A stretch of 45,312 bases of DNA from Bacteroidota bacterium. GTDB lineage: Bacteria > Bacteroidota > Ignavibacteria > Kryptoniales > JAKASW01. Below the pieces are notes generated by a model. It did no database searches and was not told the origin of the DNA. It saw only the letters and a list, made by a program, of their open reading frames with translations. Of this stretch, positions 1 through 45,312 are shown one piece after another. Made by a program: the position numbers and the translations under genes. The DNA lies in the NCBI GenBank assembly GCA_021794075.1, contig JAJYRM010000020.1, forward strand, positions 1 through 45,312. The letters are read 5' to 3'. How positions within the stretch are numbered: the first letter of the stretch is position 1; each line of letters starts with the position of its first letter.

Positions 1-2
1 TG

Positions 3-878
3 ATGGTCGGAGCAAGATTGGCTATCCTCGCCGGCGGAATCTCGTCGAGGATGAAGAGACCTGCCGAGGCTGACATCAAAGTCGATCAATCACTCGTCAA
101 CGACGCGAACCTCAAAGCTAAGTCGATGATAGGCGTGGGAAATGGAGGACGCCCCTTTCTCGATTATCTCCTCTATAACGCGAAGAAGGCAGGCTATGGA
201 GATATCCTCATAGTGATTGGAGAGAAAGACGACAGTATCCGCGACTATTACGGCAAGGAAGACCGGGATAACGATTTCTATGGCATGCGAATCTCTTACG
301 CTGTTCAGAGAATTCCCCCGGGGAAAGAGAAACCAATCGGCACGGCCGACGCCCTCTATCAGGGGCTGAACTCGCGGAGAGATTGGCGCGGAACTGGATT
401 CACTGTCTGCAACAGCGACAATTTGTATTCGGTTAACGCGCTTAAGATGATGACGCGATATGAATACAAGAACGCGATGATCGATTACGACCGAGAAGCG
501 CTCCGGTTCGAACCCAGCAGGATCGAAAGATTCGCGGTTACGGCGAAAGACGATGACGGCTTCCTCATCGACATCATCGAAAAACCTTCTGCAAGCCGGA
601 TAAAATCGATGAAAGGGAAGAACGGCTTCATAGGCGTTAGCATGAACATCTTTGAATTTCAGTACGATATGATTCACCCTTTTCTCGAAAAGGTCCCCTT
701 CGATCCGGTAAGAAACGAAAAGGAACTCCCTACCGCGGTCAAAATGATGGTTGACGCCCACCCGAAGTCTATGTTCGCCTATCCTCTCTCTGAGCATGTC
801 CCGGACCTTACGAGCAAAAGTGACATACTTCCAGTCAAAGAATATCTGGAGAAACATTTTGCGAACCTTACGTTCTGA
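3..878 (+). CDS. sugar-phosphate nucleotidyltransferase family protein
   Basis: Cytoplasmic nucleotidyltransferase of the NDP-sugar pyrophosphorylase fold, expected to join a sugar phosphate to an NTP. The N-terminus reads MVGARLAILAGGISSRMKR, the nucleotide-binding loop of the family (LAGG-x-SSRM-KR). A segment at about residues 48-75 (GRPFLDYLLYNAKKAGYGD) matches the usual P-x-hhD region, and TGFTVCNSDNLY at about 131-142 supplies the metal-binding Asp pair region. A conserved DIIEKPS follows at about 190. At 291 aa it has the length of a catalytic domain without a C-terminal hexapeptide domain. The ATG lies 2 bases from the window edge, so an upstream start cannot be excluded, although the glycine loop is already complete. 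The next gene starts inside its 3' end, so the two are probably translationally coupled. The sugar specificity cannot be read from the sequence. Confidence 0.8.
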   Translation: MVGARLAILAGGISSRMKRPAEADIKVDQSLVNDANLKAKSMIGVGNGGRPFLDYLLYNAKKAGYGDILIVIGEKDDSIRDYYGKEDRDNDFYGMRISYAVQRIPPGKEKPIGTADALYQGLNSRRDWRGTGFTVCNSDNLYSVNALKMMTRYEYKNAMIDYDREALRFEPSRIERFAVTAKDDDGFLIDIIEKPSASRIKSMKGKNGFIGVSMNIFEFQYDMIHPFLEKVPFDPVRNEKELPTAVKMMVDAHPKSMFAYPLSEHVPDLTSKSDILPVKEYLEKHFANLTF

Positions 879-1746
879 AAACGGGGCGATCGACCAGTTC
901 GATTTCGGCCCTTGGCACGTGGAATACCATCTCAACGATGGCGGCCGCTTGACCAGAATTGCCTACAGGGAATATGATCTCCTTACTCTCGCTCCAACTT
1001 CTTTCAGGCCGCCAGAGAAAGAGCATGGCCAGTTCGAGAATCGCCCCGTGTACGGCTATGATGATTGCTTCCCTTCGGTGGTGGCCTGTTTTTTTCCCGG
1101 AAAGAGAATAAGCGTCCCGGATCACGGCGAACTCTGCTGGCTCCCGTGGGATCTTGCGGAAGAGAAGAACGAACTTTCATTCACGGTCGAAAGCAAGCTT
1201 CTTCCTTTCAAGTTCAAGCGGAAGATGGCCTTCACAGACTCGTCGATCATCTGGAACTTCGAGGTCGTGAATGAAGGCGATGAAAGGCTTCCTTTTCAAC
1301 ATTCGATGCATCCGCTTGTCAGGGCGGACGAAATAAGACGCGTCACTCTCCCTTCCTTCGACTCTGTCTTCGATTGGAACAGAAATCGTGATATGGACGC
1401 GATGACTCCGGACATGCTTCAGGATTTGCTGTTGAAAAGCAGAAAGGGTGCCGTCGAGATGCTGTTCGTCAGGGGAGTCAAGTCTGGCGAAATGAGCTGG
1501 ACATACCGGAACGGTCTAACAGTGAAGGTGAAATTCCCGTCAGAACTTTTTCCGACGTTGGGAATATGGTGGGACAAGGGAGGCTATCCGGACGAGAAAG
1601 GAATCGCGCGCAACGAATGCGCCTTTGAGCCGACACCCGGTTCTACGAGCCTTCTTAGTCAGTCTCACGCAGATGGCGAATGTCTGTTCGTTGATGCGAG
1701 AGAGACCTTCAAGTGGCAAGTAATCTGGGAAGTTGATGCGCCGTAG
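859..1746 (+). CDS. aldose-1-epimerase-fold protein (galactose-mutarotase-like)
   Basis: Probable carbohydrate-binding or mutarotase-like protein of the galactose mutarotase superfamily. Family-type landmarks are the PVYGYDDCFPSV segment, an FQHSMHPLV strand carrying candidate substrate-binding histidines, and a C-terminal FEPTPG with the conserved Glu. I chose the TTG at 859 because a GGAG lies 7 bases upstream. That start overlaps the preceding nucleotidyltransferase gene by 20 bases and gives 295 aa beginning LRTLRSENGAIDQFDFG, the usual beginning of such folds. ATG codons at 751 and 796 are in frame, but they add residues encoded only by the alternative frame of the upstream gene. The pairing suggests a two-gene sugar activation or salvage unit. 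The substrate is unknown. Confidence 0.7.
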   Translation: MRTLRSENGAIDQFDFGPWHVEYHLNDGGRLTRIAYREYDLLTLAPTSFRPPEKEHGQFENRPVYGYDDCFPSVVACFFPGKRISVPDHGELCWLPWDLAEEKNELSFTVESKLLPFKFKRKMAFTDSSIIWNFEVVNEGDERLPFQHSMHPLVRADEIRRVTLPSFDSVFDWNRNRDMDAMTPDMLQDLLLKSRKGAVEMLFVRGVKSGEMSWTYRNGLTVKVKFPSELFPTLGIWWDKGGYPDEKGIARNECAFEPTPGSTSLLSQSHADGECLFVDARETFKWQVIWEVDAP

Positions 1747-1835
1747 CTTGTCAGAGCTTCTTTAAGATGTTTATCGGATGAAATCCAATTGAATCAAATA
1801 GTCTTATCTACTTTATCTCATAGAAAGGAATTATA

Positions 1836-4800
1836 GTGCAGTCAGACAAGATCGGCTTAATACGCAGGGGACAAATCGGGTTTAGCGGTATGATCGGGCT
1901 GCTTTTGATAACGCTTGCGTTCCCATTGTACGCGAAAGTTCTTCAGTCCCACGGGAAGGTGAAGGTTAGGGAATATGAACGGGTATTTACCACTTATCCT
2001 TATTCCGATCCTGATCCTGTACCGGCGATGTCCAGGATCTATCCCTATTTCAGATATGACGGATACACCGATAAGCCGATAAAAAAGAAATGGAAGATCG
2101 TCGAGCTCTCCAACAAGTATATAAAAGTTCTAATCACGCCGCAGATCGGCGGCAAAATCTGGACGGCTATCGAGAAGTCGACCGGAAGACCTTTCATCTA
2201 TTTCAACGGAGTCGTGAAATTCCGCGACATCTCTGAGCGCGGCCCGTGGACAAGCGGCGGCATAGAACCGAACTTCGGTATTTTCGGGCATACGCCCGAC
2301 TGCTTTACCCCAGTCGACTACAGGATTAAGAAGCATGCGGACGGCAGTATCAGCTGCATAATTGGAGCGCTCGACCTCCTAACACGCAGCACGTGGCGGA
2401 TCGACATAAGGTTGCGCCCGGGCGACGCATATTTCACGACTCATACGATCTGGCAGAACGGTTCGGGAATGGAAGAGCCGTATTACTCCTGGATGAACGC
2501 TGCCGAGAAGGCAAGCGGTAACCTCCAGTTCATCTATCCCGGAACTAACTGGATATTTCACACCGGCACCGTTCATCCCTGGCCGATCGACACCGCTAAC
2601 GGTCACAACATCTCCTGGTACGATCAGAATGACTTCGGCGGCGCGAAGTCATATCATGTCCTCGGCAAGTTCACTCAGTTTTACGGCGCTTACTGGCACG
2701 ACGATAACTTCGGGATGGCCCACTACGCGACTTACGGCAATAAGCTCGGGAAGAAGATCTGGATATGGGGCCTATCTGGTCAGGGAATGATATGGAAAAA
2801 ACTCCTGACGGACACGAGCGGTCAGTACGTCGAGCTTCAGTCTGGCAGGTTATATAATCAGGCCATGCCCCAAAGCACCTATACTCCTTTCAAACACAAA
2901 GGCTTTGCTCCATACGGAACCGACACGTGGACGGAGTACTGGATGCCTGTCAAGGGAATCGGCGGGTTCGTCACGGCTAGTCCGCTGGGCGCGATGAACG
3001 TCTCGCGTAAGGGGAAGGAAGTCGTCATCGGCATCTCTCCGGTCAGCAAATATCATGGAACACTGCGTGTGTTCGACGGGGACCGTCTTCTTTACAAGCG
3101 GGAGGTGAACCTGGAGACGATGCGTCCTGTTGAGGACACCGTTCGACTCAGTAAAGTTCCGGAGCACCTTCGAGTATCCGTTGGAGGAGATAAATTGGAA
3201 TACACCTCGGGCAACGGAGATGACCTGACCCGGCCGCTGTTTTCTCCTAAGAACTTCGATTGGAATTCGACTTACGGTCTATACGTGCTCGGTAAAGAAT
3301 GCGTAAGACGGAGACAGTATGCGGAGGCCGACAGCGACTTCGAGAAATGCCTCCTGAAGAATCCGTACTACGCGCCGGCTCTGGACCAGATGGCCTCGCT
3401 TGAAAACAGGCGGGCAAACTACAAGGCGGCTTATAACTACGCAAGGACGGCCTTGAGTATCGATACTTACGATCCGAAGGCAAATTATCAGTTTGGACTC
3501 GCCAGCGTAGGATTGGGACACGAAGCTGACGCGAAGGCTGCCTTCAGCATCGCGGCGCTGACCCAGGGTTGGCGAAGCGCCGCCTGTACCGCGCTCGCCA
3601 AAGAGTACATGCGTGAGAAGAAATACGACAAGGTCCTCGCGAACGTTGAAGAGAGTCTCAACTATGACAGATTCAATTTGGACGCCCTGAGGCTGGAGGT
3701 GTGTGCCGATCGGCGGACAGGTGATATCGCGGGCGCGAAATCGGTGCTTAAGTTCATGGAAAAAATCGATCCGCTCAGCCATTTCGCCCAATTCGAAGCT
3801 TATCTCATGGGGAAGGCGAGCGCACGACAATTCACCGGAATGATCCGTAGCGATCTAGCCTACCAGACCTACCTCGAACTGGCAGCTTGGTATCACGACG
3901 TCGGGCTTAACGAAGATGCCGTGAAAGTACTCTCTCTTGCGCCGCGCCAGGCCGAAGTTCTTTACTGGCTCGCTTATCTCAAGCACGATACTAACCTGCT
4001 TAATCAGGCAAACGCGGCGTCGCCGGATTTCGTCTTCCCGTTCCGGATCGAATCGCTCAAGGTGTTTGAGTGGGCTGAGAAACACAGCACGACGTGGCAG
4101 CCAAAGTATTACCTCGCGCTCCTTCGCTGGTTCGAAGGAGACATGAACCGCGCGGCCGAGCTTCTAAAGTCTTGCGGCGATCAGTCTCGGTTTGCCCCCT
4201 TCTATGGCGCCCGCGCGCAGGTTATTCCCGCAAACGCGATCACGGATATTCAGAGAGCGGCTGCACTCGATCCTGGTCAATGGCGTTACGGTTACATGAT
4301 GGCACAGCTGTATCTTTCTCAGGGTAACTATTCAGCCGCGGAAAAAATAGCCGGTGAATATGGAAGCCGATTTGCCGGCAACAGCAGTCTCATAAAGCTC
4401 CATGCCCAAACGTTGATATCGACCGGGCGGTACGGCTCGGCCGTCGAATTACTGATGTCGTCGAGTCTCCTCCCCGCAGAAGGAGTGAAGAAGGCCCACA
4501 CCTTGTACCGCGAGGCTTACCTTATGGAAGCTGTTCGCAGCATGGGGGCCGGATCTTACCGTGACGCGTTGAAGCAGATCGAAATGGCCGGGGAATGGCC
4601 TGAGAATCTCGGCGTCGGAAAGCCATATCCAAAAGACATTGACGACCGTATTGAGGACTGGCTTTCGCTCGAGTGTTACCGTCATCTGGGTATGAAGGAG
4701 GAAGCCGATAGGACTCTGAGGGTGTTGGCGCTTCAACTCTGGCCGGAGACCGGCGACCTGGCCGATTCGAAGCCTAGGAGCTTTGAAGGGAACACTGTCG

Positions 4801-5021
4801 GTGGTTTGATACACGCTCTCGCGTTGAAAGAATACGGACATGAGGCGGAGGCGAGTGAAGTGCTCCACTCATGGATGAAGGAAGATACCAGTCAAGTTAT
4901 GGCCGATTGGGGAGAGAAGGTGTTCAAAGGGGAACGCGTGGCGCTTCCAATAAGTGTCCAGGACGCCGGCTGCCAGGTCCTCGATGCCTGGCTTGGCATG
5001 AAAAATGAACCTAAGCCTTGA
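1836..5021 (+). CDS. secreted DUF5107 and tetratricopeptide-repeat protein
   Basis: Large exported protein of 1061 aa. The GTG start at 1836 follows an AAGGAA ribosome site. A membrane-type segment (FSGMIGLLLITLAFPLYA, about residues 17-34) ends in a likely signal cleavage site. Residues about 60-400 are a DUF5107 domain, an aldose-epimerase-like beta-sandwich recognised by PQIGGKIWTA and by the aromatic stretch NGSGMEEPYYSWMNAA. From about residue 480 onward come repeated 34-residue TPR helices, for example NPYYAPALDQMASLENRRANY and similar units up to about residue 850. DUF5107-TPR proteins are common in Bacteroidota and are usually uncharacterised. The beta-sandwich suggests glycan binding, and the TPR part suggests a protein-interaction scaffold. 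It lies just after two sugar genes, 89 bases downstream, and may be transcribed separately. Confidence 0.8.
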   Translation: MQSDKIGLIRRGQIGFSGMIGLLLITLAFPLYAKVLQSHGKVKVREYERVFTTYPYSDPDPVPAMSRIYPYFRYDGYTDKPIKKKWKIVELSNKYIKVLITPQIGGKIWTAIEKSTGRPFIYFNGVVKFRDISERGPWTSGGIEPNFGIFGHTPDCFTPVDYRIKKHADGSISCIIGALDLLTRSTWRIDIRLRPGDAYFTTHTIWQNGSGMEEPYYSWMNAAEKASGNLQFIYPGTNWIFHTGTVHPWPIDTANGHNISWYDQNDFGGAKSYHVLGKFTQFYGAYWHDDNFGMAHYATYGNKLGKKIWIWGLSGQGMIWKKLLTDTSGQYVELQSGRLYNQAMPQSTYTPFKHKGFAPYGTDTWTEYWMPVKGIGGFVTASPLGAMNVSRKGKEVVIGISPVSKYHGTLRVFDGDRLLYKREVNLETMRPVEDTVRLSKVPEHLRVSVGGDKLEYTSGNGDDLTRPLFSPKNFDWNSTYGLYVLGKECVRRRQYAEADSDFEKCLLKNPYYAPALDQMASLENRRANYKAAYNYARTALSIDTYDPKANYQFGLASVGLGHEADAKAAFSIAALTQGWRSAACTALAKEYMREKKYDKVLANVEESLNYDRFNLDALRLEVCADRRTGDIAGAKSVLKFMEKIDPLSHFAQFEAYLMGKASARQFTGMIRSDLAYQTYLELAAWYHDVGLNEDAVKVLSLAPRQAEVLYWLAYLKHDTNLLNQANAASPDFVFPFRIESLKVFEWAEKHSTTWQPKYYLALLRWFEGDMNRAAELLKSCGDQSRFAPFYGARAQVIPANAITDIQRAAALDPGQWRYGYMMAQLYLSQGNYSAAEKIAGEYGSRFAGNSSLIKLHAQTLISTGRYGSAVELLMSSSLLPAEGVKKAHTLYREAYLMEAVRSMGAGSYRDALKQIEMAGEWPENLGVGKPYPKDIDDRIEDWLSLECYRHLGMKEEADRTLRVLALQLWPETGDLADSKPRSFEGNTVGGLIHALALKEYGHEAEASEVLHSWMKEDTSQVMADWGEKVFKGERVALPISVQDAGCQVLDAWLGMKNEPKP

Positions 5022-5036
5022 ATAAAAGTTGAAGCC

Positions 5037-5192
5037 CCGGCTCTATCTCCTTTTGGTAGAGGGTAAGGGTGAGGTGAAAGGAATCGATATGAGCAGCCTT
5101 GCTGCCGATCGGCAGCGGTATGAATCTGAGGATTTGCGCGAAGTCAGATCCACCTCATCCTATCCTTCCCCTACTTCGGGAAGGAGTTCCGG
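5037..5192. repeat. long imperfect inverted repeat with palindromic centre (REP/MITE-like)
   Basis: The left arm (5037-5076) and the right arm (5151-5192) are imperfect reverse complements: both read CCGG, then a pyrimidine-rich stretch, a GTAG-G hairpin tip, AAGGG/AGGAT and GAGGTG on the appropriate strand. Each arm contains its own small hairpin, for example CTTCCC-ctacttc-GGGAAG at 5166-5184. In the middle (5101-5116) is a perfect 16-base palindrome, GCTGCCGATCGGCAGC. The element fills most of the 410-base gap between the TPR protein and a lipoprotein gene. Short reading frames here (for example 5029-5223) lack protein-like composition. The rest of the gap (5193-5431) shows nothing I can name. 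Confidence 0.6.
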
Positions 5193-5431
5193 CATTGAAC
5201 ACCTATTCGGAAAAGCTCTCTAAAAGTTTTCTATCGAGCCGTCGCAGAATAGAGCGCGAACACTCTTTCTTACTTCAAGAGCGTGATGGTGAGAATCCAA
5301 AATCGTCACGAGTTGCTAACATCCATCCGATTCGCGATTTTGTCTTCCCTTTATACTTTGTCGAAAGTCACAACGGCCGCCGCCCAACCTTGATAGATTC
5401 CCCATCAGGCGTCATCTTCTAACGACACATC

Positions 5432-5767
5432 GTGCATCGCGAATATCTCAATATATACCGCCTCGTGTGGGCTATACCCATGCTCCTTCTCGCCTTGTGG
5501 GGCGCGGGGTGCTCTTCATCTAAGATCATGTTCGATGCGCCGCGTAAATTGACAGGGGTCATTATGATAGTAGGGAACGAGCCATTCACAAGGCTGTCAA
5601 TCCGTACCGACGAGAAGAGCGTTTACCTGATCAAATGCGGCCACGATCTCAAACGAATGCTTCTTGCTAACCAGGGAAAGAAGGTTATCGTCTTCTACAT
5701 TGGAATAGAAGAGAAAGAGCCCGCCGACGAAATCGATGTTGTCAGGGCGGTGATTGTTCCAAACTGA
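5432..5767 (+). CDS. small putative lipoprotein
   Basis: A 111-aa protein starting with GTG at 5432. The N-terminus has a hydrophobic core (LVWAIPMLLLALWGAGC) followed by SSSK, so Cys 27 is a candidate lipidation site. The -3 to -1 residues are G-A-G rather than the preferred L-A-G, so the lipobox is only moderate. The mature part is short, with beta-strand-like stretches (GVIMIVGNEPFTRLSIRTDEKSVYLI) and charged turns. I do not recognise a family. It lies 26 bases upstream of the secreted protease gene and may share its transcript. It would act at the inner or outer membrane facing the periplasm. Confidence 0.6.
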   Translation: MHREYLNIYRLVWAIPMLLLALWGAGCSSSKIMFDAPRKLTGVIMIVGNEPFTRLSIRTDEKSVYLIKCGHDLKRMLLANQGKKVIVFYIGIEEKEPADEIDVVRAVIVPN

Positions 5768-5793
5768 ATTCACTGGATAAGTCAGGTGATTCC

Positions 5794-8049
5794 ATGAGAC
5801 AGTTTATCTTTGCCGTCGCCTTCTTTGGCGCGCTCGCAATCTCGAACGGTCAGGTCGTTCAGAACCTGCCAGAGAGGGAATCCTCGAAGAGTTACCCGAT
5901 CGATCCGATGCCGTTGCTATACAAACATTATGAGGAGGCAGCGGCTTACGCGGTGTCCCATCCGGACATAATTCGAAATAAGCTGATGAAAGAAACCGCG
6001 TCCTGGAATTTCAAGGTCGGTGATGCGCACTCATGGTGGGTGGCGGATCTCGCCGCCGACACCTATTACAAGGACCAATCGACTTGCCGTGGGATCGGTA
6101 AACATTGCTATGTGTTCGTCGAAGATTCGATGTGGACAACTCGTGTAACACAGGAAGCGGTCGATTCCATCATAAACGATTTCGATAACACGACACCCGC
6201 GAATCCTTCGAGAGGCATATTCGAGACGGACTCGCTGGTGTTCGGCTCACCGCCCGACGTGGATGGCGACCCGAAAATAATCATACTCATTTGTAACATT
6301 CGGGACGGTTTCACTGGAACGGGTGGATACGTCGAGGGTTTCTTCGACCCGAAGCAGGAAGTGGGCGGCAGCTACAGCAATAGCGCCGAGATATATTACC
6401 TTGATGCCAACCCGACGGACCTCACCCATTCCAACGGCGTGCGGTCCGCCATGTCGACCGCCGCGCATGAATTTCAACACATGATAAACTACAATTATCA
6501 CAAAACTTCTGTCGCGCCAGTCTTTATAAACGAGAGCTGTTCGAAACTTGCCGAGGTTGTTTGCGGCTATCCTCTCTCTAACCTTTCATTGTATGCCAAC
6601 GAAACAAATCATTATCTTTTTGACTGGAGAGGTTACGACAACACGCTTGTCCTCAACGATTATGCCCGAGCCCAACGTTTCTCTCTTTATCTCTGGGACA
6701 GGTTTGGTATAAGCGTTTTCAAATACATCGTCCAGAGCAAACAGGCCTCTGAGATCTCGATACTTACTGATGCGCTTTCGAAGGCCGCCATATCGTTTAC
6801 ATTCAACGACATTTTTAGGAGCTGGCTTATCGCCAACGAGGTGAATGACACTACCACAAACCGTATGTATGGATATGCTTACACGGGACTTCCACTATCG
6901 TCGGGAACAATGGTCAATAATCCGAATACCTCAGGGACCGTCTCGGTCGAGCGCCTCGCGGCCTCATATCTGATATTCAAGAACGGTAGCGATCTGAGAA
7001 TTACATTCACCAACACGTCCGGTAATGCGAACCTGCAGCTTCAGGCGATTGAGACAGGCGCGATCTCGAACAGAATTGTCGCGGTACCGTTCGGCTCTGT
7101 GTTTTCTGAGCCGGACTACGGAACAATCTTCACCACGATAGCTTTCATCGCGATAAACCAGGACCCGAGCAATGACGCTTCGTTCAGTTACGTGGCAAGC
7201 GGTTCAGTGAACTCGGGCGCGACGGAACTGAAATATGATATGACGGAGCCTGTAGGTTACTATACATGGACGGCTTCCGATACGATTTGCGTTGCCTTTG
7301 ACGCTTTTCCGGATGGGATCCTCGACTCTGTCCGGGTAGGACTCAGGAAGGCCGGTTCCATCTCGGGAGGTATCTATAGGTATACCGGCGTTCAGACCCC
7401 GACCCCGCTTGGTGAGTTGATCGCTCCTGTGACCGCGACGATTTCCACGACCTCCCTGTTTCCATACCCGGTGCCGTTTCAAAACTGGGCGACCATCAAC
7501 GTAAGTTCGAGCGATATTGCTACCGATCGGCCCTTCGTTGTCGCACTTGTCATTCCCAACAATACGGGAGCGCCTGGCGTGATGATAACGAATCAACCTA
7601 GAGGGGGCCCGTATCACAGTTTTACTTATCTCACTTCTTCCGAAGCGTCGCCGCAGCCTGCGGGGTGGTACATCGTTTCATCTTCGGACACTACAATTGC
7701 TGCGTATCTTGTCCGCGCCTACGTCAGGATTGCCACGTCTGCCAAGGATATTGTCGAGCTGCCGCCGCGGTCATTCGGCTTGTCTCAGAACTACCCAAAC
7801 CCATTTAATCCCACGACTAATATCGAATTTCGAATCGCGGAATCGGGATTTGTGACATTGAAAGTCTTTGACGTTTTGGGAAGAGAAGTGGCGGCGTTGG
7901 TGAACGAAGTTAAGAGGTCGGGCAGGTACGAAGTCGTTTTTGACGGTCGCAATCTTCCGAGCGGCGTGTATTTCTACCGGCTGACGGCCACGCCGCATTC
8001 CGGCGGCCACACCTTCAGCGAGGTGAGGAAATTAGTTCTCATGAAGTGA
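5794..8049 (+). CDS. T9SS-exported HExxH zinc metalloprotease-like protein
   Basis: Secreted protein of 751 aa. A signal peptide (about residues 1-19, ending ISNGQ) is followed by a region rich in aromatic and acidic residues. The catalytic motif is HEFQH at residues 225-229 (TAAHEFQHMI), with FINESCSKLAE about 20 residues later providing a downstream Glu, as in M30-type and related gluzincin-like proteases. The middle (about 360-640) is made of beta-sandwich domains. The last ~90 residues are a T9SS type A sorting domain: LSQNYPNPFNPTTNIEF, then VLGREVAALVN and GVYFYRL, ending KLVLMK. This domain normally directs export across the outer membrane and is cleaved. The ribosome site AGGTGA precedes the ATG. 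The substrate is unknown. Confidence 0.8.
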   Translation: MRQFIFAVAFFGALAISNGQVVQNLPERESSKSYPIDPMPLLYKHYEEAAAYAVSHPDIIRNKLMKETASWNFKVGDAHSWWVADLAADTYYKDQSTCRGIGKHCYVFVEDSMWTTRVTQEAVDSIINDFDNTTPANPSRGIFETDSLVFGSPPDVDGDPKIIILICNIRDGFTGTGGYVEGFFDPKQEVGGSYSNSAEIYYLDANPTDLTHSNGVRSAMSTAAHEFQHMINYNYHKTSVAPVFINESCSKLAEVVCGYPLSNLSLYANETNHYLFDWRGYDNTLVLNDYARAQRFSLYLWDRFGISVFKYIVQSKQASEISILTDALSKAAISFTFNDIFRSWLIANEVNDTTTNRMYGYAYTGLPLSSGTMVNNPNTSGTVSVERLAASYLIFKNGSDLRITFTNTSGNANLQLQAIETGAISNRIVAVPFGSVFSEPDYGTIFTTIAFIAINQDPSNDASFSYVASGSVNSGATELKYDMTEPVGYYTWTASDTICVAFDAFPDGILDSVRVGLRKAGSISGGIYRYTGVQTPTPLGELIAPVTATISTTSLFPYPVPFQNWATINVSSSDIATDRPFVVALVIPNNTGAPGVMITNQPRGGPYHSFTYLTSSEASPQPAGWYIVSSSDTTIAAYLVRAYVRIATSAKDIVELPPRSFGLSQNYPNPFNPTTNIEFRIAESGFVTLKVFDVLGREVAALVNEVKRSGRYEVVFDGRNLPSGVYFYRLTATPHSGGHTFSEVRKLVLMK

Positions 8050-8452
8050 CCCGATACCGCACGTGACTGCGAATGCGGCTAAGTGAAGCACGTGCCGAAG
8101 TCAACATAAGAGTTCAGTCGTCATGCTGAACGAAGTGTAGCACTCGTTTATCAGAACGTCTGGATACCTTCTTCCGCGGTTTTCTCCCCTCAGTATGCCG
8201 TTCCCTTTCTTTAGTGATAGCCTCTAAGGTTGAAGCATGCGGACAAGAAGCAATCGACGGCGTCAAGAGTTGGCGGGAATCCACGATCAGTAGCGCAGGG
8301 CACGAAGAGTGGGTAACTAGGCTTGCTAGATTCGTCGTTGTTACCTTTGTATCCAGAGAAGAGTTTGGCACTTGAACGAATGCGTGTTGTGTGCTATCGA
8401 CAACGAGTAGTAGGGATAGGGACCGATTACAAACCAAACGAGGAGAACTGTC
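8050..8452. other. gene-free gap with a dispersed-repeat remnant
   Basis: No credible gene. At 8119-8146 the sequence contains GTCATGCTGAACGAAGTG, which matches a short repeat that is widespread in bacterial genomes and translates on the minus strand to the familiar spurious peptide RVLHFVQHDD. The minus-strand frame at 8114-8437 that includes it is therefore not a gene. The right end of the gap carries the promoter-like element for the barrel protein gene. Confidence 0.5.
8372..8400 (+). promoter_or_regulatory. candidate promoter of the outer-membrane barrel gene
   Basis: TTGAAC at 8372-8377 and TATCGA at 8395-8400 are separated by 17 bases (TTG-N20-TA), the same geometry as the stronger promoter candidates elsewhere in this window. 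The -10 element is weak. Confidence 0.35.
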
Positions 8453-9100
8453 ATGAAACGGATAAAATGGTTAGCGCTGGCATTATTGACTGGAGTGATA
8501 TTAAACAGTGCGGTCGCCCGCGCGCAGGAGCTCGGGATTACTGGAGGCTTGAATATTGCTAGTCTCACCGGTCATCCATATAGCTCATCGAGAGATGGAC
8601 TGATAATCGGAGGGTTTGCCCGGTATGATCTTGCCGCCGGACTCTCTCTCGAGCCGGAGTTGCTCTTTTCGATGAAAGGAGCGTCAGGCACAGTCAATAC
8701 TCTCGGTACAGTGCCAGTGTCAGTTCCCAAAACAAGCACATTGACGATGGACTACATTGAGATTCCCGTACTTCTCAGGATGAACTTGTTCAGCCTTCCG
8801 ATACTCCCGATCGGTTTCGACATATTCGGAGGGCCGGATTTCGCTTTCAATGTCTATTCGAAGGGCAAAAGCACCGTCTACTATCCAGCCGGAACGGAGA
8901 TCGTGACCACGGACGAGTCTGGCAACACCCGCCCGTTCGACTTCAACATTGCGGTTGGAGGGGGCCCCCACATCGATCTCGGCCCCATGACGCTTGGCGT
9001 GGAGGTGCGATACACTTTTGGGACAGGGCACGCTTTCCGATCGGGTGCCGGCGATTGGAACAATAATGTCTGGTCAATTATGGCAAGTGCCGGTTTCTGA
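8453..9100 (+). CDS. outer-membrane beta-barrel protein (PorT/OMP_b-brl_2 type)
   Basis: A 215-aa exported protein. The start is supported by AGGAG 7 bases before the ATG. The signal peptide (MKRIKWLALALLTGVILNS to AVARAQ) ends at a good AxA-type site. The rest alternates hydrophobic and polar residues in strands typical of an eight-stranded barrel: LGITGGLNIASLTG, GLIIGGFARYDLAAGLSLEPELLFSMKG split over two strands, then MDYIEIPVLLRM. It ends with VWSIMASAGF, the C-terminal aromatic needed for outer-membrane insertion. The pattern matches the PorT family, whose members are often annotated without a known role. There is no operon partner. Confidence 0.8.
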   Translation: MKRIKWLALALLTGVILNSAVARAQELGITGGLNIASLTGHPYSSSRDGLIIGGFARYDLAAGLSLEPELLFSMKGASGTVNTLGTVPVSVPKTSTLTMDYIEIPVLLRMNLFSLPILPIGFDIFGGPDFAFNVYSKGKSTVYYPAGTEIVTTDESGNTRPFDFNIAVGGGPHIDLGPMTLGVEVRYTFGTGHAFRSGAGDWNNNVWSIMASAGF

Positions 9101-9281
9101 ATAACGACGACTGCCAGCATGATTTGTGGCGACGAAACTTTGGGCTGATGTGAAGAGGTTAATGAGTGACCGGTTGACAAAGTTTCTATGGAGAGAAGTT
9201 GTGATTTGGATTTGCGCCACTTAGTGATTGAATCTCTGACCAGCGGGCGAACCTCGTATTTCAATTGCATTCAGGTGCGGA

Positions 9282-9725
9282 TTACTCGGGCTTAGCGTCG
9301 TCTCCCATGTAAACTAGCTTCACACCCGACTCCTCGGCGTACCTTGTAATTCGGTCGTCGCGGTAGAACTCTTTAAAATAGATCGTGTGAATGCCGGAGT
9401 TGGCGATGAGTTTGAAGCAGGTCAGGCAAGGTGAGGCGGTGACGTAGATCTCGGCGTTGTTGATGTTCACGCCGTTCTTAGCTGCCTGCGCGACGGCGTT
9501 TGCTTCGGCATGCATGGTACGGACGCAATGTCCGTTTTCCATGTCGTGGCCGACGTCGTCGCAGTGCGGCGCGCCGTGGAGGCTGCCGTTGTACCCCGTC
9601 GAAAGGATTACTTTGTCCCGGACGATTACGGCGCCGACGTGCTTACGGTCGCAAGTGCTCCGCGTCGCAACTTCTTCCGCAACAGCCATGAAGTACTCGA
9701 ACCAGCCCACTCTTATTTTCGACAT
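9282..9725 (-). CDS. dCMP deaminase (ComEB-like cytidine/deoxycytidylate deaminase family)
   Basis: Cytoplasmic zinc enzyme converting dCMP to dUMP for thymidylate supply. Of the expected zinc ligands, His72 lies in the HAE motif (residues 72-74, Glu74 catalytic), and Cys100 and Cys103 lie in PCLTC. Further dCMP deaminase signatures are TRSTCDRKHVGAVIV near the start and GYNGSLHGAPHC at 44-55, where additional Cys/His residues are typical of this branch. At 147 aa it has the normal length. The gene stands alone on the minus strand and is divergent from the following repeat-protein gene. Assignment to dCMP rather than guanine or cytosine deaminase rests on the NGSLHGAPHC segment. Confidence 0.9.
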   Translation of the reverse strand: MSKIRVGWFEYFMAVAEEVATRSTCDRKHVGAVIVRDKVILSTGYNGSLHGAPHCDDVGHDMENGHCVRTMHAEANAVAQAAKNGVNINNAEIYVTASPCLTCFKLIANSGIHTIYFKEFYRDDRITRYAEESGVKLVYMGDDAKPE

Positions 9726-9833
9726 GATGGCTTCCTATTATGTTTGAAAATATTATGCAAAGTATACGGAAAAGACAAATTAAATCGAGGTCCGCGTGTG
9801 AGAAGATTCCGAAGAGAGCTTGCGCTTTTCCTG

Positions 9834-9864
9834 TTGTGGAACGCTATATGGACACTTATATTTC
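9834..9864 (+). promoter_or_regulatory. Bacteroidota-type promoter
   Basis: TTG at 9834-9836 and TATATTTC at 9857-9864 are spaced by 20 bases, matching TTG-N19/20-TAnnTTTG. The start point would be near 9870, giving a short leader with AGGAGG at 9881-9886, 5 bases before the ATG at 9892. Confidence 0.6.
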
Positions 9865-9891
9865 TTTACCAACGATAAATAGGAGGATTCC

Positions 9892-10383
9892 ATGAAAAGA
9901 AAGTCTATTGGTTTTTACGGAGTACTTGCAGCCGCGCTGCTTATTTTACCTTCACTTGGTTTCGCGCAGTCGAAGCCGATTAACGTCGCGCTCTTCGATC
10001 CGATTCAGATTTTTCCGGAGAGCACACCGATCGCCGGTTTGCGTATTAATCTCATATATGGAAACAACGTATCGATGCTCGGACTGGATTGGGGCCTTGT
10101 CAACGCCGTCGGACACGGTGGAATGACCGGTGTTCAGTGGGGAGCAGCTAATATCGATGATGGCAATGTCCTGGGGTTTCAGGCGGGCTTGGTCAATCTC
10201 GCTAAGCGGAATGTCGAAGGGTTCCAGTATGGTTGGGTAAATATCGGCGAACACGTCAGCGGGTTTCAACTCGGTCTCGTGAATTATGCCGGCTCCATGA
10301 AAGGGCTCCAGATAGGAATAATAAATATCATAAAGACGGGAGGGCAGTTCCCTGTGTTCCCGATAGTAAATTGGTCGTTCTAG
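9892..10383 (+). CDS. exported repeat protein of the LA_2272 surface-repeat type
   Basis: A 163-aa protein with an N-terminal signal peptide (residues 1-25, ending GFAQ). After a short NVALFDPIQIFPE segment typical of this family, residues 55-150 consist of about five tandem units of roughly 20 residues with the pattern G-[FVL]-Q-x-G-x-[VI]-N: GVQWGAAN, GFQAGLVN, GFQYGWVN, GFQLGLVN, GLQIGIIN. Such repeats form a beta-solenoid or barrel-like surface protein. The function is not known. A strong AGGAGG ribosome site and a canonical terminator bracket the gene, so it is a monocistronic, probably well-expressed unit. Confidence 0.7.
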   Translation: MKRKSIGFYGVLAAALLILPSLGFAQSKPINVALFDPIQIFPESTPIAGLRINLIYGNNVSMLGLDWGLVNAVGHGGMTGVQWGAANIDDGNVLGFQAGLVNLAKRNVEGFQYGWVNIGEHVSGFQLGLVNYAGSMKGLQIGIINIIKTGGQFPVFPIVNWSF

Positions 10384-10406
10384 CTAACACTTGGATCTAT
10401 CTACCG

Positions 10407-10433
10407 CCCCGGCTTTTTTCCGGGGCTTTTTTT
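10407..10433 (+). terminator. rho-independent terminator
   Basis: Stem CCCCGG (10407-10412) pairs with CCGGGG (10420-10425) and is followed by C and seven T. It ends the repeat-protein transcript. Confidence 0.85.
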
Positions 10434-10585
10434 GCTGAACAGGCCTAACGCGTAAGGTCCATTCGCCGCAAAAAAAGGAGGTGGGCGCTTGGAAAGATTT
10501 TACTTTGCGTCAAAGTACCCGGACGGTTTAGCGGGTGCTTGTCTCAGGTCGGATGTGGAATTTAGAAGTCCTTCGAGAACCTGTC

Positions 10586-10981
10586 TTATTCCAGCGCTTT
10601 CCCTATTAGTATCTCCACCGTCTTGAACGGCGGCTCAGCGAGCCCGTGGCGCTGCATGTAATATTCAGGGCTGTTGTAGCTGAGGATAACTTCTCCTTCG
10701 TTCGTCTCCCACGCGACGGCCTTCAATGGAAGGTCTATCATCATCGATGGATGTGAATTCATCAGCGGTGTTCCAGTTCTTGGATCGCCGAAGATCAGTA
10801 ATTCTGTTGGCCTCATGCTCAACCCAACATTGTCAGCTGCCGCCTTTTGGTCGATACGGGCAAAGACGGCGATGCCTTTTGAGCTTAGTACTGTTTCTAG
10901 CCTGTCAATGGTCTCTCTCACCGAGTATTTACTCAACTTGTTAACAATGCCGTTGTCCCCTGATAGTTGTTTCATAGCCAA
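10586..10981 (-). CDS. DUF302 family protein
   Basis: A 131-aa soluble protein. The DUF302 core is recognisable: KYSVRETIDRLETVLSSKGIAVFARIDQKAAA, LLIFGDPRTGTPLM and DLPLKAVAWETNEGEVILSYN in order. There is no signal peptide. The family is small, widespread and lacks an established biochemical role, although members occur near redox and sulfur genes. The gene is alone and convergent with the surface-repeat gene to its left. Its start is upstream of any alternative Met (MAMKQ), and the second Met is possible. Confidence 0.8.
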   Translation of the reverse strand: MAMKQLSGDNGIVNKLSKYSVRETIDRLETVLSSKGIAVFARIDQKAAADNVGLSMRPTELLIFGDPRTGTPLMNSHPSMMIDLPLKAVAWETNEGEVILSYNSPEYYMQRHGLAEPPFKTVEILIGKALE

Positions 10982-11223
10982 TTCCTTTCAAATGTGAGAA
11001 GGTCTGAGACCCGACAGAATAAAATTTTGTACCACGCTGCCTTATCTGCTTTCAAGTTAGATTTGGGGGCGCCAAGAAACAATCCAACATCTCAGAACAC
11101 ATTAGAGCGACTCGGGGGCGGCATGACTTGTTGGAAGATCTGCGCACTTTACATAAATGAATGCTCTATCGTGAAAACAACTTTTAGTAAATTATACATC
11201 ATTATTCAAAGGCGACGGCAATT

Positions 11224-11910
11224 ATGGCCGGGATGAAACATTCCAATCGAAGCGAATCGCTGATACATTCGTATCTAGCCATGAGACGAATAGTCGGTGT
11301 CCTCGCCATTTTGCTTCCGGTAATCATGGTGGCGGGTGGATTTATCCAAAAAGGTTCAACGGTGGAGGGATCCATCAGCAGCTACTATTACACGAATATG
11401 CGCGACTTTTTTGTGGGCATGTTGTCCGGAGTGGCGTTGTTTCTCATTTCCTACAAAGGGTATGAGTTGATAGACGACATAGTGACAAACCTTAGCGGCA
11501 TATTCGCGCTCGGAATCATAGCGTTCCCTACTTCGAAATTTGCGGGGCATGTCGTCAGGGTGGGAATCTTCCTGACGCCCGATAACATTTCGCAATATAT
11601 CCACCTGGCGTTCTCGATCGCCTTTCTCTTCCTGCTTGCATTCAACTCCTTGTTTTTGTTCACGAGACACGGCGGCGCGCCGAGCAGGGAGAAAAAGACG
11701 CGCAACTTCATCTATAGAACTTCCGGCTGGATAATGATCGCGTCCATCGTCGGCATGGTGCTTTACATCGCGTTCTTGTCCCACTCGGCGCTGGCCAAGT
11801 GGCGGCCCGTTCTTGTTTTCGAGACAGTCTCGCTCATCTCCTTTGGTATCTCGTGGCTCGTCAAGGGGAACACTCTCTTCAAGGATAAGCGGCTTGCTGC
11901 TGCCAAGTAG
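11224..11910 (+). CDS. multi-pass membrane protein (DUF998-like)
   Basis: A 228-aa integral membrane protein with about six hydrophobic segments: VGVLAILLPVIMVAGGF, FFVGMLSGVALFLISYKGY, NLSGIFALGIIAFP, IHLAFSIAFLFLLAFNSLFLF, GWIMIASIVGMVLYIAF and LVFETVSLISFGISWLV. A loop with SISSYYYTNMRDFFVG resembles the region found in DUF998-type proteins, for which no activity is settled. ATG codons occur at 11224 and 11233, and the second would also fit. There is no conserved neighbour. The assignment to DUF998 is from memory of the motif and is moderate. Confidence 0.65.
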   Translation: MAGMKHSNRSESLIHSYLAMRRIVGVLAILLPVIMVAGGFIQKGSTVEGSISSYYYTNMRDFFVGMLSGVALFLISYKGYELIDDIVTNLSGIFALGIIAFPTSKFAGHVVRVGIFLTPDNISQYIHLAFSIAFLFLLAFNSLFLFTRHGGAPSREKKTRNFIYRTSGWIMIASIVGMVLYIAFLSHSALAKWRPVLVFETVSLISFGISWLVKGNTLFKDKRLAAAK

Positions 11911-12140
11911 ATCGTGGGGTGAAGCGGCCGCCTGCGGACCGCCGTGTCGTCAGTTTATTGCCTACGTGAGCCGCCGAATCCTTTTCTATCAACAGGCATC
12001 ATAAAGAATGTGCTATAGTTTCACTGCATGAGTTGTATGAGGGACTCATGCGCGTAGTGGTTCGAATGTCTTGATCGTAAGTCGTGTGTGGACTGAGAGG
12101 AGTCCTCGCGCGTCATTTTATTATCTGTACCAGTTTTGTC

Positions 12141-12169
12141 TTGACATTTACAACCTCGCGGACTAAAAT
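12141..12169 (+). promoter_or_regulatory. near-consensus promoter of the sulfur-oxidation-like operon
   Basis: TTGACA (12141-12146), 17 bases, then TAAAAT (12164-12169). This is the best promoter match in the window, and the TTG-N20-TA spacing also fits the Bacteroidota form. Transcription would start near 12176. Confidence 0.65.
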
Positions 12170-12393
12170 TAAACGCTTTCCGCTTGGTTGACGCGAATGT
12201 GGCGATCCATCCTGGACGTCAACCTACCCGGCACAGTTGAGATAGCAACGGATGCGCTTACCGGATTCCGGAACAGTCATCCGTTCACAGAGAGATACCA
12301 AACAGAGCAGAACCAAAACCCGGCAGCATTGTTAGCAGCTTGAGCACTTTTGTCTTCCCGCGCGACATCCGGGCCTATAGAGGAGTATACCGG

Positions 12394-12582
12394 ATGAAGG
12401 CGCATTTACCTAGCCACGGTCGAACGACATGCTTCGATAACAATTTGGAGCGACGTCAAGTCGGCGTTATGGTTCAAAAAAAGTGGTGGCATCCGCGATA
12501 TGCAATACTATACGCGGAAAATTTCAGAAACGAAATCCTGCCGGTTGGATTCCGCGTGCTCATTCCAATCAAATCCCAATAA
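12394..12582 (+). CDS. possible small protein in the operon leader
   Basis: A 62-codon frame starting at ATG 12394, 8 bases after AGAGGAG (12379-12385), which is a good ribosome site. The product is basic and aromatic (VQKKWWHPRYAILYAENF), without a signal peptide or known motif. It ends 32 bases before the binding-protein gene. It could be a real small protein, a translated leader, or chance. The ribosome site is its main support. Confidence 0.25.
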   Translation: MKAHLPSHGRTTCFDNNLERRQVGVMVQKKWWHPRYAILYAENFRNEILPVGFRVLIPIKSQ

Positions 12583-12614
12583 CGACTAGAACACTAAGGA
12601 GGAGGAACCAACAA

Positions 12615-13556
12615 ATGAAAAACAAATTTAAAATGAAGGTCGCCGCTTTTCTTGCGCTCGGCCTTCTGTCGTTTGCTTTCATCCAGAAGGCGAATGCGCA
12701 GAGAGTCTACCCGCCATGGTCAACATTCCCGCAGCCGGGCAAGCAATTTACCGTACCAGGCATCGACGATGTCCCGGACCTGCACGGAGACATCAATAAT
12801 CCCCAGCTTGTGATTTTCTTCGCTGGAAACCAGTTCATGGTAGTGCCAGACCTGATCAAGGCTTTCCAGGAAGAATACCCCCAGTACAAGCGCATTTTTG
12901 TAGAGACACTCCCTCCGGGTATCCTGCTTGATCAGATCGCGCAGGGGGGGATAGTAATCGGTAATATGCGCATATCTCTGAAACCGGATATTTTCACTGC
13001 CGGGAAGGCACGGATCGCGATGCTCACGAAGGAGAAGCACCTCTTCACGGAGTCTGTGGTCTACGCCAAAAACAGGCTGGCCATAATGGTGTACAAGGGT
13101 AACCCGCTTCACATCACGTCGTTAAACGATCTCGGCAAGCCGAACGTAAGGGTCAGCATGCCGAACCCGCAATGGGAAGGGGTTGCACGGACGATCATCG
13201 CCACTTATCGAAAGGCAGGGGGAGAGAAGCTGATTAAGGAGATAATGGACGAGAAGGTCAAGGCCGGAACAACTTTTCTCACCCACATACATCACAGGCA
13301 AACTCCGATCCGCATCATCGAAAGAAAATCCGATGCCGGTCCGGTATGGTACACGGAAGCATTTTTCCAAAAGATGATAGGAAATCCGATCGAAGCGGTT
13401 CAGATCCCCGCGAAGATAAACACGGTGGTGACTTACTCTGCCGCTATGCTGGCGAACGCGCCGCATCCGCAAGCCGCCAAGGATTTCCTTAAGTTCCTGG
13501 AGACGAAGAAGAGCTCCGAAATTTACCAGAAGTATGGCTTCATGCCAGTGAAGTAA
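12615..13556 (+). CDS. periplasmic substrate-binding protein (ModA/TupA-like type 2 fold), orphan
   Basis: A 313-aa exported protein. The ATG at 12615 follows AGGAGGAGGAACC, a very strong ribosome site, and the earlier in-frame start at 12483 is not needed. The signal peptide ends KANAQ. The mature protein has the extracellular binding fold used for oxyanions: PQLVIFFAGNQFMVVPDLIKAF, the hinge segment NRLAIMVYKGNP, and a C-terminal HPQAAKDFLKFLETKKSSEIYQ near GFMPVK, typical of molybdate/tungstate-type binding proteins. No ABC permease or ATPase lies nearby. Instead the next genes encode a TsdA-like cytochrome and a DsrE protein, so it may deliver or sense an anion such as a sulfur oxyanion rather than feed a transporter. 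The ligand is unproven. Confidence 0.75.
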   Translation: MKNKFKMKVAAFLALGLLSFAFIQKANAQRVYPPWSTFPQPGKQFTVPGIDDVPDLHGDINNPQLVIFFAGNQFMVVPDLIKAFQEEYPQYKRIFVETLPPGILLDQIAQGGIVIGNMRISLKPDIFTAGKARIAMLTKEKHLFTESVVYAKNRLAIMVYKGNPLHITSLNDLGKPNVRVSMPNPQWEGVARTIIATYRKAGGEKLIKEIMDEKVKAGTTFLTHIHHRQTPIRIIERKSDAGPVWYTEAFFQKMIGNPIEAVQIPAKINTVVTYSAAMLANAPHPQAAKDFLKFLETKKSSEIYQKYGFMPVK

Positions 13557-13605
13557 GAGCGATTTGATGAGTTTATTTTTCGGTTCTTTAAAAGGAGAGT
13601 GAAAT

Positions 13606-14409
13606 ATGAAAATAAAAGTCTTATTGCCGGCGGCGCTTCTCGCGCTGCTGGTCGGCGCTTTTGCGGCCGCTAATTTCGGAGACTCGGTTTTCGCGAGGAG
13701 TCCTCAAAAAAGCATGATGGTGGATGGGGTGAGATATGCTGCCCCTTCGCCGAACGAGGCGCCCGCTTCCATAAGGGCCGCGGTCATGCTCGGCTACAAC
13801 ATAATGAATGATCCTCAGAAGTATGTGAGTCAGTATGTCGGTGACAGCGTCACTTGCTCGAGCTGCCATTTCAACGGAGGTATCTCACCGGGAGGGAAGA
13901 ACGGCGGTCTCTCGCTCGTGGGAGTCGCCGCTAAGTATCCGGCTTACAGGTCGCGGTCGGGACAAGTGGATGACATCATCGCCCGAACTAACGCGTGCTT
14001 CCTTAGAAGCATGAATGGCAAAGCGCTTCCTCCGGACAGCAAGGAGATGGTGGCGATAGTCACTTATTTTCATTGGATATCAAAGGGAATCCCGATCTAC
14101 GGGAGAATTCCCTGGCTCGGACTCAAGCATATCGAGAGCCGCCACAAGCCTAACGCGGTTGCCGGGAAGAAGGTATTTACACAAACATGCGTCGCGTGTC
14201 ATGGAATGGATGGCCAGGGAACGAAGATCGCTCCGCCGCTTTGGGGAAAGTACTCGTTTAATGATGGAGCCGGCATGGCACATCTGCAGAATTTTGCCGC
14301 CTTCGTCCACGACAATATGCCGTATCAGGTTTCAAATCTGACACCGGATCAGGCGCTCGACGTTGCTGCGTATGTTACCGCTCAACCGAGGCCGCATTTC
14401 GTCAAATGA
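13606..14409 (+). CDS. tsdA: dihaem c-type cytochrome, thiosulfate dehydrogenase (TsdA)-like
   Basis: Exported dihaem cytochrome c of 267 aa with an N-terminal signal segment (about residues 1-30). Haem 1 binds CSSCH (Cys84, Cys87, His88), followed by FNGG. A conserved NACFLRSMNGKALP carries Cys131, 43 residues after His88. As I recall, the same distance separates the His/Cys ligands of haem 1 in Allochromatium TsdA. Haem 2 binds CVACHG (Cys195, Cys198, His199), with Met238 in DNMPY as a likely distal ligand. TsdA couples two thiosulfates to tetrathionate, or the reverse, in the periplasm. Ribosome site GGAGAG. It is 49 bases after the binding-protein gene and 37 bases before the DsrE gene. 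The direction of the reaction is unknown. Confidence 0.75.
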   Translation: MKIKVLLPAALLALLVGAFAAANFGDSVFARSPQKSMMVDGVRYAAPSPNEAPASIRAAVMLGYNIMNDPQKYVSQYVGDSVTCSSCHFNGGISPGGKNGGLSLVGVAAKYPAYRSRSGQVDDIIARTNACFLRSMNGKALPPDSKEMVAIVTYFHWISKGIPIYGRIPWLGLKHIESRHKPNAVAGKKVFTQTCVACHGMDGQGTKIAPPLWGKYSFNDGAGMAHLQNFAAFVHDNMPYQVSNLTPDQALDVAAYVTAQPRPHFVK

Positions 14410-14446
14410 TGAAAAATCATAAAAACACAATAAGAGGAGGAACATC

Positions 14447-14995
14447 ATGAAAGGAATCACCAAACTGTTATTCGTCGCCTTGCTGGTCGGAAGCGTTTCT
14501 GGCTTAGCGAGCGCGCAAACAAAATGGGAATACCCCGTTATAAAGGGGTACGGCCCGGTTCACCCGTTGCCTAACGCGGCGGTCCAGCCCGATAAGTCGA
14601 TAAACTACAAAATACTCTTCGACGTGACGCAGGCTTCGAAGAACAATGCAAAGGTCGACCCGGCGCTCGCTCACATCGCGAGATTGATAAACGTGTTCGC
14701 GTCCGCGGGCACGATGCCGAGCCAGATGAAGTTGGTCGCCGTTATTCATGGTCCGGCCACCCCGATCGTCCTTGACAACGCAGCGTTCAAGGCGAAGTTC
14801 GGTATAGATAATCCGAACATTAAACTCATCAATGAACTCAAGAAGAACGGCGTCGTCATTTATGTCTGCGGCCAGGCTCTGGCAGACATGAGTTACAAGC
14901 ACGCGTGGGTGAACAAAGATATCACGATAGCCCTTTCCGCGCTCACCGTCGTTCCGACATATCAGCTGATGGGATATGCTTTAATGGCCTGGTAA
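14447..14995 (+). CDS. periplasmic DsrE-family protein
   Basis: A 182-aa protein with a clear signal peptide (MKGITKLLFVALLVGSVSG, cleaved after ASAQ). The mature domain is of DsrE/DsrF type: YKILFDVTQASKNNAK, MKLVAVIHGPATPIVL, then GVVIYVCGQALADM with a single conserved Cys141 in the position that carries sulfane sulfur in cytoplasmic DsrE-like and Tus-type proteins. Exported DsrE proteins lie beside sulfur-oxidation genes in several phyla. Here it closes a three-gene unit with a TsdA-like cytochrome and a binding protein, with GAGGAGG before the ATG and a terminator after. A role as a periplasmic sulfur carrier or trap is inferred from context. Confidence 0.8.
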   Translation: MKGITKLLFVALLVGSVSGLASAQTKWEYPVIKGYGPVHPLPNAAVQPDKSINYKILFDVTQASKNNAKVDPALAHIARLINVFASAGTMPSQMKLVAVIHGPATPIVLDNAAFKAKFGIDNPNIKLINELKKNGVVIYVCGQALADMSYKHAWVNKDITIALSALTVVPTYQLMGYALMAW

Positions 14996-15026
14996 GATTC
15001 AGGGCCGCGATTCAATGATTTAATAG

Positions 15027-15068
15027 GGATGACTCCCCGGCATTTGATGGGGGAGTCATCCTTTTTTT
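15027..15068 (+). terminator. rho-independent terminator
   Basis: GGATGACTCCCC (15027-15038) pairs perfectly with GGGGAGTCATCC (15050-15061), followed by seven T. It ends the binding-protein/cytochrome/DsrE unit. Confidence 0.9.
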
Positions 15069-15192
15069 CTGCAACGATGTCCGCAACGGAGGAGCGACAT
15101 TCGGTCATCCCGCATCACATGACTTCACTCAAATCAGTAACTCACCTTTTGCGCTTGCTTGTTCCCACGATCGCCTTAAATTGCATCTGATA

Positions 15193-15201
15193 TTGTATAC
15201 A
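15193..15201. promoter_or_regulatory. candidate GntR operator half-match before the GH38 gene
   Basis: TTGTATACA, nine of the ten bases of the palindrome found at the GntR regulator's own promoter (26772-26781), 19 bases before the ATG at 15220. I found no other copy in intergenic DNA of this window. Shared control by the GntR protein is inferred. Confidence 0.35.
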
Positions 15202-15219
15202 CATAAATGGAAATAGGAA

Positions 15220-18200
15220 ATGCGAAATCGGATTATTCAACTGAATATAATTGCGTTAGCCTTTTTCGCCCTGAGCGGGGCGGGAAGCGCTGCTACCAGG
15301 GTCGTGTGGAGGATAGGGAGGTTCGATCACTCGTCGCGGGAGTTTCACGGCGAGAGAAGTTTTGTCCAGCGACGCGAGCGCAAGCCTACGATGACCCATG
15401 TGGTCTACTCGATTGGCCGCAGCACATGGAAGGACTGGCCCGACTACCTTCCGACGCGGAACGGAAATTCAGACGACAAAAGCGGCCCTTCGTACGCGAT
15501 ACGTTTCAACATGAAAAAGCAGCCAACAGGTATATACATATTCAGAGCCGCCTTTACGAATCTCGATTTACTCGGCGGGGGTATGGATGCCAGACGCCGG
15601 TTGTCGATCCTCAGGCTGAACATCAACGGACGAGCGGGTGAAGCATATCAGCATCCGCGCTGGCATGCCACATCTGACGGGCGCAAAGTCCTGGATGACG
15701 CCATTGACCTGTTGATACCGACTGAGTATTTGAAGCTTGGGATGAACACTCTTACGCTGAGCGCCTTCGACAATCCACCCGCGCACAACGCGTCTAGCAA
15801 TTCGGGCCTCTACTTCGACGCGCTGGAACTTCTGAATGACACCGGCAATACATTCGATAAGCGCGAAGTGTCCGTACGAGTCGAGCCGACAGTTTTCTAT
15901 AAGCATGTCGACGGTGGCCTGTCTGAGATCGTCGACGTGTTTGCGTCCTTCAACGTGCCATCTGAAGGGGGGCGAATTTCATTATCGGTCGATGGACACG
16001 ATTACAACAAAACGTTGAGTGGTACCCGCAGCTTCGGTGAGTGGAAGGCTTCGTTCGAGGTGCCTGAATTTTCGCCCGGCACCAATGCAGTAGTTTTAGC
16101 CGTCGTAAATGGGCAAATGGAGCAATTCCGCGAAACGCTGACTCCGGCGAAAAAATGGGACGTATTCATGATTCCCAGTATCCACCTAGACGTCGGCTTC
16201 ACCGATTACAGGCCGAAAGTCGCGCTTCTTCAAGGTCAGGTTATCGGCGAAGCGATGCATCTCATCAAAGCTCATCCGGATTTCAACTATAGCCCCGATG
16301 GCTTCTGGGCCGTTCAGCATTTTTTCGAGGATAGAAGCAAGGTTGAGAGGAACAGGTTTTTGAAACTCGCCGCGGACAAAAAGTTGTTTGTCCCGGCTCA
16401 GTACGCGAATTTGCTCACAGGATTTGCTTCGACGGAAACCCTGATAAGATCGCTTTATCCTGCGTATCAATTCGACCGGGAACACGATCTTCCATTTAAT
16501 TACGCTAACATAACCGACGTGCCATCCTATTCCTGGTCTTATGCTTCCGTCCTTGCCGACGCCGGAATAAAATACTTTGAAGCTGCGAGCAACAATGGAC
16601 ACGCGCCGATTTTCAGGCTCGGGGGGCTTGACGGGCGAACTCCATTCTGGTGGGAAGGACCTGATGGGAAGAAAGTGTTCATGTGGTACACGAAGCGCTA
16701 CGCCCAGATGGCCCGTCTCTTTGGCGTCAAACCGGATATAAAAATCGGAGAAGATGCTCTCCCAAGGTTCCTTGGCTTCTACAGCAGGCCTTCGTATAAA
16801 TCTGACGCTGTCATTGTGTTCGGCGACCAGCACGAGAACGCCTACATGGATCCGGGATTTGCATCGCTCGCAGGCAAATGGGACAGCATTTACGCTTATC
16901 CACATCTGAGTTATTCCGGCATCGCGGAGGCGATGTCCCACATCAGGAAACAATTCGGGAAAGACATACCGGTAATTCGTGGCGACGGTGGCCCGTATTG
17001 GGAGGATGGAATCGCATCGGACGCGAAATTCGCCTCGATCGACCGAAAGACCGAGCAAATGGCTCTTTCAGCGGAGAAGCTTTCGACTATGACGTCGCTT
17101 CTTGACCCACGGATCGAATTGAGCCGGACTTTACTGAACAACATGTGGCAAAATATTCTTCTTTACGATGAGCACACATGGGGATCTTCAGAAGATATCT
17201 CGGATCCAGGTAGCATCCAGTCGGTCAGCCAACTGGCGGCGAAGCATTTGTTCGCTCTCAGAGCGCGCCACGATTGTATGACCATAATTAGGACAAGCGC
17301 TGACGCGATCTCTGAAAGGATCGGTGCGAGAGCGCAGACACTTGTCGCGTTTAATACTCTTAATTGGGCAAGAGGTGGAATGATCAACGCAGATATTCCG
17401 ATTGGGTCCCGCGTCTTCGACGCCGTGAACGGTCGCGTTGTCCCTTTCCAGATCCTCGGCAAGTGGAGGACTGTTCAAAAGGTGCGATTCGAGAGCGGCA
17501 AAATCTCTCCGCTTGGTTATAAGTCATTTGTCGTCAGGAGGGTGAAAACTCATCCGGTTTCCTCTGCTGCGGGGCCAGCGACAGACACACTTGAAAACCG
17601 ATATTATCGCATCGTACTGGATCCCGGGAGCGGAGCGGTAAGGAGCATCTTCGACAAACAGCTCGGCAAAGAACTCGTGAACCAGGCGAGCCCCTATCGT
17701 TTCGACCAGTATGTTTATGTCACGAGCGGGAACAAATCGCCTCTGTTGTTCCCCGGACCAGGCGGACATGGAAGGAAGGCAGCGAACCTCACAATATACC
17801 ATGCGTCGGCAGGTCGGCTGGTTTCCGTGAAGCGTGAACCTTACGGAACGGTCGCTTTACTTCGAAGCTCAGGTAAGAATACACCTGAAATTGAAACTAA
17901 GATCATTCTCTTCACTGGCGAAAAGAAGATCGAATTCGTCAACCATGTTTACAAAAAGAAGGTGTACTCTAAAGAAGCGGTGTATTTTGCTTTTCCTTTC
18001 TCGATGAACGATCCCAAGTTCCGTTATGAAACTCAGAATGGTTACGTCAACCCTTCACAAGATTTGCTCCCCGGCGCCGGGAGGGAATGGTTCTCGGTGC
18101 AGCATTGGGTTGCCGTCACGGAAGGCGGCGTCACAGCAGAGATTGTTCCGGTTAATTCCTCCCTCGTCACCTTCGGCGACATCGTCCGCGGTAAATGGCC

Positions 18201-18711
18201 GGCAAAATTTGGGAAGCGTGTCGGGACCATATTCTCATACGTCATGAATAATTATTGGAATACCAATTACGTCGCCGCGCAGGGAGGGAAATTCACGTTT
18301 CGATACGTGATGACAAGCGGCCGCGACCTTACTCCCGCAGAAATGAGCCGGTTCGGCTGGAACGAGATGACTCCCATCGAAGTAGACAGGGTAACCCCGA
18401 ATGACGCCCGGTACTGGCGGCGAAGTTCAATGTTTAAACCCGAGAAGAGTTTCTTGAAGATGAATTCGCGTGATGTCGTGCTCTCCGATTGGAAGCGCGC
18501 CCAAAACAATCGGGGTACTATAATGCGATTTATAGAGATGAACGGCAGCACAGATACCGTCCGCGTCTCCACGCCGCTGGTGCACATCGGGTCGGTATGG
18601 GAATGCGACGCCATGGAACGCGACGAGCGGAAACTTACTTTGACTTCGAGCGGCTTCAAGTTCATCATTAAGCCGTTTCAGATTGAGACTATCAGAGTCG
18701 AGGGCGATTGA
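15220..18711 (+). CDS. exported GH38-family alpha-mannosidase-like glycoside hydrolase
   Basis: Very large secreted enzyme of 1163 aa. The signal peptide is about residues 1-24 (ALSGAGSAA). Residues about 25-210 form a beta-sandwich resembling the carbohydrate-binding domain of rhamnogalacturonan-lyase-type proteins. The GH38 catalytic domain begins with SIHLDVGFTDY, giving zinc ligands His322 and Asp324. Then comes NITDVPSYSWSY with Asp433 as expected nucleophile and zinc ligand, and LYDEHTWG at 649-656, a signature of bacterial GH38 enzymes. The C-terminal half contains the usual mannosidase beta domains (NRYYRIVLDPGSGAVRSIFDK). It probably removes alpha-mannose or a related sugar outside the cytoplasm. 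It is a single-gene unit between two terminator-like hairpins. The substrate linkage cannot be told. Confidence 0.8.
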   Translation: MRNRIIQLNIIALAFFALSGAGSAATRVVWRIGRFDHSSREFHGERSFVQRRERKPTMTHVVYSIGRSTWKDWPDYLPTRNGNSDDKSGPSYAIRFNMKKQPTGIYIFRAAFTNLDLLGGGMDARRRLSILRLNINGRAGEAYQHPRWHATSDGRKVLDDAIDLLIPTEYLKLGMNTLTLSAFDNPPAHNASSNSGLYFDALELLNDTGNTFDKREVSVRVEPTVFYKHVDGGLSEIVDVFASFNVPSEGGRISLSVDGHDYNKTLSGTRSFGEWKASFEVPEFSPGTNAVVLAVVNGQMEQFRETLTPAKKWDVFMIPSIHLDVGFTDYRPKVALLQGQVIGEAMHLIKAHPDFNYSPDGFWAVQHFFEDRSKVERNRFLKLAADKKLFVPAQYANLLTGFASTETLIRSLYPAYQFDREHDLPFNYANITDVPSYSWSYASVLADAGIKYFEAASNNGHAPIFRLGGLDGRTPFWWEGPDGKKVFMWYTKRYAQMARLFGVKPDIKIGEDALPRFLGFYSRPSYKSDAVIVFGDQHENAYMDPGFASLAGKWDSIYAYPHLSYSGIAEAMSHIRKQFGKDIPVIRGDGGPYWEDGIASDAKFASIDRKTEQMALSAEKLSTMTSLLDPRIELSRTLLNNMWQNILLYDEHTWGSSEDISDPGSIQSVSQLAAKHLFALRARHDCMTIIRTSADAISERIGARAQTLVAFNTLNWARGGMINADIPIGSRVFDAVNGRVVPFQILGKWRTVQKVRFESGKISPLGYKSFVVRRVKTHPVSSAAGPATDTLENRYYRIVLDPGSGAVRSIFDKQLGKELVNQASPYRFDQYVYVTSGNKSPLLFPGPGGHGRKAANLTIYHASAGRLVSVKREPYGTVALLRSSGKNTPEIETKIILFTGEKKIEFVNHVYKKKVYSKEAVYFAFPFSMNDPKFRYETQNGYVNPSQDLLPGAGREWFSVQHWVAVTEGGVTAEIVPVNSSLVTFGDIVRGKWPAKFGKRVGTIFSYVMNNYWNTNYVAAQGGKFTFRYVMTSGRDLTPAEMSRFGWNEMTPIEVDRVTPNDARYWRRSSMFKPEKSFLKMNSRDVVLSDWKRAQNNRGTIMRFIEMNGSTDTVRVSTPLVHIGSVWECDAMERDERKLTLTSSGFKFIIKPFQIETIRVEGD

Positions 18712-18730
18712 TTCTTCATCCGGCTCTTAC

Positions 18731-18774
18731 ACCCCGAAGCCTCAGCTTTTGTCAATTTAGAATATTTTCGGGGT
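18731..18774. other. inverted repeat between the GH38 gene and the cysteine operon promoter
   Basis: ACCCCGAA (18731-18738) and TTCGGGGT (18767-18774) are perfect complements around 28 bases, ending 6 bases before the -35 of the next promoter. There is no T run, so a terminator is doubtful. An operator dyad or 3'-end structure is possible. Confidence 0.4.
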
Positions 18775-18780
18775 TAAAGC

Positions 18781-18811
18781 TTGACAAAATAATCAAGTAT
18801 TTCTAACTTTT
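18781..18811 (+). promoter_or_regulatory. promoter of the cysteine/sulfite operon
   Basis: TTGACA at 18781-18786 and TAACTTTT at 18804-18811, with TTG-N20-TA spacing as in the other promoter here (9834). The predicted start lies within a few bases of the ATG at 18819, so the first reading frame would be nearly leaderless. Confidence 0.6.
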
Positions 18812-18818
18812 AGTCGTA

Positions 18819-18923
18819 ATGAGAAACCTTTTGCAGATACCCGGCGGAATGCGCTCCTGCGCCTGTTGTTGTTCCTGTATGACGACCGACTCGGTTTCGC
18901 GAAGGTGCGGGTCTTTGAGTTGA
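18819..18923 (+). CDS. cysteine-rich leader peptide (34 aa)
   Basis: An ATG-initiated frame of 34 codons, too short for ordinary gene calling. The peptide begins MRNLLQIPGGMRS and continues C-A-C-C-C-S-C at residues 14-20, with a sixth Cys at residue 30, ending at TGA (18921-18923). Six cysteines in 34 codons, five of them within seven, is far above chance. It precedes the operon that makes cysteine and ends 26 bases before a terminator-like hairpin. No ribosome site lies before it, but the promoter would make the transcript start at or just before the ATG. Ribosome stalling at Cys codons when charged Cys-tRNA is scarce would be the signal. Polycysteine leaderless leader ORFs acting as cysteine attenuators are known in mycobacteria; here it is inferred. 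Confidence 0.7.
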   Translation: MRNLLQIPGGMRSCACCCSCMTTDSVSRRCGSLS

Positions 18924-18949
18924 ACTAGAACCGCTAAATAAGATTTTTG

Positions 18950-18988
18950 AAGCCCTTCGTCGAACACCGGCGAAGGGCTTTTCATTTT
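18950..18988 (+). terminator. attenuator hairpin before the sulfite reductase gene
   Basis: AAGCCCTTCG (18950-18959) pairs perfectly with CGAAGGGCTT (18971-18980), followed by TTCATTTT up to the ATG at 18989. It is a terminator-like structure placed directly before the operon's first enzyme gene. The 3' arm also holds the only Shine-Dalgarno-like bases (AAGGG), so it could block translation as well. CGAAGG at 18900-18905, at the end of the leader peptide frame, can pair instead with CCTTCG at 18954-18959, a plausible antiterminator. Confidence 0.6.
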
Positions 18989-20824
18989 ATGGAGCTTCCC
19001 GGCATCGAGCTCAAAAGACATTCCGGGAAGGTCGTAGAGGAGGAGATTGAGTTGGACCTTAATGAAACGCAAACAAACTTGACGAGTATAGATACTGCCG
19101 AAGCTTACGCGGAAGACGCAGAGAAGATGAGGCGTGCAGTCTCGAGGGTTAAAACCGGGGAGATTTCCGAAGAGGAGTTCAAGAAGTTCAGGCTCCAACT
19201 CGGAATCTATGGACAGAGACCGGACCAGCAGGGGTTCAGCATGGTTCGCGTGAAGCTTCCTTACGGACTATTGACATCATCCCAAGTCCGTCAGGTCGGA
19301 AAAATCGCCAGAGATTTCGCGGACGGTATCGCGCACGTCACGACGAGACAGGACATCCAACTTCACTGGGTGAGACTAGAAAATGTCCCGGAGCTGATGG
19401 AGACGCTGAACGAAGTTGGTCTTACGACTCGTGAGGCGTGCGGAAATACAGTGCGCAACATAGTTGGATCTCCCCTTGCCGGAGTTTCCAGCGATGAGGC
19501 ATTCGACGTTACTCCGTATTCTCATCTCCTCGCTAAACATTTCCTGCGGAATGAATTAAGTCAGACCCTGCCGCGAAAATTCAAAATATCCTTCTCCGGG
19601 AGCGCGGACGAGCGCGACGCGATAATACCATGGATACATGACATCGGATACGTCGCGGACATGAGAAATATCGACGGCGCGGCGGTCCGGGGATTCAAAG
19701 TGTTCGTCGGCGGAGGACTCGGTGCCCAGCCGCGTGTTGCCGATGTACTCGAAGAGTTTCTCCCCGCGGAACTTCTGATTCCGACAACTGAGGCGATCGT
19801 GAAAGTTTTCAACGACCATGGAAACAGACAGATCAGATCGAAGGCGAGAATGAAGTATGTCTTATGGAAGCTGGGCTTTGAAGAATTCAAGCGGCTTGTA
19901 CGTGAGGAGAGGGAAAGGGTGCTTGCTTCAGGGAGAACATTTCCTGAGGCGGAGACAACTGAAGAAGAAGGATATCACCCGATATCTGATCCCGGAATTC
20001 CCCAAACTAAGGGTGATTCCGAGTTTAATCGCTGGCTTGGCTCCAACGTCTTTCCGCAAAGACAACGAGGCTATAACGCGGTATACGTGAACACTACCAT
20101 CGGCGATTTTACAGTAGACCAACTGTTTGAGCTGGGCAGGATAGCGGATAAATATACGAATGGAAGAATGCGTACGACAGCACAGCAGGATATTGTTCTG
20201 CGATGGATCAGATCGTCCGATATCGCTTCAATCTATAATGAGTTGAGACGTGTCGGCCTTCACCAGGCGGGCGCCCAAGAAATAGCAAACGTAACCTCCT
20301 GCCCCGGAGCTGACACGTGCAATCTCGGCATCACCCATTCACGAGCGCTTGGGAAAGAGCTGACTCAACTTCTTCACCGGCACCCCGACTGGAACACTCT
20401 CCTTAAAGGGCTCAGGATCAAGATAAGCGGTTGCCCGAATTCCTGTGGTCAACATCACATTGCCGCTATCGGATTTCATGGAGCGACGAAGAAGGTGGAC
20501 GGAGGTGAGATACCATCATACCTGCTTTCGATCGGCGGAGGGATGAATTCCGGCAAATATACTTTTGGTGGAACGCTCGGAAGAATACCGGCTCGTCACG
20601 CACCTGAGGCGGTAACGAGAATCATAAAGCGATACTTGTCAAACAGAACGGAGAGTGAAAATTTCTGGCAGTTTTGCGAACGAGTCGGGGTGCCGGCGTT
20701 TCGCGATGATATCAAAGACCTCGCGGACTTGCGTCCCGAGAAACTGACTAAGGATCTGTTTGTCGATCTCGGACAGGATAAACTTTTCGCGGCGGAGTCT
20801 GGCGAAGGGGAATGCGCAGCATGA
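18989..20824 (+). CDS. sir: sirohaem- and [4Fe-4S]-dependent ferredoxin-type sulfite/nitrite reductase
   Basis: Cytoplasmic enzyme of 611 aa that reduces sulfite to sulfide (or nitrite to ammonia) with six electrons. It has the duplicated ferrodoxin-like plus sirohaem-domain layout. The sirohaem/iron-sulfur cluster cysteines are Cys438 and Cys444 (TSCPGADTC) and Cys482 and Cys486 (SGCPNSCGQHH). RQDIQLHW in the first half and QQDIVLRWI in the second are the paired sirohaem-contact motifs. I take the ATG at 18989 rather than the TTG at 18947, which lies within the attenuator hairpin. Placement with cysG and a cysteine synthase argues for sulfite as the substrate. The following gene overlaps as ATGA. 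Confidence 0.9.
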   Translation: MELPGIELKRHSGKVVEEEIELDLNETQTNLTSIDTAEAYAEDAEKMRRAVSRVKTGEISEEEFKKFRLQLGIYGQRPDQQGFSMVRVKLPYGLLTSSQVRQVGKIARDFADGIAHVTTRQDIQLHWVRLENVPELMETLNEVGLTTREACGNTVRNIVGSPLAGVSSDEAFDVTPYSHLLAKHFLRNELSQTLPRKFKISFSGSADERDAIIPWIHDIGYVADMRNIDGAAVRGFKVFVGGGLGAQPRVADVLEEFLPAELLIPTTEAIVKVFNDHGNRQIRSKARMKYVLWKLGFEEFKRLVREERERVLASGRTFPEAETTEEEGYHPISDPGIPQTKGDSEFNRWLGSNVFPQRQRGYNAVYVNTTIGDFTVDQLFELGRIADKYTNGRMRTTAQQDIVLRWIRSSDIASIYNELRRVGLHQAGAQEIANVTSCPGADTCNLGITHSRALGKELTQLLHRHPDWNTLLKGLRIKISGCPNSCGQHHIAAIGFHGATKKVDGGEIPSYLLSIGGGMNSGKYTFGGTLGRIPARHAPEAVTRIIKRYLSNRTESENFWQFCERVGVPAFRDDIKDLADLRPEKLTKDLFVDLGQDKLFAAESGEGECAA

Positions 20825-21390
20825 TTAGTAAAGAGCGGACTACCTTCGCCGGATCCGCCGGGCGGATCTATACTATTCGTCGTATGGAAAGAGAGGAAAG
20901 ATTTTCAATCATCGACAGAATTGACAAAATGCCCTCGGTAAATCTTTCTCCGTCGCTCTGGTTCGAAATCAGTACATTGGCATCCGGAAATGGTGATGTC
21001 GCGCGAGCCTTTGCCGGTAGAAAAGAGTACGAGCACGTCTTTGCCGCGCTTCGCGCCGGTAAAATACTTTTGCGCCTCCAGCCACTATTAATAGTCGATG
21101 AAGATGAAGAGGCGGCTCTTGATGTTCCGGGCGAGGTGATCCTGAGAGACTTGAATGGAAAAAATATAGCGCTGATGCACCTTAGCGAGAAATTCAGGAT
21201 TGACGCCGATTATTTGAAGCTGATCGTCGAAAAGAACGAGGACTCGGATACTCTCATTCATGAGTACCTCCGTTGCGGCTATGGTCTAGCTATCGCGGGT
21301 GACATAGAGTTAGTAAGTACGGAGAAGGAGGCAAGTTCGGCTGGCCAGATGACGGAGCCCGCTGAGGCAAGGAAGGGGAGTGTGGAATGA
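20821..21390 (+). CDS. stand-alone ATP-sulfurylase N-terminal (PUA-like) domain protein
   Basis: A 189-aa protein starting at the ATG that overlaps the sir stop (ATGA); another ATG lies at 20812. The segment MPSVNLSPSLWFEISTLASG, an E-Y-x-x-V position (KEYEHVFAALR), then GEVILRDLNGKNIALMHL and EKFRIDADYL, and finally YGLAIAGDIELV follow in order the N-terminal domain of ATP sulfurylases (LPSWxLTxRQ, DYxxVV, ALRDxxGxxLAxLxVxxxWxxD, YxGGxVE). The catalytic domain with its HxGH motifs is absent and not found elsewhere in the window. The domain may therefore act as a regulatory or binding module for sulfur assimilation. The identification is by motif reading only. The CysG gene overlaps its stop (ATGA). 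Confidence 0.55.
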   Translation: MISKERTTFAGSAGRIYTIRRMEREERFSIIDRIDKMPSVNLSPSLWFEISTLASGNGDVARAFAGRKEYEHVFAALRAGKILLRLQPLLIVDEDEEAALDVPGEVILRDLNGKNIALMHLSEKFRIDADYLKLIVEKNEDSDTLIHEYLRCGYGLAIAGDIELVSTEKEASSAGQMTEPAEARKGSVE

Positions 21391-22853
21391 ACCGGTTATA
21401 TCCCATGTTTATGAAAATTTGCGGACAGCCTGTCCTCGTTGTGGGGGGAGGCAACGTCGGAGAGCAGAAAATAAGGAGCCTTCTTGAGTGCAGCGCGAGG
21501 GTTACCGTAATCTCTCCCACCGTCACTCCTTGGATTGAGGCCCGCTCGATTTCGTCAGAAGTTCTCCTGGAAAGGCGCGAGTATGCCGCCGGCGATGCGG
21601 CGGGCTACGTTCTAGTGATAGCGGCAACGAACGATCTTGCCGCGCAGAAGCAGATATATTCGGATGCCACTTCACTAAACATTCCTGTCAACGTCGCGGA
21701 CGAACCTGAGCTCTGCACGTTCTATCTCGGATCTGTGTTTCAGAAAGGCAATTTGAAAGTCGCTGTGTCTACCAACGGACTCAGTCCGACGACGGGGAAA
21801 ATTATCCGCGACAGGATCGCCAGGGAGTTTGGGATAAAATATCCTGAGCTCATAGACAGTGCCGGTAGGTTGCGATCGGGGATAAGAGAGGCGTTCCCGG
21901 ATTACGAAACTAGAAAGATGGTACAGGAGCAATATGTCGCCAGTGAACTCCGACGAACTGAAAAATATGATGAAACTGGAGATGAGCATCAGGAAGTGAA
22001 GGTCGGCAACAGAATTCCTGAAAATGAAGAATTCAAGATCGAAGCGCGAGTCTCGGGTAAAGTGTTCCTCGTAGGAGCCGGGCCCGGAGATCCGGAGCTG
22101 ATTTCGGTGAAAGGATTGCGGATACTGCGTTCGGCGGATGTCGTACTTTATGACGCGCTGGTTTGCGATGCGCTCCTCTCCGAAGCGTCGCATGACGCCG
22201 AAGTGCTCTACGTCGGAAAGAGGGCGGGATATTCATGCATGAAGCAGGAAGAGATTAACGGCATTCTCATTCGAAAGGCCCGCGAAGGGAAACGGGTCGT
22301 GAGGTTGAAGTGCGGTGATCCTTTTGTCTTTGGCCGGGGAGGAGAAGAATCAGATGTGCTTCAACGCGCGGGAATTGAAGTCGAGATCGTCCCCGGTATC
22401 ACCGCGGGCACGGGTGTGCCTGCCTCAATAGGGATCCCTCTCACGCATCGCAAAAACGCATCGAGCGTTCTCTTTGTGACAGGACACGAGGCCCCGCTGA
22501 AGGGGCAAGAGCGCGTCGACTGGGCTTCGGCCGCCCACGCCGACACGATTGTTATCTATATGGGAACGAGAAACCTTCATCATATCTCAGAACAACTGAC
22601 ATCCCACGGCGTGCCCGACTTCAAACCTGCCGCGGTAATATTCGGCGGTACTACCGATAATGAGAAGGTGGTTACGGGCACACTGGGAAACATTTCGGAC
22701 AGAGCGAGCGAGATCGAAACGGATCTCCCGGGACTTATTGTCATCGGTGAAACTGTCAAGTTTCTCTCTACCGGCATTGTTCGCCATACATCAACGCCCC
22801 AGGGCATCTCCGCACAAGAAAGGATATCTTATGTTGAGCAGCTATTTGTGTAG
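21387..22853 (+). CDS. cysG: fused sirohaem synthase (precorrin-2 dehydrogenase/ferrochelatase plus uroporphyrinogen-III methyltransferase)
   Basis: Makes the sirohaem cofactor for the sulfite reductase two genes upstream. Residues about 1-190 are the NAD-dependent dehydrogenase/ferrochelatase part (VLVVGGGNVGEQKI, with SPTVTPWIE and VNVADEPELCTFYLGS). A charged linker (about 195-222) leads to the SAM-dependent uroporphyrinogen-III methyltransferase (VFLVGAGPGDPELISVKG, VRLKCGDPFVFGRGGEE, PGITAGTGVPASIGIPLTHR, ending IVIGETVKF). At 488 aa it is slightly longer than Escherichia coli CysG. Its ATG overlaps the preceding stop and its 3' end overlaps the next small gene by 23 bases, so these genes are tightly coupled. 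Confidence 0.93.
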   Translation: MNRLYPMFMKICGQPVLVVGGGNVGEQKIRSLLECSARVTVISPTVTPWIEARSISSEVLLERREYAAGDAAGYVLVIAATNDLAAQKQIYSDATSLNIPVNVADEPELCTFYLGSVFQKGNLKVAVSTNGLSPTTGKIIRDRIAREFGIKYPELIDSAGRLRSGIREAFPDYETRKMVQEQYVASELRRTEKYDETGDEHQEVKVGNRIPENEEFKIEARVSGKVFLVGAGPGDPELISVKGLRILRSADVVLYDALVCDALLSEASHDAEVLYVGKRAGYSCMKQEEINGILIRKAREGKRVVRLKCGDPFVFGRGGEESDVLQRAGIEVEIVPGITAGTGVPASIGIPLTHRKNASSVLFVTGHEAPLKGQERVDWASAAHADTIVIYMGTRNLHHISEQLTSHGVPDFKPAAVIFGGTTDNEKVVTGTLGNISDRASEIETDLPGLIVIGETVKFLSTGIVRHTSTPQGISAQERISYVEQLFV

Positions 22854-23121
22854 TGTGGATGGATGCGCCGGCGAGTGCGCGGCGCGCGGTCTTTGCTGGA
22901 AACATTACATGAGATTTCGTAGGTACGGGAATGTGTCGTTTCAAAAACGTCGCTACCGGAAATCGCCGAAGTGCCGCTACTGCGGTGTTAGAAACCCCGA
23001 TGCTTTTTATCCGCAGTACAAGAGTATCTGCAAAGGGTGCAAGAAGCTGCGAGCAGTAAACAGGCAAAGGGCGGTGTTCGTTTCGCAAGTGGCGGCGGCC
23101 CATCATAAGGTGGAGGCGTGA
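22831..23121 (+). CDS. small double zinc-ribbon protein
   Basis: A 96-aa basic protein. The ATG at 22831 follows AAGAAAGGAT and starts inside the end of cysG. The first cluster is C7-x4-C12-x3-C16-x5-C22-x2-H25, resembling the CxxxxC...GLCWKHYMRFRRYGN zinc motif found in phage and HNH-associated proteins. The second is C48-x2-C51-x15-C67-x2-C70, a treble-clef-like ribbon (CRYCG...CKGC). Arg and Lys are abundant between them, as expected for nucleic-acid binding. Its stop overlaps the next gene's GTG region, and RBS-like GGAGG in its tail serves the cysteine synthase. A regulator that senses Zn or thiol status of the operon is possible but unproven. Confidence 0.7.
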   Translation: MLSSYLCSVDGCAGECAARGLCWKHYMRFRRYGNVSFQKRRYRKSPKCRYCGVRNPDAFYPQYKSICKGCKKLRAVNRQRAVFVSQVAAAHHKVEA

Positions 23122-23123
23122 GC

Positions 23124-24143
23124 ATGCGTCGGTATCTGGATCGGACTGGAGAATCTCGTTTTGATCAGGAGTTCGCGGAATTAGGTGAATCTGGCAGAGA
23201 TTCCATTCTCTCTCACATAGGCAATACACCGCTTGTCCGCATCAGGAGAGTCACAGAAGGAATCGATAGAGTCGCGGTTTTCGCGAAGGCTGAATGGTTC
23301 AATCCCGGAGGTTCCGTCAAGGATAGGGCCGCATTTGCCATGATCCGTGAGGCGGAACTGTCCGGCGCGCTCACCAGGGACAAAACAATAATCGACGCGA
23401 CGAGCGGGAATACCGGTATTGCTTACGCCATGATAGGAAGCGCGCTTGGCTATCGTGTTGTTCTTGCTCTCCCTTCCAACGCGAGCACGGAAAGAAAGGC
23501 GGCGCTTCGCGCATACGGTGCGGAAGTAATCCTGACGGATCCACTTAGTGGTACAGATGGGGCCCAGCAACGCGTAAAGAAGATAGTCGCTGCGGAGCCC
23601 AGTAAATATTTCTATCCGGATCAATATAGCAATCCGGCCAACTGGCTTGCGCATTACAGGACGACAGGGCCCGAAATATGGGAGCAATCGGAACACAGCA
23701 TCACGCACTTCGTGGCGGGGCTTGGGACGACCGGGACATTCATCGGTACATCGCGCCGATTAAAGGAGTTCAACCCTGACATACGCTGCGTGTCGTTTCA
23801 GCCCGACTCGCCTCTACACGGCCTGGAAGGTTTGAAACATCTCGGCACTTCTATAGTGCCGGGTATCTATGACGAATCTGTCGCGGACGAGGAGCTCACT
23901 ATCTCCACGGAAGATGCCTATGAGATGGCCAGAAGGCTGGCCCGCGAAGAAGGGCTGTTCGTCGGTATATCGAGCGGGGCCGCGATGGCCGCCTCGCTGA
24001 AACTTGCCCGCGATATCGAATCGGGCCTCATTGTGACCGTCTTTGCGGACAGCGGTGCCCGCTACGGATCGGAGCTTTTCGAAGTTGATGGCCGTGAGCA
24101 AAGTACGAGGAATGCCGGCCTTGAGGATCAGAGGAATGACTGA
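23124..24143 (+). CDS. cysM: CysM-type cysteine synthase
   Basis: PLP enzyme of 339 aa forming cysteine from an activated serine and a sulfur donor. The PLP Lys is Lys66 in NPGGSVKDRAA. The phosphate loop reads TSGNTGIAYA. The C-terminal GISSGAAMAASL matches the cofactor-binding end of the family. I chose ATG 23124 because GGAGG ends 7 bases upstream; the GTG at 23118 would be too close. In actinobacterial pathways, CysM accepts sulfur from a protein thiocarboxylate (CysO) rather than free sulfide. The next two genes encode a JAMM peptidase and a fused carrier/E1, so the same donor is likely here. Donor specificity is inferred from context. Confidence 0.87.
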   Translation: MRRYLDRTGESRFDQEFAELGESGRDSILSHIGNTPLVRIRRVTEGIDRVAVFAKAEWFNPGGSVKDRAAFAMIREAELSGALTRDKTIIDATSGNTGIAYAMIGSALGYRVVLALPSNASTERKAALRAYGAEVILTDPLSGTDGAQQRVKKIVAAEPSKYFYPDQYSNPANWLAHYRTTGPEIWEQSEHSITHFVAGLGTTGTFIGTSRRLKEFNPDIRCVSFQPDSPLHGLEGLKHLGTSIVPGIYDESVADEELTISTEDAYEMARRLAREEGLFVGISSGAAMAASLKLARDIESGLIVTVFADSGARYGSELFEVDGREQSTRNAGLEDQRND

Positions 24144-24572
24144 ATGGTGAGAATCTCTAAAGAACTGGCGAAGAACATCGAAGATCACGGAAGACAATGC
24201 TACCCGGAGGAATGTTGCGGGATAATGATTGGAAGAAGGGTCGGCGAACTCCGTATTGTTGGCGGCACGTTTGAATTGGACAACAGCCAGGAGGAAAACC
24301 GCAAGAGAAGGTTCTTTGTGACTCCGAAAGAGTATATGCGTGCCGAGAAAGTCGCTGCCGAAAATGGCATGGAACTCCTCGGCTTCTATCATTCTCACCC
24401 CGACCATCCTGCTATACCGTCAGAGTACGACAGGGAACACGCGCTTCCGTGGTTCACTTACATTGTGCTTGCGGTCGCAAAAGGAGAGCCTAAAGTGATG
24501 ACCGCCTGGGAGCTTTCAGAATCGAGAGATAGGTTCCTGGAAAAACATCTATCGGTAGAGCAGAGTCTGTGA
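24144..24572 (+). CDS. mec: JAMM/M67 metallopeptidase (Mec-like)
   Basis: A 142-aa zinc peptidase of the JAB1/MPN/Mov34 family. The catalytic Glu is in PEECCG (residues 21-26), and the JAMM core is H83-S-H85-P, Ser93, Asp96 (HSHPDHPAIPSEYD), with the exact spacing H-x-H-x7-S-x2-D. Mec in mycobacteria releases cysteine from the C-terminus of the sulfur carrier CysO, and JAMM enzymes also trim C-terminal residues off ubiquitin-like carriers. It starts directly after the CysM stop, with GAGGAATG upstream. Because the carrier in the next gene is fused, a second role in cutting after the internal Gly-Gly is attractive. The ORF ends 119 bases before that gene's start. Confidence 0.88.
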   Translation: MVRISKELAKNIEDHGRQCYPEECCGIMIGRRVGELRIVGGTFELDNSQEENRKRRFFVTPKEYMRAEKVAAENGMELLGFYHSHPDHPAIPSEYDREHALPWFTYIVLAVAKGEPKVMTAWELSESRDRFLEKHLSVEQSL

Positions 24573-24691
24573 AGGCTCTCTGAAGTCGAGACTAACGTCG
24601 AACGGCATTGCGCTATTCGATTGAATTTTTCGTTTGCCACTACGTCGCAGGTTGGCATCGGTTTTCAGATATAAAAATGAGGAAAAATAAA

Positions 24692-26143
24692 ATGGCAATT
24701 AAAGTGCTAATCCCTACTCCGCTTCGCCCTTTCACCGATAGAAGGGACACGATCGAAGTTGAAGGGACTACGGTCGGGGAGGTCCTGGAAAATCTAACTT
24801 CCGAGTTCAGTCAAATAAAGCAGCATCTCTATTCGGATGACGGTACTTTCAGGAGCTACGTGAACATTTACGTGAACGATGAAGACATAAGATACCTGGC
24901 CAGGGAAAAGACCGCAGTTAGCGAAAAGGACACAATAAGCATTATTCCTTCGATAGCCGGAGGGGTGGACGTGGATATGCCGGAGGTCGAGAGCGAAACA
25001 CAACTTTCGAATGACGAGGTACTGCGTTACAGCAGGCACCTGATAATTCCCGAGGTCGGTATGGATGGGCAGAAGCGACTCAAAGCCGGCAGAGTGTTAA
25101 TGATAGGAGCCGGCGGACTTGGCTCTCCTGTAGGCATGTATCTTGCCGCCGCTGGAGTAGGGAAGATAGGGATTGTCGATTTCGATGTGGTCGACAAGAC
25201 AAATCTTCAGCGGCAAATTCTCCACTCGACGCAGGACATTGGCAGGGCTAAGCTCGATTCCGCGCGTGAGAAGCTCGAAGGTATTAACCCCAACATATCC
25301 ATCGAGACGTACGAAACCAGGCTTTCGTCTGATAACGCGCTGGAGCTCTTCGCCGATTATGACGTTGTGGTGGACGGCACAGACAATTTCCCGACAAGGT
25401 ATCTTGTCAACGACGCTTGCGTTCTCCTGGGGAAGCCGAACGTGTACGGTTCAATACTTCGGTTTGAAGGCCAGGTCAGCGTCTTTGATTCAAAGCGAGG
25501 CCCGTGTTACCGGTGTCTTTATCCGGCTCCACCTCCTCCGGGATTGGTGCCGAGCTGCGCTGAGGGCGGTGTGCTCGGAGTGCTTCCGGGAATTATCGGC
25601 ACCCTACAAGCGCTCGAGGTCATTAAGCTCCTTCTAAACGAGGGGGACACTTTGATTGGAAGGCTTGTCCTGTTCGACGCCCTAAAGTTCAAATTCCGCG
25701 AGCTGAAGCTCAGAAAAAATCCCGAGTGTCCAATATGTGGTATCGACCCGACGATACATTCTTTGATAGACTACGAACAGTTCTGCGGGATAAGCGGAGG
25801 CGCCGTATCCGAACCGGCAATCGACGAGCGGACTGAGATAACAGTGGAACAGTTGAAAGCCCGTCTCGATAACGGACAGAAGCCGTTCATGTTGGACGTT
25901 CGGGAACCGCGCGAATACGAAATTGTTAATCTTGGTGCGCGCCTGATTCCTCTGTCGGAACTGCCGAAGAGGTTCAAAGAGCTCGATCCATCTGAAGAGA
26001 TAGTGGTACACTGCAAGATGGGAGGGCGAAGCGCCAAGGCGGCTGCATTCCTGAGGCAACAGGGTTTCACGAACGTGAAGAATCTTGTCGGAGGAATCGA
26101 CGCCTGGATTAACAAGATAAATCCGAACCTGCCTCGATATTAG
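24692..26143 (+). CDS. moeB: fused ubiquitin-like sulfur carrier, E1-like adenylyltransferase and rhodanese
   Basis: A 483-aa three-domain protein. The start at ATG 24692 follows GAGGA 8 bases upstream. Residues 1-91 are a MoaD/ThiS/CysO-like beta-grasp carrier ending IPSIAGG (Gly90-Gly91). A linker VDVDMPEVESETQ (92-104) joins it to a MoeB/ThiF E1 domain: glycine-rich loop GAGGLGS at 139-145, ending of the adenylation site with DGTDNFPTRYL, and zinc Cys pairs CYRC and CPIC. A C-terminal rhodanese domain has the active Cys441 in HCKMGGRS. E1 would adenylate a carrier C-terminus and the rhodanese would supply sulfur. The Gly-Gly is internal, so cleavage seems needed before charging, unless the fused carrier works in another way. 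The adjacent JAMM peptidase is the obvious candidate. Confidence 0.9.
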   Translation: MAIKVLIPTPLRPFTDRRDTIEVEGTTVGEVLENLTSEFSQIKQHLYSDDGTFRSYVNIYVNDEDIRYLAREKTAVSEKDTISIIPSIAGGVDVDMPEVESETQLSNDEVLRYSRHLIIPEVGMDGQKRLKAGRVLMIGAGGLGSPVGMYLAAAGVGKIGIVDFDVVDKTNLQRQILHSTQDIGRAKLDSAREKLEGINPNISIETYETRLSSDNALELFADYDVVVDGTDNFPTRYLVNDACVLLGKPNVYGSILRFEGQVSVFDSKRGPCYRCLYPAPPPPGLVPSCAEGGVLGVLPGIIGTLQALEVIKLLLNEGDTLIGRLVLFDALKFKFRELKLRKNPECPICGIDPTIHSLIDYEQFCGISGGAVSEPAIDERTEITVEQLKARLDNGQKPFMLDVREPREYEIVNLGARLIPLSELPKRFKELDPSEEIVVHCKMGGRSAKAAAFLRQQGFTNVKNLVGGIDAWINKINPNLPRY

Positions 26144-26174
26144 AGTTAGCGAAGTTCAACGAAAGGATTGAGAA

Positions 26175-26465
26175 ATGTCTCTATATGTAGTCCAACACAA
26201 GCATACCGATGCGACATGTCCTGCGAGAAACATGGAAATGGGGCCGATGTTACTGACGCATCTTTCCGAAGAAAACGCCGGAAGATTTGGCGTGACGATA
26301 AAATCAGAAGCCGTGGTAGACGGAGCCCACACGCTTTACCTGATCGTAGAAGCTGCCGACAAGCAGAAGGTGGAGAAATTCATGGAGCCATTCACGAGGG
26401 CAGGGAGCGTCGAAGTTATGCCTGCCTCTGTCTGTGAGGTTGTTGTCGAACGCGGATCGTGTTGA
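26175..26465 (+). CDS. small DUF3303-like protein
   Basis: A 96-aa soluble protein, last gene of the cysteine operon. It begins MSLYVVQHKHTDATCPA and carries a compact ferredoxin-like alpha/beta pattern (VDGAHTLYLIVEAADKQKVEKF), then EVMPASVCEVVVERGSC. The motif order resembles DUF3303-type proteins of the dimeric alpha/beta barrel group, whose function is unknown. Two Cys residues (one near residue 15, one at the C-terminus) could be redox active. AAAGGATTG precedes the ATG. Its consistent position at the end of the operon suggests a link to sulfur handling, but the family call is from memory of motifs. Confidence 0.6.
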   Translation: MSLYVVQHKHTDATCPARNMEMGPMLLTHLSEENAGRFGVTIKSEAVVDGAHTLYLIVEAADKQKVEKFMEPFTRAGSVEVMPASVCEVVVERGSC

Positions 26466-26732
26466 CACGATAGTCCGTTAGCGGAGTCCGGGTTGGTGCG
26501 CGGATCCAATGCCGCGTAGCCCGGGCCGCTTGGTTCTTGAAGGGGGGTACCGGAATGTTGTTCCGGAGCGGATGCGCTCGGGAAAGGGGGTGCATCGTCA
26601 ATTCTGAAAGACTGGGTGCGCCTCGTGCCACCACCGGAGTAGATTTCAAGTTTCGATCTATTTTCTCTCGCCCGCCTGCCGGGCGATGCACTCTTGTTCG
26701 CGTCGAGTAGCACAAAAAGTCGGCTGTGACCC

Positions 26733-26761
26733 TTGACAGCTGCACATCCCGGCACTATATT
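26733..26761 (+). promoter_or_regulatory. promoter upstream of the GntR/sugar operon
   Basis: TTGACA (26733-26738), 17 bases, TATATT (26756-26761); TTG-N20-TA spacing. It reads toward the GntR gene. Confidence 0.5.
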
Positions 26762-26771
26762 GAACACGTAT

Positions 26772-26781
26772 TTGTATACAA
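26772..26781. promoter_or_regulatory. candidate GntR/FCD operator palindrome
   Basis: TTGTATACAA, a perfect ten-base palindrome placed at the expected transcription start of the promoter at 26733. TNGT-NN-ACNA palindromes are typical binding sites of FCD-type GntR regulators, so autorepression is likely. An imperfect second copy, TTATGTATAA, follows at 26782-26791. Confidence 0.5.
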
Positions 26782-27214
26782 TTATGTATAACCATCATCG
26801 CCCTCATATATTACCCCTTTCGACTCCATTCGACGCGGCGGCCGAAGTATGCCTCCTGTGGCCGCGTGATCGTCGTGAGATGGGAACGGGCGAATCGGAG
26901 CCTTATTCCGGCGCTTGTTAGCGGCTTCCGCCGACGGTTGAAGGTACAGGCGTGATCGGTTGGAGTTTTGTGACTGAGATGGCGAAGCTGTATAGCGGAT
27001 GTCCCTGAGTCGAAGAGCCGTTTAGGGAGGCGGCAAGTTGCTGGGATACCTCGTCGGCCTGTTCTTCCAAGAAGTGTATATTTATTGGGATACGCGAAGG
27101 TCGTAAATTGAATACGGCGCAGCGGCCGGCTCACCACCGCCGAAAGGCTGAAGGATTCCGAGGGCTCACGGTAGGCGGGCGGATGATCTATGAAACAAAT
27201 CAGGTAAAGGAAAG

Positions 27215-27934
27215 ATGAAGTCCCGAAGGGTTCGGCCCGCACCGGCGGAGCCGGCACGGAGAAAAACAAAAGAGACGGTTTTCCAGATGCTGAGAGCGGA
27301 CGTGATCTCTCAGAAACTGAAAGCCGGCCAGGCGATCCGCGAGGATGAGCTTGCTCAAAGCTTCGGCATCAGCCGGACTCCCATCAGGGAGATTTTGAGA
27401 AAGCTTGAGCAGGAGGACCTTGTCAAAGTAATTCCCAATAGGGGCGTCTTTGTATCCGAGCTTACGCCAAAAGACATCGAAGAAGTGCTCGAGATTCGGA
27501 CCGCGATCGAGACTGCCGCCGCCCGCTCGGCAGCAAGCAAAATGACAGAGCAGTACCTGATGGAATTGAAGGACATAAACAGGCAGCTTGATGTGGCTAT
27601 CGAGCTTCAGGACAGCATAGTCTCATTCGAGGCGGACTCAAGACTTCACAACCTCATCCTCGTCGCGGCGGGGAACAGGAGGGCTCACAGGATTATAAAC
27701 AACCTCATGGGACAGATCCACCGGATAAGGTTCATATCAGGGCATATGCCTGGAAGGATGGAGACTACCATAGGCGAGCATAAAGAAATTATCATGGCGC
27801 TTCTCAGTATGGACGCGGATAAAGCTGAGGAATCCATGCGAAGACACCTTGCCAGCACGAGAGAACTTCTGCTTCCCTCTTCCGACATGGACAAAAAATT
27901 TGAAGAGTTTGTCCGCAACTCGATTTCACTTTAA
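27215..27934 (+). CDS. GntR-family transcriptional regulator, FadR/FCD type
   Basis: DNA-binding regulator of 239 aa. The winged helix (about residues 20-85) has AIREDELAQSFGISRTPIREILRKL, with the helix-turn-helix core SRTPIREIL, and ends in VIPNRGVFV. The FCD ligand-binding domain follows (ELTPKDIEEVLEIRTAIE, then DSRLHNLILVAAGN with the conserved Asp/His, GEHKEIIMALLSMDADKAEESMRRHL with the metal-binding His positions). Such regulators bind sugar acids or other carboxylates. It opens an operon with dehydrogenase genes (12 bases and 1 base apart), so it likely controls these and the following sugar genes. Ribosome site AAAGGAAAG. Confidence 0.92.
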   Translation: MKSRRVRPAPAEPARRKTKETVFQMLRADVISQKLKAGQAIREDELAQSFGISRTPIREILRKLEQEDLVKVIPNRGVFVSELTPKDIEEVLEIRTAIETAAARSAASKMTEQYLMELKDINRQLDVAIELQDSIVSFEADSRLHNLILVAAGNRRAHRIINNLMGQIHRIRFISGHMPGRMETTIGEHKEIIMALLSMDADKAEESMRRHLASTRELLLPSSDMDKKFEEFVRNSISL

Positions 27935-27946
27935 ACAGGTATTCAG

Positions 27947-28915
27947 ATGGACATACTTATTACAGAAAACATCGACGGCGAAGCGATAGGCCGTTTGGAA
28001 ACCCAATTCAAGGTCTTGCGAGACGGCAATCTATGGAAAGAAAGAGATAAGCTTGCCGGGCAACTCGCGCAGGCTAAGGCTGTAATCGTCAGGAATCAGA
28101 CGAAAGTCGATAGCCAGCTGATTGACGCGGCGAAATCGCTCGTCATCATAGGCAGGGCAGGCGTCGGTTACGACAATATCGACGTCAAGGCGGCCAGCAA
28201 AAGAGGCATCGTCGTAAGTTACGCGCCGAATGAAAACACGATCTCAACCGCCGAGCACGCGTTTGCGTTGATGCTCGGCCTGTATCGGAAGCTCCCGCGC
28301 GCTCACGTCTCTACAGCCGCCGGCGAGTGGGACAGATATAACATGGTCGGTCGCGAAATTTACGGGAAGACTCTCGGCATACTCGGTTTTGGTAAAGTGG
28401 GCGCCCGCGTCGCGATGCGCGCGAAGGCTTTTGGAATGAAGGTCATAGCGTACGACAAGTTCCTCGCGCCGCTCGACTTCACCGTGACGGAATCGGGCGC
28501 TGTGTTGATGTCCCTCGAAGATGTTTTGGCGAAGGCGGACATTATTTCCTGCCACCTTCCGCGTAATGAAGGCACTATCGGTCTTATGGATTATTCAAGG
28601 CTGAAACTAATGAAGCCCGATTCTGTTATTGTCAATACAGGGAGAGGCGAGGCAATAGTGGAAAAGGACCTGATACGCGCCCTGAAGGAAAACATCATCG
28701 CAGGGGCGGCTCTCGACGTCAGGGAGAAAGAACCGCCTGTCGAATCTGAATTGAACCGGATGAACAATGTCATATTGACACCACATGTCGCTGGCCTGAC
28801 GGTCGAGGCTCAGGAAAAGGTCATAGATTCCGTCGCGGCCGATATTGCGCGCGTCCTTCACGGAGAAGCAGCTGTCAATTATGTGAATTTCCCGGTCCCA
28901 AATATAGGAGCATAA
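27947..28915 (+). CDS. D-2-hydroxyacid dehydrogenase (PGDH-like)
   Basis: NAD-dependent oxidoreductase of 322 aa. The Rossmann motif is GILGFGKVGARVA, and the catalytic Arg, Glu, His triad is in NTGRGEAI, LDVREKEP and TPHVAGLTVEA. It lacks the ACT domain of SerA-type enzymes. The order regulator, hydroxyacid dehydrogenase, aldehyde dehydrogenase suggests handling a 2-hydroxy acid or 3-carbon product of sugar cleavage, in the oxidative or reductive direction. It is separated from the regulator by 12 bases and followed by the aldehyde dehydrogenase after one base. The specific acid is not deducible. Confidence 0.88.
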   Translation: MDILITENIDGEAIGRLETQFKVLRDGNLWKERDKLAGQLAQAKAVIVRNQTKVDSQLIDAAKSLVIIGRAGVGYDNIDVKAASKRGIVVSYAPNENTISTAEHAFALMLGLYRKLPRAHVSTAAGEWDRYNMVGREIYGKTLGILGFGKVGARVAMRAKAFGMKVIAYDKFLAPLDFTVTESGAVLMSLEDVLAKADIISCHLPRNEGTIGLMDYSRLKLMKPDSVIVNTGRGEAIVEKDLIRALKENIIAGAALDVREKEPPVESELNRMNNVILTPHVAGLTVEAQEKVIDSVAADIARVLHGEAAVNYVNFPVPNIGA

Positions 28916-28916
28916 A

Positions 28917-30386
28917 ATGGTACAAGCAGAGACGAAAACGGGCAAAACTCAGTTCGCCGGGAACGACGGAAAAGAGTTCAGGATGTACATCGGCGGAGAA
29001 TGGGTCTCTTCCGGAAATTCTTTCGAAGTAAAGTCTCCCTTTGATGGATCGCTTGTCGGCCGTGTTCCGGTCGCCACCCCTGAGCAGGTAGACGCCGCGT
29101 TGAAGTCGGCAACCAAAGCGTTCGAGAGCTTTTCCAGAAGCACGCCATACGAGAGATATCTCGTGCTGAGCAAGACTGCAGATCTTATCAGGCAGCATAC
29201 CGAAGACCTCGCGAGAACTATCACGTCTGAGAACAGCAAGGTGATAAGGGAGTCGAGGGGAGAAGTGGCGAGGGCGGCAGACACGTTTTTATTCGCCGCC
29301 GAGGAAGCGAAAAGAATTCACGGTGAGACGATTCCTTTGGATGCCGTACCTGCCGGAGCTGGCCGTGTATCATACACCATGCGTGAGCCTATCGGAGTGA
29401 TAGCGGCAATCTCGCCATTCAACGCTCCTCTTAACCTTGTCGCACACAAAGTAGCGCCGGCGATTGCCGCGGGCAACACCGTTGTGCTTAAACCCGCATC
29501 GACGACGCCGATAATCGCGTTGAAGCTTGCTGAGATCATGGAAGAAGCTGGACTCCCTAAAGGTGTGTTGAATATCGTAACCGGCAGTTCCGCGGTGGGT
29601 GAACAGCTCGTGAAAGATCCGCGAGTAGTCCTGGTGTCTTTCACGGGAAGCCCGGAGGTTGGGAAGCACATCCGGGACGTGGCAGGCTTCAAGAGATTTA
29701 CGCTCGAGCTTGGTTCCAATTCGGCGGTTATCGTGGACGACGCGTCGAGGCTCGACGAGGCGGTTACGAGATGTGTCCAGGGAGGTTTCGCGCATTCCGG
29801 CCAGGTTTGCATCTCGACGCAGAGGATACTCGTTCAGAAAGACATCGCCAAGGAATTTGTTCAGAAGCTTACGGCTGCCGTCGGAAAGCTGAAGGTTGGC
29901 AATCCTTTCGATGAGACCACCGACGTTTCCGCTCTCATCACGAAGAAAGATGTCGACCGTGTGATCTCATGGATCGAAGAAGCCAAGAAACAGGGAGCGA
30001 AGGTTGCCGCTGGAGGTAATCGCGAAGGCAATGCGGTCACTGCGACGGTCCTTACCGATGTCAAGCCTGAAATGAAGATTTTCAGCGACGAAGTGTTCGG
30101 CCCGCTCGTCGGGGTCACTGTCTACGACAAGTTCGACGAGGCCGTCGGGCTGGTGAACATGTCGCGCTTCGGGATAAACGCGGGCGTTTACACGAACGAT
30201 CTCGGCAAGGCGATGAAAGCTACCCGTGAGATAAAAGCGGGCGCGGTACTGATAAATGACGTGCCGAGCTACAGAGTGGACCACATGCCGTACGGCGGGG
30301 TCAAGGAAAGCGGACTGGGCCGCGAAGGACTCAAGTACGCGATAGAAGAAATGACCGAATTGAAGCTTGTGATTTTCAAACTTTAA
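28917..30386 (+). CDS. NAD(P)-dependent aldehyde dehydrogenase
   Basis: A 489-aa member of the aldehyde dehydrogenase superfamily. The catalytic Cys298 is in HSGQVCIS and the general base Glu264 in FTLELGSNSA; cofactor-binding PFNAPLN and VVLKPAS are present. The length and the SGQVCI context are typical of lactaldehyde, succinate-semialdehyde or sulfolactaldehyde-type enzymes. In this operon it would oxidise the aldehyde produced by the aldolase gene further along. Substrate size cannot be fixed by eye. Two small hairpins follow its stop, and 124 bases separate it from the GH2 gene. Confidence 0.93.
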   Translation: MVQAETKTGKTQFAGNDGKEFRMYIGGEWVSSGNSFEVKSPFDGSLVGRVPVATPEQVDAALKSATKAFESFSRSTPYERYLVLSKTADLIRQHTEDLARTITSENSKVIRESRGEVARAADTFLFAAEEAKRIHGETIPLDAVPAGAGRVSYTMREPIGVIAAISPFNAPLNLVAHKVAPAIAAGNTVVLKPASTTPIIALKLAEIMEEAGLPKGVLNIVTGSSAVGEQLVKDPRVVLVSFTGSPEVGKHIRDVAGFKRFTLELGSNSAVIVDDASRLDEAVTRCVQGGFAHSGQVCISTQRILVQKDIAKEFVQKLTAAVGKLKVGNPFDETTDVSALITKKDVDRVISWIEEAKKQGAKVAAGGNREGNAVTATVLTDVKPEMKIFSDEVFGPLVGVTVYDKFDEAVGLVNMSRFGINAGVYTNDLGKAMKATREIKAGAVLINDVPSYRVDHMPYGGVKESGLGREGLKYAIEEMTELKLVIFKL

Positions 30387-30424
30387 ATCTCTCAAAGAGA
30401 TGTCCGGTTTCTACTTTTACCGGA
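30387..30424 (+). other. tandem hairpins after the aldehyde dehydrogenase gene
   Basis: ATCTCT-caa-AGAGAT (30387-30401) begins directly after the stop, then TCCGGT...ACCGGA (30403-30424). There is no long T run, so termination is possible but weak. They may instead stabilise the transcript's 3' end. Confidence 0.4.
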
Positions 30425-30439
30425 ATTTGATGTCGTGTT

Positions 30440-30475
30440 GACCGATCATTCGGTCGGTTCGATTCAAACTTGAAT
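30440..30475. promoter_or_regulatory. two dyads in the GH2 upstream region
   Basis: GACCGA-tcat-TCGGTC (30440-30455) and ATTCAA-ac-TTGAAT (30462-30475), both perfect. The first resembles sites bound by TetR/AcrR-type regulators; no such regulator is in the window. Their place before a separate gene set suggests independent control of the GH2-to-aldolase genes. Confidence 0.4.
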
Positions 30476-30510
30476 GAGTTTCTAAGTCGTTTAGAATGTG
30501 AGGGATAAGC

Positions 30511-32958
30511 ATTAAAGACGAAGTAAGAAAGCTGTCGGGGTTATCGCGGAGAGATTTTCTCCGCCTATGTTCTGTCGGCGCCGGTGGAGTCGCCGCTTTT
30601 TCCGTTCTTGGCAGCCGAGCTTTAGGAGCAGCCGTTGACCTCGGTCGTACTTCCGGTCCCTCCGCCCGCGTGTACAGGCTCGACGGGAACTGGCGCTTCG
30701 GAGGAAAGTTTGACGGCGCCGGCCTAGGGATGACGTTTAACGATGAGGACTACGCCAATGTGGTGCTCCCTCATTGTGTCACCAACCTCTCGTGGCAGAA
30801 TTGGGAACCTGCCGATTGGGAGAAAGTTTGGATCTACCGCAGGCATTTTGATCTACCTGCGGAAGCAATGCGAGGCAGGATCTTTCTGAAATTCGATGGA
30901 GTGATGGTCGGAACCACACCGGTAATCAACGGCCACGCTCTTCCTCAGCATCTCGGGGGCTACCTACCATCAAAGTTCGAAATCACCGAATGGGTCAAGA
31001 CCTCAGGGAATGTTCTTGCCGTGATCGTTGACTCACGGTGGAGCAATGTCCCGCCGGAAGGCTCGCCGAAAGGGCCCAGGCGAATCGATTACCTGGAGCC
31101 TGGGGGGATCACGCGCTCCGTTCACCTCGAAGTAGTCCCTGACGCTTTTATAAGCGACGTGTTTGCGAAGCCGGTTAAGATACTGGATTCGGACAGAAGG
31201 ATCGACGTTACTTGCACGATTGATGCCGGCGGAATTGTCAAAGGACCGATGCAGCTTTCGGTAGAGCTTCGCGACGGGGACCGCGTCATCACGCACTCGC
31301 TGAAGACATTCAGAGTGGACAAGTCGGGGACGACCGAAATTGCGCTCACCCTTTCCGATCTTGGCAACGTGAAGCTCTGGCATGTGGACTCTCCGAAGCT
31401 TTATGACGTGGTGGCTACTCTTTCGGTCAACGGTGCTCCGGTACATGATTACGGCACGCGGACCGGACTTCGTGAAGCGAGGTTTGAGCTTGACGGGTTC
31501 TTCCTTAACGGAAAGAGACTCCAGATTTTCGGACTCGACAGGCACGAGCTGTTCCCGTACGTTGGATTCGCGATGCCGCAGCGAGTGATGCGCCGTGATG
31601 CCGAGCTGCTCAGGCATGAGTTCAACTGCAACATGGTACGCTGCTCTCATTATCCCCAGTCGGAAGCTTTCATGGACGCCTGCGATGAGCTCGGCCTCAT
31701 GGCCTGGGAGGAGGTCCCAGGATGGGGATATCTCGGAAATGAAGCGTGGAAGGAACTTCTCATTCGTGACGTGAAAGAAATGGTCATCCGGGACCGGAAT
31801 CATCCTTCGGTTATCATATGGGGTGTTCGTGTAAATGAATCGAGAAACGATCCCGCGCTTTACAAGCGAACTCGTGAAATCGCGTATTCGCTGGATGGCT
31901 CCCGGCAAACTTCCGGTACCATGACGTCCGGATCTAGAAAGACCTGGAAGACCGAATGGCACCAGGACGTTTTTGCTTTTGACGACTACCATGCCGCTGC
32001 CGAAGGGGGCGTAGGCATTGAGAAACCTGTTGAAGGTTATCCTTACCTGATCACCGAAGCCGTCGGCCAGTTTAATTATGCGCATCCGAAAGAAGGCTTC
32101 AACGTTACATATCGTCGGGCGGGCGACATTGGGATACAGGAGAGTCAGGCGATCTGGCACGCGCAGGCGCACAGCCGGGCGGGCAACGATCCACGGATCA
32201 GCGGCCTAATAGCGTGGTGCGCCTACGATTACGGTAGCCTGATGAATTCTTACCACAAAGTGAAATGTCCCGGCGTCGCGGATGTCTTTAGGATCCCCAA
32301 GCTGGGTGCCTCCTTCTACCAGACTCAGGGAGAGCCGGGAAAGCGTCCCGTCATATATCCCGATTTTTATTGGAGTTTCGGTCCGGATTCTCCGAAAGGA
32401 CCGGGCAAGAACGCCGCGATATTTTCGAATTGCGAGAGGCTGGAACTCTATATAGATGGACGTCATCATTCCACGTTGCATCCCGACAATAAGAATTTTC
32501 CGAATCTCAGCCACGCGCCGTTCATTGCCGATCTCGAAATGGATGGGTCCGGCAATCCGACTCTTCGAATCGATGGCTACGTGAAAGGTAAGCTGGTACA
32601 TTCGAGGTCCTTCTCGTCCGATGCGAGCCAGGACAAATTCGTCATCGAGGTCGATGACAAGGAATTGAAGGGCGACGGCATCGACGCGACCCGGATTGCT
32701 TTCAAAGTCGTGGACAAGTTCGGCGCACCCCGTCTTTATGGCGAAGGAGAAGTTGAGTTTAATATCACCGGCCCCGGCATAATTGTCGGCGACAATCCGT
32801 TCGATCTGAAGCAGAGCGGCGGAGTAGGCGCCGTTTGGGTCAAATCGGTCCCCGGCTCCGGCGGTTTCGTCAGGATTTCCGCGTCCCACTCTTCTCTCGG
32901 GAGAGTCTCCGCCGAAGTTCTGATTAGAAAAGTTCGGCCCGATCAAACGGAATTGTAG
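30511..32958 (+). CDS. Tat-exported GH2-family glycoside hydrolase
   Basis: A beta-galactosidase/beta-glucuronidase-type enzyme of about 815 aa. Upstream of the first ordinary start (GTG 30670) the frame continues with SRRDFLRLCSVGAGG and VAAFSVLGSRALGAA, a textbook twin-arginine signal. No ATG, GTG or TTG lies before it: the in-frame ATG at 30496 is followed at once by TGA. ATT at 30511, 6 bases after GAGGG, is therefore my start. GH2 parts follow: jelly-roll sugar-binding domain, Ig-like domain, then the barrel with acid/base Glu443 (GVRVNES) and nucleophile Glu516 (LITEAVGQ). A C-terminal domain completes it. The export and fold are clear. The exact beta-glycoside is not. Confidence 0.85.
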   Translation: MKDEVRKLSGLSRRDFLRLCSVGAGGVAAFSVLGSRALGAAVDLGRTSGPSARVYRLDGNWRFGGKFDGAGLGMTFNDEDYANVVLPHCVTNLSWQNWEPADWEKVWIYRRHFDLPAEAMRGRIFLKFDGVMVGTTPVINGHALPQHLGGYLPSKFEITEWVKTSGNVLAVIVDSRWSNVPPEGSPKGPRRIDYLEPGGITRSVHLEVVPDAFISDVFAKPVKILDSDRRIDVTCTIDAGGIVKGPMQLSVELRDGDRVITHSLKTFRVDKSGTTEIALTLSDLGNVKLWHVDSPKLYDVVATLSVNGAPVHDYGTRTGLREARFELDGFFLNGKRLQIFGLDRHELFPYVGFAMPQRVMRRDAELLRHEFNCNMVRCSHYPQSEAFMDACDELGLMAWEEVPGWGYLGNEAWKELLIRDVKEMVIRDRNHPSVIIWGVRVNESRNDPALYKRTREIAYSLDGSRQTSGTMTSGSRKTWKTEWHQDVFAFDDYHAAAEGGVGIEKPVEGYPYLITEAVGQFNYAHPKEGFNVTYRRAGDIGIQESQAIWHAQAHSRAGNDPRISGLIAWCAYDYGSLMNSYHKVKCPGVADVFRIPKLGASFYQTQGEPGKRPVIYPDFYWSFGPDSPKGPGKNAAIFSNCERLELYIDGRHHSTLHPDNKNFPNLSHAPFIADLEMDGSGNPTLRIDGYVKGKLVHSRSFSSDASQDKFVIEVDDKELKGDGIDATRIAFKVVDKFGAPRLYGEGEVEFNITGPGIIVGDNPFDLKQSGGVGAVWVKSVPGSGGFVRISASHSSLGRVSAEVLIRKVRPDQTEL

Positions 32959-33012
32959 GCGCCGCGAAATAGTTCAAAAGATGAATCTAATTCAGCGAAA
33001 GGTTAGCTCGAG

Positions 33013-34467
33013 ATGGAAAAATTGAAGGTTGCACTTGCGGGAACGTTCAGACCGATCTTTAAGGGCGACATGAAGTCAGTTCTTCGTCACAGCATAGATG
33101 TTCTCAAGAAAAAGAGTGTCGAGATGGGATTCGAGTTTATCCCCGTCGAGAAAGGGATGGAAACCCTCAGTGATGCCGAGGTGGTCGCGAAGGAACTCGA
33201 GGCGAAGAAAGCCGACCTTGTCATTATACAAAACTCGTCTTTCGCGGACGGAGACATGATTCTCCCGTTCTTCCACACTTCGCCGCGCCTGGCAGTCTGG
33301 GCGGTCGAAGAGACGACGGACAGCGGTCCTCTTCCGCTGAATTCATTCTGCGCGACCAACCTTTACGTCAGCATTGCTGGACGTTACAGCAACGGTTACG
33401 ACAAGCCGGTGAAATGGCTTTACGGGAACGCCGACACGGAGATGTTCAACAAGCGTTTTGAGACGACCGTCAGGGCGTTGACGGCCATAAAGAATCTAAA
33501 GGGCGCCAAAATTCTTCAGATTGGAGAAACAGAGTTCGGCTACCACGACCTCAAGTACGATACAGCGAAGCTGAATAAGATTTTCGGAGTATCGGTGGAG
33601 AGGCTCGAGCTCGACGAATTCTACGGCGAGTACGAAGCCGCCATGAAGAACGGCGCGATCGACGCGAAGGTCTCGGATATCAAGAAGGAAAGCAGCGGTA
33701 TTGTCGCGTCAGACGGTGACGTCAAGAAATCCGCAGGCGCTGAAGTGGCGTTCGAGAAGATCATAACGAAGCACAACGCTGCCGCCGTGAGCTTCAGATG
33801 CTGGCCCGATGTCCCGGGAAAAATCGGCCTCATGGTCTGTTCCACAATCGGCAGGCTGAATCAGGCTAACAGCGCGCTCGGTCCGGACAAGGTGGCGGCG
33901 ACCGAAACCGACGTCCTTGGCGCGATATCGATGATGACATTGAAGTATCTCACGAAGCGTGAAGTGGTCCTCATGGACCTCTCCGGATGGGACATTAAGA
34001 CTGATTCTATTTATATATGGCATTGCGGGAACATTCCGAAGAGCTGGTTCGACAAATCCGGCTTCAAGCTTTCCAACCATTTCAACCGCGACCAGATGGG
34101 AACCGTGCGCGAAGGGAAGATGAAGCCCGGCGAGCTGACAGCTCTCAGGTTCCTCGAGAGCGACGCGAGCGCATTCCTCGCCAACGGCAGCTTCTATGAG
34201 AGAGAGAAACCCATATACAAGGGCTGCAGCTCGTGGATGAACGACCTCAAGGTCAACGGTCAGCGGACGTCAAGCCAGGATTTCATGAACACGCTGCTGG
34301 TCAACGCGGTCCCGCACCACCTCGCTTACGTGGACGAAGACGTCACTACCGATGTCAATGAGTTCTGTTCGTGGCTCGGGATCGGTGTCATGAACCCGAT
34401 TCCTTACAAGGATTACTTGCAGATACCGGAACCAATTGGACCGCAGTTTGTAAATCCTAAACACTAA
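33013..34467 (+). CDS. L-fucose isomerase-like (COG2407-type) protein
   Basis: A 484-aa cytoplasmic protein of the fucose/arabinose isomerase superfamily. The landmarks are an N-terminal alpha/beta domain (ALAGTFRPIFKGDM, DLVIIQNSSFADGDMIL), an inner region with ILQIGETEFGYHD, SFRCWPDVPGKIGLMVCSTIGRLN and ATETDVLGAISMMTLKYL, whose Glu (ATETD) is a candidate metal ligand and catalytic residue, and WHCGNIPKSW toward the C-terminus. Members interconvert aldoses and ketoses such as fucose/fuculose, and in sulfoglycolysis a related isomerase acts on sulfoquinovose. It follows the GH2 gene by 54 bases and precedes a sugar kinase, so it probably makes the ketose that is then phosphorylated. The substrate is unknown. 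Confidence 0.75.
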   Translation: MEKLKVALAGTFRPIFKGDMKSVLRHSIDVLKKKSVEMGFEFIPVEKGMETLSDAEVVAKELEAKKADLVIIQNSSFADGDMILPFFHTSPRLAVWAVEETTDSGPLPLNSFCATNLYVSIAGRYSNGYDKPVKWLYGNADTEMFNKRFETTVRALTAIKNLKGAKILQIGETEFGYHDLKYDTAKLNKIFGVSVERLELDEFYGEYEAAMKNGAIDAKVSDIKKESSGIVASDGDVKKSAGAEVAFEKIITKHNAAAVSFRCWPDVPGKIGLMVCSTIGRLNQANSALGPDKVAATETDVLGAISMMTLKYLTKREVVLMDLSGWDIKTDSIYIWHCGNIPKSWFDKSGFKLSNHFNRDQMGTVREGKMKPGELTALRFLESDASAFLANGSFYEREKPIYKGCSSWMNDLKVNGQRTSSQDFMNTLLVNAVPHHLAYVDEDVTTDVNEFCSWLGIGVMNPIPYKDYLQIPEPIGPQFVNPKH

Positions 34468-34499
34468 GTTCTAAACTCTAAACAATTTCAGAAACCATA

Positions 34500-35717
34500 A
34501 TGACATCCGGTAATCTGCTTGTAGCTCAGGGAGGCGGACCGACGGCGGTTTTCAATTTCAGCCTACTTGGAGTGGTGGAAGAAGCAAAGCGATTGAAGTC
34601 AAAAGGAATTGGGAAAATCATAGGCGCTCTCAGGAGCATCGACGGCCTTCTCGATGAAGAGTTGATAGATTTGGGAAAAGAAAGTCGGTCGAACCTGAGG
34701 CAGGTTGCGTTGAAGCCCGGCGCTGCCCTCGGGTCGTGCAGGAGAAAAATGGAGGAAGAAGACTACGGAAGAATCGTCGAAGTCTTCAAGAGATATGATG
34801 TCCGCTATTTTTTCTACATCGGCGGTAACGGGTCGATGTACACTGTGCACAAGGTGGATCAGCTGGCGCGCTCCGTCGGTTATGAGCTCAACGCGATCGG
34901 CATCCCGAAGACCATCGACAACGATCTGGCGTATACCGATCACTGCCCCGGATTCGGAAGCGCGGCAAGATATTTCGCCTCCGTGACAAGGGAGATCGGC
35001 CTCGACGTGGCGTCCCTCCCTCCGCCGATTTCAGTCATCGAGACTCTCGGGCGGAATACCGGATGGCTTGCCGCATCGGCAGCGCTCGCGAAAGAAAACG
35101 AGGGGGACGCTCCCAATCTCATCTATGTGCCGGAAAGAGTTTTCAGCCTGCCGGACTTTCTCTCCGACGTCTCCAATGTGTACGATAAATGGGGACGCGC
35201 GGTGATCGTCGTTAGCGAAGGTCTGAAAGACAAATCCGGCCAGTATTTGGGAGGAGTCAACGCGAAGGCATCCAGAGACGGGTTCGGAAGAAACCTGCCA
35301 GGCGGGGCGTCGTCGTTTCTCGCGGCGAAGATCGCAGAGCAATTGAAGTTGCGTGCCCGAAGTGAGAAGCCGGGACTCGCGGCGAGGACCGGCGTGGAGT
35401 ACGTCTCCTCGGTAGACCGCAGGGAAGCTTACCTCGTCGGCCAGTCCGCGGTGCGCGCCGCCGTGAAGGGGAAGAGCGGCCTCATGATGACGCTCGAAAG
35501 AACCTCGGGAAATCGGTACAGCTGCAAAGTGGGCGAAGCCCCGCTTGAGAGAGTCGCGAAAGCAGAGAAATTCTTGCCCCCAGGTTTCATCAACAAGAGG
35601 GGCAATTACGTCACGGAGGCGTTCCTCCGTTATTGCCGTCCCATAGTGGGGGATTCGATCCGCAGTTTCCCAGATTTGTCCAAGTATCGACTCGCCTCTG
35701 CCGTATCGGGGAAATGA
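34500..35717 (+). CDS. 6-phosphofructokinase-superfamily kinase with altered active-site motif
   Basis: A 405-aa PfkA-fold enzyme. The phosphate-donor loop is VAQGGGPTAVFNF. The catalytic motif PKTIDND (136-142) has the Lys typical of pyrophosphate-dependent and related enzymes instead of Gly. At 108-112 the motif is GGNGS rather than GGDGT (ATP type) or the GGNDS(x)DT seen in related PPi-type enzymes, and the following Asp is replaced by Tyr (SMYT). These changes could alter the donor or the acceptor sugar. In this operon it would phosphorylate the ketose from the isomerase, not fructose-6-phosphate. Starts 32 bases after the isomerase gene without a strong ribosome site. Confidence 0.85.
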   Translation: MTSGNLLVAQGGGPTAVFNFSLLGVVEEAKRLKSKGIGKIIGALRSIDGLLDEELIDLGKESRSNLRQVALKPGAALGSCRRKMEEEDYGRIVEVFKRYDVRYFFYIGGNGSMYTVHKVDQLARSVGYELNAIGIPKTIDNDLAYTDHCPGFGSAARYFASVTREIGLDVASLPPPISVIETLGRNTGWLAASAALAKENEGDAPNLIYVPERVFSLPDFLSDVSNVYDKWGRAVIVVSEGLKDKSGQYLGGVNAKASRDGFGRNLPGGASSFLAAKIAEQLKLRARSEKPGLAARTGVEYVSSVDRREAYLVGQSAVRAAVKGKSGLMMTLERTSGNRYSCKVGEAPLERVAKAEKFLPPGFINKRGNYVTEAFLRYCRPIVGDSIRSFPDLSKYRLASAVSGK

Positions 35718-35733
35718 AGCGTCGGGATGAGAA

Positions 35734-36849
35734 GTGAAAGAAACGAATGTTTATATGCCTGAAAAGAGTGAAGATAGATTGAAGCCGGAAAATACGTCAG
35801 GGATTGAAAGTCAGATTTACGAAGGCGGTCTCGAATCGCACACGCTCTCCAACGGGAAAGGTATGAGCGTTACGATCATAAATTATGGAGCGGCGATCGC
35901 CAAGATCTTCGTGCCTGATCGTAATGGTAATATTGCCGATGTTGTTCTCGGGCACGATGACCCGACGGGATATGTCGGCGGCAGGTTCTATCTCGGAGCT
36001 ACAGTGGGACGCTTCGCGAACAGGATCGCGTCCGGTCATTTTCTGCTCAAGGGAAAAGAGTATCAGGTCACGAAGAACAGGAATGGAAACCTTCTGCACG
36101 GAGGGAATTCAGGTTTCGACAAGAAACTCTGGAAAACAAAAATCCTGGCCGATGAAAATCCCGCGGTAGAATTGACGCTCTCAAGCCCGGATGGGGACGA
36201 GGGATTTCCCGGTAACCTCGATGTGAAAATTGTGTACACGGTGACGCAGGATAACGAACTGCGAGTCGAATACGCCGCCGAGACAGACAAGACGACCATC
36301 ATCAACTTGACGAATCATGGTTACTTCAATCTAACGGGGTCCGCTGAAAACACGATATTGGACCACGTCCTGTCGATTAACGCGGACGCCTTCACTCCGA
36401 CGGACGACGGCGGGCTTCCGACCGGTGAAATCGTAAATGTGTCCGGGACACCGATGGATTTCAGGAAACTGACGGTCGTCGGTGAACGTATCGAAGAGGA
36501 TTATGGTCAACTGAATAACGGCAAAGGTTACGACAAAAATTTCGTCCTGAACCAGTATAACGGCAGAGTTCGGGAGGTCGCGGTCGTTTACGAACCGACC
36601 ACCGGCAGGGTTATGGAGGTTTTGACAGATCAGCCGGGCCTGCAATTCTACACTGGCAACTATCTCGACGGAGCCATGAAGGGGAAGAACGGGATTTACT
36701 ACAAGGAAAGGACCGGTCTCTGTCTCGAGTGCCAGCATTTTCCCGACTCACCTAACCACAAAAATTTCCCTTCTACAGTTCTCGACCCTGGTGATGTGTA
36801 CGGACAAACGACGATATACAAGTTCGCTGTAGACTTGAACAAGAAGTGA
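35734..36849 (+). CDS. galM: aldose 1-epimerase
   Basis: A 371-aa mutarotase that interconverts alpha and beta anomers, feeding the isomerase. Signatures are the NRIASGHFLLKGKEYQ region, LLHGGNSGFDKKLW (the HGG loop), LTNHGYFNLTG (catalytic His), DFRKL, and C-terminal LCLECQHFPDSPNHKNFP, which contains the catalytic Glu. GTG 35734 gives a short non-conserved extension, and ATG 35755 is an equally possible start. It lies 16 bases after the kinase gene. No signal peptide is evident, so it is cytoplasmic. Confidence 0.93.
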   Translation: MKETNVYMPEKSEDRLKPENTSGIESQIYEGGLESHTLSNGKGMSVTIINYGAAIAKIFVPDRNGNIADVVLGHDDPTGYVGGRFYLGATVGRFANRIASGHFLLKGKEYQVTKNRNGNLLHGGNSGFDKKLWKTKILADENPAVELTLSSPDGDEGFPGNLDVKIVYTVTQDNELRVEYAAETDKTTIINLTNHGYFNLTGSAENTILDHVLSINADAFTPTDDGGLPTGEIVNVSGTPMDFRKLTVVGERIEEDYGQLNNGKGYDKNFVLNQYNGRVREVAVVYEPTTGRVMEVLTDQPGLQFYTGNYLDGAMKGKNGIYYKERTGLCLECQHFPDSPNHKNFPSTVLDPGDVYGQTTIYKFAVDLNKK

Positions 36850-36890
36850 GTATGAAAGTTAGAACAAACTAGTAATGGAGATGCGTTAAC

Positions 36891-37928
36891 ATGGGTTCCA
36901 AACCCGATCAATTTTTATTTAAAGTTGAAGATTTCTTTCCCAAGAAACTGTTTTACGAGATCACCGATGTCAGGGTGGACAGTCGGGAAGAGATAATTAA
37001 ACAGGCGAAGAAAAGGAAACGCCGCGCGAAGCTCACCCGGGACGGCAAGCTGATAATTCTTGCCGCGGATCATCCGGGGAGAAGGGTGACGGCCCTACGT
37101 AATGACCCAATAGGCATGGGCGACAGGTTCGAATACCTAGGCCGTGTTCTGAGAGTCATAACTGACAGAGATTTCGACGGCGTGATGGCGACGACCGACA
37201 TGGTAGAGGATATTATCATAGTCGATTACCTCTACCAGAAAAAGACAGGCAAGAGCTTCCTCGATGAGAAAGTGATCATCGGTTGCATGAACCGCGGAGG
37301 TCACGCTGGTTCGCTGTATGAAATGGAGGACGTGTTCACTTCTTACACGCCGGAGAGCCTGAAGGCGATGAACCTCGACGGCGGTAAGATGATGTACAGG
37401 CTCGATCCTACTGACCACGGCTCGCTGATAACGATACGCGAATGCGCGAATGCGATAACGGAACTGGGTCGTCTCGGTTTGTATTCGTTTCTGGAACCCG
37501 CCACGGTTGAAAGCCGGGAAAAGAAGTACGCCTTCAAGACCGATCTTGAAACCCTGGTAAGGGACGCAGGCGCGGCCGCGGCGCTCGGCGAAACGGCGCT
37601 ATACACGTGGCTTAAGATTTCCTATAACGAAGATTTCGAACGAGTCGCGCGTTCTACCACTCTCCCGATCATGCTTCTCGGCGGGCCGGCGAAGGAATCC
37701 CCTGCCGAAACGATAAAATCGTTCGAGAAGGCGATGAAGTCCGCTCCCAATGTTCGAGGCGCGATGGTGGGCAGGAACGTTACATTCGTACAGGACGACG
37801 ATCCTCGCGCCGTGGCGATGGGACTGTCCGCGATAATCCACGACGGGTATTCCGTCGATCGGGCCATGGAATATATTGGCAAAAAGAGAGGCGAAGATAT
37901 GGATTTCTTCTCTGCTTGGTCCCGCTAA
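36891..37928 (+). CDS. Cgl0159-family class I-type aldolase
   Basis: A 345-aa (beta/alpha)8 enzyme. Family-type stretches are LIILAADHPGRRVTALR, DFDGVMATTDMVEDI, IIGCMNRGGHAG, MNLDGGKMMYRLD (a Lys in a strand end, candidate Schiff-base residue), ALYTWLKISYNED and IMLLGGPA, with RGAMVGRNV at the C-terminal phosphate site. Relatives in Actinobacteria are annotated as aldolases near inositol-type genes and likely split a phosphorylated keto-sugar derivative. Placed after isomerase, kinase and mutarotase genes, it would yield DHAP or a triose phosphate and an aldehyde for the aldehyde dehydrogenase. This is the last gene of the operon; no clear terminator was seen. Confidence 0.78.
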   Translation: MGSKPDQFLFKVEDFFPKKLFYEITDVRVDSREEIIKQAKKRKRRAKLTRDGKLIILAADHPGRRVTALRNDPIGMGDRFEYLGRVLRVITDRDFDGVMATTDMVEDIIIVDYLYQKKTGKSFLDEKVIIGCMNRGGHAGSLYEMEDVFTSYTPESLKAMNLDGGKMMYRLDPTDHGSLITIRECANAITELGRLGLYSFLEPATVESREKKYAFKTDLETLVRDAGAAAALGETALYTWLKISYNEDFERVARSTTLPIMLLGGPAKESPAETIKSFEKAMKSAPNVRGAMVGRNVTFVQDDDPRAVAMGLSAIIHDGYSVDRAMEYIGKKRGEDMDFFSAWSR

Positions 37929-38055
37929 TCAGGCTGCGCAAGAGATCTTACCTCAAACTTCCCTTCAGTCTCACAGCCTTCCAACTCAATAGAAAACTTA
38001 GATGAATGTGACGCCGTCGCTGGCGTTTACATTCCCGAATGAGAAAGGAATAGAA

Positions 38056-39312
38056 ATGTTGATCAAAAGACTTACCGCTTTTGTTGTCCTCCTATTTGTA
38101 GCGGTCGTGCCTCAGATGGCACTCGGGCAATCGGATGGTAACATATCGGGAAAGGTCACCGACGTCAGTACCGGCGAGGCTCTTCCGGGTGCGACAGTTT
38201 ACCTTAAAGGTACGAGCCTTGGCGCCTCCACCGGACTAAACGGTAACTACAAGATATTGAGCGTCCCCCCCGGTTCGTACACGATGCAAGTCAGCTACGT
38301 CGGTTACAAGGCGCGCCTGGTACCGATCAAGCTGACAGCCGGTGAACATCTCACTGAAGATGTGAAGCTGGAAGCCGTCGGCGTGCAGGGGAAGACTGTA
38401 GTGGTTACCGCGCAGGCGAGCGGACAGAATCAGGCGGTGAACGAGCAGCTTTCTTCAAAGAACATCGTAAACGTGGTTTCAGCGGCAAGAATAAAAGAAC
38501 TCCCTGATCTGAACGCAGCTGAGTCCGTAGGGAGGCTCCCCGGGGTTTTCCTCGTGAGATCTTACGGTGAGGGATCCGAGGTATCCATTCGTGGAATGGA
38601 ACCCAAGTATAACCGTGTCGAGATAGACGGTGTGCAAATGCCCTCCACGAGTTCTTCGGACAGATCTGTGGACATGAGTATGATATCGTCAGATATGCTT
38701 AGCGGCATTGAGTTGTTCAAGACCGTGACTCCAGATATGGACGCGGCAGTCATCGGCGGTACGGTCAACTTCCAAATCAGGGAAGCATCTGCGACTCCGA
38801 CAGGTGCTCCGAAGATCGAACTTTCCGCGCAGGGCGGCTATGATAATTTACAGGGGACTTACAATGACTATGTTTTTTCCGGGACGGTCGAGAAGAGATT
38901 CTTCGATAATAAATTGGGCGTGCTCGCTCAGGCAATAGTATCGCGTCGCAATCTCACCGCGGATATCTTTGGTGGAAGTTACGGCCTTTTGAAACAGAAC
39001 ACGTATGCTAATCCCGGGCCCGTAGTCCTGAACGGCATAAATCTCCAATACAAGCCGACGGAGAAACAGCTTTACAACGGGACTTTTGTATTGGATTATG
39101 AATGGACGGGCGGCAAGGTGGATTTCTTCAATGTGCTGAGCCGCAGCACTCAGGCGACTGAAACCTTCAGCCAAAATTACAGCATACAAAACGGAGGCAT
39201 CTCATACGGTGCTTCCAATTTTACACCGATCGAGAATTTCATAACGAATATTTTGGACCTACACCAGAAGGTGCTTTCTTTCAATATGGATGCGAGAATC
39301 TCTCATGCTTAA
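38056..39312 (+). CDS. TonB-dependent receptor, N-terminal part (nonsense-truncated)
   Basis: A 418-codon frame from ATG 38056 (ribosome site AAAGGAA) to an in-frame TAA. Contents in order: signal peptide (about residues 1-24, ending MALGQ), a carboxypeptidase-regulatory-like domain (ISGKVTDVSTGEALPGATVYLKG...GNYKILSVPPGSY), and the plug domain (RIKELPDLNAAESVGRLPG, EVSIRGMEPKYNRVEIDG, SGIELFKTVTPDMDAAVIGGTVNF). The first barrel strands follow and stop mid-barrel at DARISHA. The reading frame continues unchanged after the TAA. Alone this part could not form a channel. Such SusC/FecA-like proteins import glycans or cofactors through the outer membrane. It lies 127 bases after the sugar operon. 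Confidence 0.85.
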   Translation: MLIKRLTAFVVLLFVAVVPQMALGQSDGNISGKVTDVSTGEALPGATVYLKGTSLGASTGLNGNYKILSVPPGSYTMQVSYVGYKARLVPIKLTAGEHLTEDVKLEAVGVQGKTVVVTAQASGQNQAVNEQLSSKNIVNVVSAARIKELPDLNAAESVGRLPGVFLVRSYGEGSEVSIRGMEPKYNRVEIDGVQMPSTSSSDRSVDMSMISSDMLSGIELFKTVTPDMDAAVIGGTVNFQIREASATPTGAPKIELSAQGGYDNLQGTYNDYVFSGTVEKRFFDNKLGVLAQAIVSRRNLTADIFGGSYGLLKQNTYANPGPVVLNGINLQYKPTEKQLYNGTFVLDYEWTGGKVDFFNVLSRSTQATETFSQNYSIQNGGISYGASNFTPIENFITNILDLHQKVLSFNMDARISHA

Positions 39313-41016
39313 AATGAGAATATTAATCCGGGTTACTGGAGCGTCGGGTTCAGCCAAACTGTCGGAAACATCAGTGGTGTGAACAACAGGCTGAGTCCGG
39401 TTGTAATCGCTCAGCAAGCGGCGACGCACGCCATCTTCGACAGTACATACTTGGATGGGATAAGTACGAACAGCAGTTTTACAAGGCAGAGGAACATCGG
39501 GGCTTCGCTGGATTTCACGAGGAATTTCAATCTTTCCAACCAAATTACGACGATACTTAAGTTTGGTGGAATGTACAGAGGAACTTATCGTTCCTATGAT
39601 TACGCCGATGGGGGTGGGACTCTTCTTTACCCTGGTGATGCAGGAGCACGTGCGGCCGTGGTCAAGGCCATGCCATGGATGACGCAGCCTCCATACAACA
39701 TAGATACTTCGGGGTTTGCGCAATTCCCATTTTCAATGTTTTTCGATCGTTCAAATAGCTTTCACACCTTTCTGGGCGGCAATTACGGAATGCTGGGATA
39801 CCCTACCAATCTCGGGGTGTTGAATCAGCTTATCAACACGGTGATTGCTTCACAGGAAGGCCAGAGAGCAGTAACCTCAGGGGCGTACTACCCAGATACT
39901 TACGGGCCCGTCGCCAATCATTACGCGGGCTACGAATACAGGAGCGCTGCGTACATAATGGCCACGATAAATCTGGGTCACGACTTGTCTCTGATTCCAG
40001 GAGTTCGATACCAGGGACTAAAGACGGTTTATACCGCCGCATACATTCCTGCCACCTTCATCGGCAACACGTATCCATTTCCATATCCGAAACAGGATTA
40101 TGTCGACACCACCGTGACAGAATATCATGGATACTGGCTCCCGGACGTGAGTCTTAGGTACCAGCCTTTCTCATGGGCAGACATCAGGTTGTCATATACG
40201 AATACTCTATCTTATCCCGACTTCGGTTACATCATACCAAAGATTCAGGTTGGTCTGAACACCGTCAGCTGGAACAATTACATGTTGAAGCCTGCGCGCT
40301 CTCAGAACTACGACATTGCGCTTTCTATTTATGATAACAGCATCGGACTGATCTCTATCGATCCGTTCCTGAAGAGGATAACCGACGTAATATTTCCGAC
40401 TGGCGGATTCGGCATCACGAATCCATCTCTTTATCCTCCGATCCCGGCTTACACCATAGGTTACGAGCTCACAAGCACACAAATCAACAATCCTACGCCG
40501 GTCAACCTCTGGGGAATTGAAGCTGAATGGCAAACCCACTTTTGGTATTTGCCGTCCGTCTTGAGCGGTCTGGTGATGACCGTAAACTACACACACATTT
40601 TCTCCCAGGCGGAATATCCGTTTACGATTGTCTACCAGGGATCCTTCCCGAACTTCACAAAAACATATGTCGATACGTCCTTTACCTCAAGGATGTATGA
40701 TCAACCTTCGGACCTGGCGAATCTTTCCGTCGGGTATGATTACAAAGGTTTCTCCGCCAGAGTATCTATGATATATCAGTCGGACGTTTTTAGCGGCAAC
40801 AACTGGTTTGCGGAGCTTCGCCAAACAAAATCCACCTATGTGCGCTGGGATTTTTCCGCGAAGCAGAATCTTCCGTGGCGGGGAGTCGAGGCATACCTCG
40901 ACATTTTGAACCTTAACGGCGAGCCGGATATTACAGTGGTGGAAGGAAATGGCTACCCGACAAGTGATCAGTCTTACGGTTTGACAGCTGATGTCGGATT
41001 GCGCTGGAGTTTCTGA
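39313..41016 (+). pseudogene. TonB-dependent receptor, C-terminal barrel part after the in-frame stop
   Basis: The same frame resumes directly after the TAA at 39310-39312 with NENINPGYWSVGFSQ and runs 567 codons to TGA, giving an intact product of about 985 aa with the upstream part. It consists of beta-barrel strands: SYTNTLSYPDFGY, YKGFSARVSMIYQSD, and a terminal GLTADVGLRWSF whose last Phe is typical of outer-membrane barrels. The first in-frame start is GTG 39379, without a ribosome site. One point change therefore separates it from a working receptor. It could be a recent loss, a strain polymorphism or a sequencing error. Confidence 0.8.
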
Positions 41017-41151
41017 GCTTCGCTGTGAGCCCCGATAACATCAGACAACCAGTTGCGTAAAGGTAAGCCACCCTCTGACCGGCGGATGAAAAAAGCGTAG
41101 AGCTGCCGGTCTCGAGGTAAGAATCCACTTGTGAGGCATTTCCAATCTCTA

Positions 41152-41229
41152 AGGAGGTGATCAGTTCAGATTGCTCAATACATTTTCCTTTTCAAACGAT
41201 CCATGTCTACCTCATTATAAGGGGTGATC
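41152..41229 (+). other. perfect Shine-Dalgarno sequence and short frame in the leader of the beta-helix gene
   Basis: AAGGAGGTGATC (41152-41163) complements the 3' end of bacterial 16S rRNA over 12 bases. It is 114 bases before the gene's own start. A similar AAGGGGTGATC is at 41219-41229. A TTG at 41171 opens an 18-codon frame ending at TGA 41225-41227, followed by nine T. Confidence 0.4.
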
Positions 41230-41276
41230 GCACCGTCTTTTTTTTTCACAATCCACTTACAAAAGGGAGAAATAAT

Positions 41277-43052
41277 ATGAAGGCACCAATTACTGCGCTG
41301 CTCGCAATTCTGGCGGCAGGATTTTTTGCAGCGCCGGGCCGTGTGTTCGCCCAAGCGCCCGATACGGTCGTCGTGTACGCAAACGCTCCTGGCTCGGCCA
41401 GTGGCGGGCCGACAATCGACCAGTTCATAATGGGCGATACTACGGCTACAGGCCAGCGAGTTAATCCCAACCGCGTGTATCTGCTCCAGCAGACCTCTGC
41501 CGTTGACACACCCTATTACTATACAGATCCGATTTATCCCAAGAATTTTAATCTCACGATAATCGGGAGAAGAAATCCCATCACTGGAATGCCGCCGCTC
41601 ATTGAGCCTTTTCCACGGCAGAATAACACGTATCCTGGGAGTTTCATTTCAGCGAGCGGAGTGGATTCGATCACGCTTAAGAAGCTGTACTTCCTCGGAC
41701 AGCTTTATGATTCCGTTCAGGCCACCGGAACGCTTATTCAGATCAACGGTGACAGCAATGAAGTGAAGCTGGACCACATAGTGCTTGATAATTCAGCAGG
41801 CACATTTGTAAACTTCGCCTCGACAGCTAACCACAGCAATCTTTTTGCGACCAGCTGCGAAATGAGAAATGTGTCGAATCAGTTCTGGCGTTCCGGTAAC
41901 ATGACCTGGGCGATCGGCGGAGTTCCCATCGACACCATGCTGATCCAGAATTGCACTTTCTTTGCACTCGGCCGCAACATTCTCGGTAGTCCAGGTTACA
42001 TCGGTCATTTGATTCTGGATCACAATACGGTATTCTTCAGCAGCGACAATCTTATCCTGGCATCCCGCCTTGTCAATGCGACCATCACCAACAACATCTT
42101 TTATGGAGCCTGCGCCCACGGCGCCGACTCTGCCTTCATTGCGACCGGTAACACCAACGACGAACACGAGCCGTACGGATTGATCACGATTGACTCCCTG
42201 AAAACCGTTGGTACAACTTACGGCATAACTGAAGCTGATAGAAATATAGTGGTGAGAAATAACGACTATTTCTGGCCCGACACGCTGGTCAATTTCTGGA
42301 AATCGATCAACGATACCGCTACCGGCTGGTACATTGCTCCGCCGGAATGGATGAACCCGCACACGGCGTATGAGTTCTCGGACAAAACAGACTGGCCCGG
42401 TCTGGTCGCGGCCAATAATGACAGCGCCGATCCAGGGTTCCCGGCTGCTCTTGTGGCATCGACTGCAGATAGCTTGATAGAGTTTGAAACGAAGGTAGGT
42501 TGGAATACTCCGTGGGGAGGCATAGGAACTGCGGGAGCGCTCCGCTGGTGGCAGTTGTGGACCAACCCGTACCCATCCGGTCTCTGGAATCAGTTCCCGA
42601 AGCACTGGGGAGGATGGAGCCAGGGCTACCCCGTTCCTGAGAATCTTGCTTACACGAATGATTCGCTCCAGACGGGAGGCGTAGGCAACTACGCGATGGG
42701 TGACCTTAACTGGTACCCTTCGCAGATGAAGGCATGGGAAGCCGGCCAGACTGTGAACGCAGTCAAACAGACAAAACCGGAGGTCCCTTCAGAATTCAGC
42801 TTGAGCCAGAACTATCCTAACCCGTTCAACCCGACGACCGAGGTCAAAGTCAGCCTTGCTAACGCGGGCGTAATGAGCCTCACTGTCTATAACGTCCTCG
42901 GACAGGTCGTCTCTGTCGTCGCGCAGGGTTACAAACCCGCGGGCGCTTACACTTACAACATTAACATGGACAGATTTGCCAGCGGAGTATACTTCTATTC
43001 TCTCCGCGAGGGTGCGAACGTCATAACCAAGAAAATGCTTCTCCTTAAGTAA
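41277..43052 (+). CDS. T9SS-exported right-handed beta-helix protein
   Basis: A 591-aa secreted protein; ATG 41277 with AAAGGGAG upstream is preferred over the GTG at 41157. The signal peptide (residues 1-29) ends RVFAQ. The body reads as short parallel strands with N-rich turns (GVDSITLKKLYFLG, NEVKLDHIVLDNSAG, MLIQNCTFFAL, HLILDHNTVFFSSDN, ATITNNIFYGA), the ladder of a pectate-lyase-like beta helix. A catalytic set of residues is not evident, so it could bind or cleave polysaccharide. The T9SS sorting domain occupies the end: FSLSQNYPNPFNPTTEVKV, NVLGQVVSVV, GVYFYSLREG, ending MLLLK. Its neighbours, a TonB receptor and a GH79 enzyme, suggest a glycan-use cluster. Confidence 0.82.
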   Translation: MKAPITALLAILAAGFFAAPGRVFAQAPDTVVVYANAPGSASGGPTIDQFIMGDTTATGQRVNPNRVYLLQQTSAVDTPYYYTDPIYPKNFNLTIIGRRNPITGMPPLIEPFPRQNNTYPGSFISASGVDSITLKKLYFLGQLYDSVQATGTLIQINGDSNEVKLDHIVLDNSAGTFVNFASTANHSNLFATSCEMRNVSNQFWRSGNMTWAIGGVPIDTMLIQNCTFFALGRNILGSPGYIGHLILDHNTVFFSSDNLILASRLVNATITNNIFYGACAHGADSAFIATGNTNDEHEPYGLITIDSLKTVGTTYGITEADRNIVVRNNDYFWPDTLVNFWKSINDTATGWYIAPPEWMNPHTAYEFSDKTDWPGLVAANNDSADPGFPAALVASTADSLIEFETKVGWNTPWGGIGTAGALRWWQLWTNPYPSGLWNQFPKHWGGWSQGYPVPENLAYTNDSLQTGGVGNYAMGDLNWYPSQMKAWEAGQTVNAVKQTKPEVPSEFSLSQNYPNPFNPTTEVKVSLANAGVMSLTVYNVLGQVVSVVAQGYKPAGAYTYNINMDRFASGVYFYSLREGANVITKKMLLLK

Positions 43053-43075
43053 TGGATCCATCTCCATTACAGGAG

Positions 43076-43118
43076 CGGGGCTGTCCGCCGCCAAGCGGGC
43101 AGCCCCGTATATTTTTTT
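43076..43118 (+). terminator. rho-independent terminator
   Basis: CGGGGCTGTCCGC (43076-43088) pairs with GCGGGCAGCCCCG (43095-43107) with one mismatch-tolerant pair; seven T follow after TATA. It ends the beta-helix gene. Confidence 0.88.
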
Positions 43119-43246
43119 CTTCAGATAATTTTCGCCATAAGCTTCACTGTCATGTACGGAAACAAACCTTTCACTGTCGCTAACTGGTTGCTATTTCACT
43201 CGAATCCCTTCACGGCAAAAATCATTTCAGAAGGTTGAACATTCTT

Positions 43247-45312
43247 ATGCGGTCTGTATGCAGGATAAGCCCGATCCAAATCGGGAAATATTTGTTCGTC
43301 TTTATATTGATGTTCGCAGCAAGTTCACGGGCGCAATCACCTGTCTCATTGACGATCGACACGACGGCGCCGAATATCACCATACCATCGGACTTCTCAG
43401 GATTGAGTATAGAAACCGGAAGCCTTCGATACGGTAACGCGGGAGTCGCCGGTAATTGGATGGACGATTCCACTCAATGGCCCCAGGCACTTCATGGGCA
43501 GATGATCACTCTCTTTAATAATCTTGGGATCAGGAACGTTCGAGTCGGCGGAGGTTCGGTGGACGTTAACAATGTGGTCCCTACTAATTCAGATATAGAC
43601 GCGTTCTTCCGTTTCGCGAAGGCCACAAATCTGAGTGTCATTTACTCGCTCAGGCTATTGAACGGAAGCATAACACAGGATACCGATATAGCGAAATATG
43701 TCTGGTCGAATTATCATCAGTATGTAAAGAATTTTGCCATAGGCAATGAACCCGATTTTCATTCGTACCATTCGTATCCCGGTCATATTGTGGACTCGAC
43801 GATATACGAGACCGACCCTGGTGTTGCGGGCTCAGCGTTTCCTTCTTATCTAGCGAGGTGGGAGACGTTTGCTGCCGCAGTTAAGACCGCAGTCCCAGGC
43901 GCGAAATTTGGAGGTCCGGACTCAGGGAGCAACTATCCAATAGCGGGCGGGGCATACACATATTTTAATGGCCTTCCTTGGACGGTCCAGTTCGCGGACA
44001 GCACATTAAGTCTTGGAGATGTCACGGGGATTTATTTCCATGATTATGTCGGCCAGGGAGCCGGAGGCACGCCACAATCAATGGCCGATGCCATGCTTTC
44101 CGCGACGTGGGACACCACTTACTATCAGGGGCTTTATGAGGCGACCTGCGTCCCGGTGCTGAAGGACGGCCTGGGCTACCGCTTGACGGAGTCGAACAGT
44201 TTCAGCGGTGGACTTACCGGAGGGAGCACGAGCTTTGCGACCGCGTTGTATTCACTAGACTACATGCACTGGTGGGCCGAGCACGACGCGTCGGGCGTCA
44301 ATTTTCACAACAAGCAGTGGGTTCTCAACGATACCATATATATGGATTCGTACGGCAATTACCATATTAACCCGATGGGATATGGGATCGCTGCATTCAA
44401 CATAGGCGGTCACGGAAGGGTTGACGCCGTTTCGGTAGCCAATCCTGATAACGTCGATCTGACCGCGTATGCCGTTCAAGACAGCAGCAACAACCTATAC
44501 GTTACAATAGTCAACAAGGAACATGCGACAACAAGACCGTTTGCACCGGCCCCCCAGAATGCCATCGTGAGCATCTCGGCAAACGGCTTTCCGGATACGG
44601 CATCAGTAATGTATCTCTCCGCGCCGGAAAGAAGCGTCTTGGCGCAATCCGGCATGACTCTCGGTTTTGAGCCCATCAAGAACGACAGGCCCTTTGTCGG
44701 GAAATGGTCGCCTATCGATAGCGTGGAATCGGGACATTACGTTGTGCGAGTGCCAATGACTACGGCTGCGATCGTTAGGATCGGAGGCCCGTTCGTAAGC
44801 GTTAAGCCCCCCGTCACGATAGGTCCCAATGGAGTCAGCGGCGTGCCTCGCATGGCGACTCTTAAGTGGGCTTCGGCACCGGCCGCGACAGGCTACCATG
44901 TGGAGATATCCTCCGACAGCACGTTTGGTTCACTGGTATTCGATACAACCACAACCGCCGCGCAGGATACGTCGATTCAACTTTCGACGCCATTGAGCGC
45001 CACCACGGAATACTACTGGCGCGTTCTCGCAATGGACACGCTTTTCACGAGTTCATATTCAACAGCCGATTCGTTCACGACAGGCGCCGGGTTATTGTCC
45101 GTGCATCAGCCAATCGGGGTGCCTGAAAAATTCGCTCTCGCACAGAACTATCCGAATCCATTCAATCCTTCGACTGAGATCGATATCAGTCTCGACCATT
45201 CCGGCAACATGAGTCTTGAGATATATAATGTCCTCGGGCAACTGGTCGACGTCGTAGCAGATGGATTCAAGCCTGCGGGTCAGTACGCTTTCAGCGTGAA
45301 CATGGACCAGTT
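43247..45312 (+). CDS. T9SS-exported GH79-type glycoside hydrolase (partial, runs off window)
   Basis: Open frame of 688 codons from ATG 43247 to the window end with no stop. A signal peptide (LFVFILMFAASSRA, about residues 17-30) precedes the catalytic domain. SDFSGLSIETGSL and LGIRNVRVGGGSVD match the start of GH79 barrels; Glu168 in IGNEPDFHS is the acid/base, and Glu315 in YRLTESNSFSGG, followed by ALYSLDYMHWWAEHD and GVNFHN, is the nucleophile region. GH79 enzymes include beta-glucuronidases and heparanase. A fibronectin-III-like domain (TLKWASAPAATGYHVEIS) is next, then a truncated T9SS sorting domain (LAQNYPNPFNPSTEI). Secreted action on a uronic-acid-containing glycan is likely. Confidence 0.85.
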   Translation, partial: MRSVCRISPIQIGKYLFVFILMFAASSRAQSPVSLTIDTTAPNITIPSDFSGLSIETGSLRYGNAGVAGNWMDDSTQWPQALHGQMITLFNNLGIRNVRVGGGSVDVNNVVPTNSDIDAFFRFAKATNLSVIYSLRLLNGSITQDTDIAKYVWSNYHQYVKNFAIGNEPDFHSYHSYPGHIVDSTIYETDPGVAGSAFPSYLARWETFAAAVKTAVPGAKFGGPDSGSNYPIAGGAYTYFNGLPWTVQFADSTLSLGDVTGIYFHDYVGQGAGGTPQSMADAMLSATWDTTYYQGLYEATCVPVLKDGLGYRLTESNSFSGGLTGGSTSFATALYSLDYMHWWAEHDASGVNFHNKQWVLNDTIYMDSYGNYHINPMGYGIAAFNIGGHGRVDAVSVANPDNVDLTAYAVQDSSNNLYVTIVNKEHATTRPFAPAPQNAIVSISANGFPDTASVMYLSAPERSVLAQSGMTLGFEPIKNDRPFVGKWSPIDSVESGHYVVRVPMTTAAIVRIGGPFVSVKPPVTIGPNGVSGVPRMATLKWASAPAATGYHVEISSDSTFGSLVFDTTTTAAQDTSIQLSTPLSATTEYYWRVLAMDTLFTSSYSTADSFTTGAGLLSVHQPIGVPEKFALAQNYPNPFNPSTEIDISLDHSGNMSLEIYNVLGQLVDVVADGFKPAGQYAFSVNMDQ

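Follow-up and report, generated by a model that had tools for sequence, protein, structure and literature searches.

In the attenuators of the trp, his, leu, and thr operons of Escherichia coli, a leader ORF with regulatory codons is combined with an antiterminator and an intrinsic terminator that are mutually exclusive. In Firmicutes, T-box and SAM-I (S-box) elements control the genes of cysteine and methionine through premature termination at the level of the RNA. Polycysteine ORFs were first predicted in mycobacteria in 2005; their Cys codons lie close to the stop, and no terminator was found (PMC1262725). Shell et al. (2015; PMC4633059) considered cysteine homeostasis or redox in connection with the mycobacterial Cys uORFs, and the study of Canestrari (2020; doi 10.1111/mmi.14498), as far as it is represented in PMC9031893 and PMC13236596, assigns the polycysteine uORF of M. 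smegmatis to translational control. Leader-peptide attenuation has been suggested in general for the amino-acid operons of Flavobacterium psychrophilum (PMC9723704). A literature search that left out most subscription papers brought up no cysteine attenuator described before in the phylum of the present locus; a preliminary description of the DNA had stated that none was known to its author from this phylum, and this holds for cysteine within the searchable literature, with the general suggestion for Flavobacterium set beside it.

The locus considered here lies in a window (the whole stretch of DNA that was analyzed, 45,312 nucleotides) in which a leader ORF with a run of Cys codons precedes an operon that begins with a sulfite reductase gene, sir. 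We interpret the leader as a ribosome-mediated attenuator of transcription with charged tRNA-Cys as its signal and place the probability of this interpretation at about 0.88, in the absence of expression, 5'-end, or ribosome-profiling data for the organisms concerned, most of which are uncultured. RNA polymerase would start a few nucleotides 5' of the leader ATG, and the ribosome would load without a Shine-Dalgarno sequence. When Cys-tRNA is plentiful, the ribosome is expected to cross the Cys codons and the 3' segment of the ORF during synthesis of the terminator arm; the passing ribosome would occlude the antiterminator, the terminator would form, and transcription would end before sir. When Cys-tRNA is scarce, the ribosome would stall on the Cys codons and leave the downstream segment free to pair with the emerging 5' arm and loop of the terminator, and the polymerase would enter sir-cysG-cysM-mec-moeB. 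The role of tRNA-Cys as the signal and the regulatory outcome, including read-through when the charged tRNA is scarce, are inferences. The sequence itself shows which parts make up the leader, that they are conserved, that the alternative pairing co-varies, and that such leaders are associated with cysteine genes.

Features of the leader and the start of sir

The positions given in the preliminary description for the promoter (TTGACA, a 17-bp spacer, and TAACTT) and for the 34-codon frame with the motif C-A-C-C-C-S-C agree with the sequence (Table 1). Of the window's 630 short ORFs, this frame is the densest in Cys, with 5 of 7 residues as compared with 3 of 7 in the runner-up, and its Shine-Dalgarno score is 2 of 6, in contrast to the perfect AGGAGG of sir. 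The terminator-like hairpin, previously described as having 10 bp, is real but larger, with 14 pairs and a z score of −7.1 against shuffled sequences. Similarly, the complementarity that had been noted between CGAAGG (18900-18905) and CCTTCG (18954-18959) is correct but makes up only part of a much longer antiterminator, in which 17 pairs, not 6, are predicted between 18891-18908 and the 5' arm and loop of the terminator. The antiterminator has an energy of −23.6 kcal/mol as a duplex and of −25.1 kcal/mol when the stretch is folded without the terminator 3' arm, as compared with −24.3 kcal/mol for the terminator hairpin; the two are mutually exclusive because they share the 5' arm. In a search of the window against Rfam, no family reached its curated covariance-model threshold, and the sole match in ten further loci was a tRNA.

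Table 1. Predicted features of the leader and operon, in window coordinates
Feature	Position	Strand	Basis
Possible operator (conserved upstream element TTGTCAATTTAGAA)	18749-18762	+	Copy count; kept upstream of other leaders
−35 element TTGACA	18781-18786	+	Sequence; conserved in cassette
−10 element TAACTT	18804-18809	+	17-bp spacer from −35
Predicted transcription start	about 18815-18817	+	2-4 nt 5' of leader ATG
Leader ORF MRNLLQIPGGMRSCACCCSCMTTDSVSRRCGSLS, 34 codons	18819-18923 (ATG 18819; TGA 18921-18923)	+	Corresponding ORFs in all relatives
Regulatory codons C-A-C-C-C-S-C	18858-18878	+	Cys run kept with TGT/TGC exchange
Antiterminator strand TCGGTTTCGCGAAGGTGC	18891-18908	+	Pairs with 18952-18970; RNA conserved; co-varies in wider set
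Intrinsic terminator hairpin, 14 pairs	18949-18981; T-rich tract to 18988	+	Folding; compensatory changes
Shine-Dalgarno AGGAGG of sir	19038-19043	+	Sequence
NirA/Sir-family sulfite reductase hemoprotein, TTG start (most likely)	19052-20824	+	NCBIfam NF007126, E = 2e-82, under its curated cut-off
PUA_2 domain protein, resembles ATP-sulfurylase N terminus	20812-21390	+	Domain search
CysG siroheme synthase	21387-22853	+	NF007922, over curated cut-off
CysM-type cysteine synthase	23118-24143	+	TIGR01138/TIGR01136
JAB/JAMM protease, Mec-like	24144-24572	+	PF14464
MoaD/ThiS - MoeB - rhodanese fusion (CysO/MoeZ-like sulfur carrier activation)	24680-26143	+	

The 192-residue PUA_2 protein between sir and cysG corresponds only to the PUA-like N-terminal domain of ATP sulfurylase, and a 96-residue Cys-rich, zinc-finger-like ORF without a Pfam match lies between cysG and cysM (22831-23121).

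The hairpin had also been said to abut the ATG of sir, and this does not stand. The ATG at 18989 is missing in the closest relative (L022), which has ACG there and a 1-nt frame change before the gene; position 19052, after the AGGAGG, is occupied by TTG or GTG in the close relatives, and others have an ATG nearby. From these comparisons, the start of sir is most likely TTG 19052 and not ATG 18989. The end of the terminator hairpin is about 57 nt from the Shine-Dalgarno sequence, which is the usual place for the terminator of an attenuator, and the ribosome-binding site is not hidden. These distances bear on the possibility of translational attenuation, in which the leader would control the ribosome-binding site of the first gene and the hairpin would not be a terminator. 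The leaderless polycysteine uORFs of mycobacteria act in this way according to PMC9031893 and PMC13236596, and in one genome of the present set (G152) an additional ORF led by a Shine-Dalgarno sequence ends in ACACCC directly before the operon. However, the hairpin ends in a U tract, the AGGAGG of sir takes no part in it, and the location of the terminator well 5' of TTG 19052 fits transcription attenuation better than translational control; also, the distance from terminator to gene differs widely between loci, so that sequestration of the ribosome-binding site cannot be general. We consider translational attenuation very improbable, and the suggestion in the preliminary description that AAGGG might be freed for translation is not supported, the Shine-Dalgarno sequence of sir being outside the hairpin.

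Conservation and co-variation among related leaders

Nine copies of sir with upstream DNA were compared within the genus (the window, L003, L004, L005, L006, L007, L008, L012, and L022), together with two diverged copies from Ignavibacteria (L026 and L027), a total of 11 sir leaders. The cassette consisting of a promoter, near-leaderless ORF, Cys run, downstream element, and terminator precedes sir in all nine genus copies and in both diverged ones. The leader ORFs in the sir relatives have 34-38 codons and contain C-A-C-C-C; the Cys run is kept with exchange of TGT and TGC and with variable length while the flanking residues change, and it usually ends 13-18 codons 5' of the stop codon. The preliminary description had recommended that relatives be searched for conserved Cys codons and for compensatory changes in the hairpins, and had named a lack of conservation of the Cys run or hairpin as grounds for refutation. 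Both are conserved in every relative examined, the antiterminator/terminator pairing co-varies, and terminator pairs are kept by compensatory change, results that support its proposal that stalling at the Cys codons would free the 3' segment of the ORF to break the terminator. In sir relatives from other phyla (L028-L045), no comparable leader was found just upstream.

The leader ORFs of the window's genus have no Shine-Dalgarno sequence. The end of the best −10 match is located 4-16 nt before the ATG in 27 of the 36 leaders analyzed and 8-13 nt before it in 24, so that a 5' UTR of about 1-6 nt is predicted; no 5' ends have been mapped, and both the transcription start and near-leaderless initiation remain inferred.

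Clusters of Cys codons are present in all 36 leaders, but their patterns differ (CACCC, CPCCC, CCC, CCCC, CCNNC, and CACWC). This variation is relevant to a mechanism in which arrest of the ribosome is due not to codon starvation but to the nascent Cys-rich peptide itself, acting as a sensor of metal, the Fe-S state, or thiol redox. A C-x-C-C-C motif could bind metal, and Shell et al. weighed redox as well as cysteine homeostasis for the mycobacterial uORFs (PMC4633059), but in the present leaders the number and spacing of the Cys residues vary, the flanking residues are not conserved, and the genes that follow serve to make cysteine or to provide its sulfur and are not genes of metal homeostasis. 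Sensing by the peptide appears very improbable. The downstream element of the genus, TTTCGCGAAGG, is kept as nucleotides although some leaders read it as ..SVSRRC.. and others as ..FREGVGP, and a similar frame switch is found inside one family (L079 and L080); selection therefore acts on the RNA and not on the peptide. For practical purposes, the possibility of a small, functional Cys-rich protein that has a terminator of its own and no switch can be set aside. The ORF is indeed conserved and its translation is possible, but there is no conservation of the peptide beyond the Cys run, the C-terminal third of the peptide is read in different frames from an RNA that stays the same, and the antiterminator co-varies.

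The reading as a transcription attenuator draws on the alternative pairing across a wider set of leaders. In 28 of 34, the antiterminator pairs better with its own terminator arm than with the mean of swapped partners (Wilcoxon p = 5e-7), and the combined p for pairing against shuffles across the 34 is about 4e-28; it should be recognized that these values are optimistic because the leaders are phylogenetically related. Pairs that are completely re-sequenced yet complementary are found in L084 (14 bp; CTATTCTGGTGAGG with CCTTCACCAGAATAG), L117, L081, and L124. Within the 11 sir leaders, the terminator has 5 double-change cells, compared with 1.3 in shuffles, but the antiterminator core has one double change only, so that the strong evidence for co-variation of the antiterminator comes from the wider set. 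The pairing is not clearly above shuffles in L083, L118, L121, and L130. Outside the class, L149, L152, and one leader of L153 have a pairing that exceeds the shuffles, and the other GC-rich leaders do not clearly have one.

Modeled effects of ribosome position

The effect of ribosome position is known only from modeling. Equilibrium folding of the full-length RNA always yields the terminator, which is also the case for the window leader; this folding is consequently no test of the switch, which would have to act during transcription. The RNA was instead folded before the terminator 3' arm is made, with a 30-nt ribosome footprint masked along the leader. The modeled probability of the antiterminator has a median of 0.73 with the A site on the Cys run, about 0 beyond it, and 0.003 at the stop codon, and it is higher in the stalled state than at the stop in 34 of the 36 leaders. 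For the window leader, it is 0.82 when the ribosome is stalled, reaches a minimum of 0.07 while the ribosome crosses the element, and is 0.51 at the stop. The preliminary description had a ribosome at the TGA covering the antiterminator; in the window leader, such a ribosome covers only the 3' end of the antiterminator, and the modeled probability falls from 0.82 to 0.51. Since the value is still 0.51 at the stop, the antiterminator must in this model be blocked by transit through the element as well as by arrival at the stop. In about one-third of the leaders, the window leader not being among them, competition from the 5' part of the ORF, comparable to the classical 1:2 hairpin, makes the probability low in the absence of a ribosome. 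L004, L008, L026, L027, and L082 are among the leaders in which the antiterminator is modeled to stay mostly sequestered even when the ribosome is stalled.

Distribution, layered control, and comparison with known systems

An unbiased pattern of three Cys codons, 58-88 nt, and a hairpin GCCCYT ... ARGGGYTTT was scanned for in 391 genomes of the class and matched at 36 distinct places in 33 genomes, as compared with 3 matches for a reversed-pattern control. Genes of cysteine or sulfur metabolism follow 31 of the 36 places, directly downstream (next but one in G355); the genes include sir, cysK (10 genomes), cysM-mec-moeB, SAT-cysK, cysH, and OAH/OAS sulfhydrylase. Among the other five, one is before OsmC, one is before an unidentified gene, and three are due to chance. 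The matches rejected as chance, in G147, G362, and G130, have no leader. A polycysteine ORF in G037 (L130) is followed by an unidentified 183-residue gene product. The place before OsmC is the second polycysteine leader of the window's genome (L117, G000:C128:18500-22500), which precedes an OsmC-family gene. An OsmC gene is also present inside the OAH sulfhydrylase operon of L086. A covariance model, R1, gave many weak matches across the class (<50 bits), including ordinary AAGCCCTT terminators, and the matches used were those of at least 65 bits plus four weaker ones in which the polycysteine ORF was confirmed by reading (L083-L086). Among the leaders outside the class, those of Rhodothermus-like genomes stand before a uroporphyrinogen methyltransferase gene (L152) and before a cysM-mec operon, and others precede cysM in G414, the gene of a sulfurtransferase in G624, and SAT in G534, where the leader has 15 codons only; one leader-bearing genome outside the class (G397) is probably Rhodothermus marinus. 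On comparison of these loci, the same putative switch precedes most kinds of cysteine genes across the class and, more sparsely, elsewhere in the phylum.

At some loci, the leader is accompanied by other elements. In three genomes (L086 at 950-1390, L120, and L125; family f22), a SAM-I riboswitch (65-74 bits) lies between the Cys attenuator and an OAH/OAS sulfhydrylase gene; by eye, the riboswitch of L086 has its own terminator-like hairpin, which is unlisted by a simple scan. The 14-mer TTGWCAATTYAGAA has three copies in the 4.5-Mb genome of the window, one in the window (Table 1) and the others at G000:C128:21852-21865 and 20662-20675, and two of these are upstream of the two polycysteine leaders of this genome. 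The upstream element is also found before the leaders in L003, L004, L008, L012, L026, L027, and L082, which suggests a possible operator for an additional, putative DNA-binding regulator. In G152 (L085:781-1079), the attenuator is followed by an extra polycysteine ORF, led by a Shine-Dalgarno sequence and ending MRACACCC at the stop, as in the mycobacterial layout; this ORF precedes a DUF2061 gene and then genes of the PAPS-reductase family and a GTPase (cysH/cysD/cysN-type).

A broader interpretation is that near-leaderless polycysteine transcription attenuators define a cysteine regulon across the Bacteroidota, often layered with further sensors, whether an upstream DNA operator, a SAM-I riboswitch in tandem ahead of OAH/OAS sulfhydrylase, or another polycysteine ORF; near-leaderless initiation would be intrinsic to the timing, and the parallel with mycobacteria, including the cysM-mec-sulfur carrier operons, would be achieved by a different RNA mechanism. 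The balance for and against this wider interpretation is even. If the attenuator is confirmed, it would be, to the extent that our search could show, the first terminator/antiterminator attenuator specific for cysteine to be supported by comparison. Cysteine regulation in this phylum is poorly known, and the leader would mark a regulon of sir, cysK, cysM-mec-moeB, SAT, cysH-cysDN, OAH sulfhydrylase, and OsmC that includes tandem control by cysteine and SAM. The switch is probably testable in a cultivated organism.

The suggestion of leader-peptide attenuation for F. psychrophilum concerns the same phylum and amino-acid operons but is a general one, and no cysteine leader is named in the accessible part of PMC9723704. 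The mycobacterial leaderless attenuators resemble the present leaders in having a Cys run in a short, (near-)leaderless ORF that precedes cysteine operons and responds to the supply of cysteine, a response that, like the near-leaderless start, is inferred here, and this suggests that two distant phyla use near-leaderless polycysteine ORFs for the same pathway; common descent is not claimed. The mycobacterial Cys run is near the stop codon, whereas that of the sir leaders usually ends 13-18 codons earlier, and Cys codons that adjoin the stop are found here only in the extra ORF of G152. In the mycobacterial leaders, moreover, no terminator was found (PMC1262725) and translational control is reported, in contrast to the conserved intrinsic terminator and antiterminator found here, for which regulation itself is inferred. 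The T-box and SAM-I elements share with these leaders the premature termination before genes of the same pathway, and SAM-I is in tandem with them in three loci, but the present leader would be read by the ribosome and not by binding of tRNA or a metabolite. The trp, his, leu, and thr attenuators of E. coli have the same layout of leader ORF, regulatory codons, antiterminator, and terminator. The differences are that the amino acid is cysteine, that the ORF is near-leaderless and without a Shine-Dalgarno sequence, that the antiterminator strand is mostly inside the leader ORF, 5' of the stop codon, and that competition resembling the 1:2 hairpin is modeled in some members only. On comparative evidence that is broad and gives good support, although without experiment, the device would work in the manner of the trp/his attenuators, cysteine being the signal.
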